Assembly: GCA_016215605.1 (NCBI GenBank)
Contig: JACRJB010000027.1
Location: forward strand, 1 to 61,132
DNA from: Rhodopseudomonas palustris
GTDB taxonomy: Bacteria > Pseudomonadota > Alphaproteobacteria > Rhizobiales > Xanthobacteraceae
Reading direction: 5' to 3'
DNA length: 61,132 nt
In this document: one piece after another, positions 1 to 61,132 of the stretch
Layout: each line of letters opens with the position of its first letter
Position numbering within the stretch: position 1 is the stretch's first letter
The notes under the pieces: model-generated
The model's input: only the letters and a program-made list of their open reading frames with translations
What the model was told of the DNA's origin: nothing
Database searches by the model: none
Translations under genes and position numbers: made by a program

Positions 1-140
1 CATAACACTGTGGAATACTGTATTGTGGTGGTGCATGGCGGGATCCTTCGCGCGTGTCTCGAACATTTGCCGATGCTCAAGACATCAGAAGAATCCACGC
101 CATGCGCCGTGTCCAACAAATTTAAACCGGACAGCCGTGG

Positions 141-287
141 GCTCGTCCCGGCCATCCACGTCTTTTTCGCCTCAACGCTGCAGATCGTGGATGCCCGGCA
201 CAAGGCCGGGCACGACGGAGAGATGTGCGTTTCCAATTCCTGGGGCGAGCCACGTCGGAGCATCAGCCCGGCAATGACGGGCTGATG
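141..287. repeat. Intergenic palindromic repeat and hairpin
   Basis: Positions 141-218 form an imperfect inverted repeat around a GGCCATCCACG / CGTGGATGCCCGG core. Positions 261-270 and 278-287 form a perfect 10-bp hairpin (CATCAGCCCG / CGGGCTGATG). No convincing gene lies in bases 1-296. The hairpin sits just past the stop of the leftward gene ending at 297 and could help end its transcript, but no T-tract is seen. Confidence 0.6.
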
Positions 288-296
288 TGTCGCCGC

Positions 297-500
297 TCAC
301 GAAAACGCGTTGCCGCTCTTGACGCCGAGTTTCTTGAACACGATCGCCGCCGGACAGAAGCCGGTGAACGACGCCTGGATCATGTTGAGTCCGGCGAACG
401 CCGCCAGCAGCAGCCAATACGGGCTGACCAGCCAGCCGAGCGCGAGGCTGGCGAGCACAACAAAGCCTGCGAAGGCGAGCACGGTCTGATCGATATTCAT
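297..500 (-). CDS. DUF2892 (YgaP-type) two-helix inner membrane protein
   Basis: A 67-residue protein made almost entirely of two hydrophobic segments (about residues 6-25 and 27-45), followed by the TGFCPAAIVFKKLGVK tail typical of the membrane part of E. coli YgaP. YgaP itself is a rhodanese fused to this domain. Here the rhodanese domain is missing, but a free-standing rhodanese lies at 13349. The start at 500 is preceded by a GGAG ribosome-binding site; upstream in-frame Met codons would add a charged, unlikely leader. The gene is divergent from the BigR-like repressor at 620, matching the E. coli ygaV-ygaP pairing. I infer a role in sulfane-sulfur handling or export at the membrane; the molecular activity of DUF2892 is not established. 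Confidence 0.85.
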   Translation of the reverse strand: MNIDQTVLAFAGFVVLASLALGWLVSPYWLLLAAFAGLNMIQASFTGFCPAAIVFKKLGVKSGNAFS

Positions 501-583
501 CGCAATCTCCCATTTGTCGCGTGTCGGTTCGGGGCGGGTCCGACGGCGCGTCGGCCTTGACATCGTCCCGCCCGGAATCAGTA

Positions 584-617
584 TTGACGTTATATTCGAA
601 TAATTGTATATACGCAA
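584..617. promoter_or_regulatory. Overlapping divergent promoters with BigR-type operator
   Basis: On the plus strand TTGACG (584-589), a 17-bp spacer and TATATA (607-612) form a promoter for the repressor gene. On the minus strand TTGCGT (617-612), 17 bp and TATAAC (594-589) form one for the DUF2892 gene. The two occupy nearly the same bases. Inside lie the palindromes TATTCGAATA (593-602) and GTATATAC (606-613), in an AT-rich island unlike the surrounding GC-rich DNA. One bound repressor dimer would block both promoters. The elements are read directly; binding is inferred. Confidence 0.7.
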
Positions 618-619
618 AT

Positions 620-961
620 ATGAAAATACAGGTCGACCTCATGGAGGCCGCCGCCGACCAGGCCAGCGAATTGCTGAAGGCGCTGGCGAACCGGCATCGG
701 CTGCTGATCGTCTGCCAGTTGATCGGCGGCGAGCGCTCGGTCGGCGATCTCGCCGAACTGCTGAGCCTGCGCGATTCCGCCGTGTCGCAGCATCTCGCGC
801 TGCTGCGCAAGGACGGGCTGGTGTCGGCCCGGCGCGACGCCCAGACGATTTTCTATTCGATCGCGAGCGAACCGGCTCGTGAACTGCTGACCACGCTGTA
901 CCGGCTGTACTGTCCGGCGCCGCCCGGCCGGAAGGCCGCCGGCAAACCCGCAAAGGCATGA
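620..961 (+). CDS. bigR: ArsR-family repressor, BigR/YgaV (persulfide-sensing) type
   Basis: A 113-residue winged-helix repressor. The helix-turn-helix lies around residues 41-68, with the recognition helix in DSAVSQHLALLRKDGL. The protein has exactly two cysteines, C32 (LLIVCQL) and C98 (YRLYCPA), 66 residues apart. This is the spacing of the C42/C108 pair that forms a di-/tetrasulfide link in Xylella BigR, so a reactive-sulfur sensor is more likely than an arsenic or metal sensor (no metal-binding ELCVCDL-type motif). Start 620 is favoured by homology, but it sits almost at the predicted transcription start; the ATG at 641 has a better AGG spacing and is an alternative. The RND adaptor begins one base after the stop, so the pump is probably under this repressor. 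Confidence 0.85.
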   Translation: MKIQVDLMEAAADQASELLKALANRHRLLIVCQLIGGERSVGDLAELLSLRDSAVSQHLALLRKDGLVSARRDAQTIFYSIASEPARELLTTLYRLYCPAPPGRKAAGKPAKA

Positions 962-962
962 C

Positions 963-1964
963 ATGCGCATTTCCGGATTGATCCCGCGCGGCGCGCTCGC
1001 CGCGTTCCTGCTCGGCGCAGCGGCGGCGCCCGCGACGGCGGCGACGCTCACGGTGATGGAGCAGAAGGTGGCGGACGAGAAGGCGGTGTTCGCCACTGTC
1101 GAAAGCACCAGCGTGGTGCCGGCGCGCAGCCGGATCGGCGGCACGGTGATCGCCCTGAAGGTGCGCGAAGGCGACAGCGTCAGCCGTGGCCAGGAGATCG
1201 CCACCATCGCCGACGACAAGCTGACGCTGCAGATGAATTCGCTCGACGCCCAGATCCAGGCGCTGCAGGCGCAGGCGTCGCAGGCGCAGCTCGATTTCGA
1301 CCGCACCAACGGGCTGGTCGAGCGCGGCACGCTGCCGCGCACCAAGCTCGACGAGGCCCGCACCGCGCTCAACGTCGCCGAGAACAATCTGCGCGCCAAG
1401 ACCGCGGAGCGTGCGGTGGTGCAGCAGCAGTTCAAGGAAGGCCAGGTGCTGGCGCCGGACGATGGCCGGGTGCTGAAGAAGATGATCACGGTCGGCTCGG
1501 TGGTGCTGCAGGGCGATCCGATCGTCTCGGTGGCGCAGCAGCACTACAAGCTGCGCTTGCGGGTGCCGGAGCGGCACGCGCGCTTCCTGAAGCAGGGCGA
1601 CCGCATCCGCGTCGATGGCGCCGAGGCCGGCGACGCGGCCGCCAAGTTCGGCACCATCGATCTGGTCTATCCGCTGATCGAGGACGGCCGCGTCGTCGCC
1701 GATGCGACCGTCGAGGGGCTCGGCCAGTATTTCGTCGGCGACCGGCTGCGGGTTTGGATTTCCGGCGGCGATCGTCCGGCGGTCGTGATCCCGTCGCGCT
1801 TCATCAAGACCGAATTCGGTATCGACACCGTTCAGCTCGGCGAGCCGGGCAAGACCGTCGCCGTGCCGGTGCAGCGCGGCCGCGACCATCCCACGCCCGA
1901 CATGCCGGACGGCCTCGAGATCCTCTCGGGGCTGCGTAATGGTGACAGATTGGTGCAGCCGTGA
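963..1964 (+). CDS. RND efflux periplasmic adaptor (HlyD/MFP family)
   Basis: A 333-residue exported protein with an N-terminal signal peptide (hydrophobic to about residue 26, AAPATAA cleavage region) and no lipobox. The barrel-sandwich half-domain follows (VPARSRIGGTVIALKVREGDSVSRGQEIATI, about 44-80), then an alpha-hairpin rich in Gln/Ala (about 85-155) and beta-barrel segments. It would link the permease encoded next to an outer-membrane channel, which is absent from this window. It starts one base after the repressor stop and ends in a GTGA overlap with the permease start, so the three are one transcript. The substrate is unknown; the BigR-like repressor suggests a link to sulfide or persulfide stress. 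Confidence 0.9.
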   Translation: MRISGLIPRGALAAFLLGAAAAPATAATLTVMEQKVADEKAVFATVESTSVVPARSRIGGTVIALKVREGDSVSRGQEIATIADDKLTLQMNSLDAQIQALQAQASQAQLDFDRTNGLVERGTLPRTKLDEARTALNVAENNLRAKTAERAVVQQQFKEGQVLAPDDGRVLKKMITVGSVVLQGDPIVSVAQQHYKLRLRVPERHARFLKQGDRIRVDGAEAGDAAAKFGTIDLVYPLIEDGRVVADATVEGLGQYFVGDRLRVWISGGDRPAVVIPSRFIKTEFGIDTVQLGEPGKTVAVPVQRGRDHPTPDMPDGLEILSGLRNGDRLVQP

Positions 1965-4900
1965 ACCTCGGAATCTCAGGCCGCCTGACCAAGGCGACGA
2001 TCCAGTCGCCGCTCACCCCGCTGTTTCTGCTGGCGTCGCTCGTCGTCGGCCTGATCGCACTCGCCGCGATTCCGCGCGAGGAGGAGCCGCAGATCAGCGT
2101 GCCGATGGTCGACATCCGCATTAACGCCGACGGTCTGCACGGCCCCGACGCGGTCGAACTGGTGACCAAGCCGCTCGAAGCGATCGTCAAGGGCATCGAC
2201 GGCGTCGAGCACGTCTACAGCCAGACCGAAGACGATCGGGTGATCGTCACCGCGCGTTTCCTGGTCGGCACCAAGGCCGAAGACGCGATCCTGCGCGTGC
2301 ACGAGAAGATCCGCGCCAATCTCGACCGCATTCCGGTCGGCATTCCGGAGCCGCTGATCGTCGGCCGCGGCATCAACGACGTTGCCGTCACCGTGCTGAC
2401 GTTGTCGCCGACGCCTGCGGCCGCGTCGCGCTGGACCGACAAGGACCTCTATGAGCTGGCCGACAAGCTGCGCTCCGAGCTGATGAAGGTCGACAATATC
2501 GGCCTGACCTACGTCTCCGGCGGCGGCGCACAGCAGGTGCGGGTGGAGCCCGATCCGGAGAAGCTGTCGCTGTATGGTGTCACGCTGCAGCAACTCGTCG
2601 CCAAGGTGAAGGACGCCAACCGGTCGTTCCTCGCCGGTTCGGCGCGCGATGGCGGCGGGATGCGCAGCGTCTCCGCCGGACAGACGCTGAGCGGCATTCC
2701 CGACATCGGCCTGTTGCTGATCGCGACCCGCGACAACCGCCCGGTCTACGTCAAGGACGTCGCCTCGGTGATCGTCGGTCCGAATGCCGCGGAGCACCGG
2801 GTCTGGAACGATTCACGCCGCGGCGACCAGACGTGGGATCGCGTGCCCGCGGTCAGCGTCGCGCTCGCCAAGCGCGCCGGCGCCAACGCGGTGGTGGTGT
2901 CGCACGCCATCAAGCAGCGGCTCGCCGCGCTCGAAGGCAAGCTGATCCCGAGCGACGTCGTCGTCACCGTGACGCGCGACTACGGCGAGACCGCCAACGA
3001 GAAGGCCAACGAACTGCTGCTGCATCTCGGCATCGCCACGATCTCGATCGTGGTGCTGATCGCGATCGCGATCGGCTGGCGCGAGGCGGTGGTCACCGCC
3101 GTGGTGATCCCGACCACGATCCTGCTGACGTTGTTCGCGGCGAATCTGATGGGCTACACCATCAACCGCGTCAGCCTGTTCGCGCTGATCTTCTCGATCG
3201 GCATCCTGGTCGACGACGCCATCGTGGTGGTCGAGAACATCGCCCGGCACTGGGGGATGAAGGACGGCCGGCCCCGGCTGCAGGCCACCATCGAGGCGGT
3301 GGCCGAGGTTGGTAATCCGACCGTGATCGCCACGCTCACCGTGGTCGCGGCGTTGCTGCCGATGTTGTTCGTTTCCGGACTGATGGGCCCGTACATGGCG
3401 CCGATCCCGGCCAATGCCTCGGCGGCGATGCTGTTCTCGTTCTTCGTCGCGATGGTGGTGGCGCCGTGGCTGATGCTGCGGCTGGCGCCCAAACAGGGCG
3501 CAGCCATCGCCGGCCACAGCGATCATGACGAAGGTCGGCTCGGCCGGCTGTATCGCCGCTTCGCCTCGCCGGTCGTCGCCAGCAAGCGCGCGGCCTGGAT
3601 CTTCCTGCTCGGCGTCGGCGTCGCCACGCTGCTGTCGATGGTGCTGTTCTATACCAAGTCGGTGACGGTGAAGCTGCTGCCGTTCGACAACAAGAGCGAG
3701 ATTGCGGTGGTGGTCGATCTGCCGGAAGGCGCATCGCTGGAAGACACCGAGCGGACGCTGTTTGCCGCCGCCGACATCGCCCGCGGCCTGCCGGAAATCA
3801 TTTCGGTGCAGACCTATGCGGGCACGCCGGCGCCGTTCAATTTCAACGGTCTCGTCCGTCAGTACTACTTGCGCGAACGCCCCGAGCTCGGCGAGCTGCA
3901 GGTCAATCTCGCTACCCGCGGCGATCGCTCGCGCGCCAGCCACGCCATCGCGCTCGACCTGCGCGAGCGGCTGAAGGCACTCGCCGTTCCGGCCGGCACC
4001 AGCGTCAAGGTGGTCGAAGTGCCGCCCGGTCCGCCGGTGATGGCGACGCTGCTGGCCGAGATCTACGGCCCCGACGCCGCGACCCGGCGCGCGGTCACCG
4101 CGGAGGTGAAGAAGATCTTCAAGGACGTGCCGTTCATCGTCGATATCGACGATTCGATCGGCCAGCCGCGGCCGCGGCTGCGGCTGTCGATCGATCAGGA
4201 CCGGCTGGAGTTCTTCGGCGTCGAGCAGAAGGACGTCTACGACACCATCGCCACGTTGTTCGGCGGCACCTCGATCGGCTACTCGCATCGCGGCGAAGAC
4301 CGCAATGCGATCGCCATCATGGTCGGGCTGCCGAAGCGCGATCTGGTCTGGAACGAGGCGCTGGCGTCGACCCCGGTGCCGGCGAACACGCTGCCCGGGG
4401 CCAAGACCGTGGTCGAACTCGGTCAGCTGGTGAAGGCGACCAAAGAGGTCGGCTCGCCGCTGATCTTCCGCCGCGACGGCCGCTTCGCCGACATGGTGAT
4501 GGCCGAACTCGCCGGGAAGTTCGAGGCGCCGCTGTACGGCCTGCTCGAAGTCGACAAGCGCATCGAGGCGCACGATTGGGGCCAATTGCCGAAGCCGGCG
4601 ATCAGCCTGCACGGCCAGCCGTCCGACGAGTCGAAGCCCACCGTGCTGTGGGACGGCGAGTGGGAGATCACCTGGGTGACGTTCCGCGACATGGGCGCGG
4701 CGTTCGGCGCGGCGATCCTCGGCATCTACGTGCTGGTGGTGGCGCAGTTCAAAAGCTTCAAGCTGCCGCTGGTGATCCTGACGCCGATCCCGCTGACGCT
4801 GATCGGCATCCTGATCGGCCACTGGCTGCTCGGCGCGCCGTTCACCGCGACTTCGATGATCGGCTTCATCGCGCTCGCCGGCATCATCGTGCGCAATTCG

Positions 4901-5188
4901 ATCCTACTGGTCGATTTCATTCGCCATTCCGGCGGCGAGGGCAAAACGCTGCGCGAGGTCGTGCTGCAGGCCGGCGCGGTGCGGTTCAAGCCGATCCTGC
5001 TCACCGCGCTGGCGGCGATGATCGGCGCGGCGACGATCCTGCTCGATCCGATCTTCCAGGGGCTGGCGATCTCGCTGCTGTTCGGGCTGGCCTCCTCGAC
5101 GCTGCTGACCGTGCTGGTGATCCCGGCGATCTACATCGTGCTGCGCGACGCGCCGCCGAAACCGCCGGCGGATCTGACGGCAAAGTGA
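1961..5188 (+). CDS. RND efflux permease (AcrB superfamily)
   Basis: A 1075-residue inner-membrane proton-driven transporter of normal RND length, with two repeats of a transmembrane segment, large periplasmic domain and five-helix bundle. The TM4 motif appears as FSIGILVDDAIVVVENIARHW (about residues 405-427), with paired Asp residues for proton relay, as in hydrophobic-substrate and related RND pumps rather than the DFG type of CzcA. The second half contains GFIALAGIIVRNSILLVDF. GTG at 1961 overlaps the adaptor stop by four bases and sets the start. Members of this broad 'acriflavin resistance' family beside DUF2892, BigR and rhodanese genes are known in sulfide-linked neighbourhoods, but the substrate is not. 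No outer-membrane factor is encoded nearby. Confidence 0.9.
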   Translation: MNLGISGRLTKATIQSPLTPLFLLASLVVGLIALAAIPREEEPQISVPMVDIRINADGLHGPDAVELVTKPLEAIVKGIDGVEHVYSQTEDDRVIVTARFLVGTKAEDAILRVHEKIRANLDRIPVGIPEPLIVGRGINDVAVTVLTLSPTPAAASRWTDKDLYELADKLRSELMKVDNIGLTYVSGGGAQQVRVEPDPEKLSLYGVTLQQLVAKVKDANRSFLAGSARDGGGMRSVSAGQTLSGIPDIGLLLIATRDNRPVYVKDVASVIVGPNAAEHRVWNDSRRGDQTWDRVPAVSVALAKRAGANAVVVSHAIKQRLAALEGKLIPSDVVVTVTRDYGETANEKANELLLHLGIATISIVVLIAIAIGWREAVVTAVVIPTTILLTLFAANLMGYTINRVSLFALIFSIGILVDDAIVVVENIARHWGMKDGRPRLQATIEAVAEVGNPTVIATLTVVAALLPMLFVSGLMGPYMAPIPANASAAMLFSFFVAMVVAPWLMLRLAPKQGAAIAGHSDHDEGRLGRLYRRFASPVVASKRAAWIFLLGVGVATLLSMVLFYTKSVTVKLLPFDNKSEIAVVVDLPEGASLEDTERTLFAAADIARGLPEIISVQTYAGTPAPFNFNGLVRQYYLRERPELGELQVNLATRGDRSRASHAIALDLRERLKALAVPAGTSVKVVEVPPGPPVMATLLAEIYGPDAATRRAVTAEVKKIFKDVPFIVDIDDSIGQPRPRLRLSIDQDRLEFFGVEQKDVYDTIATLFGGTSIGYSHRGEDRNAIAIMVGLPKRDLVWNEALASTPVPANTLPGAKTVVELGQLVKATKEVGSPLIFRRDGRFADMVMAELAGKFEAPLYGLLEVDKRIEAHDWGQLPKPAISLHGQPSDESKPTVLWDGEWEITWVTFRDMGAAFGAAILGIYVLVVAQFKSFKLPLVILTPIPLTLIGILIGHWLLGAPFTATSMIGFIALAGIIVRNSILLVDFIRHSGGEGKTLREVVLQAGAVRFKPILLTALAAMIGAATILLDPIFQGLAISLLFGLASSTLLTVLVIPAIYIVLRDAPPKPPADLTAK

Positions 5189-5252
5189 TGGCATCGCCGG
5201 CCGATCCGGGGCAAAAGGGGGCAATCCCAAAGCCAACGATTGGAACCCGACG

Positions 5253-5897
5253 ATGATCACCCGACGATCGGCCTTGATGACGGCACTGTCGCTCGCGCCG
5301 CTGGCCGCTTCGACGGCGTGGGCGGCGCCGGCCGCGCCGTCGACGGACGACAACGTGCTGTCGACCGAAGCGGTGCTGCGCGACCCGGAGATTCCGGTCG
5401 CCGGCAATCCCGACGGCGACATCACCATCGTCGAGTATTCCGATTATCGCTGTCCGTATTGCAAGAAGGTCGCGCCCGATCTGATGCAGGTCGTCAACGA
5501 CGACGGCAAGGTCCGGCTGGTGCTGAAGGACTGGCCGATCTTCGGCGGCATCTCGGTCGATGCCGCCAAGCTGGTGCTGGCCTCGAAATATCAGGGCAAG
5601 TTTCTCGAAGCGCACAACGCGTTGATCGGCGCGCCCGCGAAGCTCACCGAATCCGTGATGAGCGACGCGCTCGGCAAAGGCGGCGTCGATGTCGCCCGCG
5701 CCACCAAGGATCTCGAGACCAACAAGGCGGCGATCGAGGCGATCCTCAAGCGCAACGACACGCAGGCCAAGGCGTTCGGCTTCCAGGGCACTCCCGCCTT
5801 CATCATCGGCCGCTTCCGCGTGCCCGGCGCGCTCGACGTCGCGATGTTCAAGCAGGCGATCAAGGATGCCCGCGCGGCGGCGCAGCAGAAGAAGTAG
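5253..5897 (+). CDS. DsbA-like periplasmic thioredoxin-fold protein (CPYC)
   Basis: A 214-residue exported protein. The first 25 residues form a signal peptide beginning MITRR, short of a canonical Tat motif. The thioredoxin fold follows, with the active site C67-P-Y-C70 in EYSDYRCPYCKK and the cis-Pro segment QGTPAFIIG near the C-terminus. This is the Com1/DsbA_2-type arrangement seen in alphaproteobacteria. It would act as a thiol oxidase or isomerase in the periplasm. It lies 64 bp after the RND permease in the same direction, so it may belong to the BigR-controlled transcript, fitting thiol/persulfide stress, although a separate promoter cannot be excluded. Confidence 0.88.
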   Translation: MITRRSALMTALSLAPLAASTAWAAPAAPSTDDNVLSTEAVLRDPEIPVAGNPDGDITIVEYSDYRCPYCKKVAPDLMQVVNDDGKVRLVLKDWPIFGGISVDAAKLVLASKYQGKFLEAHNALIGAPAKLTESVMSDALGKGGVDVARATKDLETNKAAIEAILKRNDTQAKAFGFQGTPAFIIGRFRVPGALDVAMFKQAIKDARAAAQQKK

Positions 5898-5915
5898 TTC
5901 GTAGCCTCAGCCTCT

Positions 5916-6007
5916 CCCCGTCATTGCGAGCCGAAGGCGAAGCAATCCAGGTGCCTCGTGCACGAAGCTGGATTGCTTTCGTCGCTTCGGCTCCCCGCAA
6001 TGACGGG
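5916..6007. repeat. Long inverted repeat, CATTGCGAGC...CAATGACGGG family
   Basis: A palindrome about 92 bp long: the left arm reads CCCGTCATTGCGAGCCGAAG then GCAATCCAG, the right arm CTGGATTGC, then CTTCGGCTCCCCGCAATGACGGG. Elements of this kind are abundant between genes in Bradyrhizobium and Rhodopseudomonas. It lies directly after the DsbA-like gene and may act as a transcript end. No protein is encoded. Confidence 0.75.
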
Positions 6008-6103
6008 ACGCGGTGGAGTGCAAATATCCCGCTTTGCTTGATTTGGGTCATCCTCGCGGTCGTGATCGCGCGCTAGTCTGGCGCGTTGCATCGCAGCAGC
6101 AGG

Positions 6104-6430
6104 ATGACGATCATGCCCTGCAGACCAAAGGCGGCTGTTGTCGTCGCAACGATAGCGGTCATCGGTATTGCGTTCGTGAGCGCACCTGTCTCCGCTGCGC
6201 CGTGGCGGGCCGACGAGGGCAATACCCGCGGCTGGATGCTGATGTCGCCGCAGGAGCGTATCGAGCATCAGGCACGGGTGCGCGGCTTCACCGACTACGA
6301 TACCTGCGCGGCCTATCGCGCCGAACACCATGCGCTGATGATGCAGCGTGCGCGCGAACGCGGCCTCGATCTGCCGGGCAGCCACTGGGATTTCTGCAGC
6401 CGCCTGAAGCGCGGCGCGCCGCGGGATTGA
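6104..6430 (+). CDS. Small exported protein, unknown function
   Basis: A 108-residue protein with a signal peptide (MTIMPCRPKAAVVVATIAVI..., cleavage near APVSAAP) and a mature part of about 75 residues with two cysteines (DTCAAYR and WDFCSRL) and a His/Met/Arg-rich middle (HHALMMQRARER). The Met at 6104 gives a compact signal peptide; a Met six codons earlier is possible. Four bases separate it from the ferric-reductase-like gene, so the two are probably co-transcribed. The two cysteines could form a disulfide. I do not recognise a family; a role in periplasmic metal handling is only suggested by the neighbour. Confidence 0.7.
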   Translation: MTIMPCRPKAAVVVATIAVIGIAFVSAPVSAAPWRADEGNTRGWMLMSPQERIEHQARVRGFTDYDTCAAYRAEHHALMMQRARERGLDLPGSHWDFCSRLKRGAPRD

Positions 6431-6434
6431 GTCG

Positions 6435-7700
6435 GTGGCAATCTCCGCCTCGACGCTGCAACGCTGGTCGATCCCGCTGCTCGCCTTCGCGGTGCCGCTC
6501 GGTTTCGTGGTGTGGGCGTTTCCGACCGGGCTCGCGCCGCTCCGCGCCGCCGGCATCGTCACCGGCTGGCTCGGCTGCGGACTGCTGCTGGTCAGCCTGC
6601 TGCTGATGTTGCGCGAGCCGCGGCTCGCCTTCTGGCTTGGCGGGCTGGAGCGGATGTATCGCTGGCATCACCTCACCGGCGTCGCCGCCTATGTGCTGCT
6701 GCTGCTGCACCCGCTGGCGCTGGCGGCCAACGCCTGGCCGGCGTCGCGGTTGCTCGCCTGGCAGACGTTGTCGCCGGTCACCGAAAGCTGGCCGGTGTGG
6801 TCGGGCTGGCTTGGCCTGCTGCTGTTGATGGTCGGCCTCGCCACCACCTTCATCCCCGGCATCCGCTACGGCGTCTGGCGCTGGCTGCACGCGTTGCTCG
6901 GACTCGGCGTGGTGGTCGGGCTGCTGCATCTGATCCTGCTCGGCATCGACGAGCCGGTGTTGCCGATCCTCGCGGTGGCGACGGCGATCCTCGGCTGGCG
7001 GCTGCTGCGCGGCGACCTTGGTCTCGCGGCGCGGCCCTATGTGGTCGCCGCGGCGCGCCGGCTGACCGGGCAGGCGGTCGAGATCGAGCTGCGTCCACTG
7101 GCCGATCCGGTCGCCGTGACCCCGGGCCAGTTCGTGCTGGTCGCCTTCGCGCACGGCCCGGTCTATCGCGGCTGCGGCGAATTCCATCCCTTCACCATCA
7201 GTGCGATCGATCGCGACGGCGCGCTGCGTCTCGCCGTCAAGGCGCTCGGCGATTGCACGCGGCGGATGCTGTCGATCGAGCCTGGCGTGGCAGCGCGGGT
7301 GATCGGCGGCTTCGGCGGTCTGCTCGGCAATGCCGGCGCAGCGCCGCAATTGTGGATCGCCGGCGGCATCGGCGTCACCCCGTTCGTGGCCCTGCTCAAT
7401 GACGGCCCGCTGCTCCGCCCGGTGCGGCTGGTGTATCTCTATCGCCGCGAGGACGACGCCACCTATCTGTCGGAACTGCGCGCGATCGCGGCGTCCGATC
7501 CGCGTCTCACGCTGCAGGCGATCGCCACCGGCAACGATCTGCCCGATCTCGACCGTCTGCTGCCCGCCGCCAGCGATCTGTCAGGCGTCGAGTGCTATCT
7601 GTGCGGGCCCGCTGGCCTCGTCGCCGCGCTGCAGCGGGCGCTCGGCGCGCGCGGCGTCGCCGCGCAGCACATCCACTTCGAAAATTTCGAGTTCAGATGA
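6435..7700 (+). CDS. Ferric-reductase-like transmembrane flavocytochrome
   Basis: 421 residues. The N-terminal half has about six membrane helices with two histidine pairs on facing helices (YRWHHLTGVAAYVLLLLHP and WRWLHALLGLGVVVGLLHL), the bis-heme arrangement of the ferric reductase/NOX superfamily. The C-terminal half is a ferredoxin-NADP reductase-like module with FAD motif HPFTIS (about 254-259) and nucleotide-binding GGIGVTPF (about 310-317), then a CGPAGLV-type segment. It moves electrons from cytoplasmic NAD(P)H across the membrane to a periplasmic acceptor such as ferric chelates or oxygen. The GTG start lies four bases after the preceding gene, and the stop overlaps the next gene's ATG, so this is the middle gene of a three-gene unit. 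Confidence 0.88.
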   Translation: MAISASTLQRWSIPLLAFAVPLGFVVWAFPTGLAPLRAAGIVTGWLGCGLLLVSLLLMLREPRLAFWLGGLERMYRWHHLTGVAAYVLLLLHPLALAANAWPASRLLAWQTLSPVTESWPVWSGWLGLLLLMVGLATTFIPGIRYGVWRWLHALLGLGVVVGLLHLILLGIDEPVLPILAVATAILGWRLLRGDLGLAARPYVVAAARRLTGQAVEIELRPLADPVAVTPGQFVLVAFAHGPVYRGCGEFHPFTISAIDRDGALRLAVKALGDCTRRMLSIEPGVAARVIGGFGGLLGNAGAAPQLWIAGGIGVTPFVALLNDGPLLRPVRLVYLYRREDDATYLSELRAIAASDPRLTLQAIATGNDLPDLDRLLPAASDLSGVECYLCGPAGLVAALQRALGARGVAAQHIHFENFEFR

Positions 7701-8068
7701 TGCGCAAACTTTACTTCGCTTCCACCGCCACGTTCTGGATCGTCGTGCTCGGCTTCTGGGCCGGCAGCGCCCTGACGCCGGGCGTGCAGCAGCCGGCGGT
7801 CGCGGCCGATCGCGACATCACCGCCGCGGAGCTGGCCCGCCACGCTACGCCGGCGGATTGCTGGATGGCGATCCGCGGCGCGGTCTACGATTTGTCGCCC
7901 TATCTGCCCGACCATCCGTCACGGCCATCGATCATCGAGCCGTGGTGCGGCAAGGAGGCGACCGAGGCCTACGCCACCAAGACCAAGGGCCGCGCCCATT
8001 CGGGCGAGGCCGACGCGATGCTGCCGAAATACCGGATCGGCCGGTTCGCACCGGGCGGCGCGCAGTAA
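7697..8068 (+). CDS. Membrane-anchored cytochrome b5-like heme protein
   Basis: 123 residues: an N-terminal anchor or signal segment (about 8-30), then a cytochrome b5-like domain with YDLSPYLPDHP...CGKEATEAYATK...RAHSGEADAML. H73 (in place of the HPGG histidine, here HPSR) and H101 (AHS) are the likely axial heme ligands. The loss of GG after the first ligand is a family variant also seen in bacterial members. The ATG overlaps the stop of the flavocytochrome gene, so it is a natural electron partner of that enzyme in the periplasm or on the outer face of the membrane. Confidence 0.85.
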   Translation: MMRKLYFASTATFWIVVLGFWAGSALTPGVQQPAVAADRDITAAELARHATPADCWMAIRGAVYDLSPYLPDHPSRPSIIEPWCGKEATEAYATKTKGRAHSGEADAMLPKYRIGRFAPGGAQ

Positions 8069-8142
8069 ATGAGAATGGCTCGCGTCTGGTGCGGCGCTGG
8101 TCAGGGCTGCGTCAGCATTCTGTCAGGCGATCCGGCCTAGAA

Positions 8143-8159
8143 CTTGACCGGTCGTCAAG
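8143..8159. promoter_or_regulatory. Inverted repeat upstream of metal efflux genes
   Basis: CTTGAC and GTCAAG flank a 5-bp centre (CGGTC), about 65 bp before the adaptor start at 8224. A TTGACC that could serve as a -35 element lies within it. It is a candidate operator for an unlinked metal-responsive regulator; no such regulator lies next to it. Confidence 0.35.
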
Positions 8160-8223
8160 GCTGCGGGAGACCGCGCGCCGGCGGCCGACCGGTCGGCCAA
8201 GCCAGAAAATCTCAAGAAAACCA

Positions 8224-9330
8224 ATGCACCGTCACCCGCTTATCGTCGCCCTTTGTGTTGCTGCGCTGCTCGCCTCCGGCGTCGCGCGCGCCGGCGACGA
8301 ACTGGCGATCTCGGCGGTGCAGGCCGAGCGCGTCGGGATCGAGACCTTGCCGTTGGAGCAGCAGCCGGCGCCCGCCGGCCTCAGCTTCCCCGGCAGGATC
8401 ACCGTGCCGCCGGATCGTACCCGGCTGATGAACGCGCAGCTCGGCGGCCGGATCGAGCGCCTGTTCGTGCGGACCGACCAGATGGTGAAGGCCGGCGACG
8501 TGCTCGCCGAGATCCAGAGCCCGGCGCTCGCGAGCGCTCAGGGCGAGTTTCTCGTCGCCTACAACAAGGAACGCCTGCTCAAGACCAATCTCGACCGCGA
8601 GGAGCAGCTCGCACCCTACGGCGCCGTGCCGAAGAAGCAGGTCATCATCACCCAGAACGAATACGACCAGGCTCGTGCCACCGCCGCCGAGCGCCGCCAG
8701 GCGCTGTCGCATGTCGGCATGACAGAGCCGCAGATCGAGAAGCTGACGACCAGCCAGAAGCTCGATCCGAAGCTGATGCTGATCGCGCCGATCGACGGCG
8801 TGGTGCTGGAGAGCGCGACGATGCCGGGCCAGACCGTCGAAGCGCTGGCGCTGGTGTTCAAGCTGGCGCAACTCTCGCCGCTGTGGGTCGAGATACAGGT
8901 GCCGGCGCTGCGTGCCGAGGAATTCGCCGTCGGCGCCCGCGTCACCTTGCGCGGCCACGACTGCATCGGCCGCGTGGTGTCGGTCGGCTCCAGCGTCGAG
9001 CCGACCTCGCAGACGGTGATCGTCCGCGCCGAGTTCGGCGATCCCGATCCCGATCTGCGCCCCGGCCAGATGGTCGAGGCGCAGATCGCCTCGTCGGCCA
9101 GCGGCAAGGCCGAATGGCGGGTGCGCAGCGGCGCGATGGTGCGGCGGGGCAGCGACGCCTTCGTGTTCGTGCAGACCTCGGACGGGTTCGTCGCCACACC
9201 GGTCAAGATCCGCGAGGAGCTGCCGCAATTCGCCGTGGTCAGCGGCAGCTTCCGCGGCGACGAGCGCATCGCGGTGCGCGGCGTCGCGGCGCTCAAGGGC
9301 GCGTGGCAGGGACTCGGCGGGGTCGAGTAG
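8224..9330 (+). CDS. Heavy-metal RND efflux adaptor (CusB/CzcB-like)
   Basis: A 368-residue exported adaptor with a clear signal peptide (MHRHPLIVALCVAALLASGVARAG). The barrel-sandwich motif LGGRIERLFVRTDQMVKAGDVLAEIQSPAL is at about residues 70-100, followed by the hairpin (YNKERLLKTNLDREEQL...) and a C-terminal membrane-proximal domain. It lacks the Met-rich N-terminus used by CusB to bind Cu(I), and His clusters typical of CzcB are also absent, so metal specificity is unclear. It ends immediately before the pump start at 9331. It joins the inner-membrane pump to an outer-membrane channel that is not in this window. Confidence 0.9.
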   Translation: MHRHPLIVALCVAALLASGVARAGDELAISAVQAERVGIETLPLEQQPAPAGLSFPGRITVPPDRTRLMNAQLGGRIERLFVRTDQMVKAGDVLAEIQSPALASAQGEFLVAYNKERLLKTNLDREEQLAPYGAVPKKQVIITQNEYDQARATAAERRQALSHVGMTEPQIEKLTTSQKLDPKLMLIAPIDGVVLESATMPGQTVEALALVFKLAQLSPLWVEIQVPALRAEEFAVGARVTLRGHDCIGRVVSVGSSVEPTSQTVIVRAEFGDPDPDLRPGQMVEAQIASSASGKAEWRVRSGAMVRRGSDAFVFVQTSDGFVATPVKIREELPQFAVVSGSFRGDERIAVRGVAALKGAWQGLGGVE

Positions 9331-12300
9331 ATGCTCGCGCGTCTGGTCGAGTTTTCGCTCGCGCATCGCCTGCTGGTGGTGCTCGCCACCCTGCTGCTGA
9401 TCGGCGCCGGCATCGTCGCGGTGCGCGGCCTGCCGATCGACGCCTTCCCGGACGTCTCGCCGGTGCAGGTCAAGATCATCATGAAGGCCCCGGGCATGAC
9501 GCCCGAGGAGGTCGAGACCCGGGTGACGATGCCGCTCGAGCTGGAAATGCTCGGCATCCCCAACAAGACCATCCTGCGCTCGACTACGAAGTACGGCCTC
9601 GCCGACGTCACCATCGATTTCACCGACGGCTCCGATATCTACTGGGCGCGCAACCAGGTCGCCGAACGGCTCGCCTCGGCGATGAAGGACATGCCGGACG
9701 GCCTGTCCGGCGGCCTCGCGCCGATCACCACGCCGCTCGGCGAAATGTTCATGTTCACCATCGAGGGCGGTGACCTGTCGCTGGCCGAACGCCGCACGTT
9801 GCTCGACTGGACGGTCCGCCCAGCGCTGCGCACGCTGCCCGGCGTCGCCGACGTCAATTCGCTCGGCGGCTACGTCCGCAGTTTCGAGATCGTCCCCGAC
9901 AATCTGGCGATGGCGGCGCGCGGCATCTCGATCGATGTGCTGGAGAAGGCGATCAAGGCCAACAACCGCAACGGCGGCGCCGGCCGGCTGTCCGCCGGCG
10001 AGGAAGTGCTGCTGGTCCGCGTCGACGGTCAGGTGCGCACGCTCGACGATCTGCGCAACATCGTGCTCGCCTCGCGCGACGGCGGCATGGTGCGCGTCCG
10101 TGACGTCGCCGAGGTCCGGATCGGCAGCATCACCCGCTCCGGCGCGGTCACCCGCGACGGTCAAAGCGAGGCGGTGCAGGGCTTGGTGCTCGGCCTGCGC
10201 GGCGCCAACGCCCGCGACGTCGTCGAAGGCGTCCGCGCCAAATTCGCCGAGCTGCAGCCGACGCTGCCGCAGGGCGTGACGCTGAACGTGTTCTACGATC
10301 GCGGCGATCTGGTCGGCCGCGCCATCGGCACGGTGTCGAAGTCGCTGCTCGAAGCCACCGTGCTGGTGATCGTGCTGCTGATCCTGTTTCTCGGCGACTG
10401 GCGCGCGGCGCTGGTGGTGGCGCTGACGCTGCCGCTGTCGGCGCTCGCCACCTTCGTGCTGATGCGCTGGGCCGGGATGTCCGCCAATCTGATGAGCCTC
10501 GGCGGCCTCGCGGTCGCGATCGGCATGCTGATCGACGCCGCGGTGGTGGTGGTCGAGAACATCGTCTCGCATCTGGCGCACGACCGCCACGCCGCCAACG
10601 TGCCGCTGCTGCACCGGATCTATCAGGCGCTGCGCGAGGTGGTGGTGCCGGTCACCTCGGGCATCGCCATCATCGTCATCGTGTTCCTGCCGTTGCTGAC
10701 GCTGCAGGGACTCGAAGGCAAGCTGTTCATCCCGGTCGCGCTGGCGATCGTGTTCGCGCTCGCCTCGTCGCTGCTGCTGGCGCTGACGGTGATCCCGGTG
10801 CTGGCGTCGCTGCTGCTGCGCACGGCCGGCCATCACGACACCTGGCTGGTGCGCAAGCTCAGCGCCGCCTACACGCCGGTGCTGCGCTTCGCGCTCCGGC
10901 GCGAGAAGACCGTGCTGGCGGTCGCCGCCGTCGCGCTGGTCGCAACCGTGTTCGCCTACGGCCAGATCGGCAAGATCTTCATGCCGACGATGGAGGAGGG
11001 CACGCCGATCGTCAGCGTCGAGAAGCTGCCCTCGATCAGCCTGGAAGAGAGCGTCAATCTCGACCTCAAGATCCAGCAGGCGGTGATGGGCTCGGTGCCG
11101 GAAGTGCGCAGCATCGTCGCCCGCGTCGGCTCCGACGAGATCGGCCTCGACCCGATGGGGCTCAATCAGACCGATACTTACGTCATCCTGAAGCCGCCGT
11201 CGGAATGGCGCCGGCCCGACGACAAGGAATGGCTGCTCGGCGAGATCCGCAGGGCGCTGGCCGAATTCCCTGGCATCGGCTTCAGCTTCACCCAGCCGAT
11301 CGAGATGCGGGTGCAGGAGATGATCATCGGCGCCCGTGGCGACGTGGTGGCGAAGATCTTCGGCACCGACATCGCCACGCTCAACAGCCTCGCCGAACAG
11401 ATCACCGCGACGATGAAGACGTTGAAGGGGGCGGAGGACGTCCGCACCACCTTGAACAAGGGGTTCGAGTACTACAGCGTCAAAATCGACCGACTGCAGG
11501 CGGGCCGGCTCGGGCTCGACGTCGATCAGCTCACCTCGGCGCTGCGCACCCAGATCGAAGGCGAGCCCGCCGGCATCGTGGTCGAGCAGGGCCGCCGCAC
11601 GCCGGTGTCGATCCGCGGTGCCGATGCACTCCGCGAATCGCCGGCGCGCCTCGCCGGTCTCAGCCTGGTGCTCGCCGACGGCAAGTCGGTGCCGCTGACC
11701 AATGTGGCGCGGCTGGAGCGGATCGACGGGCCGGTGAAGATCGACCGCGAGAACGGCAAACGGCTGGCGCTGGTGATGAGCAACGTCACCGGCCGCGATC
11801 TGGTCGGCTTCGTCGACGAGGCCAAGGCCGCGGTGGCCGAGCGCGTCAAGCTGCCCGAGGGCTACAGCATCGTCTGGGGCGGCCAGTTCGAAAACCAGCA
11901 GCGCGCCGCAGCGCGGCTCGGCATCGTCGTGCCGATCGCGCTGGCGCTGGTGTTCCTGCTGCTGTTCGTCACCTTCGTGTCGCTGCGGCAGGCGCTGCTG
12001 GTGTTCGTCAACATTCCGTTCGCGCTGGTCGGCGGCGTGTTCAGCCTGCTGCTCTCCGGCGAGTATCTGTCGGTGCCGGCGTCGGTCGGCTTCATCGCGC
12101 TGCTCGGCATCGCGGTGCTGAACGGGCTGGTGCTGGTGACGTATTTCAACACGCTCCGCAACCAGGGCCTGCCGGCCGACCAGATCGTGGAGCTCGGTTC
12201 GCAGCGGCGGCTGCGGCCGATCCTGCTCACCGCCAGCATCACCGCGTTCGGTCTGGTGCCGCTGCTGTTCGCGACAGGCCCCGGCGCCGACGTGCAGCGG

Positions 12301-12411
12301 CCGCTCGCGATCGTGGTGATCGGCGGGCTGGTGTCGTCGACGCTGCTGACGCTGGTGATCCTGCCGGTGCTGTATCGGCGCTTCGGCATCGTCGCGGAGC
12401 GACGCGCATGA
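9331..12411 (+). CDS. Heavy-metal RND efflux pump (CusA/CzcA family)
   Basis: 1026 residues, the usual length of HME-RND pumps, which export cations from periplasm or cytoplasm using the proton gradient. The N-terminal segment LPIDAFPDVSPVQVKI and the TM4 segment GGLAVAIGMLIDAAVVVVENIVSH mark the family. The latter has the essential Asp and Glu but AIG in place of the DFG of cobalt/zinc/cadmium-type CzcA, placing it nearer the copper/silver or unassigned HME groups. The ATG directly follows the adaptor stop, and the TGA overlaps the DUF3240 gene by four bases. The exact metal cannot be read from the sequence. Confidence 0.92.
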   Translation: MLARLVEFSLAHRLLVVLATLLLIGAGIVAVRGLPIDAFPDVSPVQVKIIMKAPGMTPEEVETRVTMPLELEMLGIPNKTILRSTTKYGLADVTIDFTDGSDIYWARNQVAERLASAMKDMPDGLSGGLAPITTPLGEMFMFTIEGGDLSLAERRTLLDWTVRPALRTLPGVADVNSLGGYVRSFEIVPDNLAMAARGISIDVLEKAIKANNRNGGAGRLSAGEEVLLVRVDGQVRTLDDLRNIVLASRDGGMVRVRDVAEVRIGSITRSGAVTRDGQSEAVQGLVLGLRGANARDVVEGVRAKFAELQPTLPQGVTLNVFYDRGDLVGRAIGTVSKSLLEATVLVIVLLILFLGDWRAALVVALTLPLSALATFVLMRWAGMSANLMSLGGLAVAIGMLIDAAVVVVENIVSHLAHDRHAANVPLLHRIYQALREVVVPVTSGIAIIVIVFLPLLTLQGLEGKLFIPVALAIVFALASSLLLALTVIPVLASLLLRTAGHHDTWLVRKLSAAYTPVLRFALRREKTVLAVAAVALVATVFAYGQIGKIFMPTMEEGTPIVSVEKLPSISLEESVNLDLKIQQAVMGSVPEVRSIVARVGSDEIGLDPMGLNQTDTYVILKPPSEWRRPDDKEWLLGEIRRALAEFPGIGFSFTQPIEMRVQEMIIGARGDVVAKIFGTDIATLNSLAEQITATMKTLKGAEDVRTTLNKGFEYYSVKIDRLQAGRLGLDVDQLTSALRTQIEGEPAGIVVEQGRRTPVSIRGADALRESPARLAGLSLVLADGKSVPLTNVARLERIDGPVKIDRENGKRLALVMSNVTGRDLVGFVDEAKAAVAERVKLPEGYSIVWGGQFENQQRAAARLGIVVPIALALVFLLLFVTFVSLRQALLVFVNIPFALVGGVFSLLLSGEYLSVPASVGFIALLGIAVLNGLVLVTYFNTLRNQGLPADQIVELGSQRRLRPILLTASITAFGLVPLLFATGPGADVQRPLAIVVIGGLVSSTLLTLVILPVLYRRFGIVAERRA

Positions 12412-12713
12412 GTGTCGTGGTGCTGACGCTGATCGCGCCGATGGCGCTGAAGGAAGACCTGGTCGCCGCGATGCTGGCGCACGAGCCGACCGCGCAGGCC
12501 GGTTTCGTCGCGCGCGCGGTCGAGGGGCACGGTCGCAACGTCGATTTCGACAGCGTGGTCGAGCAGGTGCGGGGCTATACGCTGGCGGTCGAAATCGTGC
12601 TGACGGTTGCCGAGATCGACGCGCGCGGCCTGCTCGATGCGCTGGGCGACGAATTCACCGGCCGCGGCGTGTCGTGGCGGATAATGCCGACGACCGCGGC
12701 GGGAACGCTGTAG
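12408..12713 (+). CDS. DUF3240 family protein
   Basis: A 101-residue soluble protein with no signal or membrane segment. Motifs such as LTLIAPMALKEDLVAAMLAHEP, GFVARAVEGHGR and a C-terminal RGVSWRIMP strand fit DUF3240, a small ferredoxin-like (PII-like) fold found beside CusA/CzcA-type pumps. ATG overlaps the pump stop (ATGA), so it is translationally coupled. Because it is cytoplasmic and stoichiometrically coupled to the pump, a regulatory or metal-sensing role is plausible but unproven. Confidence 0.85.
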   Translation: MSVVVLTLIAPMALKEDLVAAMLAHEPTAQAGFVARAVEGHGRNVDFDSVVEQVRGYTLAVEIVLTVAEIDARGLLDALGDEFTGRGVSWRIMPTTAAGTL

Positions 12714-12776
12714 GGGCGCGTTGATGGCTGCGTCCGGCAAACCCGGAGCGGTCGCCCCTGCGCCTGCCGGCGCGAC

Positions 12777-12822
12777 TTGGCGTTCACTTGCGCGCAGTGT
12801 AGATACATTCGGATTCATGAAT
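12777..12822 (+). promoter_or_regulatory. Promoter and AT-rich palindrome for methyltransferase-rhodanese unit
   Basis: TTGGCG (12777-12782), a 17-bp spacer and TAGATA (12800-12805) form a promoter. Just downstream lies ATTCGGATTCATGAAT (12807-12822), containing the palindrome ATTCATGAAT across the predicted transcription start. Its ATTC/GAAT half-sites and AT-rich setting resemble the TATTCGAATA operator at 593-602, so it may be a second site for the same BigR-like repressor. Confidence 0.5.
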
Positions 12823-12843
12823 AAAATCGGTGTCCCCGGCGCC

Positions 12844-13323
12844 ATGATGACCGTTTCCGACATCACCCGCCCGAACCGGCTGCCTTGGCCGCCAATGTTG
12901 CTGGCGCTGGCGGCGCTCGCGTCGATCGTGCTCGGCATGCTGGCGCCGCTGCCGGCGCCGTCGGCGCGCTGGGTGGCGCTGCTCGGCGGTGCGCTCGCCA
13001 CGCTCGGGCTCGGGCTCGATCTGTGGGCGATCCTGACGATGCGCAGCGCCCGCACCAACATCCTGCCGCATCGTGCCGCCGACCGGCTGGTGACCTGGGG
13101 GCCGTTCCGCTTCAGCCGCAATCCGATCTATCTGGCCAACACCTGGCTGTTGATCGGCATCGGGCTGGCTTTCGGCAACGCCTGGTTCATCGTGTTCGCC
13201 TTGCTGTCCGCGGTGGCGGTCGACCGCCTCGCGATCCGCCGCGAGGAGCGGCATCTGGCGATCCGGTTCGGCAACGACTGGATCGCGTATTCGTCGAAGA
13301 CGCCGCGCTGGCTCGTTCGATGA
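12844..13323 (+). CDS. Isoprenylcysteine methyltransferase-like membrane protein
   Basis: 159 residues from the chosen ATG, with about four membrane helices. The C-terminal part has the ICMT/phospholipid-methyltransferase signature: GPFRFSRNPIYLANTWLLIGIGL, then EERHLAIRFGNDWIAY and a final PRWLVR, matching RNPxY...EExxLxxxFGxxYxxY. Such enzymes transfer methyl groups from S-adenosylmethionine to lipid or small-molecule acceptors at the membrane; bacterial members are mostly of unknown substrate. Starts at 12817 or 12721 are open in frame but fall on or before the predicted transcription start, so 12844 (or 12847) is preferred. A 25-bp gap leads to the rhodanese gene. Sulfide methylation is one possible role given the context, but this is inference. 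Confidence 0.75.
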   Translation: MMTVSDITRPNRLPWPPMLLALAALASIVLGMLAPLPAPSARWVALLGGALATLGLGLDLWAILTMRSARTNILPHRAADRLVTWGPFRFSRNPIYLANTWLLIGIGLAFGNAWFIVFALLSAVAVDRLAIRREERHLAIRFGNDWIAYSSKTPRWLVR

Positions 13324-13348
13324 GCGAACATCCACAAGGGAGACGTCG

Positions 13349-13741
13349 ATGACCACCAATGTGAAGCAGATGATGGAAGCCGCCAATGCGGCGGTGCCGC
13401 GGGTCAGCGCGGATCAGGCGCGCGAAATGATCGGCAAGGGCGGCGTGGTGATCGACGTTCGCGATGCGCCGGAGGTCGAGAACACCGGCAAGGTCGAGGG
13501 TGCGGTCCACATCTCGCGCGGCATGCTGGAATTCCGCGCCGATCCGGACACGCCGTTTCATGACAAGCGTCTCGCCAAGGACAAGCCGGTGATCGTGTAC
13601 TGCGCGTCCGGCGGCCGCTCGGCGCTGGCCGGCAAGGTGCTGAAGGACATGGGCTACGCCGAGGTCTACAATCTCGGCGCGTTCAAGGACTGGGCCGACG
13701 CCGGCGGCGCGATCGAGAAGCCGATCGACCGCGGCATGTGA
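13349..13741 (+). CDS. Single-domain rhodanese (sulfurtransferase)
   Basis: 130 residues, one rhodanese domain with VVIDVRDAPEVENTGKVEGAVHI and the active-site loop C85-A-S-G-G-R-S. The short loop is of the class that accepts sulfane sulfur from thiosulfate, glutathione persulfide or protein persulfides. It has no signal peptide, so it is cytoplasmic. A GGGAG ribosome-binding site precedes the ATG. With the DUF2892 protein at 297 it would supply the two halves of a YgaP-like module, and it is probably co-transcribed with the methyltransferase-like gene 25 bp upstream. Confidence 0.92.
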   Translation: MTTNVKQMMEAANAAVPRVSADQAREMIGKGGVVIDVRDAPEVENTGKVEGAVHISRGMLEFRADPDTPFHDKRLAKDKPVIVYCASGGRSALAGKVLKDMGYAEVYNLGAFKDWADAGGAIEKPIDRGM

Positions 13742-13764
13742 CGAGCGGCGCGTCGTCGCCGCCC

Positions 13765-14283
13765 TCAGCGGCGCGGCTTCGACGATGCCTTGCCGGCTTT
13801 GGCCGCCTTCGCCTTCGGCGCCTTGGCTGTCGAAGCTTTCGCTTTGGCGGCCTTGGTGTTGCCGGTCTTGGCCTTCGAGGACTTGGTCGTCGTGGCCTTG
13901 GCTTTTGATGAGGTCTTGGCTTTTGCAGCCTTGGCGGTCGGGGCCTTGCTCACGGCCGACTTGGCGGTTTTCTTCGTCGCCGCGCCGGTCTTCGCCTTTG
14001 CAGATCCAGCCTTTGCCGACTTCGCTTTCGAAGCTTTTGCCTTCGACGTCTTCGCGGCTGCCTTGCCGGGGTTGGCGGTCAGGCTGGCCTTGCGGGATTT
14101 GTCGGGCCCTCCGACCAGGCTGCGCGCGGCCTTCCTCGCGGCCGCCTTGGTGATCTCCGCGGCGCCGTCGATGACCAGATCGATCAGGCTGTCGACCAGC
14201 GCCGGCTTCCGCTCGGGGACGGCCGGATTCGCGGCCGCACTGCTGTCGCTCGGCGGCGCGTTGCGCCGGGGTTCGTCGTCCAC
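13765..14283 (-). CDS. Histone H1-like Lys/Ala-rich protein
   Basis: 172 residues. Residues 1-30 are polar, about 35-60 form a hydrophobic/amphipathic helix (PALVDSLIDLVIDGAAEITKAAARKAARSL), and the last hundred or so residues are an almost pure Lys/Ala/Ser/Thr tail with AKAK, KAAK and SKAK repeats. Such tails resemble eukaryotic H1 and bacterial AlgP/PhaF tails that bind DNA. The GTG at 14283 follows a GGGAGG site seven bases upstream, far better than upstream in-frame codons; the frame stays open to 14505 but without a ribosome-binding site. It could be a nucleoid protein or a granule (phasin-like) organiser. The repeats make the reverse strand look open too, but that frame is a shadow. Confidence 0.7.
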   Translation of the reverse strand: MDDEPRRNAPPSDSSAAANPAVPERKPALVDSLIDLVIDGAAEITKAAARKAARSLVGGPDKSRKASLTANPGKAAAKTSKAKASKAKSAKAGSAKAKTGAATKKTAKSAVSKAPTAKAAKAKTSSKAKATTTKSSKAKTGNTKAAKAKASTAKAPKAKAAKAGKASSKPRR

Positions 14284-14385
14284 TGCCAATCCTCCCGCGA
14301 TGTTGCGATCGGGCGGCCGATCTCCTCCCCTGAGGAACCAATCGATCGGCTGCCCTTTGACCTCGGCGAACGAGGTCCTCAGCAG

Positions 14386-14562
14386 ATGTCCGAGATCGCC
14401 ACTTTGTTCCAGGTCGCGCTGCCGGCGCTGTCGCTTTTCGCGCTGGCCGTTGCTGTCGTCGCCGTCCTGGTGCTGATGGTCCGTCCACTCGGCGGCCTGA
14501 TCCACCGGCGTCCCCGCATTGTCACGACGCAGCGTCGTCGGGACCTGACGCGGAACATGTGA
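14386..14562 (+). CDS. Possible small single-helix membrane protein (58 aa)
   Basis: The predicted 58-residue product starts MSEIATLFQVALPALSLFAL, continues with a strongly hydrophobic Ala/Val/Leu stretch to about residue 30, and ends in an Arg-rich cytoplasmic tail (GGLIHRRPRIVTTQRRR). This follows the positive-inside rule for one membrane helix. A GAGG about a dozen bases upstream is a weak ribosome-binding site. It is divergent from the Lys/Ala-rich gene with about 100 bp between starts. Support is only compositional, so it may be chance. Confidence 0.4.
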   Translation: MSEIATLFQVALPALSLFALAVAVVAVLVLMVRPLGGLIHRRPRIVTTQRRRDLTRNM

Positions 14563-14612
14563 GCGCCGAGACGGCCGGTTCCGATCTGTCGGTTGCGCGG
14601 CGTCTCCAATCG

Positions 14613-14650
14613 TCTATAGTCCTAAAAACTATAGTTCTAGGGACTATAGA
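14613..14650. promoter_or_regulatory. Toxin-antitoxin operator: three CTATAG boxes at 15-bp steps
   Basis: Ten-base arms TCTATAGTCC (14613-14622) and GGACTATAGA (14641-14650) are perfect complements, with the palindrome ACTATAGT (14628-14635) centred between them. CTATAG therefore occurs at 14614, 14629 and 14644, exactly 15 bp apart. The last arm ends three bases before the toxin GTG. This is the expected place for autoregulation by the antitoxin or the complex. Confidence 0.75.
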
Positions 14651-14652
14651 CT

Positions 14653-15039
14653 GTGCGCATCTTCCTGACCAAGCCGTTTGCGCGATTTGTCCGCCGCGAG
14701 CGGATTGCTGATCGGCAGCTCCGCGAATCGGTCGAGCGAGCGGAGCGGGGGCTGATCGACGCCGACCTCGGCGCTGGCGTGATCAAGCAACGGTTGGCGC
14801 GGCAGGGGCAGGGCCGCTCCGGTGGTTACCGCGTGCTGATCGCATGGCGGAAAACGGCGCGGGCGGTATTTCTGTTCGGGTTCGCCAAGAGCGCCCGTGG
14901 CAATATCGATGAGGACGAGCTCGCGACCGCGCGTGAGATCGCCCAGATTTGGCTCGATGCCGATCGCCGGGCGCTGGCCAGGGCGCTTGCGGATGGCATC
15001 ATTCTGGAGATCGCGAATGGCGACGAAGAAGAGAGTTAG
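14653..15039 (+). CDS. RelE/HigB-type toxin of a type II toxin-antitoxin system
   Basis: A 128-residue basic protein of the longer RelE-like family (PF06296 type). Characteristic stretches are IFLTKPFARFVRRE, RGLIDADLGAGVIKQRLARQGQGRSGGYR and VFLFGFAKSARGNIDEDEL. These toxins are ribosome-dependent mRNA interferases; the basic residues and the GGYR segment would contact RNA. Translation starts at GTG directly beside the operator, without an evident Shine-Dalgarno site, so the message may be nearly leaderless. The toxin precedes and overlaps the antitoxin by 23 bases, the reversed (HigBA-like) order. Confidence 0.88.
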   Translation: MRIFLTKPFARFVRRERIADRQLRESVERAERGLIDADLGAGVIKQRLARQGQGRSGGYRVLIAWRKTARAVFLFGFAKSARGNIDEDELATAREIAQIWLDADRRALARALADGIILEIANGDEEES

Positions 15040-15352
15040 TCCGCTGGCCAAGGCGCTGCTGGAGACGGCGGACGACATGCGCAAGTCCGGTCTGATGGAC
15101 AAGACCTGCCACGACAAGATCACCTTGCGTCACCTCGGCGACACGAAGATTCCGGCGCTTGCGCCAATCACAGGAGCCCAGATCAAGTCGATCCGCGAGC
15201 GCGCGAATCTCAGTCAGGCCGTGTTCGCGCGCTATCTCAATCTGACGGTCGGTTACGTCTCGCAGCTCGAACGTGGGACCAAGCAGCCGACCGGTGCGGC
15301 TCTTGCGCTCCTGAACGTCATTAAACGCAAGGGAATTGACGCGATTCTGTAG
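15017..15352 (+). CDS. XRE-family antitoxin (HigA/NadS-like)
   Basis: 111 residues. The N-terminal 45 residues (LAKALLETADDMRKSGLMDK...) would hold the toxin-binding region, and residues about 54-105 are a Cro/C1-type helix-turn-helix (TGAQIKSIRERANLSQAVFARYLNLTVGYVSQLERGTKQPTG). The ATG lies inside the end of the toxin gene in another frame, giving translational coupling. It would neutralise the toxin and repress from the CTATAG operator. The pair sits between two small unrelated genes and is probably an acquired module. Confidence 0.88.
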   Translation: MATKKRVSPLAKALLETADDMRKSGLMDKTCHDKITLRHLGDTKIPALAPITGAQIKSIRERANLSQAVFARYLNLTVGYVSQLERGTKQPTGAALALLNVIKRKGIDAIL

Positions 15353-15356
15353 TCGC

Positions 15357-15818
15357 TCACCGCGTCAGAAATTTCCACGCCACCACTACCGCCACCAGCG
15401 CGGCGAAGATCAGCAGGGCAGGGACCGGCTTGCGGCCGGTTTGCGGGGCCGGGCGGGCGGCGCGATCGGCGGCGCGGGTGACTTTCGGCTGCGGCTTGGG
15501 CTTCGGCTTCTGGAAGCGGACGACATTGTCGGTCGCGGCTTCGGCCGGCGGCGGGCTGCGCGGCTCGGGCTCGGGCGCCTCGCCGGTGCCGCCCATGTCG
15601 CTGTAATAGGCCTGATAGGTCTCGCGCACCGCGATCGCCTTGGACTCGATCTCGCTCATGCGTTCGAGCCGCTCGCGATAGTCGTTCAGCACTTTCTGCG
15701 CGTTGTCGGGCAGCGTGTCGAAGCTGCCGAGCTTCGCCATCATCAACCAGGTGGCGAAATCGGCCTCGGCCCGGGTCCGGGCCTTGCGGGCAATCGTGGT
15801 GGTGGGCTTGGCGGCCAT
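15357..15818 (-). CDS. Tail-anchored protein of unknown function
   Basis: 153 residues: a helical N-terminal domain (about 10-75, ARKARTRAEADFATWLMMAKLG...), a Pro/Lys-rich linker (PEPEPRSPPP, KPKPKPQPK) and a single C-terminal hydrophobic helix (about 132-150) ending KFLTR. No signal peptide. This is a C-tail-anchored inner-membrane protein with a cytoplasmic head. I do not recognise the family. It is transcribed away from the 6S RNA gene and convergently with the antitoxin, whose stop is four bases away. Confidence 0.75.
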   Translation of the reverse strand: MAAKPTTTIARKARTRAEADFATWLMMAKLGSFDTLPDNAQKVLNDYRERLERMSEIESKAIAVRETYQAYYSDMGGTGEAPEPEPRSPPPAEAATDNVVRFQKPKPKPQPKVTRAADRAARPAPQTGRKPVPALLIFAALVAVVVAWKFLTR

Positions 15819-16020
15819 GGCGATCCGAGTTTGCGTCCTTCGTTCCGGATCGCCCGTTTTGATGGCGATCGTGGGACGGTTTCCCTCAATAGCTGAAAAC
15901 GTCGGCGCGCGTCAGGGGTTCGCGCGGTCGCAACCAAAACGCGTAAGCGAGGCTGGCGGATCGGCGGTATGATCGCTACATTGGACCGGCGAGGCTGCAT
16001 TTCGCGTCAGAGCCATATAT

Positions 16021-16187
16021 CCCCGGGGCCTTATCGATCCTTCCGGGAACTGTCCCTGGCCGGGTCCGTGGACCCGGTCACATGGTGCCCACCTACTTTC
16101 GTAGGGAACTCCGGGATCGAGCGCTCAACGGTCATGTGGCTTCGCACTTCCCCTTGCTGCCGATCTCCTCAGCTTTTCCGGCCGGCC
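16021..16187 (+). ncRNA. ssrS: 6S RNA
   Basis: This RNA-like block precedes the 5-formyl-THF cyclo-ligase gene, the conserved 6S position in proteobacteria. Stems seen: TGGCCGGGTCC/GGACCCGGTCA (16057-16067 with 16070-16080), CCTAC/GTAGG (16092-16096 with 16101-16105) and a long-range TCGATCC/GGATCGA (16034-16040 with 16114-16120). The 3' part CTTGCTGCCGATCTCCTC resembles the end of known alphaproteobacterial 6S RNAs. It mimics open promoter DNA and binds sigma-70 RNA polymerase. The ends are approximate, as I could not define the closing stem. Confidence 0.75.
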
Positions 16188-16207
16188 GTCTCTGCCTATA
16201 AGCGGGG

Positions 16208-16795
16208 ATGACCGAGGTGTCGGAAGACCTTTCCAAGAGCGGACTGCGGACCGCGGCGCTGGCCCGGCGTCTGGCCTTGTCGGACGAGGCCCGCGCCGCA
16301 GCTGCCGCGACGATCGCCGGCCGAGCGCTGCCGTTTGCCGTGCCGGAGGGCGCGATCGTTGCCGGCTATGTGCCGTTTCGCGGAGAAATCGATCCGTTTC
16401 CCCTGATGCGCGTGCTGTCGGCGCGCGGTGCCCTATTGGCGCTGCCGGTGGTGACAGGGCAGGGCCGGCCGCTCGCATTCCGCAGCTGGTCCGAGGGCGA
16501 GGCCCTGCAGCGCAGCGTGCTCGGCATTCTGGAGCCGCCGTCCGGCGCGCCGGAGGTGGTCCCGGACATCGTGCTGGCGCCGCTCGCCGCGTTCGATGCG
16601 CTCGGTCACCGCATCGGCTACGGCGCCGGGCACTACGATCGCACGCTCGAAGCGCTGCGCGGCGCCAAGCCCGTGATCGCGGCCGGCCTGGCTTTTGCCG
16701 TGCAGCAAATCGCGGCGGTGCCCGCCGCGGCCCACGACGTGGCGCTGGATTATGTGATAACGGAGCGTGAGACGCTCAATTTCCGGAGTCGATAG
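16208..16795 (+). CDS. ygfA: 5-formyltetrahydrofolate cyclo-ligase
   Basis: 195 residues. Converts 5-formyl-THF to 5,10-methenyl-THF using ATP in one-carbon metabolism. The family signature GYGAGHYDRTL (about 138-148) binds ATP-Mg, and GYVPFRGEIDPFPL and PDIVLAPLAAFDALGHRIG are typical. The ATG is just past the 6S RNA, with which it is commonly co-transcribed. Two bases separate it from the next gene. Confidence 0.92.
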   Translation: MTEVSEDLSKSGLRTAALARRLALSDEARAAAAATIAGRALPFAVPEGAIVAGYVPFRGEIDPFPLMRVLSARGALLALPVVTGQGRPLAFRSWSEGEALQRSVLGILEPPSGAPEVVPDIVLAPLAAFDALGHRIGYGAGHYDRTLEALRGAKPVIAAGLAFAVQQIAAVPAAAHDVALDYVITERETLNFRSR

Positions 16796-16797
16796 GT

Positions 16798-17625
16798 TTG
16801 CGCATTTTGTTCATCGGCGATGTGGTCGGCAAATCCGGCCGCACCGCGATCGCCGAGCATCTGCCCGCGGCGATCCGCGACTGGCAGCTCGATTGCACCA
16901 TCATCAACGGCGAGAACGCCGCCGGCGGCTTCGGCATCACCGAGGCGATCTACAATGATTTCATCGACGCCGGCGCCGACGCGGTGACGCTCGGCAACCA
17001 CGCCTGGAATCAGAAGGAGGCGCTGGTGTTCATCGAGCGCGCGCCGCGCCTGATCCGCCCGGCGAACTTCCCGCGCCACACCCCGGGCCGCGGCGCCACC
17101 CTGGTCGAGACCCGCAAGGGCGCGCGCGTGCTGGTGATCAACGCGATGGGCCGCGTGTTCATGGAGCCGCTCAACGATCCGTTCGCCGCGGTGGCGCGCG
17201 AACTCGACGCCTGCCCGCTGCGCGAAGCCGCCGACGCCATCGTGCTGGATTTCCACGGCGAGGCGTCGAGCGAGAAGCAGGGCATGGGTTACTTCTGTGA
17301 CGGCAAGGTCAGCCTTGTGGTCGGCACCCACACCCACGTGCCGACCGCCGATCACCAGATCCTGCCCGGCGGCACCGCCTACATGACCGATGCCGGCATG
17401 ACCGGCGACTATGATTCGGTGATCGGGATGCAGAAGGACGAGCCGCTGCAACGCTTCACCACCGGCATCGCCTCGGGCCGGTTCGAACCCGCCAACGGCG
17501 TCGCGACCATGAGCGGCGTCGCGGTCGAGACCGACGACTCGACCGGCCTCGCGATCCGAATCGCCCCGGTGCGGATCGGCGGAAGGCTGGAGCGCGCGGT
17601 GCCGGCGTTTTGGGTGGCCAACTAA
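16798..17625 (+). CDS. YmdB-like metallophosphoesterase (TIGR00282 family)
   Basis: 275 residues. Binuclear metal site residues are visible in order: RILFIGDVVGKSGR (Asp-8), IINGENAAGGFG, TLGNHAWNQKEA, DFHGEASSEKQ and VVGTHTHVPTAD. These enzymes hydrolyse 2',3'-cyclic nucleotides or related phosphoesters; YmdB of Bacillus is the best known. The TTG at 16798, two bases after the cyclo-ligase stop, is the only start matching the conserved N-terminus, so coupling with ygfA is likely. Confidence 0.9.
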   Translation: MRILFIGDVVGKSGRTAIAEHLPAAIRDWQLDCTIINGENAAGGFGITEAIYNDFIDAGADAVTLGNHAWNQKEALVFIERAPRLIRPANFPRHTPGRGATLVETRKGARVLVINAMGRVFMEPLNDPFAAVARELDACPLREAADAIVLDFHGEASSEKQGMGYFCDGKVSLVVGTHTHVPTADHQILPGGTAYMTDAGMTGDYDSVIGMQKDEPLQRFTTGIASGRFEPANGVATMSGVAVETDDSTGLAIRIAPVRIGGRLERAVPAFWVAN

Positions 17626-17627
17626 CA

Positions 17628-17855
17628 CCCCGTCATTCCGGGGCGCGCGCAGCGCGAACCCGGAATCTATAACCCCTGGACTCTCGTTCTGATCTGAACT
17701 TCTTTCATGCCCGACAGCGATAGCTGCGGCGTATGGATTCCGGGTTCGCGAGCTACGCTCGCGCCCCGGAATGACGAGCTGACAGACCTCGCCCAGCGCA
17801 CGGCCTGCTCCCTCGCCCCGCTCTTGCGGGGAGAGGGATGGGGTGAGGGGCGACG
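17628..17855. repeat. Two palindromic repeats between ymdB-like and ppk2 genes
   Basis: CCCCGTCATTCCGGGGCGCG at 17628 and CGCGCCCCGGAATGACG ending at 17775 are inverted copies separated by about 100 bp. A second element of the CCCTC...GAGGG type follows at about 17810-17850. They fill most of the 308-bp gap; both flanking genes end here, so the repeats may also terminate transcription. Confidence 0.7.
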
Positions 17856-17933
17856 CGGGCACTGAGTCTCGGCTGCGCGGAGACGCCCCCTCATTTGGCG
17901 ATGCGAGCCGACTGAGATTCGAAGTCCAAATGC

Positions 17934-18959
17934 TCAGTACCGCTCCGGCACGTACATCTCGGGCGGAATCGGGGTGCGGTGATAGTCGGGGTGGTGGATG
18001 CGCGGGGGCAGGACGACGCGCTCGCTCGGGACCTCCTCGTACGGCACCTGCTCCAGAAGATGCGCGATGCAGTTCAGCCGCGCCTTCTTCTTGTCGACCG
18101 CCTGCACCACATGCCACGGCGCCTCGGCGATGTGGGTGCGTTCCAGCATCTCTTCCTTCGCCTTGGTGTAGTTCTCCCAGCGCGCGCGGGACTGCACGTC
18201 CATCGGGCTCAGCTTCCACTGCTTGAGCGGATCGTTGATCCGCATCATGAAGCGGAGCTGCTGCTCGTCGTCGGTGATCGAGAACCAGTATTTGATCAGC
18301 ACGATGCCGGAGCGCACCAGCATGCGTTCGAATTCCGGCACCGAGCGGAAGAACTCCTCGACCTCGGCTTCGGTGCAGAACCCCATCACCCGCTCGACGC
18401 CGGCGCGGTTGTACCAGGAGCGATCGAACAGCACCATTTCGCCGGCGGCCGGCAGATGCGACACGTAGCGCTGGAAGTACCATTGCGAGCGTTCGCGCAC
18501 GCTCGGCGCTGGCAGCGCGGCGACGCGGCAGATCCGCGGATTGAGCCGTTGGGTGATGCGCTTGATCACACCGCCCTTGCCGGCAGAATCGCGGCCCTCG
18601 AAGATCACCACGACTTTCAGGCCCTGATGCTGCACCCAGCTCTGCAGCTTCACCAGCTCGCCCTGCAGCCGGAACAGCTCCTTGAAGTAGATCCGGCGGT
18701 CGACGGTGTCGGCCGGCGAGTGGCCGGCGAATTCGTTGGTCAGCGCGTCGATGCGGTCGTCGTCGATCTCGAGTTCCAGCTCTTCGTCGAACCCGTCCAG
18801 CATCTCGGCCTCGATCCGCTGCCGCATCGTCAGCTGCTGGGCCAGCTCGGCGGACGTCTTGGCCGGCTTCGCGGCTTCCTTCGCGGTCTTCTTGACGATC
18901 TTCGTAACGGTTGTCTTGGGAGACATCTTGGCAATCTTCGGCGCAGGCTTGCGGGGCAT
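17934..18959 (-). CDS. ppk2: Polyphosphate kinase 2
   Basis: 341 residues. Transfers phosphate between polyphosphate and nucleoside diphosphates or triphosphates. Walker A is GRDSAGKGG (about 123-131), Walker B is FDRSWYNRAGVERVMGF, and the lid segment follows. The N-terminal 40 residues are a Lys/Ala/Thr-rich extension not needed for catalysis (MPRKPAPKIAKMSPKTTVTK); a Met at position 12 is an alternative start. The core length and SWYNRAG motif match single-domain PPK2. Confidence 0.92.
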   Translation of the reverse strand: MPRKPAPKIAKMSPKTTVTKIVKKTAKEAAKPAKTSAELAQQLTMRQRIEAEMLDGFDEELELEIDDDRIDALTNEFAGHSPADTVDRRIYFKELFRLQGELVKLQSWVQHQGLKVVVIFEGRDSAGKGGVIKRITQRLNPRICRVAALPAPSVRERSQWYFQRYVSHLPAAGEMVLFDRSWYNRAGVERVMGFCTEAEVEEFFRSVPEFERMLVRSGIVLIKYWFSITDDEQQLRFMMRINDPLKQWKLSPMDVQSRARWENYTKAKEEMLERTHIAEAPWHVVQAVDKKKARLNCIAHLLEQVPYEEVPSERVVLPPRIHHPDYHRTPIPPEMYVPERY

Positions 18960-19100
18960 CGGGTTCTCCGGACAGGGGCGCCGGAAAATGCCGCTACGTG
19001 TTTGTCACGCGTATGACGGTGGCCGAGGTGCGGTGATTTGGCACGTGTGCGTCGTCACCGCGCGTGGCGTGCATCGCGCTCACCCCGAACCGCAGCGCGC

Positions 19101-19370
19101 TCCCTCTCCCGCGTGCGGGAGAGGGCTGGGGTGAGGGCGACGCAATCGCAGTGCCGGGGGGAGGTCAACGCGAGCGCAGTGCCTGGGGACCCCCACCCCC
19201 GACCCCTCCCCGCAAGGGGGAGGGGAGTAGAGCACAGCGCGCTCCCTCTCCCGCTTGCGGGAGAGGGTTGGGGTGAGGGGGCCCCAAGCAGTGAGTCAGC
19301 GACTCGCGGAGAGGAGGGCCCTCACCCGGATCGCTGCGCGATCCGACCTCCCCCGCAAGCGGGGGAGGTT
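19101..19370. repeat. Cluster of GC-rich palindromic repeats
   Basis: The 435-bp gap between ppk2 and the decarboxylase gene holds four elements: two CCCTCTCCCGC...GCGGGAGAGGG hairpins followed by TGGGGTGAGGG (19101-19139, 19242-19282), one ACCCCTCCCCGCAAGGGGGAGGGG element (19187-19228) and one CCGGATCGCTGCGCGATCC / CTCCCCCGCAAGCGGGGGAG element (19319-19370). No gene is seen. The same families recur across the window. Confidence 0.8.
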
Positions 19371-19394
19371 GCGTTGTGCGTGCGGCGCGGGTGA

Positions 19395-20858
19395 TCAGCC
19401 CGCCCGGGCGTTGCCGAATTTCAGCACGGCGTCGACCATCCGATCCACATCCGCGAAGGTCGTGCGATGGTTGACGATGGCGGCGCGGATCGCGAGGCGG
19501 CCGTCGATCGTGGTCGAGGACGGCGCGGCGATCCCGGACTCGTGGATGTCGGCGACGATCTCGGCGTTGAGCGCGTCGGCGTCGGTTCCGTCCGGTGCAC
19601 GATAGCGGAAGCAGACGATGTTCAGCGTCACCGGCGCCAGCATTTCGAGTTGCGGCTCGCGCTGCACGCGTGCTTCGAGATGCCGCGCCACCGCGCACGT
19701 GTGGGCGATCATCGCGCCCAGCCGATCGGCGCCGTAGGTCTTCAGCGTGAACCAGGTCTTCAGCGCCCGGAATCCGCGCGACAGATCCGGGCCGAAATCG
19801 CATGGCCAGGGCGAGCCGCCGGCGAGGCCGCGGGTCTCGCGGCGCAGATAGGCCGCGGGCGCCGCGAAGGTCGCGCGGTGCTGCTCGCCGTCACGCACCA
19901 TCAGGAAGCCGGCGTCGTAGTTCACCTGGCCCCATTTATGGAAATCCAGCGCCACCGTATCCGCTTCGCTCAGTCCGGCGAGCTTCGGCGCGATCTCCGG
20001 CGACAGCATGCCGAGCGAGCCGTAGGCGCCGTCGACGTGGAACCACAGCCCTTCGTCGCGGCACAGCGCAGCGAGCGCGGCGAGATCGTCGATCGCGCCG
20101 GTGTCGACGGTGCCGGCCGAGCCGGTGACCAGGAACGGCTTGAATCCCGCGGCGCGGTCCTCGGCGATGCGCCGGCGCAGCGCCGCGATGTCGATGCGGT
20201 GCGCGGCGTCGAACGGAATCCGCCGCAGCGCGCCGCGTCCGAGCCCGGCGAGATCGGCGGCCTGCACCACGCAGCCGTGTGCCGCCGCCGAGGCGTAGGC
20301 GGTCAGCGGCTCGCCGGCGAGCCCGCCCTCGCGGACCTGCGGGCCGAGCGCGGCGGTGCGGGCGACCAGCAGCGCCATGAAATTCGCCATCGACGAGCCG
20401 GTGACGAACACGCCGCTCGCGGTTTGCGGAAAGCCGAACAATTCGCGCACCCAGCGCACGATCTGGCGCTCGACCTCGATGCCGATGTGATCGCGGCCGC
20501 CGCAATTGGCGTTCAGCCCCGCCGCCAGCATCTCGGCCAGCATGCCGACCGCGGTGCCGCCGCCATGCACCCAGCCCATGAAACCCGGATGCACATTGCC
20601 GGTCGCATAGGGCGCGATGTCGTCGGTGAACGTCCGGTACGCCTCGCCGAGTGGTGTCTCGCCGCGCGGTAGCGTCTCGCTGAAGCGCGCGCGGATCTCG
20701 GGCGGAATCGGTTGCCACACCGGGCGGTCGCGCACCTCGGCGATATGATCGATCATGTCGTCGAGCATGCGATGCGCGTCGGCGCGCAGCGCGTCCCAGT
20801 CGTCGGGATCGAGGCTCGACGCGCCGGCATGCCCGCCGGCGCGCTCCGTCTTCGTCAC
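19395..20858 (-). CDS. Group II PLP-dependent amino acid decarboxylase
   Basis: 487 residues, the length of aromatic-amino-acid/glutamate-decarboxylase-type enzymes (PF00282). The cofactor site is clear: HPGFMGWVHGGGTAVGM, TGSSMANFMALLVAR (phosphate binding), H194 stacking on the ring, HVDGAYGS with D276, and the Schiff-base lysine K308 in DFHKWGQVNYD. The reaction is decarboxylation of an amino acid or amino-acid-like substrate to an amine, although some members instead release aldehydes. The GTG start overlaps the stop of the ATP-grasp gene by four bases, so it is the third gene of a coupled operon. The substrate cannot be read from the sequence. Confidence 0.88.
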   Translation of the reverse strand: MTKTERAGGHAGASSLDPDDWDALRADAHRMLDDMIDHIAEVRDRPVWQPIPPEIRARFSETLPRGETPLGEAYRTFTDDIAPYATGNVHPGFMGWVHGGGTAVGMLAEMLAAGLNANCGGRDHIGIEVERQIVRWVRELFGFPQTASGVFVTGSSMANFMALLVARTAALGPQVREGGLAGEPLTAYASAAAHGCVVQAADLAGLGRGALRRIPFDAAHRIDIAALRRRIAEDRAAGFKPFLVTGSAGTVDTGAIDDLAALAALCRDEGLWFHVDGAYGSLGMLSPEIAPKLAGLSEADTVALDFHKWGQVNYDAGFLMVRDGEQHRATFAAPAAYLRRETRGLAGGSPWPCDFGPDLSRGFRALKTWFTLKTYGADRLGAMIAHTCAVARHLEARVQREPQLEMLAPVTLNIVCFRYRAPDGTDADALNAEIVADIHESGIAAPSSTTIDGRLAIRAAIVNHRTTFADVDRMVDAVLKFGNARAG

Positions 20859-22102
20859 GCGACGCCCTGCATTCGCGACGCCGCGCGGCGCTCCAGCATC
20901 GCGGCGAACGCATCGAAGATCTTGACCATCTGCGGCGGCTTGTAGGGATACAGCTCCGGGCTGTCCATGTTGTGGACCACCGCGGTGTTGTCGATCTCGA
21001 ACACCAGCAGATCGCCGGCCGGCGTCTGCGCGCAGTCGATGGTGAAGTAGTCGAGGCCGATCCGCTCGATCATGCCGTCCAGCGCGGTGCGATGCCGCCG
21101 CGCGAAGCCGAAGTCGAAGGTGTGGAAGAACGCCGCCTCTTCGAGCCGCTTGCTGGCGCTCTGCGCCATCCCGGCGTTGAGGTACCAGATGTCCCAGCGG
21201 TCGGCGATCGCCATGTGGCACGCATACGGCTTGCCGTCGATCACGACGATCCGGTATTTGCGAAACAGCCCGTCGTCGCTGGCGTAGTCGACATAGCGCG
21301 CGATGAAGAATTCCGCCTCCTGCCGCTCGGCCAGATAGGCGGCGAGCGCGGCGTCGTTCTCGATCCGCGCCAGGCCGAAGCCGGCATGCGAACCGCGCGG
21401 CCGTGCGATGATCGGGTAGACGGCGCCCTGGGCGACCTCGGCGAGCGCCGCAGGGCCCGCCGCCACCGCGGCGAGCGCATCGCGGGCGACCGGAATGGTG
21501 GCGGGAATATCGAGCCCGTCGACGTCGCCGATCAGCCGGTACAGCTTGTCGCGGTCGAGATGGCCGATCAGCGCCGGCGGGTTGAGCAGCGGCGCCGGCC
21601 AACTCGCCGCATGCGCCGCGATCTTGGCGAGCGCGCCGCGACATTCCTCGGAGTCGGACGCGATCACGATGGCGAGGTCGTGCGCCGGCAACGGATCGGG
21701 CAGCGGCACGCCGTCGACGACATACAGCGTCACGAGTTCGATCCCGGAGCTCTCCAGCAGAAATTCGATCGGCGTGTTGCCGCCCATGTCGATGTCTGCG
21801 GCGAGCGCCAGCACGCGCATCCGCGGCTGCGCGCTGGCGCAGGGCGAGCGGAACAATTGATGCTGCGCCAGCGTCTCGGTCTGCACCGAGAGGCCGGCCT
21901 GCTTGTGGCCGAACAATTGCGTGATCAGGGCGAGGTCGAGCTGTTCGCCAGCGGTGGCGGTGCCGGCGTCGACGTTGCTCATCAGCTCCTGCCACAGCGG
22001 AAACAGGTTCTCGCCGTCGAACGCCCGTTTGGTCAGGCGCGCGAAGCCGATCCGGTCGGCGATCGGTTGCGGGGCGGGTGGCTGGTGCGTCTCAGTCGGC
22101 AT
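20855..22102 (-). CDS. ATP-grasp ligase, RimK/glutathione-synthetase-like, unknown substrate
   Basis: 415 residues. An N-terminal helical region (1-93) precedes a pre-ATP-grasp Rossmann-like domain (MRVLALAADIDMGGNTPIEFLLE, about 95-170) and an ATP-grasp fold (about 180-400). Likely nucleotide and Mg contacts are RPRGSHAGFGLARIEN (234-249), EFFIARYVDY, and D356, E369 and N372 in FTIDC and LVFEIDN. Enzymes of this fold join a carboxylate, through an acyl-phosphate, to an amine or thiol. Its gene overlaps the upstream PLP enzyme gene by 11 bases and the downstream decarboxylase by four. The sequence is not one of the standard glutathione, RimK or D-Ala ligases. Confidence 0.8.
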   Translation of the reverse strand: MPTETHQPPAPQPIADRIGFARLTKRAFDGENLFPLWQELMSNVDAGTATAGEQLDLALITQLFGHKQAGLSVQTETLAQHQLFRSPCASAQPRMRVLALAADIDMGGNTPIEFLLESSGIELVTLYVVDGVPLPDPLPAHDLAIVIASDSEECRGALAKIAAHAASWPAPLLNPPALIGHLDRDKLYRLIGDVDGLDIPATIPVARDALAAVAAGPAALAEVAQGAVYPIIARPRGSHAGFGLARIENDAALAAYLAERQEAEFFIARYVDYASDDGLFRKYRIVVIDGKPYACHMAIADRWDIWYLNAGMAQSASKRLEEAAFFHTFDFGFARRHRTALDGMIERIGLDYFTIDCAQTPAGDLLVFEIDNTAVVHNMDSPELYPYKPPQMVKIFDAFAAMLERRAASRMQGVA

Positions 22103-23690
22103 GTTGGTCCTTGGCGAGTGCGGTAGCGTCGGGCTGCGGCAGCAGCGCGTGGATTCGAGCGATCACGATCGCGGCGTCGGCGAGAATGTGGTCGAGCGCG
22201 CCGTGGGCGAGATCGGGATGCGTCGCCCAGGCGTCGACGACGTGGCGGGCGCTGATGCAGATCCGCAGCGCGGCGGCGGCATCGTCGCCAGCGCCGCCCC
22301 AGCCGACCGGCTGTCCGATCAGGCACGGCGCGCCCTGCGTGTCGTCGCGCAGCGCAATGGAGATCGCGCGGCATTGCGCCAGCGACAGCGGCGCGCCACA
22401 GGGTTCGGCCGTGAAGGCGAAGATCGAGGGAGAGGCGAATTCGTCGCCGCGCTCCGGATGCGGCTGCGGCGGCAGCAGCGTCAACGCCGGCGACGCGCTG
22501 ATCAGCCTGGCGATGCCGTCGCCGAGCGTGCGCAGCGCGGCGCGGCGGAAGGCCTCGGGCACGGCGGCGTAGGCGCGGATTTCCTCCAGCGCCGCTTCCC
22601 AGCGCAGCCATTGGCCGAAATTCGGCGCCGCCGAGAATTGCGCGCGCAAGCCGCGCCAGCGCATCGGCCAGTCGCTGCGGCCGGCATAGTCGGCGAGGCC
22701 CGGCGCGAGTTGCTTCAGCGCGCCGATCGCATGGCTCAGCCGCGGTGGCACCAGCAGCGCGCCGCTGAACGGCGGGCCGGCGTAGAATTTCGAGCCCGTC
22801 AGCAGCACCAGATCGCCGCGGGCGAGGCAGCGCGCAATCCGGCTGCGGCCGAGCCGCATCTGGCAGGCGTCGACCACGATCTGCACCCGGCCGGGCCAGC
22901 GCGCCGCGATCTCGTCGGCGCAGCGGTCGCTCGGCGCCTGCAGGCCGAGCTTGGAGCAGTCCATCACTTCGAGCATCACCCGCGCGCCCTGGGCGATCAG
23001 CGACTCCACCGTCTCCAGCACCTCGGCGTCGATCGCCGAGGGCGCGCGCAGCCGGCCGTCGGCCTCGCGCAGCCGCAGCGCGATGCTGCGCACCGGGCCG
23101 AGCCCGCTCACCGGCGCGCCTTTGGCCACCTTGCAGTCGTTGGTGCTGCGGTCGCTGAAATGTTGGCCGCGCGCGGTGTGCGCGGTGCCGGTGCCGGTCT
23201 GGTCGGCGGCGACGATCAGCGTCACCACCTCGCCGCCGAGCAGCGCGCGGCTCAGCGCCAGCGCCTGCAATTGCGCGTCGGTGCCGGACGCCGAGAACAC
23301 CAACTCGGCGCCGGAACGCTCGAGGCCGAGCAGGGCTTTCAGTTCGTCGCGCATCGCCTCGACCCGGGCGTCGAAGCACTCGATCAATCCGTGCAGCATC
23401 GCCGACGACATCAGCGCGGTGCGGGCGCGCTCGGCCGCCTCGTAGCCGCGCTCGGAGATCGTGGTCGCGGTGCAGGACGAGAAGCTCGGAATCTCGGGGG
23501 TGGGGACCGGGCTGCAGCCATAGGCGTTGCGGCCGGTGGCCCGATCGATGTCGAGCCGCGCATCGCCGCCGCAGGTCAGCAGCTGTTCGAGCGGGGCGAA
23601 CAATTCGCGCAGCGGCGAGGGGGTGCGAAGCCCGGTTTCGGTCTGGGCCCGGCGGTCGACGGCTGTGCGCAAGCTCCCGGCGTTCGACAT
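22092..23690 (-). CDS. Class-V-aminotransferase-like PLP enzyme, unknown reaction
   Basis: 532 residues, longer than most cysteine desulfurases (about 400). The fold-type I signature is there: SGTDA (135-139) for the cofactor phosphate, VVDACQMRLG with D274 and Q277 as in the VDAAQ of IscS/SufS, and the Schiff-base lysine K301 in LLTGSKFYAGPPFSGALLV, parallel to GHKxYGPKG of desulfurases. Thirteen or more cysteines are scattered, but I see no SufS/IscS catalytic loop. It may be a lyase, transaminase or desulfurase acting on the precursor later handled by the ATP-grasp ligase and the decarboxylase. It is the first gene of the operon; its promoter lies between 23690 and the terminator at 23846. 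Confidence 0.75.
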   Translation of the reverse strand: MSNAGSLRTAVDRRAQTETGLRTPSPLRELFAPLEQLLTCGGDARLDIDRATGRNAYGCSPVPTPEIPSFSSCTATTISERGYEAAERARTALMSSAMLHGLIECFDARVEAMRDELKALLGLERSGAELVFSASGTDAQLQALALSRALLGGEVVTLIVAADQTGTGTAHTARGQHFSDRSTNDCKVAKGAPVSGLGPVRSIALRLREADGRLRAPSAIDAEVLETVESLIAQGARVMLEVMDCSKLGLQAPSDRCADEIAARWPGRVQIVVDACQMRLGRSRIARCLARGDLVLLTGSKFYAGPPFSGALLVPPRLSHAIGALKQLAPGLADYAGRSDWPMRWRGLRAQFSAAPNFGQWLRWEAALEEIRAYAAVPEAFRRAALRTLGDGIARLISASPALTLLPPQPHPERGDEFASPSIFAFTAEPCGAPLSLAQCRAISIALRDDTQGAPCLIGQPVGWGGAGDDAAAALRICISARHVVDAWATHPDLAHGALDHILADAAIVIARIHALLPQPDATALAKDQHAD

Positions 23691-23764
23691 CGCTCAACCT
23701 CTCGCCCCCGCCCGCGCGAGGCGGTCGTCGGGCGCGCCGCGGCCGGATGCCGGGCGCTAGTCTC

Positions 23765-23787
23765 ACCAAGACGTAAACGAACTTGGT
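23765..23787. promoter_or_regulatory. Candidate operator of the PLP/ATP-grasp operon
   Basis: ACCAAG (23765-23770) and CTTGGT (23782-23787) are inverted arms with an 11-bp AT-richer centre. It lies about 75 bp upstream of the first gene of the operon and downstream of the chemoreceptor terminator. This suggests independent control by a dimeric regulator. Confidence 0.4.
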
Positions 23788-23845
23788 TAATGCCAGCTTA
23801 TCGACGCGCCCCGAAACGCTACGAGGTTGTCGCCGGACGTAACCC

Positions 23846-23877
23846 AAAAAGAGGCCGGCGCCTTGCGGGCGCCGGCC
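23846..23877 (-). terminator. Intrinsic terminator of the chemoreceptor gene
   Basis: Read leftwards, a perfect 10-bp stem GGCCGGCGCC/GGCGCCGGCC (23877-23868 with 23862-23853) with a 5-base loop is followed by TCTTTTT. It ends 24 bases after the chemoreceptor stop and separates it from the three-gene operon downstream. Confidence 0.85.
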
Positions 23878-23900
23878 GGTCGGCGAGTCCGTTGCGCCGG

Positions 23901-25592
23901 TCAGGCGGCGCGGACGGTGTCGAGGAACTTCGACACTTCGAGCTTCAGCCGGCTGCTTTCCTGCGACAGCGATTTCGCCGCGGACAGCACCTGGCTCGAC
24001 GCCGAGCCGGTCTCGGTGGCGCCGCGCTGCACGTCGATGATGTTGACCGACACCTGCTGGGTGCCGATCGCCGCCTGCTGGACGTTGCGCGAAATCTCCT
24101 GCGTCGCCGCGCCCTGTTCCTCGACCGCCGAGGCGATGGTCGAGGAAATCTCCGACATCCGCCCGATGGTGCCGCCGATCTCCTTGATCGCCGTCACCGA
24201 CTGGTCGGTCGCGCTCTGGATGCCGTTGATCTGCAGGGTGATCTCGCCGGTGGCCTTGGCGGTCTGCTCGGCCAGCGCCTTCACTTCGCTCGCCACCACC
24301 GCGAAGCCGCGGCCCGCTTCGCCGGCGCGCGCCGCCTCGATCGTCGCGTTGAGCGCCAGCAGATTGGTCTGGCCGGCGATGGTGCTGATCAGTTCGACCA
24401 CGTCGCCGATCCGCGCCGCCGCCTTGGCGAGTTCCTCGACCCGGCCATTGGTGGCGCGGGCCTGCTCGACCGCCTCGTGCGCGATCCGCGCGGATTCCTG
24501 CACCTGGCGGCTGATCTCGTTGACCGACGAACTCATCTCCTCGGTCGCCGACGCCACCGACTGGACGTTGGTGGAGGCTTCTTCGGACGCCGCGGTCACC
24601 ATGGTGGCGAGATGCTGCGAGCGTTCCGCGGTCGTGGTCAGCGTCGTCGCCGAGGCTTCCAGCTCGTGCGAAGCCGACGACACCGTTTCGACGATCTCGC
24701 CGATCGCGCGTTCGAAATCACCAGCGAGCCGGTTGGTGTCGGCCTTGCGCTGCGCGGCGGCACGGGCTTCGACCTCGGATTGCTCGGCCTCGAGCCGCTG
24801 GCGTTCGATCGCGTTGTGTTTGAACACCTCGACCGCGCCGGCCATGTCGCCGATCTCGTCGCGTCGCCCGATGCCCGGAATCTCGGTGTTGAGCCGGCCG
24901 GCGGCCAATGCCTTCATCGCGGAGGTGATCGCATGGATCGGCCGGGTGATGCCGTTCGCGACCACGACCGACACCACGGCGATGATCAGCAGCACGATCG
25001 CCGCGGCGATCAGCAATCGCTGCGTCGCGCTCCAGGTCTGGGCCTCGAGGTCGTCGATATACACGCCGGTGCCGATCAGCCAGCCCCACGGCGTGAAGCC
25101 GGCGACATGGGTCAGCTTCGGATAGGGCTTGTCGGCACCCGGCTTCGGCCACGCGTAGTCGACGTAGCCGCTGCCGTTGCGGCGGACGATGTCGACCATC
25201 TCGGTGAACAACGGCTTGCCGTTGGGGTCGCGGGTGTTGGTCTGGTCCTGCCCGATCAACTGCGTCGCGATCGGATGCATCAGCATCCTGCTCTGCATGT
25301 CGGTGATGAAGAAGTACTCCTTGCCGCCGTAACGCAGCTTGGAGATCCGCGACAGCGCCCGCTTCTGCGCCTCGTCGGCCTTGAGCTCGCCGCGCTGCGC
25401 GGCGTCGTGCTCGTCCTTGACGATCGCGATCGCGAGATCGGTGAGGTTCCGGAGTTCGATCTGCTTCTGCTGTTTCAGGCCCCAGCCGATTTCCTGCGAG
25501 GCCATGAAGGTCGTTCCCAGCAGCCCGAGGAAACCGAGGCCGATCAGCAGGTAGATCCGGCGGCCGATGGTCATGTGCAGTTTCGATAGCAT
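23901..25592 (-). CDS. Methyl-accepting chemotaxis protein (Cache-HAMP-MA)
   Basis: 563 residues. TM1 at about 12-30, a periplasmic single-Cache domain (about 40-185, with [18 protein letters not shown] and [12 protein letters not shown]), TM2 at about 190-210, HAMP to about 265, then the cytoplasmic methyl-accepting domain with hairpin tip [43 protein letters not shown]. It signals to CheA/CheW; the ligand is probably a small carboxylate, as for other bacterial sCache domains. There is no C-terminal CheR-binding pentapeptide. A strong terminator follows. Confidence 0.93.
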
Positions 25593-26140
25593 CGCGGTGT
25601 CTCCAGACTTCGTCGTCGAACGCCGGGGGGCTCGCCCGGCGCTGGGGTTGCATGGTCGTGTCGCCGCTCACGCGACAGCATTCGCTCGACGTGCTTCCGC
25701 CCGCGACGCCCGGGTTTCGGGTGCCGCGCGGCTGGCCGCACATTGGGTGGTTTCTTGGCAGTCCCAGACAGCCGGCGGCGGCGAACTCGTTCTGGTTCGC
25801 GCCGCGTCTCGGCTGTTCATCCACTGTGAACGGGAAACTATAGCGAATAGTAAAATTACGTATCACCTGATAGCAAACGGTACAGCATGTGCCGCTGGTA
25901 ATCCGATTAGTCCGCAGGAATCGGGGATTCGCGGGTCTCGCGGCGGATAGTCACTGGTAAAAACCCTAGGTCTGTCCCCGAGCTACCCGGGTCGTCTGGT
26001 TCCCGGTTAGGCTTTAGTCGTAGTCGCCACCCGTCATCGTCGCGCGGCGAAACGGCGCGTTTCGCGCGAGGGATTTTCCGACCGCGGCCGTACTCCCTTC
26101 TACAGCCGGCGCGATGCGCCCTGTGTGAGGGAGTACACCG
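25593..26140. other. 548-bp gap between divergent chemoreceptor and porin genes
   Basis: No gene or repeat is seen. An AT-rich island at about 25836-25885 (around ACTATAGCGAATAGTAAAAT) is the likeliest place for the leftward chemoreceptor promoter. The rightward porin promoter cannot be placed with confidence. Confidence 0.4.
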
Positions 26141-26851
26141 ATGAAGAAGGCGACCGTTTTCGGATGTGTCGTGGGGGTCTGCAGCCTGGGTGGCGCGCAG
26201 GCCGCCGATCTCGGCGCGCGCAGCGTCTACAAGGCGCCGCCGCCCGTGGCGGTCGCGACGAGCTGGGCGGGGCCGTATCTCGGGCTGCAGGCCGGCTATC
26301 TGTCGGGCCGCCGCGAGACGTCGTTTCCGGCCACCGGCGAGTTTCATTTTGTCGATCCCGAGGGCTTCGCCGGCGGCCTGGTCGGCGGTTTCAACTGGCA
26401 GTGGGGCCGCGTCGTCGCCGGTCTGGAGGCCGACATCAGCTACGTGGATGCGCGGCAGACCATCGACACCGGCCTCGCCAACCCCTCGGCCACGCAATTG
26501 CAGAGCAAGCTGGACTGGAACGGCCACGTCCGCGGCCGGCTCGGCTACGCCTTCGACAATGCGCTGATCTTCATGGCCGGCGGCCTCGCAATGGCGGGCG
26601 TTCACGACACCGCCTTCGACAATCTCAACGGCGTCAGCGCGAGCTGGAGCGGCACCCGCACCGGATGGTCGCTCGGCGGCGGCGTCGACTGGCGGGTCGC
26701 GCGCGCGGTCACGGTGCGGCTCGAATATCTCTACGACAATTACGGCACCACCACGCTCGGCGCCCAGACGGTGGGCGCGGTCAATTTCGGCGAGCGCGAC
26801 GCGAAGCTCGATGCTCACACGGTTCGCGCCGGCCTCAACCTGCATTTCTGA
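26141..26851 (+). CDS. Outer-membrane beta-barrel protein (Omp25/Omp31-like)
   Basis: 236 residues: signal peptide (to GGAQAAD), the typical alphaproteobacterial leader region YKAPPPVAVATSWAGPYLG, then alternating amphipathic strands (GLQAGYLSGR, GGLVGGFNWQWG, RGRLGYAFDNALIFMAGG, VTVRLEYLYDNYGTT) and the terminal aromatic LNLHF for outer-membrane assembly. This matches eight-stranded Omp25-type barrels, important for envelope integrity. A GGAG ribosome site lies about eight bases before the ATG. Confidence 0.92.
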   Translation: MKKATVFGCVVGVCSLGGAQAADLGARSVYKAPPPVAVATSWAGPYLGLQAGYLSGRRETSFPATGEFHFVDPEGFAGGLVGGFNWQWGRVVAGLEADISYVDARQTIDTGLANPSATQLQSKLDWNGHVRGRLGYAFDNALIFMAGGLAMAGVHDTAFDNLNGVSASWSGTRTGWSLGGGVDWRVARAVTVRLEYLYDNYGTTTLGAQTVGAVNFGERDAKLDAHTVRAGLNLHF

Positions 26852-26895
26852 CCGCCCCTGTTTCACCCCCGACCAGCGAAAGAAGGAGCTCGACC

Positions 26896-27207
26896 ATGCG
26901 CAAGATTCTGATCGCCGCCCTGTTCGCCGCCGCGGCGCCCGTCACCGGCCACGCGGCGCCACTGATGGCTCCGGCCGCACAGATGCAGGCGGCCGTCGCC
27001 GAAGCCTCCGGCGTGGACACGGTGGCGTGTGTCCGCCGCGGCTGGCGCGGTCCCGGCGTCTATCCCGGCTGCGGCTATCATCGGCCTTACTACCGGCCGT
27101 ATCCCTACGTCGTGGCGCCGGTCTATGTCGGGCCGCGCGTCGTCGTCGCGGCGCCGGTGCCGGCTCCGCGGCAATGCTGGATCGCGGGCGCCTGGCGCCC
27201 GTGCTAA
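26896..27207 (+). CDS. Small secreted Pro/Tyr-rich protein
   Basis: 103 residues with a signal peptide (MRKILIAALFAAAAPVTGHAAP) and a mature part with four cysteines (ACVRRGWRGP, GCGYHRPYYRPYPY, QCWIAGAWRPC). This 'RGWRGPGxYPGCGYHRPYY' style is common among small periplasmic proteins of Bradyrhizobium and relatives with no assigned role. A GGAG site precedes the ATG. It lies 65 bp upstream of the sigma-factor operon and may be co-transcribed with it. Confidence 0.8.
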   Translation: MRKILIAALFAAAAPVTGHAAPLMAPAAQMQAAVAEASGVDTVACVRRGWRGPGVYPGCGYHRPYYRPYPYVVAPVYVGPRVVVAAPVPAPRQCWIAGAWRPC

Positions 27208-27272
27208 TCGGACGCGGCAGCGGAGCCGCTGCCGTACTGACCGCAGCGGCGCCAGGGCAGAGGATCGGGGCG

Positions 27273-27830
27273 ATGGAGGACGACAGCGACGAAGCGCTGA
27301 TGGCCGCCGTCGCCGCGCGCCGGCAGCAGGCGTTCCGCCTGCTGATGACCCGCCACATGCCGCGCGCGATCCGCGTCGCGCAGCGCATCGTCCGCAATCC
27401 GGCGGAGGCCGACGACATCGGCCAGGAGGCGTTCCTGCGGGTCTGGAACAAGGCGGAGTCGTTCGATCCGACGATCGCGCGGTTCACCACCTGGCTGTAC
27501 CGGATCGTGCTGAACCTCGCGTTCGACCGCACCCGCCGGCCGGCGCATGCGCCGATCGAGGAGGCGGCCGAAATCGCCTCCGGCGAGCCGGCGCCGATCG
27601 ACGGGCTGATCGCCGATCAGCAGCGCCGCGTGCTGGAAGCCGCGCTGGCGCAATTGCCGGAGCGGCAGCGCGGCGCGATCGCATTGTTTCACATGGAGGG
27701 CCTGTCGGGCGACGAGGCGGCGCGGGCGATGGGACTCAGCGCCAAGGCGTTCGAGTCGCTGCTGGCGCGGGCCCGCCTGGCGTTGAAGAAAGAAGTCGAG
27801 ACGATCGAGAAGACCAGGAGGTTGGCATGA
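27273..27830 (+). CDS. ECF sigma factor
   Basis: 185 residues with sigma region 2 (FRLLMTRHMPRAIRVAQRIVRNPAEADDIGQEAFLRVWNKAESF, about 20-70) and region 4 (LAQLPERQRGAIALFHMEGLSGDEAARAMGLSAKAFESLLARARLALKK, about 130-180). The preceding ATG-less stretch is open in frame, but MEDDSDEAL with its GGGGCG spacing is the best start. The stop overlaps the next gene (ATGA). With the membrane protein and periplasmic sensor that follow, this is organised like the cnrYXH metal-responsive sigma system, although the order differs. Confidence 0.9.
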   Translation: MEDDSDEALMAAVAARRQQAFRLLMTRHMPRAIRVAQRIVRNPAEADDIGQEAFLRVWNKAESFDPTIARFTTWLYRIVLNLAFDRTRRPAHAPIEEAAEIASGEPAPIDGLIADQQRRVLEAALAQLPERQRGAIALFHMEGLSGDEAARAMGLSAKAFESLLARARLALKKEVETIEKTRRLA

Positions 27831-28246
27831 CACTCGACCGGTTCAGGGAACTCGCGGACAGCTTCGGCGGCGACGTCGAGCGCTGGCCCGAGGCGGAGCG
27901 GGAGGCGGCCCGCGCGATCGCGCGGAGCGACGCGGGCGCCGCGATCCTGCGCGAGCATCGGGCGTTCGACCGGCTGCTCGCGATCCCGCCCGAGATCGCG
28001 CCGGGGCGCGCCGGCCGCGCGTCGCTGTCGGTGCTGCAGCGGATCGCCGCGCAGGACGCCTTTCCGCCGTGGTACCGCCGCTGGCTGCAGCCGACGTCGC
28101 TGCTGCCGGTCGGCAGCTTCGCCTGTTCGGCGCTGCTCGGCCTGTGGCTCGCGGTCGAGCTGCCCTATCACCGCGACGAACAGGCGGTGGCCGCGGTCGC
28201 CGCGGTGTTCGACGCTTCCGTCATCACCCTGTGGGGGAATCAATGA
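27827..28246 (+). CDS. Probable membrane anti-sigma factor
   Basis: 139 residues: a cytoplasmic helical N-terminal part (MTLDRFRELADSFGGDVERWPEAEREAARAIA..., about 1-85), one membrane helix (about 95-113, LLPVGSFACSALLGLWLAV) and a short periplasmic tail. No zinc-binding HxxxCxxC motif is present. Its start and stop both overlap neighbours by ATGA. Position and topology argue for an anti-sigma factor holding the ECF sigma; the sequence itself is not diagnostic. Confidence 0.65.
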   Translation: MTLDRFRELADSFGGDVERWPEAEREAARAIARSDAGAAILREHRAFDRLLAIPPEIAPGRAGRASLSVLQRIAAQDAFPPWYRRWLQPTSLLPVGSFACSALLGLWLAVELPYHRDEQAVAAVAAVFDASVITLWGNQ

Positions 28247-28686
28247 CTTTCCGGTCCGGATCGTTCACCGGCGGCCGCCTGCTGCTGTTGGGCTCGCTCT
28301 GTCTCAATATCGCGCTCGGCGCCTATGTGGGCGCGCAATGGCTGCAGCCCGACTGGTCGCCCAAGATCGCCGGCATGCCGCTGCGGCTGATCGAGCGGGT
28401 CGCCACACGGCTGCCGCCCGACGATGCCGAGATCCTGAAGCGCAACTATCAGGCGCGGCAAGCCGAGCTGCGGCCGCTGCAGGACGACTACACGGCGGCC
28501 TTGCTGAAGACGCTGCGGCTGGCCGGGCAGGCCGATCTCGACAAGCCCGCGCTCCGCGCCGCGATCAAGGACGCCCGCGACAAGCGCGTCAAGATCGGCG
28601 ACTCGGTGATCGACACGTTCGTCGAGACGCTCGAGCAGATTTCTCCGAAAGGACGGCGTCAACTCGTCGGCGGGTTTCTTCGTTGA
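28243..28686 (+). CDS. Periplasmic heavy-metal sensor-like protein (Metal_resist/CnrX type)
   Basis: 147 residues with an uncleaved N-terminal anchor (about 12-32) and a helical periplasmic domain (RLIERVATRLPPDDAEILKRNYQARQAELRPLQDDYTAALLKTLR...) resembling CnrX/ZraP-like four-helix hooks (PF13801). It is poor in His and Met, so a direct metal site is not evident; it may sense another envelope signal. It is the third gene of an overlapping trio and would relieve the anti-sigma. Confidence 0.72.
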   Translation: MTFRSGSFTGGRLLLLGSLCLNIALGAYVGAQWLQPDWSPKIAGMPLRLIERVATRLPPDDAEILKRNYQARQAELRPLQDDYTAALLKTLRLAGQADLDKPALRAAIKDARDKRVKIGDSVIDTFVETLEQISPKGRRQLVGGFLR

Positions 28687-28785
28687 TCGTCCTGGTCGCG
28701 AGGGATCGCGACGACTGGAGCGTATCACTTACGTCCGCCTGCCGGATCTGCCACCAACCCATCCAACCGGATCAAGGGAACCGTC

Positions 28786-29076
28786 ATGCCCCGATTGACT
28801 TCGACCCCCGGCCGCGCCCGGCCCGTCCTGTTCTACGCCAGTGACGCGATGGTGCGCGCCACGCTGCTCGCCGCCGTCGTCATCGCCGCGCTCGCGGTGT
28901 CGCTGTCGCTCGCCAGTGCCCAGGACCGCGGCGCCGCCCGCGAAGCCTGCAAGCCGGACTACCAGAAATTCTGCAGCAGCGTGACGCCCGGCGGCGGACG
29001 CATCAAAAAATGCCTCGCCGACAACTTCGCCAACCTCTCTGACGCCTGCAAGCAAGTGGTCGGATCGGAGAAGTAA
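28786..29076 (+). CDS. Secreted cysteine-rich (GLG1-like repeat) protein
   Basis: 96 residues with a hydrophobic signal segment (about 22-45, ending LASAQ) and one Cys-rich repeat EACKPDYQKFC...RIKKCLADNFANLSDACKQVV. Four cysteines in the spacing of Cys_rich_FGFR/GLG1 repeats probably form two disulfides. AGGGA lies before the ATG at 28786; an ATG at 28849 would give a more conventional signal peptide. Function is unknown; such proteins are common in rhizobia. Confidence 0.78.
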   Translation: MPRLTSTPGRARPVLFYASDAMVRATLLAAVVIAALAVSLSLASAQDRGAAREACKPDYQKFCSSVTPGGGRIKKCLADNFANLSDACKQVVGSEK

Positions 29077-29116
29077 GCGGCGAAAGTGAGCCGGAGCGAA
29101 GGACGCGATGCGCTGA

Positions 29117-29233
29117 GTCCTCCCGCAGCCGTCATCGCCTGGCTCGACCCGGCGATCCATCCTCTTCGGAAAGTTGTTAGTAGCGCGCCTGGCGCGCGAT
29201 GGATGCGCGGGTCGAGCCCGCGCATGACGGCGG
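29117..29233. repeat. Palindromic repeat with CTCGACCCGGCGATCCATC arms
   Basis: TCATCGCCTGGCTCGACCC and GATCCATC on the left pair with GATGGATGCGCGGGTCGAGCC...GCATGACGG on the right. It fills the gap between two convergent genes and resembles the element at 141-218. Confidence 0.65.
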
Positions 29234-29294
29234 AGAGTTGGGGCGAGGCGTCCCCGAACCAACAAGTGCCAAGGCGAACGCTTCGGCGCGAGCG

Positions 29295-31055
29295 CTATAG
29301 CTTGTACGCCGTCCTGAAGCCGCCCCAGTGTCGCCCCCGCACCTTCACCGGGACGTCGATTTCGCGCATCATCACCATGTTGCCGCCGCCCATGTCGCGG
29401 GCGTAGGTCTGGATCAGGAACGGACGGGTGTTGCGGCCGGCGGCGAGGCCGGCGGGGTCGTTGAAGATGCGGCGGTTGCGCGCATTCGCGGTGTTGAACG
29501 CGACGTCGCCCGGGATCTGCGGCTGCGAGTAGATCTTGTTGTGCACCGGCAGATAGCCGTTGCGGTCGATCATCACGCAGAACGCCATCCGAGCATCCTT
29601 GGCGAGGAACGCCTCCTGGAACGGCGGCAGCGTGCGGTCGGCCCAGTCGAGTATCCGGGTGCGATACTGCACCGGATTGGTGCCCGGAATTTCCACGTAG
29701 CTCTCGTCGAACATGTCGTCGAGCGTGATCGCGCCGGTGGCGATGCCGCGCTCGAAAATCTTGTGCAGCTCCGTGCCCGCTTCCAGTGCGCGGGCGACGA
29801 ATTCGGAGTTCTCGTCGCGGATCGCCCACAGCCGATCCTCGATCGCCTCCCGTAGCGCCGGGCTCGGCGCGACGAATGTCGCCTGCGCGCCGGCGCTGCC
29901 GTGTTCGGCGATCCGCAGCCGGCAGGCGCCGATCTCCTGCAGTTCGGCGTCGTAGGTCTGATGCACCGCCAACGCCGCCGCGGCGGGGCCGGCGATCAGC
30001 ACGCCGTCCTGCGAAATCTCGTAGACCGGCGCGCTGATCCGGCCGCGCGGCGCCGCGATCTCGATCGCCAGATGGCACGGCAGCTTCTCGCGCCGGCGCG
30101 CTTCCTCGCGCTCGCTTTGCTTCAGCAGCACCGCGGTGCGGGCGCGGAGTTTCTCGGCGAACAGCGTTACGGTCTGGCCGGCGCGGGCGACGTCGGCGCC
30201 GTGCTGCTCGGCCTCCTGCGTGGCGCTGGCGATCTCGGCGGCGCTGTCGCCGACCGAGACGATGAAATTGCCGGCGGTGGCGGCATTGCCGGCGACCTCG
30301 CCGGTGGTGGCGTTCTGCTCGGCGACGGCGCCGTTGACGGTGTCGAACACCGGGCGGATCGCCGCGATCGCGCTGGTGATGCGATGCACCGCATCGGCCG
30401 AGCTGGTGGCGTCCTTCTGCAGCGTGTCGATCTTGCGCTTGATCTCCTCGGTCGCCTCCTGGGTCTGCACCGCCAGCGCCTTGACCTCGGTGGCCACCAC
30501 CGCGAAGCCGCGCCCGGCGGCGCCGGCGCGGGCCGCCTCGATGGTCGAGTTCAGCGCCAGCAGCGTGGTTTGCCGCGCGATCTGGGCGATCAGATTGACC
30601 ACATTGCCGATCGCCGCGGAGGATTCGCGCAGCCGCTCGACATTGGCGGTGGCCTCGTTGGCGGCGGCGCTGGCGTCGTCGGCGAGCTGCGACGCCTGCC
30701 GCACCTGCGCGCCGATGCCCTCGGCCGAATCGGTGAATTTATCCGCGGCCTGCGAGAACGACACCGCGGTCGCCTGCGCCGCGTTGGTGTGGCCGGTCAG
30801 CGCGTCGGTGCGCTGTCGGATGGTGTGCAGCGTGGTGGTGGTGGACTGCACCCCGGAGGTGACGGACTGCGCGGCGCGCTCGAGCTGACGAATCAGCGAG
30901 CCGAGTTCGAGTTCCAGCAGTTCGAGGATGTCGGAGGCCGAGTCGGCCTCGTCCGCGGCGGCTGCGGGCGCCGGCGCGGGCGCGGGCGCGGCCACGGCGG
31001 GACCATCCGGCGCCGGCGGATCCGCCTGCCGCTTTCGAAAAAGGCCGAACGCCAT
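29295..31055 (-). CDS. Soluble chemoreceptor with N-terminal MA domain, PilZ-like and C-terminal sensory domains
   Basis: 586 residues without membrane helices. After an Ala/Pro-rich stretch comes the signalling domain (about 60-330), with tip-like [43 protein letters not shown] PilZ-like region follows (about 340-430): RREKLPCHLAIEI supplies an RxxxR-like start, and EISQDG stands where D/NxSxxG is usual, so c-di-GMP binding may be weakened. The last 150 residues (IPGTNPVQYRTRILDWADRTLPPFQEAFL... MVMMREIDVPVKVRGRHWGGFRTAYKL) resemble the Cache-like tail of alphaproteobacterial chemoreceptors. Start 31055 gives MAFGLFRKRQ; a longer in-frame extension would be Arg-rich and lacks a ribosome site. 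Confidence 0.85.
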   Translation of the reverse strand: MAFGLFRKRQADPPAPDGPAVAAPAPAPAPAAAADEADSASDILELLELELGSLIRQLERAAQSVTSGVQSTTTTLHTIRQRTDALTGHTNAAQATAVSFSQAADKFTDSAEGIGAQVRQASQLADDASAAANEATANVERLRESSAAIGNVVNLIAQIARQTTLLALNSTIEAARAGAAGRGFAVVATEVKALAVQTQEATEEIKRKIDTLQKDATSSADAVHRITSAIAAIRPVFDTVNGAVAEQNATTGEVAGNAATAGNFIVSVGDSAAEIASATQEAEQHGADVARAGQTVTLFAEKLRARTAVLLKQSEREEARRREKLPCHLAIEIAAPRGRISAPVYEISQDGVLIAGPAAAALAVHQTYDAELQEIGACRLRIAEHGSAGAQATFVAPSPALREAIEDRLWAIRDENSEFVARALEAGTELHKIFERGIATGAITLDDMFDESYVEIPGTNPVQYRTRILDWADRTLPPFQEAFLAKDARMAFCVMIDRNGYLPVHNKIYSQPQIPGDVAFNTANARNRRIFNDPAGLAAGRNTRPFLIQTYARDMGGGNMVMMREIDVPVKVRGRHWGGFRTAYKL

Positions 31056-31246
31056 GAATCCTCCCGCAAACCGAGCAATTTCTCCGACTTTCGCGCAAGG
31101 CGGTGAAGGTGCGGTTAAATTTCTCGCAGCGGAAAACCGGCCATTCGCAGGGGGAGGCCGGGCAAGCCTTTGATTTCGGGCCCTCCGCCGCTTATAACCC
31201 CGCGCCGCAGCCTGAAATTTTCCAGATCGACCGCGAGAGAGCACGC

Positions 31247-31993
31247 ATGGCCGGACATTCCCAATTCAAGAACATCATGCACCGCAAGGGTAAGCAGGAT
31301 GCGCAGAAGTCCAAGGCGTTCAGCAAGCTCGCCCGCGAAATCACCGTCGCCGCCAAGCTCGGCACGCCCGACCCGGCGATGAACCCGCGGCTGCGTGCCG
31401 CGGTGCTGGCGGCGCGTGCGGAAAACATGCCGAAGGACAATATCGAGCGCGCCATCAAGAAGGCGATCGGCGGCGACTCCGAGAACTACGACGAGATCCG
31501 CTACGAGGGCTACGGCCCCGGCGGCGTCGCGGTGATCGTCGAGGCGCTGACCGACAACCGCAACCGCGCCGCCTCGGACATCCGCTCGTTCTTCACCAAA
31601 TCCGGCGGCAATCTCGGCGAAACCGGCTCGGTCGCCTTCATGTTCGACCGCACCGGCGTGATCGAATACGACGCCGACAAGGCCAGCGCCGACGACATGC
31701 TGGAAGCCGCCATCGAGGCTGGCGCCGACGACGTGGTGTCGTCCGAGGCCGGACACGAGATCTACGCGTCCCAGGAGACCTTCCGCGACGTCGCCAAGGC
31801 GCTCGAAGCCAAATTCGGCGAAGCCCGCAAGGCCGCGCTGATCTGGAAGCCGCAGAACACCATCGCGGTCGACGACGAGACCGGCGAAAAGCTGTTCAAG
31901 CTGATGGATAACCTCAACGACCACGACGACGTCCAGAACGTCTACGCCAATTTCGAAGTCTCCGACGCCTTGATGGCGAAGATGGCGGGGTAA
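31247..31993 (+). CDS. yebC: YebC/PmpR-family regulator
   Basis: 248 residues, the exact family length, opening [32 protein letters not shown] and containing [28 protein letters not shown] and [18 protein letters not shown]. YebC proteins bind nascent chains/ribosomes (polyproline relief) or DNA, depending on the study, and lie upstream of ruvC in many proteobacteria, as here. The start has a GAGAG site. Confidence 0.95.
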
Positions 31994-32000
31994 TTTTCCC

Positions 32001-32147
32001 GTGTCCCGGACGCGGTGCAGCGCGCAGCGCTGCTCCGCAGATCCGGGACCCCGGTACTTTATCTCTGCATCAGATCCCAACCGGGCCCCCGGATCAGCAG
32101 CGCACCACGCCGCCAAGAGCGGCGCGCTGCGCGGCATCCGGGGAACA
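32001..32147. repeat. Palindromic repeat between yebC and ruvC
   Basis: GTGTCCCGGACGCGGTGCAG...CTGCTCCGCAGATCCGGGACC, then CCGGGCCCCCGGATCAGCAG and GCGGCATCCGGGGAACAGG, form nested inverted repeats. Related elements sit at 53942-54214 after clpB. The repeat takes up half of the 292-bp yebC-ruvC gap. Confidence 0.7.
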
Positions 32148-32285
32148 GGCGTTGCCCTGGATTGGCGGCTGAGAGATCAGGCGCCGCCGCATCGCGGCCC
32201 CTAGCCGCGCTCCCTTGCTGGGGACGGTGCGTCCCTGATCCCCGTTTCTGTTTCGTTCACGTCTATCTGGCGTTATCACTGCGCC

Positions 32286-32810
32286 ATGACCGCTCCGCCG
32301 ATTCGCACCGCCGTCCGCATTCTGGGGATCGACCCCGGCCTCCGCCGCACCGGCTGGGGGGTGGTCGAGAGCGAGGGCAATCGGCTGGTGTTCATTGCCT
32401 GCGGCTCGGTCGAGCCGAAGGACACGCTGACGCTGGCGGAACGGCTGCTGGCGATTCATCACGGGCTGGACAAGGTGCTGGTCGAGTTCGCGCCCGCCGA
32501 GGCCGCGGTCGAGCAGACCTTCGTCAACAAGGACGGCGCCGCGACGCTGAAGCTCGGCCAGGCGAGGGGCGTGGCGATGCTGGCGCCGGCGATGCACGGC
32601 ATTCTGGTCGCCGAATATGCGCCGAACCAGGTCAAGAAGACGGTGGTCGGCGCCGGCCATGCCGACAAAAATCAGATCCAGATGATGCTGAAGATCCTGC
32701 TGCCCAAGGCCGATCCGAAAAGCGCCGACGCCGCCGACGCTTTGGCGATCGCCATCACCCACGCCCACCACCGCATCAGCGCGCAGCGGCTGAAGGCGGT
32801 GGGGGGATGA
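32286..32810 (+). CDS. ruvC: Holliday junction resolvase RuvC
   Basis: 174 residues. Cuts Holliday junctions loaded by RuvAB. The four acidic catalytic residues are in place: D16 (GIDPGL), E76 (VEQTF), D148 and D151 ([11 protein letters not shown]), with the usual spacing relative to E. coli. The C-terminal Lys/His segment [11 protein letters not shown] is typical. Genes for RuvA and RuvB follow on the same strand but separated by repeats. Confidence 0.96.
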
Positions 32811-32872
32811 AGGTGGAGGCGGCGATGTCAGTCTTGCAATGTAAGCCGATGCCTCTCCCCGCTTGCAGCGCG

Positions 32873-32972
32873 CCCCCTCTCCCGCTTGCGGGAGAGGGCT
32901 GGGGTGAGGGCGACGCGGGCACAGTGCCTGGGGACCCCCACCCCCGACCCCTCCCCGCAAGGGGGAGGGGGG
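32873..32972. repeat. Paired palindromic repeats between ruvC and ruvA
   Basis: One CCCTCTCCCGC...GCGGGAGAGGG-TGGGGTGAGGG element plus one GACCCCCACCCCCGACCCC-CGCAAGGGGGAGGGG element, in the order and spacing repeated twice at 34085-34300. The sequence after it (GAACAGGCGC) is also shared with that locus. Confidence 0.8.
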
Positions 32973-33000
32973 AACAGGCGCCTCGCTTCGGAGCCATCCC

Positions 33001-33618
33001 ATGATCGGCAAACTCAAGGGCGTCATCGACTCCTACGGCGAGGACTACGTCATCCTCGACGTGCACGGCGTCGGCTATCAGGTGCATTGCGCCAGCCGGA
33101 CGTTGCAGGCGCTGCCGTCGCCGGGCGAGGCGGCGACGTTGTCGATCGAGACTTATGTGCGCGAGGACCAGATCAAGCTGTTCGGCTTCCGCACCGATAC
33201 CGAGCGCGAATGGTTCCGGCTGCTGCAGACGGTGCAGAGCGTCGGCGCCAAGGTGGCGCTGGCGGTGCTGTCGACGTTGCCGCCGCACGACCTCGCCAAT
33301 GCGATCGCGCTGCGCGACAAGGCCGCGGTGGCGCGCACGCCCGGCGTCGGCCCGAAGGTCGCCGAGCGCATCGTCACCGAGCTGAAGGACAAAGTGCCGG
33401 CGCTGACGAATATCGATCCGGCGGTGGTGCATCTGTCCGGCGCGATCGACGACAACACCGCGCCGCGCGCGGTCGCCGACGCGATCTCGGCGCTGGTCAA
33501 TCTCGGTTACGGCCAGCCGCAGGCGGCTGCCGCGGTTGCCGCGGCCTCTCGCGCGGCCGGCGAGGATGCCGCCACCGCGCAACTGATCAAGCTCGGTCTG
33601 AAGGAGCTGTCGAAGTGA
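33001..33618 (+). CDS. ruvA: Holliday junction helicase subunit RuvA
   Basis: 205 residues. OB-fold start [30 protein letters not shown], two helix-hairpin-helix motifs ([17 protein letters not shown] and [21 protein letters not shown]) for junction-arm binding, an acidic-hinged linker and a C-terminal three-helix domain ([21 protein letters not shown]) that contacts RuvB. Its TGA overlaps the GTG of the deaminase-like gene. Confidence 0.96.
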
Positions 33619-34040
33619 GTCTCACCGAGACCGACCGCGAACTGATCGACGCCGCGATCGCGACGATTAGCAAGCGCTACCGCAACGACTGGCAGGAAGT
33701 CGGCGCCGCACTGCTGACCCGCACCGGCCAGCGCTACGTCGCGGTCAATCTCGACGCGTATCTGGGCCGCATGGCGGTGTGCGCCGAAGCGGTCGCGCTC
33801 GGCCAGGTGATCACCGAACTGGGCGAAGCCGGCATTGATACGATCGTGGCCGTCCGTCACCCCAAGCCGCACGACACCGACCGCGACGTCCGCGTGGTGT
33901 CGCCCTGCGGCGCCTGCCGCGAACTGATCTGGGACTACGACCGCCATGCCCGCGTGCTGGTGCCGGGGCCAAACGGCGTCGAGGCCGTGGGGATCAGCGA
34001 GCTGCTGCCGAACAAATACAGCCGGGAGCGGGTGTTGTGA
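33615..34040 (+). CDS. Cytidine/blasticidin-S deaminase-like protein
   Basis: 141 residues of the zinc-dependent CDA fold. The zinc and proton-shuttle motif is CAEAVALG (Cys and Glu), and the second half is PCGACREL with two Cys ligands. The segment [17 protein letters not shown] and the final [12 protein letters not shown] fit blasticidin-S-deaminase-like members rather than housekeeping Cdd. It would deaminate a cytosine-type nucleoside; the true substrate is unknown. GTG overlaps the ruvA stop (GTGA), so it is coupled to a DNA-repair gene, and it splits ruvA from ruvB. Confidence 0.88.
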
Positions 34041-34084
34041 CCGCGGTGATGATGTTGGCCACTGCGCTCGCCCCGACCGCAGCG

Positions 34085-34300
34085 CGCCCCCTCTCCCGCT
34101 TGCGGGAGAGGGTTGGGGTGAGGGCGACGCGGACTCAGTGCTCGCGGACCCCCACCCCCGACCCCTCCCCGCAGGGGGGGAGGGGAGCAGAGCACAGCCC
34201 GCTCCCTCTCCCGCTTGCGGGAGAGGGTTGGGGTGAGGGTGCCACGGGCTCAGTGCCTGGGGACCCCCACCCCCGACCCCTCCCCGCAAGGGGGAGGGGA
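34085..34300. repeat. Tandem array of paired palindromic repeats before ruvB
   Basis: Two consecutive copies of the same two-part unit: a CCCTCTCCCGCTTGCGGGAGAGGG hairpin with TTGGGGTGAGGG, then ACCCCCACCCCCGACCCC with GGGGGAGGGG. Together they fill nearly all of the 292 bp between the deaminase-like gene and ruvB. Confidence 0.85.
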
Positions 34301-34332
34301 GAACAGGCGCTGGCGCATGGTACACTCCGTCC

Positions 34333-35379
34333 ATGACTGACCCCCGCCTCGTCACCCCCGAGCGCCGCGGCGATGATCTCGGCGATGCGGCGTTGCGGCC
34401 GCAGAATTTGTCCGAGTTCGTCGGCCAGCAGCAGGCGCGCGCCAATCTGCAGGTGTTCATCGACGCCGCTCGAAAACGCAAAGAGGCGCTCGACCACGTG
34501 CTGTTCGTCGGCCCGCCCGGCCTCGGCAAGACCACGCTGGCGCAGATCGTCGCCCGCGAACTCGGCGTCGGATTTCGCGCGACGTCGGGACCTGTGATCG
34601 CCAAGGCCGGCGATCTTGCCGCGCTGCTGACCAATCTCGAAGAACGCGACGTGCTGTTCATCGACGAGATCCACCGCCTCAGCCCATCGGTCGAGGAGGT
34701 GTTGTATCCGGCGATGGAGGATTTTCAGCTCGATCTGATCATCGGCGAGGGCCCGGCGGCGCGGTCGGTGAAAATCGATTTGTCGAAGTTCACGCTGGTC
34801 GGCGCCACCACGCGCGCGGGCCTGCTGACCAATCCGCTGCGCGACCGCTTCGGCATTCCTGTGCGGCTGAATTTCTACACCATCGACGAGCTGGAGAGCA
34901 TCGTGCGCCGCGGTGCGCGCGTGCTCGGCACGCCGATCACTCAAGACGGCGCCAACGAGATCGCCCGCCGCGCCCGCGGCACGCCGCGCATCGCCGGCCG
35001 GCTGCTGCGCCGGGTGCGCGACTTCGCCTCGGCGGCCGATGCCGAAGCGATCGACCGCGGCATCGCCGATCACGCCCTCGGCGCGCTCGAAGTGGACAGC
35101 GCTGGCCTCGACGCGATGGACCGCCGCTACCTCTCGACCATCGCGCTGAACTATGGCGGCGGCCCGGTCGGCGTCGAGACCATGGCGGCGGCGTTGTCGG
35201 AGCCGCGCGACGCGATCGAGGACATCATCGAGCCGTATCTGATCCAGTGCGGCTATCTGCAGCGCACCCCGCGCGGCCGACTGCTCACCGACCACGCCTT
35301 CCGCCACCTCGGCCTCGCCGCCCCGGCGCGCGACCCGTCGCAGTTTGGGCTGTTTGGCGATGCCGGGGATTCAGAGTAG
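34333..35379 (+). CDS. ruvB: Holliday junction helicase motor RuvB
   Basis: 348 residues. AAA+ ATPase driving branch migration. Walker [12 protein letters not shown] (about 59-69), Walker [10 protein letters not shown] (about 108-116), sensor 1 GATTRAG and arginine-finger region NPLRDRFGI, then the winged-helix C-terminus ([23 protein letters not shown]...PRGRLLT). Because of the repeat array upstream it probably needs its own promoter or read-through. Confidence 0.96.
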
Positions 35380-35393
35380 GCGTGCCGAAAGCG

Positions 35394-35852
35394 ATGAGTG
35401 ATCCAGTGTCCCATCCCCTCGACGGCGCCATCATCGACGGCGCTCACCACATGCAGGTCCGGGTCTACTACGAAGACACCGACTTCTCCGGTATCGTCTA
35501 TCACGCCAACTATCTGCGCTTCATGGAGCGCGGGCGGACGAATTATCTGCGGCTGCTCGGGGCGGCGCAGAGCGCGCTGTTCGCGGAGGCCGAGAGCGAG
35601 ACGCCGGGCTTCGCCTTCGTGGTGCGGGCGATGCAGATCGACTTCCTGAAGCCGGCCAAGATGGACGATCTGCTCGACGTCATCACCCGCCCGGTAGAAG
35701 TCCGAGGTGCGTCGATCACCATGCATCAGCAGGTCAAGCTCGGCGAGCTGCTGCTGATCGAAGCCAAGGTCAAGGTCGCCTTCGTTTCGGGCGGGCGCGC
35801 CCGCCCGATCCCGCTACCACTACGAGTGGTGATGAAGGCCGACGTCGCCTGA
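35394..35852 (+). CDS. ybgC: Tol-Pal-associated acyl-CoA thioesterase YbgC
   Basis: 152 residues, hotdog fold, with the catalytic YYEDTDFSGIVYHANYLRFMERGRTNYL motif (Asp in EDTD) and SGGRARPIPLP at the end. Hydrolyses short acyl-CoAs or acyl-ACP. In most proteobacteria it begins the tol-pal operon; here ruvB-ybgC adjacency is kept but the next gene is an NADH dehydrogenase, so tolQRAB-pal must lie elsewhere. The ATG has only a weak ribosome site (GCCGAAAGCG). Confidence 0.93.
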   Translation: MSDPVSHPLDGAIIDGAHHMQVRVYYEDTDFSGIVYHANYLRFMERGRTNYLRLLGAAQSALFAEAESETPGFAFVVRAMQIDFLKPAKMDDLLDVITRPVEVRGASITMHQQVKLGELLLIEAKVKVAFVSGGRARPIPLPLRVVMKADVA

Positions 35853-35942
35853 TCCTGTGCGCCGCGTCCGGCCTCCGCTAGGGCGAGCAGGGGTTTGATG
35901 CTACACAGAACCAACCGGGTCCCCTGACTCGTCTGGAGCATC

Positions 35943-37256
35943 ATGACCGAGACTACGCCCCACAGGATCGTCATCGTCGGCGGCGGCGCCGGCGGGCTGG
36001 AACTCGCCACCGCGCTCGGCGACCAGTACGGCAAGTCGGACGACGTCCGCGTCACGCTGGTCGACCGCAGCCGCACCCATATCTGGAAGCCGCTGCTGCA
36101 TGCGATCGCCGCCGGCTCGCTGCGCCGCTCGCAGCACGAGCTGAACTATCTGGCGCAGGCGCACTGGCATCATTTCCACTATCGGCTCGGCGAAATGACC
36201 GGGCTCGACCGCGCCACCAAGACCATCACGCTCGGCCCGGTGATCGACGAGGAAGGCCGCGAGATCAATCCGGAAAGCCAGCTCGGCTACGACACGCTGG
36301 TGATCGCGGTCGGCAGCGTCACCAATGATTTCGGCACGCCCGGCGCCAAGGAACACGCGGTGCCGCTGGAAACGCCCGAGCAGGCGACGCGGTTCAACCG
36401 GCGCATGGTCAATGCCTGTCTCCGGGCGCAGCATCAGCACGCCCCGATCGAGCCCGGCCAGCTCCATGTCGCGATCATCGGCGCCGGCGCCACCGGCACC
36501 GAGCTCGCCGCCGAACTGCACCACACCGCGCGCGAGATCATCGCCTACGGGCTCGACAAGATCGATCCCGAGCACGACCTCAAGATCGTGCTGATCGAGG
36601 CCGCCGATCGCATCCTGCCGGCGCTGCCGGACCGGATCTCGCAGGCGACGCACAAACTGCTGATCGACCTCGGCGTCGAGGTGCGGACGCGGGCGCGGGT
36701 CGCCGAAGTGCTGGCCGACGGCGTCAGGCTCGCCGACGGCCAGATGATTCCGTCGGAACTGGTGGTGTGGGCCGCCGGCGTGCGGGCGCCGGATTTCCTG
36801 AAGGAGATCGACGGGCTCGAGACCAACCGCATCAATCAGCTGGTGGTCCGGCCGACGCTGCAGACCAAGGGCGACGACAACGTGTTCGCACTCGGCGATT
36901 GCGCGTCGTGCAGCATTCCCGGCTACGAGAACGGCATTCCGCCGCGCGCCCAGGCGGCGCATCAGATGGCCGAGTTCCTGCTGGCGCAGATCGAGAAGCG
37001 GTTGAAGGGCGAAGCGCTCGGCGAATTCGAGTATCGCGATTTCGGGTCGCTGGTGTCGCTCGGCAAATACTCCACGGTCGGCAATCTGATGGGATCGCTG
37101 GTCGGCAAGAGTTTCATGATCGAGGGCTACTTCGCCCGCTTCATGTATCGCTCGCTGTACAAGATGCACGAGGCGGCGCTGTACGGCCGCGGCCGGACGC
37201 TGCTCAGCATCCTGTCCGGCAGCACGCGGCCGACGCCGACGGTGAAACTGCATTGA
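35943..37256 (+). CDS. ndh: Type II NADH dehydrogenase
   Basis: 437 residues. Non-proton-pumping NADH:quinone oxidoreductase on the inner face of the membrane. FAD motif IVIVGGGAGGLELATALG (about 9-26), NADH motif VAIIGAGATGTELAAEL (about 178-194), and FALGDCASC for the flavin phosphate region. The C-terminal hydrophobic amphipathic part (LVGKSFMIEGYFARFMYRSLYKMHEAALYG) anchors it to the membrane. Single gene with about 90 bp upstream. Confidence 0.93.
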   Translation: MTETTPHRIVIVGGGAGGLELATALGDQYGKSDDVRVTLVDRSRTHIWKPLLHAIAAGSLRRSQHELNYLAQAHWHHFHYRLGEMTGLDRATKTITLGPVIDEEGREINPESQLGYDTLVIAVGSVTNDFGTPGAKEHAVPLETPEQATRFNRRMVNACLRAQHQHAPIEPGQLHVAIIGAGATGTELAAELHHTAREIIAYGLDKIDPEHDLKIVLIEAADRILPALPDRISQATHKLLIDLGVEVRTRARVAEVLADGVRLADGQMIPSELVVWAAGVRAPDFLKEIDGLETNRINQLVVRPTLQTKGDDNVFALGDCASCSIPGYENGIPPRAQAAHQMAEFLLAQIEKRLKGEALGEFEYRDFGSLVSLGKYSTVGNLMGSLVGKSFMIEGYFARFMYRSLYKMHEAALYGRGRTLLSILSGSTRPTPTVKLH

Positions 37257-37454
37257 CGTTCGTCGCCGGCCGCGGTTTCGGTTCGGCCCGGCGGAACAAC
37301 GAACGGGACGTTCGGTTCTGATCACCGCATGCGCGTGGCACATGGGACACGCGATGCTCTGTCGCACGACGCACGCGACGAGCCGCGGCGCGGACCGGAT
37401 AGATTGCCCGGCCAATTGATGATTCGAGCCAACAACTCCGGGAAGGTCAGCCGC

Positions 37455-38690
37455 GTGGACGCAAGCAACGAGACGCCGCGCAACGTCGCGATGGGCCCCG
37501 GCGAGCGCGACCTGCGGCTGGATTTTCTGCGCGGCCTCGGCCAGTGGATGATCTTCATCGATCACATCCCCTACAATCTGCTGAGCTGGTTCACGCTGCG
37601 CAATTACGGCTTCTGCGACGCCGCCGAGTTCTTCGTCTACATCTCCGGCTATTCGATCGGCTTCGCCTACGGCCCGGCGGTGCGTCGCGGCGAAATGATC
37701 GCCGCGACCAAGCGGCTGTGGACCCGCGCGACGCAGCTTTACGTCGCGCACGTCTTCCTGTTCCTGTTCTTCACCGCGCAGATCGCGCGTGCGGCGCGCC
37801 GCTTCGACAATCCGATGTACAAGGACGAGTTCAACGTCGCGCAGTTCCTCGAGAACCCCGACGTCATGATCCAGCAGGCGCTGATGCTGAAATACAAGCC
37901 CGTCAATCTCGACGTACTGCCGCTTTACATCGTGTTCGTCGTCGCCGCGCCGCTGATCCTGTGGGGACTGTTGCGCCGCCCGCACTGGACGCTGGCGGCG
38001 TCCGCGCTGCTGTACGTGGTGTCGCGCACGCTCGGCTGGAATCTGCCGTCGTTCCCCGACGGCCATTGGTACTTCAACCCGTTCGCCTGGCAGTTCCTGT
38101 TCGTGTTCGGGATCTGGTGCGGCTTCGGCAACGGCCCGCAGATCCGCCCCTGGGTGAAGTCGTGGCCGAACCAGGCGGTGTCGTGGACCATCGTGGTGGC
38201 CGCGTTCGTGATCGCGATGTCGTGGAATTTCGAGGCGCTGTACGGCCTGGTGCCGGAGGCGGTCGGCAAGCTGATCTATCCGATCGACAAGACCAGCCTG
38301 GCGCCGCTGCGGCTGATCCACTTTCTGGCGCTGCTGGCGATCGTGGTGAAGCTGCTGCCGCCGGATCTGCCGGCGCTGCGTTCGCGCAAGCTGTATCCGA
38401 TCATCCTGTGCGGCCAGCGCTCGCTGCCGGTGTTCTGCTTCGGCGTGATCCTGTCGTTCACCGCGCACTGGATTCTGGTGCAGATCTCCGGCGGCATCGC
38501 GATGCAGATCGCGGTCAGCGTCGCCGGCATCGCGCTGCTGGTCGGCGTCGCCTGGATCGCCACCTGGTATCGCAATTTGCCGACGCTGTTCACCGTTCCG
38601 GTGACGATGCCGGTGCAGGAGGATCCGAAGGAGCAGGTGGCTGCGCCCGACCAGGCCGGCGAGACGCGGGCCGTGAAAACGCCGGCCTGA
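37455..38690 (+). CDS. opgC: OpgC-like membrane acyltransferase
   Basis: 411 residues with about ten membrane helices. The N-terminal LRLDFLRGLGQWMIFIDHIPYNLLSWFTLRNYGFCDAAEFFVYISGYSIGFAYG is diagnostic of OpgC, which adds succinyl groups to osmoregulated periplasmic glucans; the conserved His in IDHIP is the likely catalytic residue. GTG at 37455 has a GGAAGG site eight bases before it; ATG at 37419 lacks one. The last 30 residues are a hydrophilic tail. OpgC-domain proteins in rhizobia occur in several paralogues, so the acceptor may differ. Confidence 0.85.
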   Translation: MDASNETPRNVAMGPGERDLRLDFLRGLGQWMIFIDHIPYNLLSWFTLRNYGFCDAAEFFVYISGYSIGFAYGPAVRRGEMIAATKRLWTRATQLYVAHVFLFLFFTAQIARAARRFDNPMYKDEFNVAQFLENPDVMIQQALMLKYKPVNLDVLPLYIVFVVAAPLILWGLLRRPHWTLAASALLYVVSRTLGWNLPSFPDGHWYFNPFAWQFLFVFGIWCGFGNGPQIRPWVKSWPNQAVSWTIVVAAFVIAMSWNFEALYGLVPEAVGKLIYPIDKTSLAPLRLIHFLALLAIVVKLLPPDLPALRSRKLYPIILCGQRSLPVFCFGVILSFTAHWILVQISGGIAMQIAVSVAGIALLVGVAWIATWYRNLPTLFTVPVTMPVQEDPKEQVAAPDQAGETRAVKTPA

Positions 38691-38696
38691 CCGCGC

Positions 38697-38723
38697 TTGA
38701 CTTGTTGTACCGATCGGTACAAT
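38697..38723 (+). promoter_or_regulatory. Promoter with TetR-type 18-bp palindrome
   Basis: TTGACT (38697-38702) and TACAAT (38718-38723, 15-bp spacing) flank TTGTACCGATCGGTACAA (38705-38722), a perfect palindrome covering the whole spacer. It lies 35 bp before the DUF1348 gene and is the expected operator of the TetR regulator at 39421. Repressor binding would exclude RNA polymerase. Confidence 0.8.
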
Positions 38724-38756
38724 CTCCGCGGCATCGAAGCCGAAGGAGACGCCGAG

Positions 38757-39224
38757 ATGTCGCGCCCGCCGCTGCCGCCATTCACCCGCGAGACTGCCGC
38801 GCAGAAGGCGCGAATGGCCGAGGACGCCTGGAACTCCCGCGACCCGGTGAAGGTGTCGCTGGCCTATACGCCGGACAGCCGCTGGCGCAATCGGTCCGAC
38901 TTCTTCGAAGGCCGCGACGCCATCGTCGAATTCCTCACTCGCAAATGGCAGCGCGAGCACGACTATCGGCTGATCAAGGATCTGTGGGCGTTCGACCGTA
39001 ATTTCATCGCGGTTCGTTTCCAGTACGAATGGCACGACGATGCCGGGCAGTGGCATCGCTCCTACGGCAACGAGCAGTGGGAGTTCGACGAATCCGGCCT
39101 GATGCGCCGCCGGGAAGCCAGTATCAACGACGTCGCGATCAGGGATAGCGACCGCCGCTTCCACTGGCCGGCCCCGGGCCCGCGACCTGCCGATGTGGCG
39201 GGCCTGGCTGCAGAGCCGTTTTGA
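38757..39224 (+). CDS. DUF1348 family (NTF2/SnoaL-like) protein
   Basis: 155 residues with the family features [89 protein letters not shown] and [15 protein letters not shown]. The cone-like NTF2 fold forms a small-molecule pocket; the reaction is unknown. An AAGGAG site precedes the ATG. It is separated from its probable TetR repressor only by a repeat element, so the repressor gene is likely in the same regulon. Confidence 0.9.
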
Positions 39225-39263
39225 GGGCTACAATCGATCGTTCAGAGTTCTCCACAGGCACTG

Positions 39264-39377
39264 CCTCCTCATCCTGAGGAGCCCGGCGACGCCGGGCGTC
39301 TCGAAGGATGCGGCCGCACAGCGCCCTTTCGCTATGGTTCGAGACGGCGCTTCGCGCCTCCTCACCATGAGGTTGTG
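39264..39377. repeat. Intergenic repeat (CCTCATCCTGAGGAGCCCGG family), copy 1
   Basis: CTCATCCTGAGGAGC, GGCGACGCCGGGCGTCTCGA and CGAGACGGCGCTTCGCGCCTCCTCACCATGAGG form nested palindromes over about 114 bp. An inverted copy is at 56291-56400. It occupies the gap between the DUF1348 and TetR genes. Confidence 0.8.
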
Positions 39378-39420
39378 CTTGTTGCAAGGCTCACAAGTGG
39401 GGACTACTGGAGGGGAACGC

Positions 39421-39999
39421 TTGAAAACACGTCCATCCGTCACCAAGCCATCCACCGACCGCGCCGCGCTGTTGCCGTTGCTCGGCGAAGTGTTTCGCGC
39501 GCATGGTTACGAGGGGGCGTCGCTGGCGTTGATCAGCGAAGCCACCGGGCTTGGCAAGGGCAGCCTGTATCACTTCTTTCCGGGCGGCAAGAGGCAGATG
39601 GCGGCCGAGGTGCTGGCGGAGATCGACGGCTGGTTCGAAACCAACATCTTTGCGCCGCTGCGCGCGCCGGATGATCCGCGTGCCGCGATCGCCGCGATGC
39701 TGACCGGCGTCGACGCTTACTTCCGGTCCGGCGCCCGCGTCTGCCTAGTCGGCGTACTCGCGCTCGGTCATGCCCGCGACGAGTTCGCCGCGCCGGTGAA
39801 CGATTACTTCGCGCGCTGGCAGGACGCACTCGCCGCCGCACTGCGGCGCTCTGGCCTGAACGCCGCCTCGGCACGCCGCCGCGCCGAGGATGCGGTGCTG
39901 TCGATCCAGGGCGCGCTGGTGCTGGCCCGCGCCCGCGACGACGCCAAGGTGTTCGGCCGCGCGCTGGCGGAGTTGCAGACGAGGCTGCTGGCGGGCTGA
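39421..39999 (+). CDS. TetR/AcrR-family repressor (YxaF/LmrA-like)
   Basis: 192 residues: N-terminal helix-turn-helix (ALLPLLGEVFRAHGYEGASLALISEATGLGKGSLYHFFPGGKRQMAAEVL, about 13-60) and a C-terminal ligand domain with GARVCLVGVLALG. A strong GGAGGGG site five bases upstream fixes the TTG start at 39421. GKGSLYHFFPGGK is typical of repressors that bind GTACCGATCGGTAC-like sites, in line with the palindrome at 38705. It probably controls the DUF1348 gene. Confidence 0.9.
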   Translation: MKTRPSVTKPSTDRAALLPLLGEVFRAHGYEGASLALISEATGLGKGSLYHFFPGGKRQMAAEVLAEIDGWFETNIFAPLRAPDDPRAAIAAMLTGVDAYFRSGARVCLVGVLALGHARDEFAAPVNDYFARWQDALAAALRRSGLNAASARRRAEDAVLSIQGALVLARARDDAKVFGRALAELQTRLLAG

Positions 40000-40020
40000 T
40001 CAGTTCGTCCGTGCTCGGCT

Positions 40021-40200
40021 CGCCCTCTCCCCAACCCTCTCCCGCGAGCGGGAGAGGGGGCAGGCTGCGGCGCGTTGCAACGTAGGCGACACGACGTAGG
40101 TGTTGGCGAATTTGTTCATGCGGGAGGCCGAGCGACGCGCACAGCGCAACCTCTCCCGCTTGCGGGGGAGGTCGGATCGCGTCAGCGATCCGGGTGGGGG
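40021..40200. repeat. Two palindromic repeats upstream of YciI gene
   Basis: 40021-40060 carries CCCTCTCCC...GCGAGCGGGAGAGGG, and 40150-40200 carries CCTCTCCCGCTTGCGGGGGAGG plus GGATCGCGTCAGCGATCC. They take up half of the 355-bp gap. The remainder (40201-40354) holds the candidate promoter at 40303; no gene is seen. Confidence 0.75.
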
Positions 40201-40302
40201 AAGGACTCTCGGCGGGTCGGAGCGCGGATGGCGTGCTCGCTTCGCCCCGCAATCACGGAACCGACCAGTCCGCCTTGGCCGCCGCAGATTTCTCCGGCAT
40301 GC

Positions 40303-40329
40303 TGTCGGTCAACGGCGACGTCGATCGTC
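40303..40329 (+). promoter_or_regulatory. Candidate ECF42-type promoter
   Basis: TGTCGG (40303-40308), a 17-bp spacer and CGTC (40326-40329) lie 25 bp before the YciI gene. ECF42 sigma factors recognise TGTCGA / CG-T-C-like elements and usually transcribe their own YciI-sigma operon, so this is the expected place for autoregulation. Confidence 0.45.
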
Positions 40330-40354
40330 TTTCAGCCAGGGAGAACCGCACCGC

Positions 40355-40726
40355 ATGCTCTACGCCATCCTTTGCTATCACGACGAAGACTTCGTCGGCT
40401 CGTGGAGCCGCGAGGAGGACGCCGCGGTGATGGAGAAGCTGAAGCTCGTTCACGGCAAGCTCGCCGCGGCCGGCCGGCTCGGTCCGGTGGCGCGGCTGCT
40501 GCCGACCACGGCGGCGACCACGCTGCGCAAGGATGCCGAACCGCCGCTGGTGCTCGATGGCCCGTTCGCGGAGACCAAGGAGCAGTTGCTCGGCTTCTAC
40601 GTGGTCGACTGCGTCGATCTCGACGCCGCGCTCGAGGTCGCGCGCGATCTCGCCAAGGCCAATCCCGGCGGCGCCTACGAGATCCGGCCGATCGGCACGT
40701 TCATGCCGGGGACGGCGCAGCCATGA
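40355..40726 (+). CDS. YciI/DGPF-domain protein
   Basis: 123 residues with the family motif DGPFAETKEQLLGFYVVDCVDLDAALEVA and a ferredoxin-like alpha/beta layout (MLYAILCYHDEDFVGSWSREEDAAVMEKLK). Proteins of this type are the standard partners of ECF42 sigma factors; the catalytic role is unknown. The ATG follows GGGAGAA, and the stop overlaps the sigma gene start (ATGA), so both are translated together. Confidence 0.92.
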   Translation: MLYAILCYHDEDFVGSWSREEDAAVMEKLKLVHGKLAAAGRLGPVARLLPTTAATTLRKDAEPPLVLDGPFAETKEQLLGFYVVDCVDLDAALEVARDLAKANPGGAYEIRPIGTFMPGTAQP

Positions 40727-41976
40727 CCGACCTTGCCTGGATCGACACCGCGATCACCGCGGCGCGGCCCCAGGCGATTGGCGCGCTGCTGCGTTATTTC
40801 CGCGACCTCGACACCGCCGAGGAGGCGTTCCAGAACGCCTGCCTGCGCGCGCTGAAAGCGTGGCCGCAGAACGGCCCGCCGCGCGATGCGGCGGCGTGGC
40901 TGATCATGGTCGGCCGCAACGTCGCGATCGACGACATCCGTCGCAGCAAGAAACAGCAGCCGCTGCCCGACGACGAACTGATCTCCGATCTCGACGACGC
41001 CGAATCCGCGCTCGCCGAGCGGCTCGACGGCTCGCATTATCGCGACGACATCCTGCGGCTGTTGTTCATCTGCTGCCATCCCGAGCTGCCGCCGACCCAG
41101 CAGATCGCGCTGGCGCTGCGCATCGTCTCCGGCCTGACCGTGCCGCAGATCGCGCGCGCGTTTCTCGTCTCCGACGCGGCGATGGAGCAGCGCATCACAA
41201 GGGCGAAGGCGAAAGTAGCGCGCGCGAGCGTGCCGTTCGAAACGCCGGGCGCGCCTGAGCGCAGCGAGCGGCTCGGCGCGGTCGCGGCGATGATCTACCT
41301 GGTGTTTAACGAAGGCTATTCGGCCGCCGGCGACGCCGCCGGCATCCGCGCGCCGCTGTGCGAGGAGGCGATCCGGCTGGCGCGGCTGCTGCTGCGGCTG
41401 TTTCCGTCCGAGCCGGAGATCATGGGGCTGACCGCCTTGATGCTGCTGCAGCATGCCCGCGCGCCGGCGCGGTTCGATGCCGGCGGCGAGATCGTGCTGC
41501 TCGACGATCAGGACCGCAGCCGGTGGGACGGCAAGGCGATCGCCGAGGGGCTGGCGCTGATCGACAAGGCGATGCGCCATCGCCGCCCCGGCGCGTATCA
41601 GATCCAGGCCGCGATCGCCGCTCTGCATGCGCGCGCCGGCAGGCCCGAAGACACCGACTGGGCGCAGATCGATCTGTTATACGGGTCGCTGGAAATTTTG
41701 CAGCCGTCGCCGGTGATCACGCTCAACCGCGCCGTCGCCGTCTCGAAAGTGCGCGGCGCCGAGGCGGCGCTGGCGATGATCACGCCGCTGGAAGACCGGC
41801 TGTCGAGCTATTTCCATTATTTCGGCGCCAAGGGCGCGCTGCTGCTGCAGCAGGGCCGCCGCGACGAAGCCCGCACCGCCTTCGACCGCGCCATCGCACT
41901 CGCCCGCACCACCGCCGAAGCCTCGCACATCCGCATGCATCTCGACCGGCTGGCGAACGAGGCGACTGGAACGTAG
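40723..41976 (+). CDS. ECF42 sigma factor with C-terminal TPR-like domain
   Basis: 417 residues, more than twice the length of an ordinary ECF sigma. Regions 2 and 4 are in the first 180 (RDLDTAEEAFQNACLRALKAW and LALRIVSGLTVPQIARAFLVSDAAMEQRITRAKAKV). The remaining 230 residues begin with YLVFNEGYSAAGD and form helical repeats (LLYGSLEILQPSPVITLNRAVAVSKVRGAEAALAMI, YFHYFGAKGALLLQQGRRDEARTAFDRAI). No anti-sigma factor is present; in this group the C-terminal extension itself is required for activity. Overlaps the YciI gene. Confidence 0.93.
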   Translation: MTDLAWIDTAITAARPQAIGALLRYFRDLDTAEEAFQNACLRALKAWPQNGPPRDAAAWLIMVGRNVAIDDIRRSKKQQPLPDDELISDLDDAESALAERLDGSHYRDDILRLLFICCHPELPPTQQIALALRIVSGLTVPQIARAFLVSDAAMEQRITRAKAKVARASVPFETPGAPERSERLGAVAAMIYLVFNEGYSAAGDAAGIRAPLCEEAIRLARLLLRLFPSEPEIMGLTALMLLQHARAPARFDAGGEIVLLDDQDRSRWDGKAIAEGLALIDKAMRHRRPGAYQIQAAIAALHARAGRPEDTDWAQIDLLYGSLEILQPSPVITLNRAVAVSKVRGAEAALAMITPLEDRLSSYFHYFGAKGALLLQQGRRDEARTAFDRAIALARTTAEASHIRMHLDRLANEATGT

Positions 41977-42026
41977 TCTCCGAATGTCGCTCGGACGCAC
42001 CACCAGGATCGACTGCACTGCTCGCG

Positions 42027-42229
42027 TCGCCCTCACCCCAACCCTCTCCCGCAAGCGGGAGAGGGAGCATGCCGAATGCGGAGAGATGTTGTGCGTCAAA
42101 TCGAATGATGCAGCATCGCGCATGAAACGGGTTTCAGAATCTCATCTCCTTCGAGATGATCCGTTATCCTCTCCCCGATCCCAACGCGCCCCCTCTCCCG
42201 CTTGCGGGAGAGGGTTGGGGTGAGGGCGA
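42027..42229. repeat. Two inverted palindromic repeats after the ECF42 gene
   Basis: CCTCACCCCAACCCTCTCCCGCAAGCGGGAGAGGG (42027-42067) and CCCTCTCCCGCTTGCGGGAGAGGGTTGGGGTGAGG (42190-42229) are opposite-orientation copies in a 279-bp gap between convergent genes. A run of about 120 bp between them has no recognisable feature. Confidence 0.8.
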
Positions 42230-42255
42230 GCCGAGCAGTGAGCTCGGTTCACTCC

Positions 42256-43047
42256 CTACCCATTCCGCCGCTCGCCGCGCAGCGTCGGCAGGCCGATGCC
42301 GGCGGCGTCGAAGCCGCCGTCGACGGCGAGAATCTGCCCGGTGATGTAGCTGGCGCGGTCGCTGCACAGGAAGTAGATCGCCTCGGCCAGTTCCTGTTCG
42401 AGGCCGTAGCGGCCGAGCGGGATGGCGTCGTGATAGTCGGCGCGGATCTCGGCGGTGTGCACCGCCTTGGCCATCGCGGTCTCGACCGGTCCCGGCGCGA
42501 CGCCGTTGACGCGGATGCCGAGGCCGGCGAGTTCGACCGCGCATTGCTTGGTGAGATGCGCGAGCCCGGCCTTGCTCGAGCCGTAGGCCGAGCGCAGCGT
42601 CGAGGCCCGCAGCGCCGAGATCGAGGTGACGTTGACGATCGCGCCGCCGCCCGAGTCGCGCAGCAACGGCACCGAGGCCTGGATCAGCTTGAACGGTCCG
42701 GTCAGGTTGACGTCGATCACCCGCTGCCAGTCCGCGTGGGTGGTTTCCATCAGCGGTTTGAACACCGCGACGCCGGCATTGTTGACCACGGCGTCGAGCC
42801 GGCCGAACCGCTCGCCGATCGCCGCGATGTCGCTGGCGTCCGAGGCCGCATCGGCGACGTCGCAATGCAGCGCCAGCGTCCGCTCCGGCTCGGCCAATGC
42901 GGCGATCGCCTGGCGCAGCCCCTCGTCGTCCATGTCGAGCAGCGCCACGCGCCAGCCGGCTTCGAGAAAGCGGCGCGTCGCCGCGAGCCCGATGCCGCGC
43001 GCGGCCCCGGTGACCAGTGCGACCTTGGGCGAAGAAGAAGCAGTCAT
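42256..43047 (-). CDS. Short-chain dehydrogenase/reductase
   Basis: 263 residues, classical SDR. Cofactor motif TGAARGIG (13-20), an acidic residue after strand 2 (LLDMDD) favouring NAD(H), NNAG, and a catalytic YxxxK in SAYGSSKAGLAH with the upstream Ser in NVTSISAL. The C-terminal IYFLCSDRASYITGQILAVDGGFDA is typical. Start 43047 has AGGA six bases upstream; an ATG at 43062 lacks it. Substrate unknown. Confidence 0.92.
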   Translation of the reverse strand: MTASSSPKVALVTGAARGIGLAATRRFLEAGWRVALLDMDDEGLRQAIAALAEPERTLALHCDVADAASDASDIAAIGERFGRLDAVVNNAGVAVFKPLMETTHADWQRVIDVNLTGPFKLIQASVPLLRDSGGGAIVNVTSISALRASTLRSAYGSSKAGLAHLTKQCAVELAGLGIRVNGVAPGPVETAMAKAVHTAEIRADYHDAIPLGRYGLEQELAEAIYFLCSDRASYITGQILAVDGGFDAAGIGLPTLRGERRNG

Positions 43048-43331
43048 GAAGCGTCCTGTCATTGCTGTGTATCGATCGAACCGGCACTCATTCGTTAGCA
43101 CAGCGCGGATGACGAGACGTTGCGTTGTTGTCGCGCTGCGGAGAATTTCCTGCCGCAGCCGCGGCCCGCTCGGAACATACGCGCGCTCGCCGCGACATTT
43201 TATCCGCCATCCACGCGCGAATACCGCCGCAGGCATCCATCGGAACGAGTCGCTGACATCACGATTACATCAAACTGAAATAGAGAAACCTGGGCGCTAC
43301 ACGCAACGCGTCTTGATCGGAGGCAGTCGCC

Positions 43332-43508
43332 ATGGAAGACGAACTCACGCAGCGTATCCGCCATCGTGCCCGCGAAAAGTGGGAACTGGCCGGCTATCCC
43401 GACGACCGCAGCGAGGAATTCTGGCTGGAAGCGGAAAAGGAAGTCCGCGGCGAGCAGGACACCTACAACGAGCTGAAGTCCGACCCGAGCGTCACGACCA
43501 ACAGCTGA
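43332..43508 (+). CDS. DUF2934 small protein (58 aa)
   Basis: The predicted product begins MEDELTQRIRHRAREKWELAG and continues YPDDRSEEFWLEAEKEV, the hallmark of DUF2934, a small family frequent in rhizobia in which RIRxRAxxxWExxGxPxxxxxxxWxxAE is conserved. GGAGG lies nine bases before the ATG. It is soluble and acidic. The function is unknown. It stands alone, with the SDR gene divergent on its left. Confidence 0.85.
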   Translation: MEDELTQRIRHRAREKWELAGYPDDRSEEFWLEAEKEVRGEQDTYNELKSDPSVTTNS

Positions 43509-43590
43509 TCAGCGGCCCGCAGCGACGTCCCGCCCGCCGCGATTGCGTGGCCGCAATCGGTCGGCAGGTGATGGCGTTCGGCCAGCGGCT

Positions 43591-43635
43591 ACTAGAGCTA
43601 TTCCGGTTCTGATAGAATCAGAACCGGAGCTCTAG
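43591..43635. repeat. Perfect hairpin repeat ACTAGAGCT...AGCTCTAGT
   Basis: TCCGGTTCTGAT and ATCAGAACCGGA pair around a three-base loop, with outer ACTAGAGCTA / GAGCTCTAGT arms. A degenerate copy is at 56228-56270. It lies between DUF2934 and tyrA, which converge here, and could serve as a bidirectional terminator. Confidence 0.7.
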
Positions 43636-43718
43636 TTTCTTATTTTGACGCGTTTTCTTCACGCGAACCGGTCTCCACTTCGCTCGAAAACGCTATAGTT
43701 GACGCCGGGTCGGCCCGA

Positions 43719-44663
43719 TCACTCGGCCGGGCTGTTGCCGAGCTGCGGATGCTTGCGGCCGAAGTCGGGCGCGGCTTCGTCCTGACCGATCTCGACGATG
43801 CCGCGGCGAATCGTCCGGGTGCGGCTGAAGTGCTCGAACAGCGCCTCGCCGTCGCCGCGGCGGATCGCGCGCGTCAGCTTCGACAGGTCTTCCTGAAATT
43901 CGCCGAGCATCTCCAGCACCGCGTCCTTGTTGGTCAGGAACACGTCGCGCCACATCGTCGGATCGGACGCCGCGATGCGGGTGAAGTCGCGGAAACCGCC
44001 TGCCGAAAACTTCAGCACCTCCGAGCGCGTCACGCCCTCGAGCTCCTCGGCCGTGCCGACGATCGTGTAGGCGATCAGATGCGGCAGATGGCTGGTCACC
44101 GCCAGCACCAGGTCGTGGTGGTCCGGAGTCATGATCTCGACATTGGCGCCGAGCGCGCGCCAGAACGTCGCGAGCTTCTCCACCGCTTCGGCATTGACGC
44201 CTTCCGGCGGCGTGAGAATGCACCAGCGATTGATGAACAGCTCGGCGAAGCCGGAATCCGGGCCGGAATTTTCGGTGCCGGCGACCGGATGCGCCGGCAC
44301 GAAATGGATGTCTTCCGGCAGATGCGGCGCCATGCTGCGCACGACTGCGCCCTTCACCGAGCCGACGTCGGAGACGATCGCGCCGTGCTTGAGATGCGGC
44401 GCGATCGCCTTGGCGACGTCGCCGCAGGCGCCGACCGGGATGCACAGGATGACGAGATCCGCGCCCTCGGCCGCCTCGGCATTGGTCTCGACGACGCGGT
44501 CGACGATGCCGAGTTCGGCCACGCGCGCCCGCGTCGCCGCCGAGCGCGCGGTCGCGACGATCTCGCCGGCGAGACCCAGCGCTTTGGCGCCGCGGGCGAT
44601 CGAGCCGCCGATCAGGCCGAAGCCGATCAGCGCCACTTTCGAGAACAGAGGCGTCGAACTCAT
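43719..44663 (-). CDS. tyrA: Prephenate/arogenate (cyclohexadienyl) dehydrogenase
   Basis: 314 residues. Last enzyme of tyrosine synthesis. NAD motif [17 protein letters not shown] (GxGxxG at 14-19), [10 protein letters not shown], and the active-site [23 protein letters not shown] with the catalytic His and [20 protein letters not shown]. No ACT regulatory domain. ATG overlaps the hisC stop by four bases. Coupling to an aminotransferase suggests the arogenate route is possible; substrate choice cannot be read. Confidence 0.93.
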
Positions 44664-45757
44664 GGCTGGGCCATGAACTCGCGCAGCGCCTCGATCACCA
44701 GTTCGTTGGCCTCGTCGGTGCCGATGGTCATGCGCAGCGCGTCCGGCAGCTTGTAGTTGTTGAGCGCGCGCAGCACGAGACCACGCTTGGTCAGGAACGC
44801 GTCGGCATCGGCCGCGGTCTTGCCCTTGGTGGTCGGGAAATGCATCAGCACGAAGTTGCAAACGCTCGGCGTCACTTTCAGGCCGAGTTTGGTGAACTCC
44901 TCGGTCAGCCGGTCGCGCCACTTCTCGGTGTGGAGGCGCGACATGTCGACATGCGCGGTGTCTTGGATCGCCGCGACCGCGGCGAGCTGCGACGGGACCG
45001 ACGTGTTGAACGGGCCGCGGATGCGGTTGACCGCGTCGACGATGTTGGCCGGCCCGAACATCCAGCCGATCCGCAGCGCGGCGAGGCCGTGCACCTTGGA
45101 GAAGGTGTGGGTCAGCACGGTGTTGTCGGTGGTCGAGACCAGCTCGATGCCGATCTCGTAATCGTTTCTCGAGACGTAGTCCGCATAGGCGGCGTCGAGC
45201 ACCAGCACGACATGGCCGGGCAGGCCGGCGCGCAGCCGCTTGACCTCGTCGAACGGGATGTAGGTGCCGGTCGGGTTGTTCGGATTGGCGAGCCAGACCA
45301 GCTTGGTGCGCGGCGTCACCTTGGCGAGGATGGCGTCGACGTCGGTGGTCAGGTCCTTTTCCGGCGCGACCACATTGGTGGCGCCGTTCGCCAGCGTGGC
45401 GATCGGATAGACCAGGAAGCCGTGCTGCGACGAGATCGCCTCGTCGCCCGGCCCGAGATAAGTGTGCGCCAGAAGGTTGAGGATTTCGTCGGAGCCGGCG
45501 CCGCAGATGATGCGGTCGGGGTCGAGGCCGTAGGCACGGCCGATCGCCTCGCGCAGCACCCGCGAGGTGCCTTCCGGATAATCCTCGAGATGGTCCGCCG
45601 CGCTCTTATAGGCCGCGATCGCGTGCGGCGACGGGCCGAACGGCGTTTCGTTGGCCGAGAGCTTGAACACCTTGCGGCCGGCTTCGGGCACCGGGCTCTT
45701 GCCGGGGGTGTAGGGCGCAATATCGAGAATGCCGGGCTTCGGCACGGGACGGGACAT
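44660..45757 (-). CDS. hisC: Histidinol-phosphate/aromatic aminotransferase
   Basis: 365 residues, fold-type I aminotransferase of the HisC family. Motifs: [34 protein letters not shown] (cofactor Asn), DAAYADYV (Asp/Tyr) and the Schiff-base lysine in [21 protein letters not shown] precedes the ATG at 45757; a TTG two codons earlier is less likely. In this operon it probably transaminates prephenate or aromatic keto acids as well as, or in place of, imidazole-acetol phosphate. Confidence 0.9.
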
Positions 45758-45796
45758 CGTCAACTCCGGAGTGTCAGGCGGCTGCGGGCCGGTCGA

Positions 45797-46645
45797 TCAG
45801 GTCAGGGCCTTGCCGCTCGGGGGCACCGTATAGCGCCTCGCGTGGCTGCCGACGAGGGCCGATGAGCGCACCGAGGCCCCCGCTGCGATCAGGGCAGCCT
45901 TGATCTGGTCGAGGCCGCCGGGGGCGGAAATCGACACCAGCAGCGCCGCGCCGTCGAAAGCGGTATCCGGCGCCGCCACGACCTCGGCCAGCGGCGAGAT
46001 TGCCCGGGCAATCTCGGCGTTCCAGCCCGACACCCGGATGCTCCAGGTCTCGACCTCGGTGACCATGGCGCTGTCGGCGACCCGCGACACCACGAATACC
46101 GGCAGCGCCGCCGGATGGTCGGCGCGCTCGATGAAGGGCAGGCGGGCGATGATCTTCGGGCTGCCCGCGGCTTCCAGCGCCAGCCACCACGGCGTGCTGC
46201 CGGAGGTGGCGGACACCAGCGCCAGGTCGCCCTTGGAGCGCGCCACCGCCTCGACCGCCGCCGAGGCTGAGAAATGCGGCACATAGGGCACGGTGAAGCC
46301 GAAATGGAACCGGGCCGAATCCCGCATCGCGGATTCGCCCAGCGACTGGTCGACATGCACCGAGAACGGCGCCTGAACGTAGGTGAAGGTGGCGATGATC
46401 ACCCGCCAGATGCTCTCGACGGTGTCGAGCGGCAGGATGCCTTTGTGGCGCTGGACCAGCCGCCGCATCATGTCGGCCTCGCGCGCCGGCCGGAACGCCG
46501 AGCCGACCTCCTGCGTCTGCTTCACCGCGATCAGCCGGTCGATGATGTCGCCGCGCTGCATCAGCAACTGGTGCACCTGCTCGTCGATGCTGTCGATCTC
46601 CTGGCGGAGCGCGGCGAGCGACGGCGGCGAGGGCGGCTGGGTCAT
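45797..46645 (-). CDS. Chorismate mutase with degenerate C-terminal PDT-like domain
   Basis: 282 residues. Residues 8-95 are an AroQ chorismate mutase: R14, R31, K42, R55 and E56 correspond to the active-site residues of the E. coli P-protein (LRQEIDSIDEQVHQLLMQR... FRPAREADMMRRL). The remaining 190 residues look like a periplasmic-binding/prephenate-dehydratase-type domain, but the TRF and ESRP motifs of a working PheA are missing, and no signal peptide exists. It makes prephenate for the downstream hisC and tyrA products, 39 bp away. The C-terminal domain could be a ligand-binding regulatory remnant. Confidence 0.85.
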   Translation of the reverse strand: MTQPPSPPSLAALRQEIDSIDEQVHQLLMQRGDIIDRLIAVKQTQEVGSAFRPAREADMMRRLVQRHKGILPLDTVESIWRVIIATFTYVQAPFSVHVDQSLGESAMRDSARFHFGFTVPYVPHFSASAAVEAVARSKGDLALVSATSGSTPWWLALEAAGSPKIIARLPFIERADHPAALPVFVVSRVADSAMVTEVETWSIRVSGWNAEIARAISPLAEVVAAPDTAFDGAALLVSISAPGGLDQIKAALIAAGASVRSSALVGSHARRYTVPPSGKALT

Positions 46646-46755
46646 GGCGGAGAACCTTCGGGCGGGGGCGATGCGACCTTCTGCTTAGGAAACCAGGCGA
46701 TTGAAGGCAAAGGAATTTGGCTTGGCGGCAGGGCGTCGCCAGGGACCGCGGCGCG

Positions 46756-46884
46756 CCCCCTCTCCCGCTTGCGGGAGAGGGCTGGGGTGAGGGCGAGCCG
46801 AGCACGGCGCTGCTATCTGTCAGCCCCACCACCACCGTGCTCGCGGACCCCCACCCCCGACCCCTCCCCGCAAGGGGGAGGGGA
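46756..46884. repeat. Palindromic repeats upstream of metX
   Basis: 46756-46795 holds a CCCTCTCCCGCTTGCGGGAGAGGG-CTGGGGTGAGGG element, and 46845-46884 a GACCCCCACCCCCGACCCC-GGGGGAGGGG element. The rest of the 482-bp gap is the metX promoter and riboswitch. Confidence 0.8.
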
Positions 46885-46919
46885 GAGCGGGCGCCGTGCC
46901 CCCAACAGTCCCCGGATGA

Positions 46920-46948
46920 TTGACGCCCCCGGACTTTATGCTTATCCT
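46920..46948 (+). promoter_or_regulatory. Promoter of the metX leader
   Basis: TTGACG (46920-46925), a 17-bp spacer and TATCCT (46943-46948) predict a start at about 46955, a few bases before the riboswitch aptamer. Confidence 0.6.
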
Positions 46949-46961
46949 TCCCCGTACATCC

Positions 46962-47022
46962 CGTGGTCATTTGAGCCGGCCGGCTTGCAGCCACGTTAAA
47001 CAACTCGCTAAACAGGCCGGGG
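46962..47022 (+). promoter_or_regulatory. SAM-II (metA) riboswitch
   Basis: The order CGTGGTCATTTGAGCCGGC, CTTGCAGCCACGTTAAACAA and GCTAAACAGG matches the alphaproteobacterial SAM-II consensus. CGTGG (46962-46966) pairs with CCACG (46991-46995), and CCGGCC (46976-46981) can pair with GGCCGG (47015-47020) to form the pseudoknot. It precedes metX, its usual target, and would switch expression off when S-adenosylmethionine is plentiful. Confidence 0.9.
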
Positions 47023-47034
47023 ACAGTTTCTGAT

Positions 47035-47067
47035 CCCGGCCGAACCATTGTTCAGGCCGGGTTTTTT
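47035..47067 (+). terminator. Riboswitch expression-platform terminator
   Basis: CCCGGCC (47035-47041) pairs with GGCCGGG (47055-47061), followed by six T. The same CCCGGCC can instead pair with GGCCGGG at 47015-47021, inside the aptamer's pseudoknot strand. So pseudoknot formation frees CCCGGCC for the terminator, and unbound RNA forms the antiterminator. Confidence 0.85.
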
Positions 47068-47127
47068 ATTGGCGCGGCCGCACCTATCTGGAACAGCGGG
47101 GATCTCCCCGGTGAGGCCGTTGGCAGT

Positions 47128-48330
47128 ATGATGAATATCCATCCGGTAAAGGGCCCAATCGCAGCGAACGGCGAGCGCGCCCACGAGGCCGACCACCCGA
47201 CGTCGCTGGTCGCGCAGTTCGGCGCCGACCAGCCGCTGCGGCTCGAGTGCGGCGTCGACCTGGCCCCGTTCCAGATCGCCTACCAGACCTACGGCACGCT
47301 GAACGCCGACAAGAGCAACGCCATCCTGGTCTGCCACGCGCTGACGATGGACCAGCACATCGCCAACCCGCATCCGCTCACCGGCAAGCCCGGCGGCTGG
47401 CTGACCCTGGTCGGCCCCGGCAAGCCGATCGACACCGACCGCTATTTCGTCGTCTGCTCCAACGTGATCGGCAGCTGCATGGGCTCGACCGGCCCGGCCT
47501 CCACCAACCCCGCCACCGGCAAGGTCTGGGGCCTCGATTTTCCGGTCATCACCATCCCCGACATGGTCCGGGCGCAGGCGATGCTGATCGACCGGCTCGG
47601 CATCGACAAGCTGTTCTGCGTGGTCGGCGGCTCGATGGGCGGCATGCAGGTGCTGCAGTGGAGCGTCGCCTATCCCGAGCGGGTGTTCTCGGCGATGCCG
47701 ATCGCCTGCGCGACCCGGCATTCGGCGCAGAACATCGCCTTCCACGAGCTCGGCCGCCAGGCGGTGATGGCCGACCCGGACTGGGCCCACGGCCGCTATG
47801 TCGAGACCGGCGCGCATCCGCACCGCGGCCTCGCGGTGGCGCGGATGGCCGCGCACATCACCTATCTGTCCGACGCCGCGCTGCATCGCAAGTTCGGCCG
47901 CAGGATGCAGGACCGCGAGCTGCCGACGTTCTCGTTCGATGCCGATTTCCAGGTCGAGAGCTATCTGCGCTACCAGGGCTCGTCCTTCGTCGAGCGCTTC
48001 GACGCCAACTCCTATCTGTATCTGACCCGCGCGATGGATTACTTCGACATCGCCGCCGATCACGGCGGCGTGCTGGCGGCGGCGTTCCGCGGCACCCAGA
48101 CGCGGTTCTGCGTGGTGTCGTTCACCTCGGACTGGCTGTTCCCGACGCCGGAATCGCGCGCCATCGTGCACGCGCTCAACGCCGGCGGCGCGCGGGTGTC
48201 GTTCGCCGAAGTCGAGACCGACAAGGGCCACGACGCCTTCCTGCTCGACGAGCCGGAATTCATCGACATCGCCCGCGCCTTCCTGCATTCGGCGGCGACG
48301 GCGCGCGGGCTCGGCCGGGCGGAGCGCTGA
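47128..48330 (+). CDS. metX: Homoserine O-acetyltransferase
   Basis: 400 residues, alpha/beta-hydrolase fold. The nucleophile is in GGSMGGMQ, the acid in TSDWLFP and the base in [19 protein letters not shown] and GPASTNP are typical of MetX. It activates homoserine with an acyl-CoA for methionine synthesis; whether acetyl or succinyl cannot be told here. The SAM-II switch lies in its leader. metW begins three bases after its stop. Confidence 0.95.
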
Positions 48331-48332
48331 CG

Positions 48333-49028
48333 ATGGCGGTTCAGGAAAGCTTGCCGCTGGGCACGTCCGAGCGGCCGATGCTGCGGGTGCATCGCGCCGA
48401 CCATCTGCTGGTCGCCGACATGGTCGAGACCGGCTCCAAGGTGCTCGACGTCGGCTGCGGTGAAGGCGATCTGATGCAACTGCTGGAATCGCGCGGCGTC
48501 GATTGCCGCGGCATCGAACTGTCGCGCGAGGGCGTCAACCGCTGCGTGTCGCGCGGCCTCGCCGTGGTGCAGGGCGACGCCGACACCGACCTCGACAACT
48601 ACACCGACGACGCGTTCGACTACGTGATCCTGTCGCAGACGCTGCAGGCGACGAGGCAGCCCAAGGTCGTGCTGGAGAATCTGCTTCGGATCGGCCGGCG
48701 CGCGATCGTGTCGTTTCCGAATTTCGGCTACATCAACATGCGGCTGCAGCTGCTGATCAACGGCCAGATGCCGCGCACCGAGAACCTGCCGGCGACCTGG
48801 TACGACACCCCGAACATCCACTTCTGCACCATCAAGGATTTCGTCGTGCTGTGCGACGAGATCAACGTGAAGATGGAGCGCGCGGTGGCGCTCGATCGCT
48901 ACGGCCGGCCGTTGCGGCTGAATGCGCCGTGGTGGTTCTGGAACATGTTCGGCGAGCAGGGCGTGTTCCTGCTCAGCCGCGCGCAGAAGAAGCCTGCGGC
49001 ATCGCCGGGCGACTACATCGCGCCGTGA
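48333..49028 (+). CDS. metW: MetW methyltransferase-like protein
   Basis: 231 residues. SAM-dependent methyltransferase fold: KVLDVGCGEGDLMQLLESRGVDCRGIELSREGVNRCVSRGLAVVQGDADTDL with DYVILSQTLQATRQP and SFPNFGYINMRLQLLINGQMP. MetW is always linked to metX and is needed for its full activity. The pairing is tight and shares the riboswitch. Confidence 0.94.
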   Translation: MAVQESLPLGTSERPMLRVHRADHLLVADMVETGSKVLDVGCGEGDLMQLLESRGVDCRGIELSREGVNRCVSRGLAVVQGDADTDLDNYTDDAFDYVILSQTLQATRQPKVVLENLLRIGRRAIVSFPNFGYINMRLQLLINGQMPRTENLPATWYDTPNIHFCTIKDFVVLCDEINVKMERAVALDRYGRPLRLNAPWWFWNMFGEQGVFLLSRAQKKPAASPGDYIAP

Positions 49029-49340
49029 TCATCTTTGATGTCGGTTTGTGAAGTAGCTTCGACCCTGCGACGGACTGATTGATCGCGATTGTTGCCCGAT
49101 TGCCGCCGTTTCTTTTCGATTCGTGCGGCAATCCGCTGCAAAGTTAATCGTTAGTAACGCATCCGGCGAAATCTTGGCAGCGAGTCGCGCGCTCGTCGGT
49201 TCCGCTGCCACGAAATGATCTTCTTATCACCGCGGAATCACTCCCGCACCGCCGCACGAGTCATCCTCTCGCCATCGCTGCTCTGTTTACGGCACCGGCC
49301 GGTCGTCTTGGGCCGGCGTGTCGATGGAGAGAGAGTCTGA
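49029..49340. other. 312-bp gap before the CHAP-like gene
   Basis: No gene or repeat is recognised. GTTAATCGTTAGTAAC at about 49143-49158 has the look of a degenerate CtrA site, but the spacing is imperfect. The CHAP gene's promoter is probably in the second half. Confidence 0.35.
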
Positions 49341-50114
49341 ATGGTTGAGTTTCTTGCGTTTCGTCTTGGTCGCGTTCTCGCGTTGGTGTTGGGTGTTGCG
49401 GCGATCGCCGCTCTGGCGAGTCCCGCGTCGGCGCGACCGATGCATCGCCACCACGGCTACTCCGCGGATCACGGCGATTATTCGTCGCACCGCGGCTATC
49501 ACCGTCACCAGCGCTACAGCAAGCGCAGCCGCGGCTGGCGCAACGCGAATGCGGCCGTCGCGCCGGGGTTTGGTGATCAGCAGCAATTCGGCTTTCAGGC
49601 GTATCAGCAGCCGCAGGGCTTTGCGTCCGCCACCAGCTACGCCGATCCGAGCGCCACGGCGGCGCCGCGGATGATCAAGCAGCGCGCCCAGCGCCGCACC
49701 GCGCGTCAGGCGCCGGAGGCGCAGCAGGCGCAGTGGCAGAACTGGAACGGCGGTGGCGGCGGTCAGTCCGGCCTCGTCGCCGAGGCGCGCCGCTATATCG
49801 GCGGCAACCCGACCGGCCGCAGCCGGCTGTGGTGCGCGCGGTTCATGAACATGGTGCTGGAGCGCTCGGGCCATCGCGGCACCGGCTCCGACATGGCGAG
49901 TTCGTTCGCGCGCTACGGCCAGCGCCTCTCCGGCCCGCAGGTCGGCGCCATCGCGGTGATGTCGCGCGGCAAGCGCGGCGGCCATGTCGGCATCGTCAGC
50001 GGCATCGACCCCAACGGCAATCCGATCGTGGTGTCCGGCAATCACAACCGCCGCGTCGCCGAGTCGGTCTACTCGAAGAGCCGCATCTACGCCTACGTGA
50101 TGCCGTCGAGCTGA
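49341..50114 (+). CDS. Secreted CHAP/NlpC-like cell-wall amidase-type protein
   Basis: 257 residues. Signal peptide (to SPASARP), a His/Tyr/Arg-rich linker (residues about 35-145, HHGYSADHGDYSSHRGYHRHQRY) and a C-terminal TIGR02594-like domain: WCARFMNMVLERSG, GAIAVMSRGKRGGHVGIVSG and GNHNRRVAESVYSKSRIYAYV. Cys and His would form the catalytic pair, hydrolysing peptidoglycan amide bonds. An equivalent of E/D/N as the third residue follows (SGNHN). Confidence 0.85.
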   Translation: MVEFLAFRLGRVLALVLGVAAIAALASPASARPMHRHHGYSADHGDYSSHRGYHRHQRYSKRSRGWRNANAAVAPGFGDQQQFGFQAYQQPQGFASATSYADPSATAAPRMIKQRAQRRTARQAPEAQQAQWQNWNGGGGGQSGLVAEARRYIGGNPTGRSRLWCARFMNMVLERSGHRGTGSDMASSFARYGQRLSGPQVGAIAVMSRGKRGGHVGIVSGIDPNGNPIVVSGNHNRRVAESVYSKSRIYAYVMPSS

Positions 50115-50123
50115 GCTGTTCTG

Positions 50124-50256
50124 ACCCTCTCCCCTTGTGGGAGAGGGTGGCAGCCGAAGGCTGCCGGGTGAGGGGTCTCGCCGGCCCTCGAACTCAGCGT
50201 CCCCTCATCCGGCGCTGACTACGTCAGCGCCACCTTCTCCCACAAGGGGAGAAGGG
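50124..50256. repeat. Inverted repeat pair after the CHAP-like gene
   Basis: ACCCTCTCCCCTTGTGGGAGAGGGTGGCAGCC...GGTGAGGGG and CCCCTCATCCGGCGCTGACTACGTCAGCGCCACCTTCTCCCACAAGGGGAGAAGGG face each other between convergent genes. Confidence 0.75.
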
Positions 50257-50270
50257 AAGGAGTATGCGGC

Positions 50271-51068
50271 TTACAGCAATGTGGCCTGCTCGACCCGCAC
50301 CACGTCGCCCCGCGTGACGGTACCGGCTTCGATCACTTCGGCATACACCCCGCAATCGGCGTGGCCGAGGTTCTGCTGCAGCGTCTCGGGGATCGACAGG
50401 TCGCGCGCGGCGGTGACGGGATCGACATTGGTCGCGGCGCAGCGGACGATGCGCTTGACCACCTTCAGCCGCGCGCCGCCGATCGCCAGCGTCCGGTCCA
50501 TCAGGCCGAACTCGCTCCAGGCCGGCCAGCCGCCGACATAGAGGTTGGCGCGAAAGCGCAGCGGATCGACCTTGCGGCCGATCATCTCCTCCAGCGCCGC
50601 GACGCTCGCTAGGTTGATGATCGACACCACCTTGCGGGCGACGTCTGAGAAGCTGTGGCCGCGGCCGGCGAGCAGCTTCGGCGGCCCGCGCAATTCGTCG
50701 GCGAATTCGGCGGCGAAGAACCGTTCGATCGCGGCGCGACCGTCCTCGCTGGCGAGATCTCCGCGCACCAGTTCGGCGCCGTCACGGCTGATGCTCAGCA
50801 CCCCGGTCGCCTCGTCGTAGCGCGAGCGCAAGGCGGCCAGCCGCTCGTTGCGCATCAGCATCAGGAAGCGGATCTTCGGGAAGTACTTCGGCGCCGCCGG
50901 GTCGAAGCCGATCGGGCCGTTCTCGATCGCGAAGGCCCGGTCGCCCGGCAAGGTCTGTCCGGCGCTCAGCGCCACCGCCGGCATCGGCTCCGGCGTCAGG
51001 CCCTTGACCGGGTAGCGGTAGATCGACTCGATCGAGGCGGCGAGGGGGGCGGGAGCGGTGTTTGGCAT
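50271..51068 (-). CDS. MOSC domain protein
   Basis: 265 residues: an N-terminal MOSC_N beta-barrel (IESIYRYPVKGLTPEPMPAVALSAGQTLPGDRAFAI) and a MOSC domain with the conserved cysteine in VKRIVRCAATNVDPVTAARD and GHADCGVYAEVIEAGTVTRGDVV. MOSC proteins handle sulfur or molybdenum-cofactor-linked electron transfer (mARC/YcbX-like). No ferredoxin domain is fused. ATG at 51068 gives the standard start; the frame stays open upstream to 51299 but is not conserved. Confidence 0.9.
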   Translation of the reverse strand: MPNTAPAPLAASIESIYRYPVKGLTPEPMPAVALSAGQTLPGDRAFAIENGPIGFDPAAPKYFPKIRFLMLMRNERLAALRSRYDEATGVLSISRDGAELVRGDLASEDGRAAIERFFAAEFADELRGPPKLLAGRGHSFSDVARKVVSIINLASVAALEEMIGRKVDPLRFRANLYVGGWPAWSEFGLMDRTLAIGGARLKVVKRIVRCAATNVDPVTAARDLSIPETLQQNLGHADCGVYAEVIEAGTVTRGDVVRVEQATLL

Positions 51069-51217
51069 GGCGCTGTTTAGAGGATTCCGCCACCGCCTGT
51101 CACCGCCGCGGCTGCACGAAATTGTGACGCCGGCTCTTCCGTTTCCGGAACCGATGCCCACATTTGCGTCAAGCCGCTGCCGGTCCGGACGCGGCGACGA
51201 CCGCCGCCGGTTGAGAA

Positions 51218-51245
51218 TTGTCAACGCGGCCGGTGGAACCCCAAT
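51218..51245 (+). promoter_or_regulatory. Candidate heat-shock (RpoH) promoter of clpB
   Basis: TTGTCAA (51218-51224), a 14-bp spacer and CCCCAAT (51239-51245) resemble the sigma-32 pattern CTTGAAA-N13-17-CCCCAT, ending 56 bp before the clpB ATG. The -35 match is partial. Confidence 0.55.
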
Positions 51246-51301
51246 GAAGATGCCTTTGACGTGCCTGAGGGGCGTGATCGGCAGGCTGAGGGACATCACC
51301 C

Positions 51302-53941
<2,640 letters not shown>

Positions 53942-54214
53942 CCCGTGTCCCGGACAAGGCGTAGCGCGAAGCGCTGCGCCGCCAATCCGGGCCCCCGGTT
54001 GCTTGAAATGTCCACAAGCACCGTCGCGTGCCCCGGACGCTGCGCAGCGCGCCGCTCTTTGCGGCGTGGTGCGCAGCAGAGCCGGGGCCGTTACGGATTG
54101 CGGCTTCGCTGAGCGATCAACGGCAGCACGCGTCGTCATTTGCGATGGCTGGCATCCGTCGCGGTCCCGGGTCTGCGAAGCGGCACAAGAATGCCGCATC
54201 GCGCCCGGGACACG
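53942..54214. repeat. Three GTCCCGGAC-type repeats after clpB
   Basis: GTGTCCCGGACAAGGCG...AATCCGGGCCC (53943-53997), CCCCGGACGCTGCGCAGCGCG...GCGCAGCAGAGCCGGGG (54030-54088) and CCCGGGTCTGCGAAGCGGCAC...GCGCCCGGGACACGG (54163-54213) follow each other. Related to the element at 32001. They lie between convergent genes. Confidence 0.75.
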
Positions 54215-54222
54215 GATGCGGC

Positions 54223-55851
54223 CTACTTCTTCGCGATCTTGTAGATCGCGTTCTCGATGTCCGACGACACGTAGATCGTGCCGCCGGCGCCGACCGCGAC
54301 GCCGGTCGGCATGTTGGTCGGCGGCAGGCCGGGGGCGGGGACGAGGCCGATCGGCAGGTTGCCGGCGAGCTCGGTGACCTTGCCGGAGGCCGGATCGATT
54401 TCGACCACGCGCTTGGCGCCGACTTCGGCGACGATCAGCTGGCCGGACGGCGCCAGCGCCAGTCCCTCCGGCATCTTCAGGTCCTTCGCCACCACCGTCT
54501 TGGCGCCGGTGCTTGTATCGATCTTCGTCACCTGTCCGGCGAACGCCTCGGTGACGTAGATCCCGCCGTCGGGCGCGGCGACGAGGCCGACCGGGCCGGC
54601 GAGATCGGTGGCGATCGGTTTGCGGTCCTTGCCGTGCTCGCCGCCGACTTCGATCAGCGATTTCGTCCCGAGCTCGGCGACGACGAGCTTGCCGCTCGCC
54701 AGGCGGATCGCGTCGTAAGGCGCCTTGAAGCCGTGCATCATCTCGACCGTCTTGCCGCTGCTGCGGTCGATCACCTGCACGGTGCCGGTGAACCAGCTCG
54801 ACAGGATCACCTCGTTGCCCTTGGCGGTCGCGCTCATCGGATATTCCAGCGTGACGCCGTCGGCGTGCATCCGCGCCAGCTCGCGCACCTCGCCGGTGGC
54901 GCCGTCGACGCTGCGATAGGCGAACACGTCGGCGACGTGGATGGTGTCCTTGCCGCCCTCGGAGACGACGGCGATCCCGGCCGGGAAGGCGAGCTTGCCG
55001 ATGATCAGCTGCTTCGCCGTGCCAGTCTTGGGATCGACCTCCTGGATGCCGTTGTCGGCCATGTTGGAGACGAAGATGCGGTCCTGCGCGTCGACCGCCA
55101 GATTGTCGAGCGACGGCTTGAGCTGCGCCGCGACCTGCTTGGCGCCGGTCTTGATGTCGACCTTGACGAGCTGGCCGAGCGCGGTGTCGAGCACGAACAG
55201 ATTGCCCTTGCTGTCGAAATTCGCCGCCGCCGGAATCTTGAAGCCGTCGGCGACGACGCTGAGTTCGCCCTTGTCGACGTCGACCGCCGCGACCTGGCCC
55301 TTGAACCACAGCGGCCCGTAGATCTTGTCGTCGGGCCCGAACTCGAAGCCGTTCAGCCCGCCCATCTTCTCCATGATCTTGCGCGGCGGCTTGATGCCCT
55401 CGACGTCGATTTCGTACAGCGCATCGCCGAGAAACACCTGCGTGGCGTAAAGCCGGCCGTCCTTGCGGAAGGCGAGGGAGTTGATGCCGGGCAGGCCCGA
55501 GGCGAGCTTCCTGATCGGACCGTCGCCCTTGCGCGCATACAGATCACCGGTGAGGAACGCGGTCCACGCCATGGTGCCGTCCAGTGCGAAGGCGATGTCG
55601 TCCGCCATGCCTTCCGGCGTCGGCACGGCGATCTTCGCCGTGCCATTGGCGCGATCGACCTCGTACAGCGCCGCGCCGGCCACCGAGCCCGCGAACAGCC
55701 GGCCGGCCTTGTCGATGCCGAGGCCATGCACGCCGTGGAACGCCGAGCCGTCGACCAGTTTGGTGACCTGATACTCGTCCGCGCGCGCGGCGCACGCCAT
55801 CGACAGTCCGAGCGCCACCACACTCGCGCCCAGCGCAAGTTTGCTCCTCAT
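54223..55851 (-). CDS. Periplasmic beta-propeller (SMP-30/NHL-like) protein
   Basis: 542 residues with signal peptide (MRSKLALGASVVALGLSMACAARAD). The rest is at least ten repeats of a four-stranded blade with motifs such as GLGIDKAGRLFAGSVAGAALYEVD, ADGFKIPAAANFDSKGNLFVLDTALGQLVKVD and LAGPVGLVAAPDGGIYVTEAFAGQVTKID, enough for two propellers. Paired EDN-type residues of a lactonase site are not obvious, so a binding or scaffold role is as likely as an enzymatic one. Single-gene transcript. Confidence 0.82.
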   Translation of the reverse strand: MRSKLALGASVVALGLSMACAARADEYQVTKLVDGSAFHGVHGLGIDKAGRLFAGSVAGAALYEVDRANGTAKIAVPTPEGMADDIAFALDGTMAWTAFLTGDLYARKGDGPIRKLASGLPGINSLAFRKDGRLYATQVFLGDALYEIDVEGIKPPRKIMEKMGGLNGFEFGPDDKIYGPLWFKGQVAAVDVDKGELSVVADGFKIPAAANFDSKGNLFVLDTALGQLVKVDIKTGAKQVAAQLKPSLDNLAVDAQDRIFVSNMADNGIQEVDPKTGTAKQLIIGKLAFPAGIAVVSEGGKDTIHVADVFAYRSVDGATGEVRELARMHADGVTLEYPMSATAKGNEVILSSWFTGTVQVIDRSSGKTVEMMHGFKAPYDAIRLASGKLVVAELGTKSLIEVGGEHGKDRKPIATDLAGPVGLVAAPDGGIYVTEAFAGQVTKIDTSTGAKTVVAKDLKMPEGLALAPSGQLIVAEVGAKRVVEIDPASGKVTELAGNLPIGLVPAPGLPPTNMPTGVAVGAGGTIYVSSDIENAIYKIAKK

Positions 55852-56449
55852 CGCATTCTCTCCCGTATGCTTGTTCTTATGCGGCGAGTATTTGTTGGGG
55901 CGGATGACTTGGCAAGCGAAAAGGGAAAATTCATATAGCTCACTCGATTGATCGCCTCAACGATTCCCCCAAACTTTGAGCTCCATGGAGTTGTTGCAGT
56001 GTATCGCACGCACAGCGCGGGCATCTTGCGATCAACATCAATGTCGATCCACGGCGCGGTTGACTGGCCCAGAAGACTGGGGCGCGCCTGTGGCGCGCGT
56101 CCCTTAACTGCGTGACCTAACGCCGCGTGCAAGGACTGATTGCCTGCACTCAAAATCTAAGTGGGTCGGCAAGTGCGCCGGCCTTGCTGTTGCAACGACG
56201 GCAAGTACCTTTGCATCTCGCCGCCGGACTAGAGTCATTCAGCTTCTGATAGAATCGGAGCTGAAGATGCGTAACTCCTGCCACACGCACAACCTCATGG
56301 TGAGGAGGCGCGTAGCGCCGTCTCGAACCATGGGCCGCGGACACTGCGTTGCCCCATCCGTCGAGACGTCCGGCTTCGCCGGGCTCCTCAGGATGAGGAC
56401 TCAGTGCCTTCGGGAAGGTCGGATCGTTTCAATCAAGCGATGAAACGCT
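55852..56449. other. 598-bp gap with two repeat families
   Basis: Bases 56228-56270 hold a degenerate copy of the hairpin at 43591, and 56291-56400 an inverted copy of the repeat at 39264 (CTCATGGTGAGGAGGCGCG...CGGGCTCCTCAGGATGAGG). The stretch 55852-56227, upstream of the propeller gene, carries no gene I can support. Confidence 0.6.
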
Positions 56450-57619
56450 CTAGCTTGCCTTGGTACAGCCAGTGTCTCCCCGCGACATTCTGTTATCCAA
56501 TAGGATCACAGCTTCTCTTGTAATGAACTTCGGCGTTATTTTGCTGCCCAGGAACTCGTAGATCGCCTTGCGAAGTGCCCCGCCGTTGTCACCAAGCTTG
56601 GTTGCTGCGGGAAAGCCACAGAACAAAGACCATCTTTGAATTTGTTCGGCGCCGAGAGATTTTTCGTAGGCGTCCGGGCTTGGTCCTGTCATGGGTTTCG
56701 GGGGAGGATCTGCAGCGTTGGATTCCGTCGCATTTCTCTGGTCTGTTGCCGAGATGAACATGATCGTCCCGGTGGCTTGATCAACCCCAATATTCGATGG
56801 CGAATTGTTGATCGAGCGATTGAGGAGGAAGCGCATTCCCTCGCGAGTGCATTGATACTCGATGATGCTCACGGCGTTCAAAGCATCGGAGAATGTGTAT
56901 GCTCCGAGACCAATGTCAGCGGTCAACGGATCTCGCGGGGCTAGGTCCGCTTTGTCTGCCTCCTTCAGATAAAATTCCGCGAGCTTGTTCTGGGCCGTCT
57001 CCACCAGGACGCGTGCGGCGTCTCGGTCGATTGAGAGGAAGCGGTATTCTTGATAGGCCTCGAAGCCTTCGTTGACGCCTGTGACCGCGATGAAGAACGA
57101 TTTGGTAAGTGTGCTGTTCGCATTAACGAGCGCAAGGATTCCGCTTGCAAATGTGGAAGCTACGCCAATCTCACGCTTGAGGAAGTTGACATACTGACTT
57201 CCTTCGTCCAGTCGCGTGAGATGACTTCGGCAAATTAGCTGGGCCGCCCGCAAGCCCGTTCGGATGTAGTACTTTACGAAGGGCTTAACACCAGAAGCTT
57301 TTACTACGGATTCGACATATGCGGAATCGTCTCCCGCTCGAAGTTTCACCTCAAGTTCTCGGGAGGCCCTGATGGTGTCAGGTGGAAAGAACGGAATTGT
57401 TCGGTAGCCGGCGCGCTCCGATAGGTTCTGGAAATCCGAGTACTTGATCGGGTCGAGGTGATAAGCCCGCGACATCATGATCGAGGCCTGGACGAACAAT
57501 TGAATTGCGGCGTCTGCCTCGTTGTCTAACACCAGCCGCGGAGGATTTAGCGGCGGGTTGCGGCAGCCAGTTAGGCCAAAAACCGCCAGCAAGGTACAAA
57601 CAAATAAACGAAATCTCAT
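56450..57619 (-). CDS. Putative lipoprotein of unknown function, lower GC
   Basis: 389 residues from the ATG at 57619, preceded by GGAGG. The N-terminus MRFRLFVCTLLAVFGLTGC has lipobox LTGC with C19, so it is a lipoprotein. The mature protein is helical with Ser/Thr/Asn-rich and Phe/Tyr-rich parts (SERAGYRTIPFFPPDTIRASREL, TLTKSFFIAVTGVNEGFEAYQEYRFL) and a Pro-rich linker (AADPPPKPMTGPSPDAYE). I recognise no domain. Base composition is clearly lower in GC than its neighbours and codon use is less biased, which suggests acquisition. Nothing adjacent explains it. Confidence 0.75.
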   Translation of the reverse strand: MRFRLFVCTLLAVFGLTGCRNPPLNPPRLVLDNEADAAIQLFVQASIMMSRAYHLDPIKYSDFQNLSERAGYRTIPFFPPDTIRASRELEVKLRAGDDSAYVESVVKASGVKPFVKYYIRTGLRAAQLICRSHLTRLDEGSQYVNFLKREIGVASTFASGILALVNANSTLTKSFFIAVTGVNEGFEAYQEYRFLSIDRDAARVLVETAQNKLAEFYLKEADKADLAPRDPLTADIGLGAYTFSDALNAVSIIEYQCTREGMRFLLNRSINNSPSNIGVDQATGTIMFISATDQRNATESNAADPPPKPMTGPSPDAYEKSLGAEQIQRWSLFCGFPAATKLGDNGGALRKAIYEFLGSKITPKFITREAVILLDNRMSRGDTGCTKAS

Positions 57620-57828
57620 GGCGGCCTCCGGCGATAAAAATGCGGACGCAAAAATTCGAATGAAGTATTTTTCAATAAGCAATTATCGAAACACGCGCCG
57701 CAGCGCCTGACAACGGCGGTTTGCGCCGAACGTCACCGGGTTCCGCGTATTTGGCGGTGCGTGACGATTCCGCAACACCGACGAGTCGGTAACGGCCGTC
57801 TCTGGCGCCGCAATATGAAGCCGGGCTG

Positions 57829-59892
57829 TTACTTCCTCGCCGCCGCCGCGTTCACACTGCGCACCGGGGGCGTCGCCGCCGTCAGGTCTTCGGCGAATCT
57901 TCCGCCGCCGCGGCTGGTCAGCATGGCGTCGAGGCGGTCGCGTTCTTTTTCGAAGCTCGCGAGCAGTGGGCCTTCGAGCGAGCGGCCGCGCGGCAGTTTC
58001 ACGCGCATCGGGTCGACGAAGCGGCCGTTGACGAGAATTTCGTAGTGCACATGCGCGCCGGTCGATAGACCCGTCGAGCCGACGAAGCCGATCACCTGGC
58101 CCTGGCGCACGCGCTTGCCGGGCTCCATGCCCTTGGCGAACGCCGACATGTGGCCGTAGGCGGTCTCGTAGCCGTTGTTGTGCTTGATCCGGATGTATTT
58201 GCCGTAGCCGCCTTCCCAGCCGGCCTTCTCGATCACGCCGTTGCCGGAGGCGAAAATCGGGGTGCCGTAGGGCGTCGACCAGTCGACGCCGGTGTGCATC
58301 TTGACGTAGCCGAGGATCGGATGGCGGCGGCCGCCGAAGCCGGAGCGCATGATCGCGTTGTTGACCGGCTTGCGCACCAGGAACTTCTTCGCGCTCTTGC
58401 CGCTCTCGTCGTAGAAATCGACCACCGCGTCGTCGGGGGTCTGGAAACGATAGTATTTCTTGGTCTCGCCGCCCACCGTGAGCGAGGCGAACAGCACGTC
58501 GTTCTTTTCGACCGCGGCGGTGGTCTCGTCGTCGCCGGCGTAGAACACCTCGAACGAGTCGCCAGCCTGCACCTTGCGCTGGAAGTCGACGTCGTAGGAG
58601 TAGATCTTGATCATGTCGTCGATGATCGCCTGCGGCACCTTGTTGCGCATCGCGGTCTCGTAGATCGACTGGTAGAGCCGGACGCCGGTGCCGTCGTCCT
58701 CCTCGTCGTCGCTGGCGTCGGCGGTTTCGCTGACGGTGTTCAGCGCCTGGACGTCGACCGCGACGTAGCGGCCGAGATCGGACAGCGCCGCGACTGCCTC
58801 GACCGCCGATTCGCCGGCGACGATCACCCGGAACGGCTGCGGCGGCTTGCCGGTGGCCGACGGCTCCATCAGGATTCGCAGCTTCTGGCCTTCCTTCAGC
58901 CCGCCGCTGCGGCCGCGCGCGCCGAGCGCGGCGGCGACCGCATTGGCGTCTTCGTCGCTGGCGCCCTGGTCGCGCAGCACCGACACCACGGTGTCGCCCT
59001 TCTTGACGATGTGGACGCGCTCGCCGGTGGGGTTGCCGCCGGTCGCCTGCTCCTTGGTCTTCGGCAGCAGCGTGACGTTTTCCGGCACGATTCGGGTCTC
59101 GAAGCCCGCATAGGGGTCGGCGGACGGCCCTTCGGGCGCGTAGCCGAGCCGCATGTCGCTACCGATGTCGCCGGCGGTGGCGCTGGCGTAGCGCACGCCG
59201 CTGTTGCCCTTCCAGTTCGCGGCGTCGCGCACCCGCATCAGGATCTCGTCGGGCGGGATCGCGCCGGCGATCTTCGCCTTCGGCAGCACCTGGCCGAGAT
59301 CGCGGGTGACGAACGAGACTTCTGCGTCGGGCTCGACCGCGTCGGGATTCTGCGCGTCCTCGGCGGTCGGCGCGGCGGAGCCGACGTCGCTCAGCATCCG
59401 CTGCGCATTGAAGGGCGGGATCTTGGCCGACAGATCGCTGGTGGTCAGCGACAGATTGCCGGCGATCTTGATGAACGGCCGCACCCGGACGACGTCGCGA
59501 TTGCCGACGCGGGTGACGGTCGAGACCTTGATGACGTTGCGCGCCGCCTGCGATTCGCTGGGCGGGGGCAGGCGGTCGCTCTTGTGCAGGGCGGCGTTCT
59601 TGTCGGCGCCGAAGGCGCCGCGCAGCGCCGCTTCGACCCGCTCCGGCGCCTTCGCGAAGGTCATTTCGCCGTCGAGCGACGCGAAAACGGCGCCGCCGAT
59701 CAAGGCTGCGCCGCACAGGCCGGTCAGAATCGTGCCGCTGAACCATTGCACGGAGACGCGACGGCGATCGATCACCGCAGCTTCGGAGCCATCGACGGAA
59801 AGCGGGGGCTCGTGGCCGAGGTCGATGAAACCGACCTCGCGCCCGTGGCTGCTTCCCCGTGACAACCTCTGGCTCAAACCGCCGTCCCCCAA
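57829..59892 (-). CDS. M23-family cell-wall endopeptidase (LysM-like region)
   Basis: 687 residues: short cytoplasmic N-terminus, one membrane helix (about 52-73), a long periplasmic region with a LysM-like stretch (VHIVKKGDTVVSVLRDQGASDEDANAVAAALGARGR) and a C-terminal M23 domain. Zn ligands are in SGFGGRRHPILGYVKMHTGVDWSTPYGTPI (His and Asp) and GAHVHYEILVNGRFVDP (HxH). This MepM/NlpD-like organisation cuts or activates peptidoglycan crosslinks during growth. The TTG at 59892 follows GAGGGA; a TTG at 59877 with GGGGG upstream is the alternative. Confidence 0.9.
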   Translation of the reverse strand: MGDGGLSQRLSRGSSHGREVGFIDLGHEPPLSVDGSEAAVIDRRRVSVQWFSGTILTGLCGAALIGGAVFASLDGEMTFAKAPERVEAALRGAFGADKNAALHKSDRLPPPSESQAARNVIKVSTVTRVGNRDVVRVRPFIKIAGNLSLTTSDLSAKIPPFNAQRMLSDVGSAAPTAEDAQNPDAVEPDAEVSFVTRDLGQVLPKAKIAGAIPPDEILMRVRDAANWKGNSGVRYASATAGDIGSDMRLGYAPEGPSADPYAGFETRIVPENVTLLPKTKEQATGGNPTGERVHIVKKGDTVVSVLRDQGASDEDANAVAAALGARGRSGGLKEGQKLRILMEPSATGKPPQPFRVIVAGESAVEAVAALSDLGRYVAVDVQALNTVSETADASDDEEDDGTGVRLYQSIYETAMRNKVPQAIIDDMIKIYSYDVDFQRKVQAGDSFEVFYAGDDETTAAVEKNDVLFASLTVGGETKKYYRFQTPDDAVVDFYDESGKSAKKFLVRKPVNNAIMRSGFGGRRHPILGYVKMHTGVDWSTPYGTPIFASGNGVIEKAGWEGGYGKYIRIKHNNGYETAYGHMSAFAKGMEPGKRVRQGQVIGFVGSTGLSTGAHVHYEILVNGRFVDPMRVKLPRGRSLEGPLLASFEKERDRLDAMLTSRGGGRFAEDLTAATPPVRSVNAAAARK

Positions 59893-60332
59893 AATTCCCT
59901 CGCCCGCGGCGATCGCCGGCCGGCAAGTGTCCTGACCTGTCGGAGTCTCCGGGCGATCGGCTGGATCACCAGAGCCTCCTGTGCTGCCGCAGCTCCAGGA
60001 AACGCCGCGAGGGCGAACCAGGAGGCCGGGGCTGCGCCGCGGACGTTCGACAAGAGGCGGCCAAATTGCTGGCAGCCGGCGCGAACGTCAATGGCGGGAA
60101 ATGTTCGAAGCCGCACGCCCGAAAGGATTTGACGGTGAAAGCATCACGATCGCGATCCCTGTCTGGCGAAATCCGGCTGCCGACCCTGGCAGCCGGACGA
60201 TTCCGGCCAATCTATTTTGGGGAGAACGGCCGAGGAATGTGGCTTCAGTACGGCGTGGGGGGCCGGAACGTCTTGTAATTTCGGCGGAAAATCATTTTTC
60301 GGGATCACACGACATTTTTCTGACGAAGGCCG

Positions 60333-60362
60333 TTGACAGATCCGAAGGGCCTGGCCTATAAA
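60333..60362 (+). promoter_or_regulatory. rrn promoter
   Basis: TTGACA (60333-60338), an 18-bp spacer and TATAAA (60357-60362) form the strongest promoter match in the window, about 470 bp upstream of mature 16S rRNA. Confidence 0.8.
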
Positions 60363-60499
60363 CCAACCACTGAGCGCGGCGCCGCTGCAGCCCACCGGGC
60401 CCCAGCGAGCTTCCGCGCCTCTGAAAGCTTCATCATCATGATGAGTGATCAGCAGCCGAGAGTCATCGGTTGCTAATTGCCGTCGGATGGAGAGAAAAG

Positions 60500-60583
60500 G
60501 CTCCTATAAGTGTAGGAGCAGAAGTCGAAACCTTCGGGTTTGCGCTTCATTGGACCTTCGGGTCCTTGGGGTCTTCGGGCTCC
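60500..60583 (+). other. rrn leader hairpins, three with UUCG tetraloops
   Basis: GCTCCT/AGGAGC (60500-60519) is followed by AAACC-TTCG-GGTTT (60528-60541), GGACC-TTCG-GGTCC (60552-60565) and GGGGTC-TTCG-GGCTCC (60568-60583). Each of the last three has the extra-stable cUUCGg closure. Confidence 0.8.
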
Positions 60584-60829
60584 GGGCTGTTTGACAAGTA
60601 AAGATGAAGAAAGAGAAACGTGGACGGCGAAGTCCTTGCGGGTCTCGATTGTAAGAAGGCTTCGGCTTTCGAGCATAGAGACCGGACGAAAGACTTCGGC
60701 GGTTACACGTTTCAAAGGTTACACCATGACGTCTTCGGATGTCGTGTCGACTGCGATGTGAATCGTGGTCGGCGTATATGGTGGGACCTCGTCAAAACGT
60801 TGTGATCAGCCGGTTCAAAGTTTCAAGTC

Positions 60830-61132
60830 CAACTTGAGAGTTTGATCCTGGCTCAGAGCGAACGCTGGCGGCAGGCTTAACACATGCAAGTCGAACGGGC
60901 ATAGCAATATGTCAGTGGCAGACGGGTGAGTAACACGTGGGAACGTACCTTTTGGTTCGGAACAACTGAGGGAAACTTCAGCTAATACCGGATAAGCCCT
61001 TACGGGGAAAGATTTATCGCCGAAAGATCGGCCCGCGTCTGATTAGCTAGTTGGTGAGGTAATGGCTCACCAAGGCGACGATCAGTAGCTGGTCTGAGAG
61101 GATGATCAGCCACATTGGGACTGAGACACGGC
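60830..61132 (+). rRNA. rrs: 16S ribosomal RNA, 5' part (truncated by window edge)
   Basis: Starts at CAACTTGAGAGTTTGATCCTG and contains GCGAACGCTGGCGGCAGGC, the universal bacterial 27F region, and ends near GGGACTGAGACACGGC. The V1/V2 positions match Rhodopseudomonas/Bradyrhizobium types (GAACGGGCATAGCAATATGTC; GGATAAGCCCTTACGGGG). About 303 of 1480 bases are present. Confidence 0.98.

Follow-up and report, generated by a model that had tools for sequence, protein, structure and literature searches.

Two PLP enzymes and an ATP-grasp ligase are encoded next to each other in a 61,132-nucleotide stretch of Rhodopseudomonas palustris DNA (the whole stretch analysed, termed the window), which raises the question of what the three enzymes make together. 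The trio, termed P1-P2-P3, is a conserved, undescribed module. It probably makes an amine and joins this amine to an acid, and the flagellar-filament gene setting in relatives suggests a role for the product in decorating the flagellum.

Organization of the three-gene operon

The three genes lie on the minus strand of the window. P1 (22092-23690, ATG start, 532 aa) encodes a putative fold-type I, class-V-like PLP enzyme and P2 (20855-22102, ATG start, 415 aa) a predicted ATP-grasp ligase whose short N-terminal part is TPR-like, both of uncurated families; P3 (19395-20858, GTG start, 487 aa) encodes a group II PLP decarboxylase. The end of P1 overlaps the start of P2 by 11 bases (22092-22102), and the stop codon of P2 overlaps the start codon of P3 by 4 bases (20855-20858, GTGA), the same values as in an earlier note made from these letters. 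That note had also placed a terminator between the upstream chemoreceptor gene and the trio. A terminator-like stem of 10 pairs, all G-C, followed by a T tract, does sit on the minus strand at 23877-23853, between the chemoreceptor stop codon and P1; the two terminator-like sites in the region do not exceed the mean of 2.6 in sequence shuffles, so that only position and stem strength support this one. The trio is kept together in other genomes, which makes the operon arrangement more than chance.

The key residues picked out in the note, K301/D274 of P1, the acidic metal-binding D356 and E369 of P2, and the catalytic K308, D276 and H194 of P3, are conserved in at least 93% of the chosen sequences (26, 41 and 27 for P1, P2 and P3, respectively), which reach distant proteobacterial families.

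Family assignment of P1, P2 and P3

The conserved positions of P1 comprise K301 in TGSK, D274 in DACQ, SGT135-137 and R476, and its PLP motifs (SGT, VDACQ, TGSK and GALLVP) match those of class V (PF00266) in order and type. In Pfam searches, PF00266 gave no match to P1 up to E 1, and the 20 matches in the own genome up to E 10 do not include the place of P1; no Pfam or NCBIfam family scored above its cut-off. Profile alignment with hhalign ranked class V top among eight targets, at E 0.0042 and a probability of only 8% from small alignments, with the motifs in register; single class V members gave E 0.011-0.2. A relative at locus L174 matched TIGR01977 at E 0.0013, with 17.8 of the 377 bits of that model. 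The class-V label of the earlier note fits the motifs and the top-ranking profile alignment of the eight, although this alignment is weak and no library model reaches its cut-off. As for cysteine desulfurases, a catalytic C-terminal cysteine is not found after C276 among the family-wide conserved positions of P1. The sole family-wide cysteine, C276, is part of the DACQ motif and does not lie in a catalytic loop at the C terminus; C456 is nearly invariant, but only within the close set. At the site of NNEIG, a motif of cysteine desulfurases, P1 has DxSKxG.

A solved-structure comparison with the P2 profile gave D-Ala-D-Ala ligase as the top match (E 0.0038), and relatives of P2 matched Synapsin_C (3.4e-4) and CPSase_L_D2 (0.003), both under the gathering score. 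Against the curated ATP-grasp families of Pfam and NCBIfam, P2 and its relatives stay below cut-off, the RimK family being nearest to P2 at E 0.038. In ATP-grasp metal sites an Asn usually follows the Glu; N372 of P2 occupies this position and is variable in distant members. At its N terminus P2 has a short TPR-like stretch that scores below cut-off, and TPR arrays occur in some P2 relatives (L131). Judged from profiles and residues, P2 is assigned to the ATP-grasp superfamily.

P3 matches PF00282 at E 1.4e-58 with 198.9 bits (gathering cut-off 27) and is the only PF00282 match found in its own genome. It remains below the NCBIfam equivalogs RhbB (189.1 of 900 bits), PanP (114.8 of 606.1) and MfnA (67.5 of 299.4). 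The RhbB, PanP, MfnA, RimK and CofF pathways were each considered as the identity of the operon and set aside, all being under cut-off. With P1 and P2 under every curated-family cut-off as well, the view of the operon as an unassigned system is supported. A literature search, in which subscription journals were sparsely covered, yielded no description of the trio that we recognised.

Conservation and distribution of the trio

The three genes occur together at 10/10 Rhodopseudomonas loci, at 55 of 67 Bradyrhizobium-type loci (strains of B. diazoefficiens and B. japonicum among them) and, all on one strand, at 18 of 32 more distant loci, several of these 18 sharing a genus or family. Carriers of the trio include R. 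palustris 2.1.18 and XCP, with P1 of XCP matched in two pieces, and B. diazoefficiens SZCCT0138. The gene orders P1-P2-P3, P3-P2-P1, P2-P1-P3 and P2-P3-P1 are all seen among the distant loci, and in one genome (L126) the P3 decarboxylase and the P2 ATP-grasp are fused. P1, P2 and P3 were re-scored on six-frame ORFs, because gene calls are wrong at some loci (e.g. L148, L151 and L177). The 32-locus set leaves aside weaker P2-profile matches, many of them TPR plus ATP-grasp (e.g. L129-L138, L189, L190, L230 and L232-L234), as well as the P2 match of G394 (L130), the matches G635 and G772, and a seventh plasmid match, H7. In family f86, two or three trio genes stand together in five more genomes (G810, G811, G814, G816 and G836), in which no flagellar marker was matched.

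The earlier note had proposed a dedicated biosynthetic system, with orthologues scattered singly as the contrary outcome. The counts above run against such scattering, and the proposal is strengthened by the changed orders across many genomes, the fusion, and the standing of P1 and P2 outside curated families. An operon of three unrelated enzymes with no joint pathway would fit the nine of 32 distant loci where P2 stands without P1 or P3 (L231 being a contig-end fragment and L203 having a split P2), and likewise Paraburkholderia FT54, where a SerC-type transaminase, not P1, is paired with P2; against the one-strand trios in rearranged orders and the fusion, this explanation appears very improbable.

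In a sample of 385 alphaproteobacterial genomes, five of the six with P1 also have P2 (Fisher p 2.2e-6); two of these five belong to genera that had supplied the profiles. The P2 profile is matched in 22 of the 385, a patchy distribution. P1 is present in 15/16 Rhodopseudomonas genomes, own genome included, and P2 in 7/9 genomes of genus g47, taken as Bradyrhizobium; the P1 and P2 families are unnamed in the curated libraries searched, yet common in these genera. P1 is absent from nine of the 67 Bradyrhizobium-type loci, among which L063 has P1 farther along the contig, in L064. An initial count of P1 in 0/45 genomes outside the genus (15/61 relatives) pointed to a genus-restricted gene, which wider searches overturned.

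Flagellar and other gene neighbourhoods

At least one of FlgK, FlgL, FlbT and flagellin is encoded at 67/67 Bradyrhizobium-type loci (66 contigs), with P2 placed between FlgL and FlbT/flagellin at all 56 testable ones. Some of these loci (L033, L037 and L055) carry genes for a TPR-glycosyltransferase and a small glycosyltransferase between P2 and P3; the small one is present in 59/67 and was not found in the seven Rhodopseudomonas genomes searched, own included. Two other lineages show a similar setting: at L125, P1 and P2 are separated by flagellin and FlbT, and at L177, outside the class of the window, the order is flagellin-FlaG-FliD-orf-FliS-P3-P2-P1. The first reading lacked this setting because it is outside the window: marker profiles besides P1-P3 gave no match in the 61 kb, and no flagellar marker lies within about 6 kb of P2 at any of the 10 Rhodopseudomonas loci. 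The flagellins of the own genome are on another contig, and in six Rhodopseudomonas genomes they are ~165 kb or more away.

At distant trio loci except L125 and L177, no flagellar neighbour was found by Bradyrhizobium-derived markers, which are weak at this distance and missed the L177 flagellin, or by flagellin positions in the genomes checked for these; Pfam searches of 19 chosen proteins near the genes in 14 distant trio loci found none either. G394 was considered as a fourth flagellar lineage, with a P1 relative ~10 kb from flagellin, and was left uncounted because the intervening gene calls look like wrong-strand ORFs and the P2 match is on a different contig. Filament-gene neighbourhoods occur in three of ~13 contexts, giving p ~3e-4 if the chance for each context is taken as 1%; the contexts were counted by hand, and a finer split into perhaps 17 would weaken this value.

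Flagellin is present in 32/33 genomes that the P2 profile matched, however weakly, and in 298/365 others (p 0.013, uncorrected for relatedness). Its presence in 29/29 chosen genomes counts as weak evidence, given the base rate of 330/398, and the g47 genomes G618 and G634 have flagellin and no P2. The weakness of this correlation would suit a cofactor-like or intracellular compound independent of motility, the flagellar neighbourhoods then reflecting chance or hitch-hiking. So would the housekeeping neighbours in distant genomes, namely surE (L174), tyrS (L175), leuA (L176), glutamate synthase (L228) and a division-cluster transpeptidase (L127). The recurrence of filament contexts argues against such a compound, and the patchy P2 profile against a core cofactor in particular; we regard this explanation as unlikely.

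In Rhodopseudomonas, a chemoreceptor gene lies upstream at 7/10 loci, as it does in four further genomes; at L150, taken as the same genome as L025, it is not upstream. An MFS_1 gene adjoins the module in L123, L124 and L227, and an EamA gene in L183 (Pfam). These neighbours, together with the many distant trio loci that have no detected flagellar neighbour, would be expected if the trio made a small amide in free form, either an N-acyl amine or a pseudodipeptide, for export to act as a signal, a metallophore or a defence compound. No transporter accompanies the module consistently, and the filament-cluster position in three lineages, with glycosyltransferases between P2 and P3, would be unexpected for such a product, which we consider rather doubtful. 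Co-expression with motile cells, instead of a filament target, could account for the flagellar position if the amide were free, an explanation to which we give similarly limited credence. Given the 67/67 Bradyrhizobium-type loci and the two other lineages, filament decoration is no less likely than a free metabolite, such as the small peptide-like or amine compound that the earlier note had inferred.

Proposed function of the module

We propose, tentatively, that the trio is a dedicated amide-forming module whose product decorates the flagellar filament or its glycan, which is the reading we favour. From the conserved active-site residues, the tight gene coupling, the wide co-conservation, the one fusion and the filament neighbourhoods in three lineages, we infer substrates, reaction order, amide product and filament target as follows. 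P3 would decarboxylate an amino acid to an amine, and P1, as a class-V-type PLP enzyme, might make or reshape a second amino building block. P2 would use ATP to convert a carboxylate to an acyl phosphate and then form the amide bond to the amine. The target may be an acid sugar of the flagellin glycan, for instance a uronic acid, or flagellin itself, and the TPR-like N-terminal part of P2 could help to reach the protein or glycan. In Bradyrhizobium the module lies within the filament gene cluster; in Rhodopseudomonas, where it stands apart and mostly beside the chemoreceptor gene, it would act on flagellin in trans.

It is conceivable, and we say so with reserve, that this represents a new class of filament modification, in which a TPR-like ATP-grasp ligase links an amine from decarboxylation through an amide bond to flagellin or its glycan; the three genes would then be a portable cassette in several proteobacterial families. 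If the filament is the target, amide decoration would join the known flagellin modifications and be relevant to the ways in which motile soil bacteria modify their surface. The bacterial flagellar surface can be sensed by plants.

Comparison with known systems

The decarboxylase and the aminotransferase of Campylobacter capsule synthesis use PLP. Together with an ATP-grasp amidoligase, they amidate a uronic acid of the capsule (PMC11800397); the C. jejuni HS:2 components are described as the phosphoserine decarboxylase Cj1436, the aminotransferase Cj1437 and the C-terminal ATP-grasp domain of Cj1438 (PMC11800397, PMC11800379, PMC12409886). Likened by enzyme descriptions and not by sequence, this system and the proposed pathway share a decarboxylase and a transaminase that supply an amine, an ATP-grasp amide linkage to a carboxylate, a single cluster and a surface target. 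C. jejuni differs in its TupA-like ATP-grasp domain, which is joined to a glycosyltransferase in one protein, in the capsule target, and in the phosphatase Cj1435.

A free amide has a precedent in methanofuran synthesis, where the tyrosine decarboxylase MfnA and the tyramine-glutamate ligase MfnD form a pair (PMC8141765). As in the trio, a PLP decarboxylase is followed by an amide-forming ligase; the pair differs in that the class-V enzyme is absent and the product is a coenzyme, and P3 falls below the MfnA cut-off as given above.

With filament decoration as the favoured reading, two flagellar systems are comparable. FlmG, the TPR flagellin glycosyltransferase of Caulobacter, resembles P2 in combining a TPR part, which binds flagellins (PMC7591256), with a catalytic part, but FlmG is a glycosyltransferase whereas P2 is a predicted ATP-grasp protein with a short, sub-cut-off TPR-like part. 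In the sfmABCDE genes of Shewanella oneidensis, the partners of SfmE, to which an ATP-grasp_4 domain is ascribed, are a NeuB-like synthase, a TPP enzyme, a reductase and a methyltransferase; a section title of PMC3765264 lists the first four genes alone as needed for normal motility. Unlike the trio, they include no PLP decarboxylase as described in that report. By description rather than sequence, SfmE is similar to P2: it is an ATP-grasp protein of 412 aa, and deletion of sfmE shifts the mass of flagellin (PMC3765264).

Organization of the module and assignment of its enzymes

The module consists of three minus-strand genes of a Rhodopseudomonas genome: P1 (22092-23690, 532 aa), encoding a class V-like PLP enzyme, P2 (20855-22102, 415 aa), encoding an ATP-grasp enzyme, and P3 (19395-20858, 487 aa, GTG start), encoding a decarboxylase. 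The overlaps measure 11 bases between P1 and P2 and 4 bases between P2 and P3, and a G+C stem of 10 pairs, accompanied by a T tract, lies between P1 and the upstream chemoreceptor gene (23901-25592). The earlier note, which had described an operon of an unassigned biosynthetic system, gave the coordinates and residues of the trio correctly. On the 3' side of P3 (19060-19390) are several alike G+C-rich, inverted-repeat-like stretches of the CTCTCCCGC...GCGGGAGAG type, which are probably an interspersed repeat family.

The superfamilies are already known and the chemistry has precedents; in the curated libraries searched, P1 and P2 reach no cut-off, and no description of the trio was recognised in the literature searched. 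The words ATP-grasp and decarboxylase are absent from the main text of a Bradyrhizobium flagellar phylogenomics paper (PMC6406911).

P3 belongs to the group II PLP decarboxylases (Pfam PF00282, E 1.4e-58) and is the sole PF00282 match in its own genome. Its 30 matches at E <=1e-10 among solved structures include tryptophan, DOPA, tyrosine, histidine and diaminobutyrate decarboxylases, among others, and no NCBIfam equivalog matched at cut-off.

No Pfam model matches P2 above cut-off. When a profile built from 24 relatives was searched against solved structures, D-Ala-D-Ala ligases came out on top (E 0.0038), and distant relatives match the ATP-grasp families Synapsin_C and CPSase_L_D2 under the gathering scores. 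Residues 1-90 are TPR-like by our reading; the relative in locus L177 weakly matches TPR models (E 0.0056, under cut-off), and other relatives carry TPR arrays N-terminal to the same domain (L131). One alphaproteobacterial contig (L137, 1-6250) encodes three tandem TPR proteins, two of them TPR plus ATP-grasp.

P1 has no match in Pfam or NCBIfam. Among 8 targets aligned by hhalign with a P1 profile of 26 relatives, a four-enzyme class V set ranked best (E 0.0042), with the PLP motifs in register and a probability of 8%, which is attributable to the small alignments; P3 gave E 0.021 and the six remaining targets E 0.2-0.68. Single class V members gave E 0.011-0.2, and one P1 relative matches the cysteine desulfurase model TIGR01977 far under its cut-off (E 0.0013). 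In the Rhodopseudomonas loci L022 (4445-6002) and L015/L016, the P1 match falls into two pieces with a gap (70% and 53% identity), which suggests a disrupted or locally divergent gene; in L022, P2 and P3 are matched along their length, unlike P1. Another pairing of PLP and ATP-grasp enzymes occurs in L188 (8431-11819), where a 475-aa P1 relative has a MobA-like nucleotidyltransferase gene on one side and, on the other, a divergent ATP-grasp gene of the D-Ala ligase type (PF07478, E 2.2e-11).

Conservation of the trio

The best 80 of 129 confirmed P2 relatives yielded 77 loci. All ten Rhodopseudomonas loci among them carry P1, P2 and P3, whereas the other 67, on 66 contigs that are nearly all Bradyrhizobium and in some cases stop at contig edges, have P1 in 58, P3 in 63 and the full trio in 55. 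P1 was not found in one of 16 own-genus genomes searched (G007, 92% complete).

The distant set comprised 32 P2-matching loci, 26 of them genomic and 6 on plasmids. The full trio lies on one strand in 18, which are not 18 independent cases since several share a genus or family; among them are Rhizobium tumorigenes, Rhizobium rhododendri and nine genomes from classes other than that of the window. The Rhizobium tumorigenes record labels the three products TPR protein, hypothetical protein and pyridoxal-dependent decarboxylase. Three loci have P2 and P3 (in one, L123, P3 is a mere stub at the contig end), two have P1 and P2, and nine have P2 alone, the last count speaking against a dedicated pathway. 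Among 385 alphaproteobacterial genomes drawn, the P2 profile matched in 22 and P1 in 6, five of which also carry P2. Gene order differs among lineages; L126 encodes the decarboxylase and ATP-grasp domain as a single fused protein of 884 aa. Retention of the trio across many genomes, with altered orders and one fusion, thus supports the dedicated pathway for which the earlier note had proposed co-occurrence as the test.

A gene adjoining P1 and the fused gene in L126 (6259-7668) encodes a Ferritin-like protein (PF12902) that looks exported. On a plasmid of Paraburkholderia FT54 (L202, 8983-11348), the gene for a P2 relative instead has a 4-base overlap with one for a phosphoserine transaminase of the SerC type. 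This too counts against a dedicated pathway, and it is a hint that the second PLP enzyme can be replaced by another. On a Cupriavidus EM10 plasmid (L203, 8986-10235), a P2 relative is split into two ORFs and adjoins GT39, GtrA and GT2 genes.

Flagellar neighbourhoods

Within the same best 80 of 129 P2 relatives, all 67 Bradyrhizobium-type loci encode at least one of FlgK, FlgL, FlbT and flagellin, and P2 lies between FlgL and FlbT/flagellin in every one of the 56 with both sides visible. Pfam confirmed FlgK, FlbT and a DUF1522-bearing flagellin on reference proteins; the FlgL label is our interpretation, based on position and a weak Flagellin_N match. A small protein encoded in 59/67 loci lacks matches in Pfam and NCBIfam and is read as a putative glycosyltransferase by its DADIGF motif; a TPR glycosyltransferase occurs in 7/67. 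In four flagellar clusters (L035, L037, L055 and L057), two P2 paralogues flank the genes for both glycosyltransferases, and in L035 one paralogue adjoins P1 and the other P3.

The association recurs at greater distance. In L125, from a different alphaproteobacterial family, flagellin and FlbT sit between P1 and P2-P3. L177, from outside the window's class, has flagellin-FlaG-FliD-short ORF-FliS-P3-P2-P1 on a single strand, with one base common to the P2 stop and likely P1 start (TGATG). Because the marker profiles were derived from Bradyrhizobium and missed the L177 flagellin, distant loci were judged on Pfam and on flagellin positions, the latter checked in part of the genomes. No flagellar neighbour was found at the other distant trio loci, and among 19 proteins picked near the genes in 14 distant loci, Pfam identified none as flagellar except rpoN, a general regulator (L225).

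Flagellin is present in 32/33 genomes with a P2-profile match versus 298/365 others (p 0.013, uncorrected), which is weak evidence for a flagellar link. Neighbourhood is better evidence: filament genes adjoin the module in 3 of ~13 contexts (p ~3e-4 at an assumed 1% chance per random place), where both the contexts and the chance are our estimates and a finer split into ~17 contexts weakens the p value.

The Rhodopseudomonas loci are set differently, with a flagellar marker in none of the ten from the best 80 of 129 P2 relatives, and marker profiles matched only P1-P3 in the window. Flagellins lie on another contig in the own genome and ~165 kb or more from the trio in six other Rhodopseudomonas genomes. 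In 7/10 loci and four more genomes the trio has a chemoreceptor gene on one side and a PPK2 or ymdB-like gene on the other, with a second chemoreceptor match ahead of PPK2 in L147. The chemoreceptor's ligand may be connected with what the trio makes. In the own flagellar locus, two flagellins flank a gene that scores 117 bits as a TPR glycosyltransferase, perhaps because of its TPR part.

Proposed function and comparison with known systems

Most ATP-grasp enzymes join a carboxylate to an amine or thiol via an acyl phosphate (PMC8141765). As the decarboxylase adjoins the ATP-grasp enzyme, the natural reading is that P3 would supply an amine and P2 would make an amide, while P1 would supply or reshape the partner. 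By analogy with three precedents we tentatively favour, at somewhat short of even confidence, a product that decorates the flagellar filament or the glycan on it through an amide bond. Less probable, though kept in play by the MFS or EamA transporter genes adjoining the module in L123, L124, L227 and L183, is an exported free amide.

The nearest worked-out analogue is capsule amidation in Campylobacter, where one amine comes from phosphoserine through the decarboxylase Cj1436 and another from dihydroxyacetone phosphate through the transaminase Cj1437; the ATP-grasp domain of Cj1438 attaches either of them to a glucuronic acid that is already part of the chain (PMC11800397; for the fold of this domain, PMC11800379). 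In Shewanella, deletion of the ATP-grasp gene sfmE altered flagellin mass (PMC3765264), and FlmG of Caulobacter binds flagellins through its TPR part (PMC7591256). We propose that the trio works like these systems, a likeness of action and not of membership.
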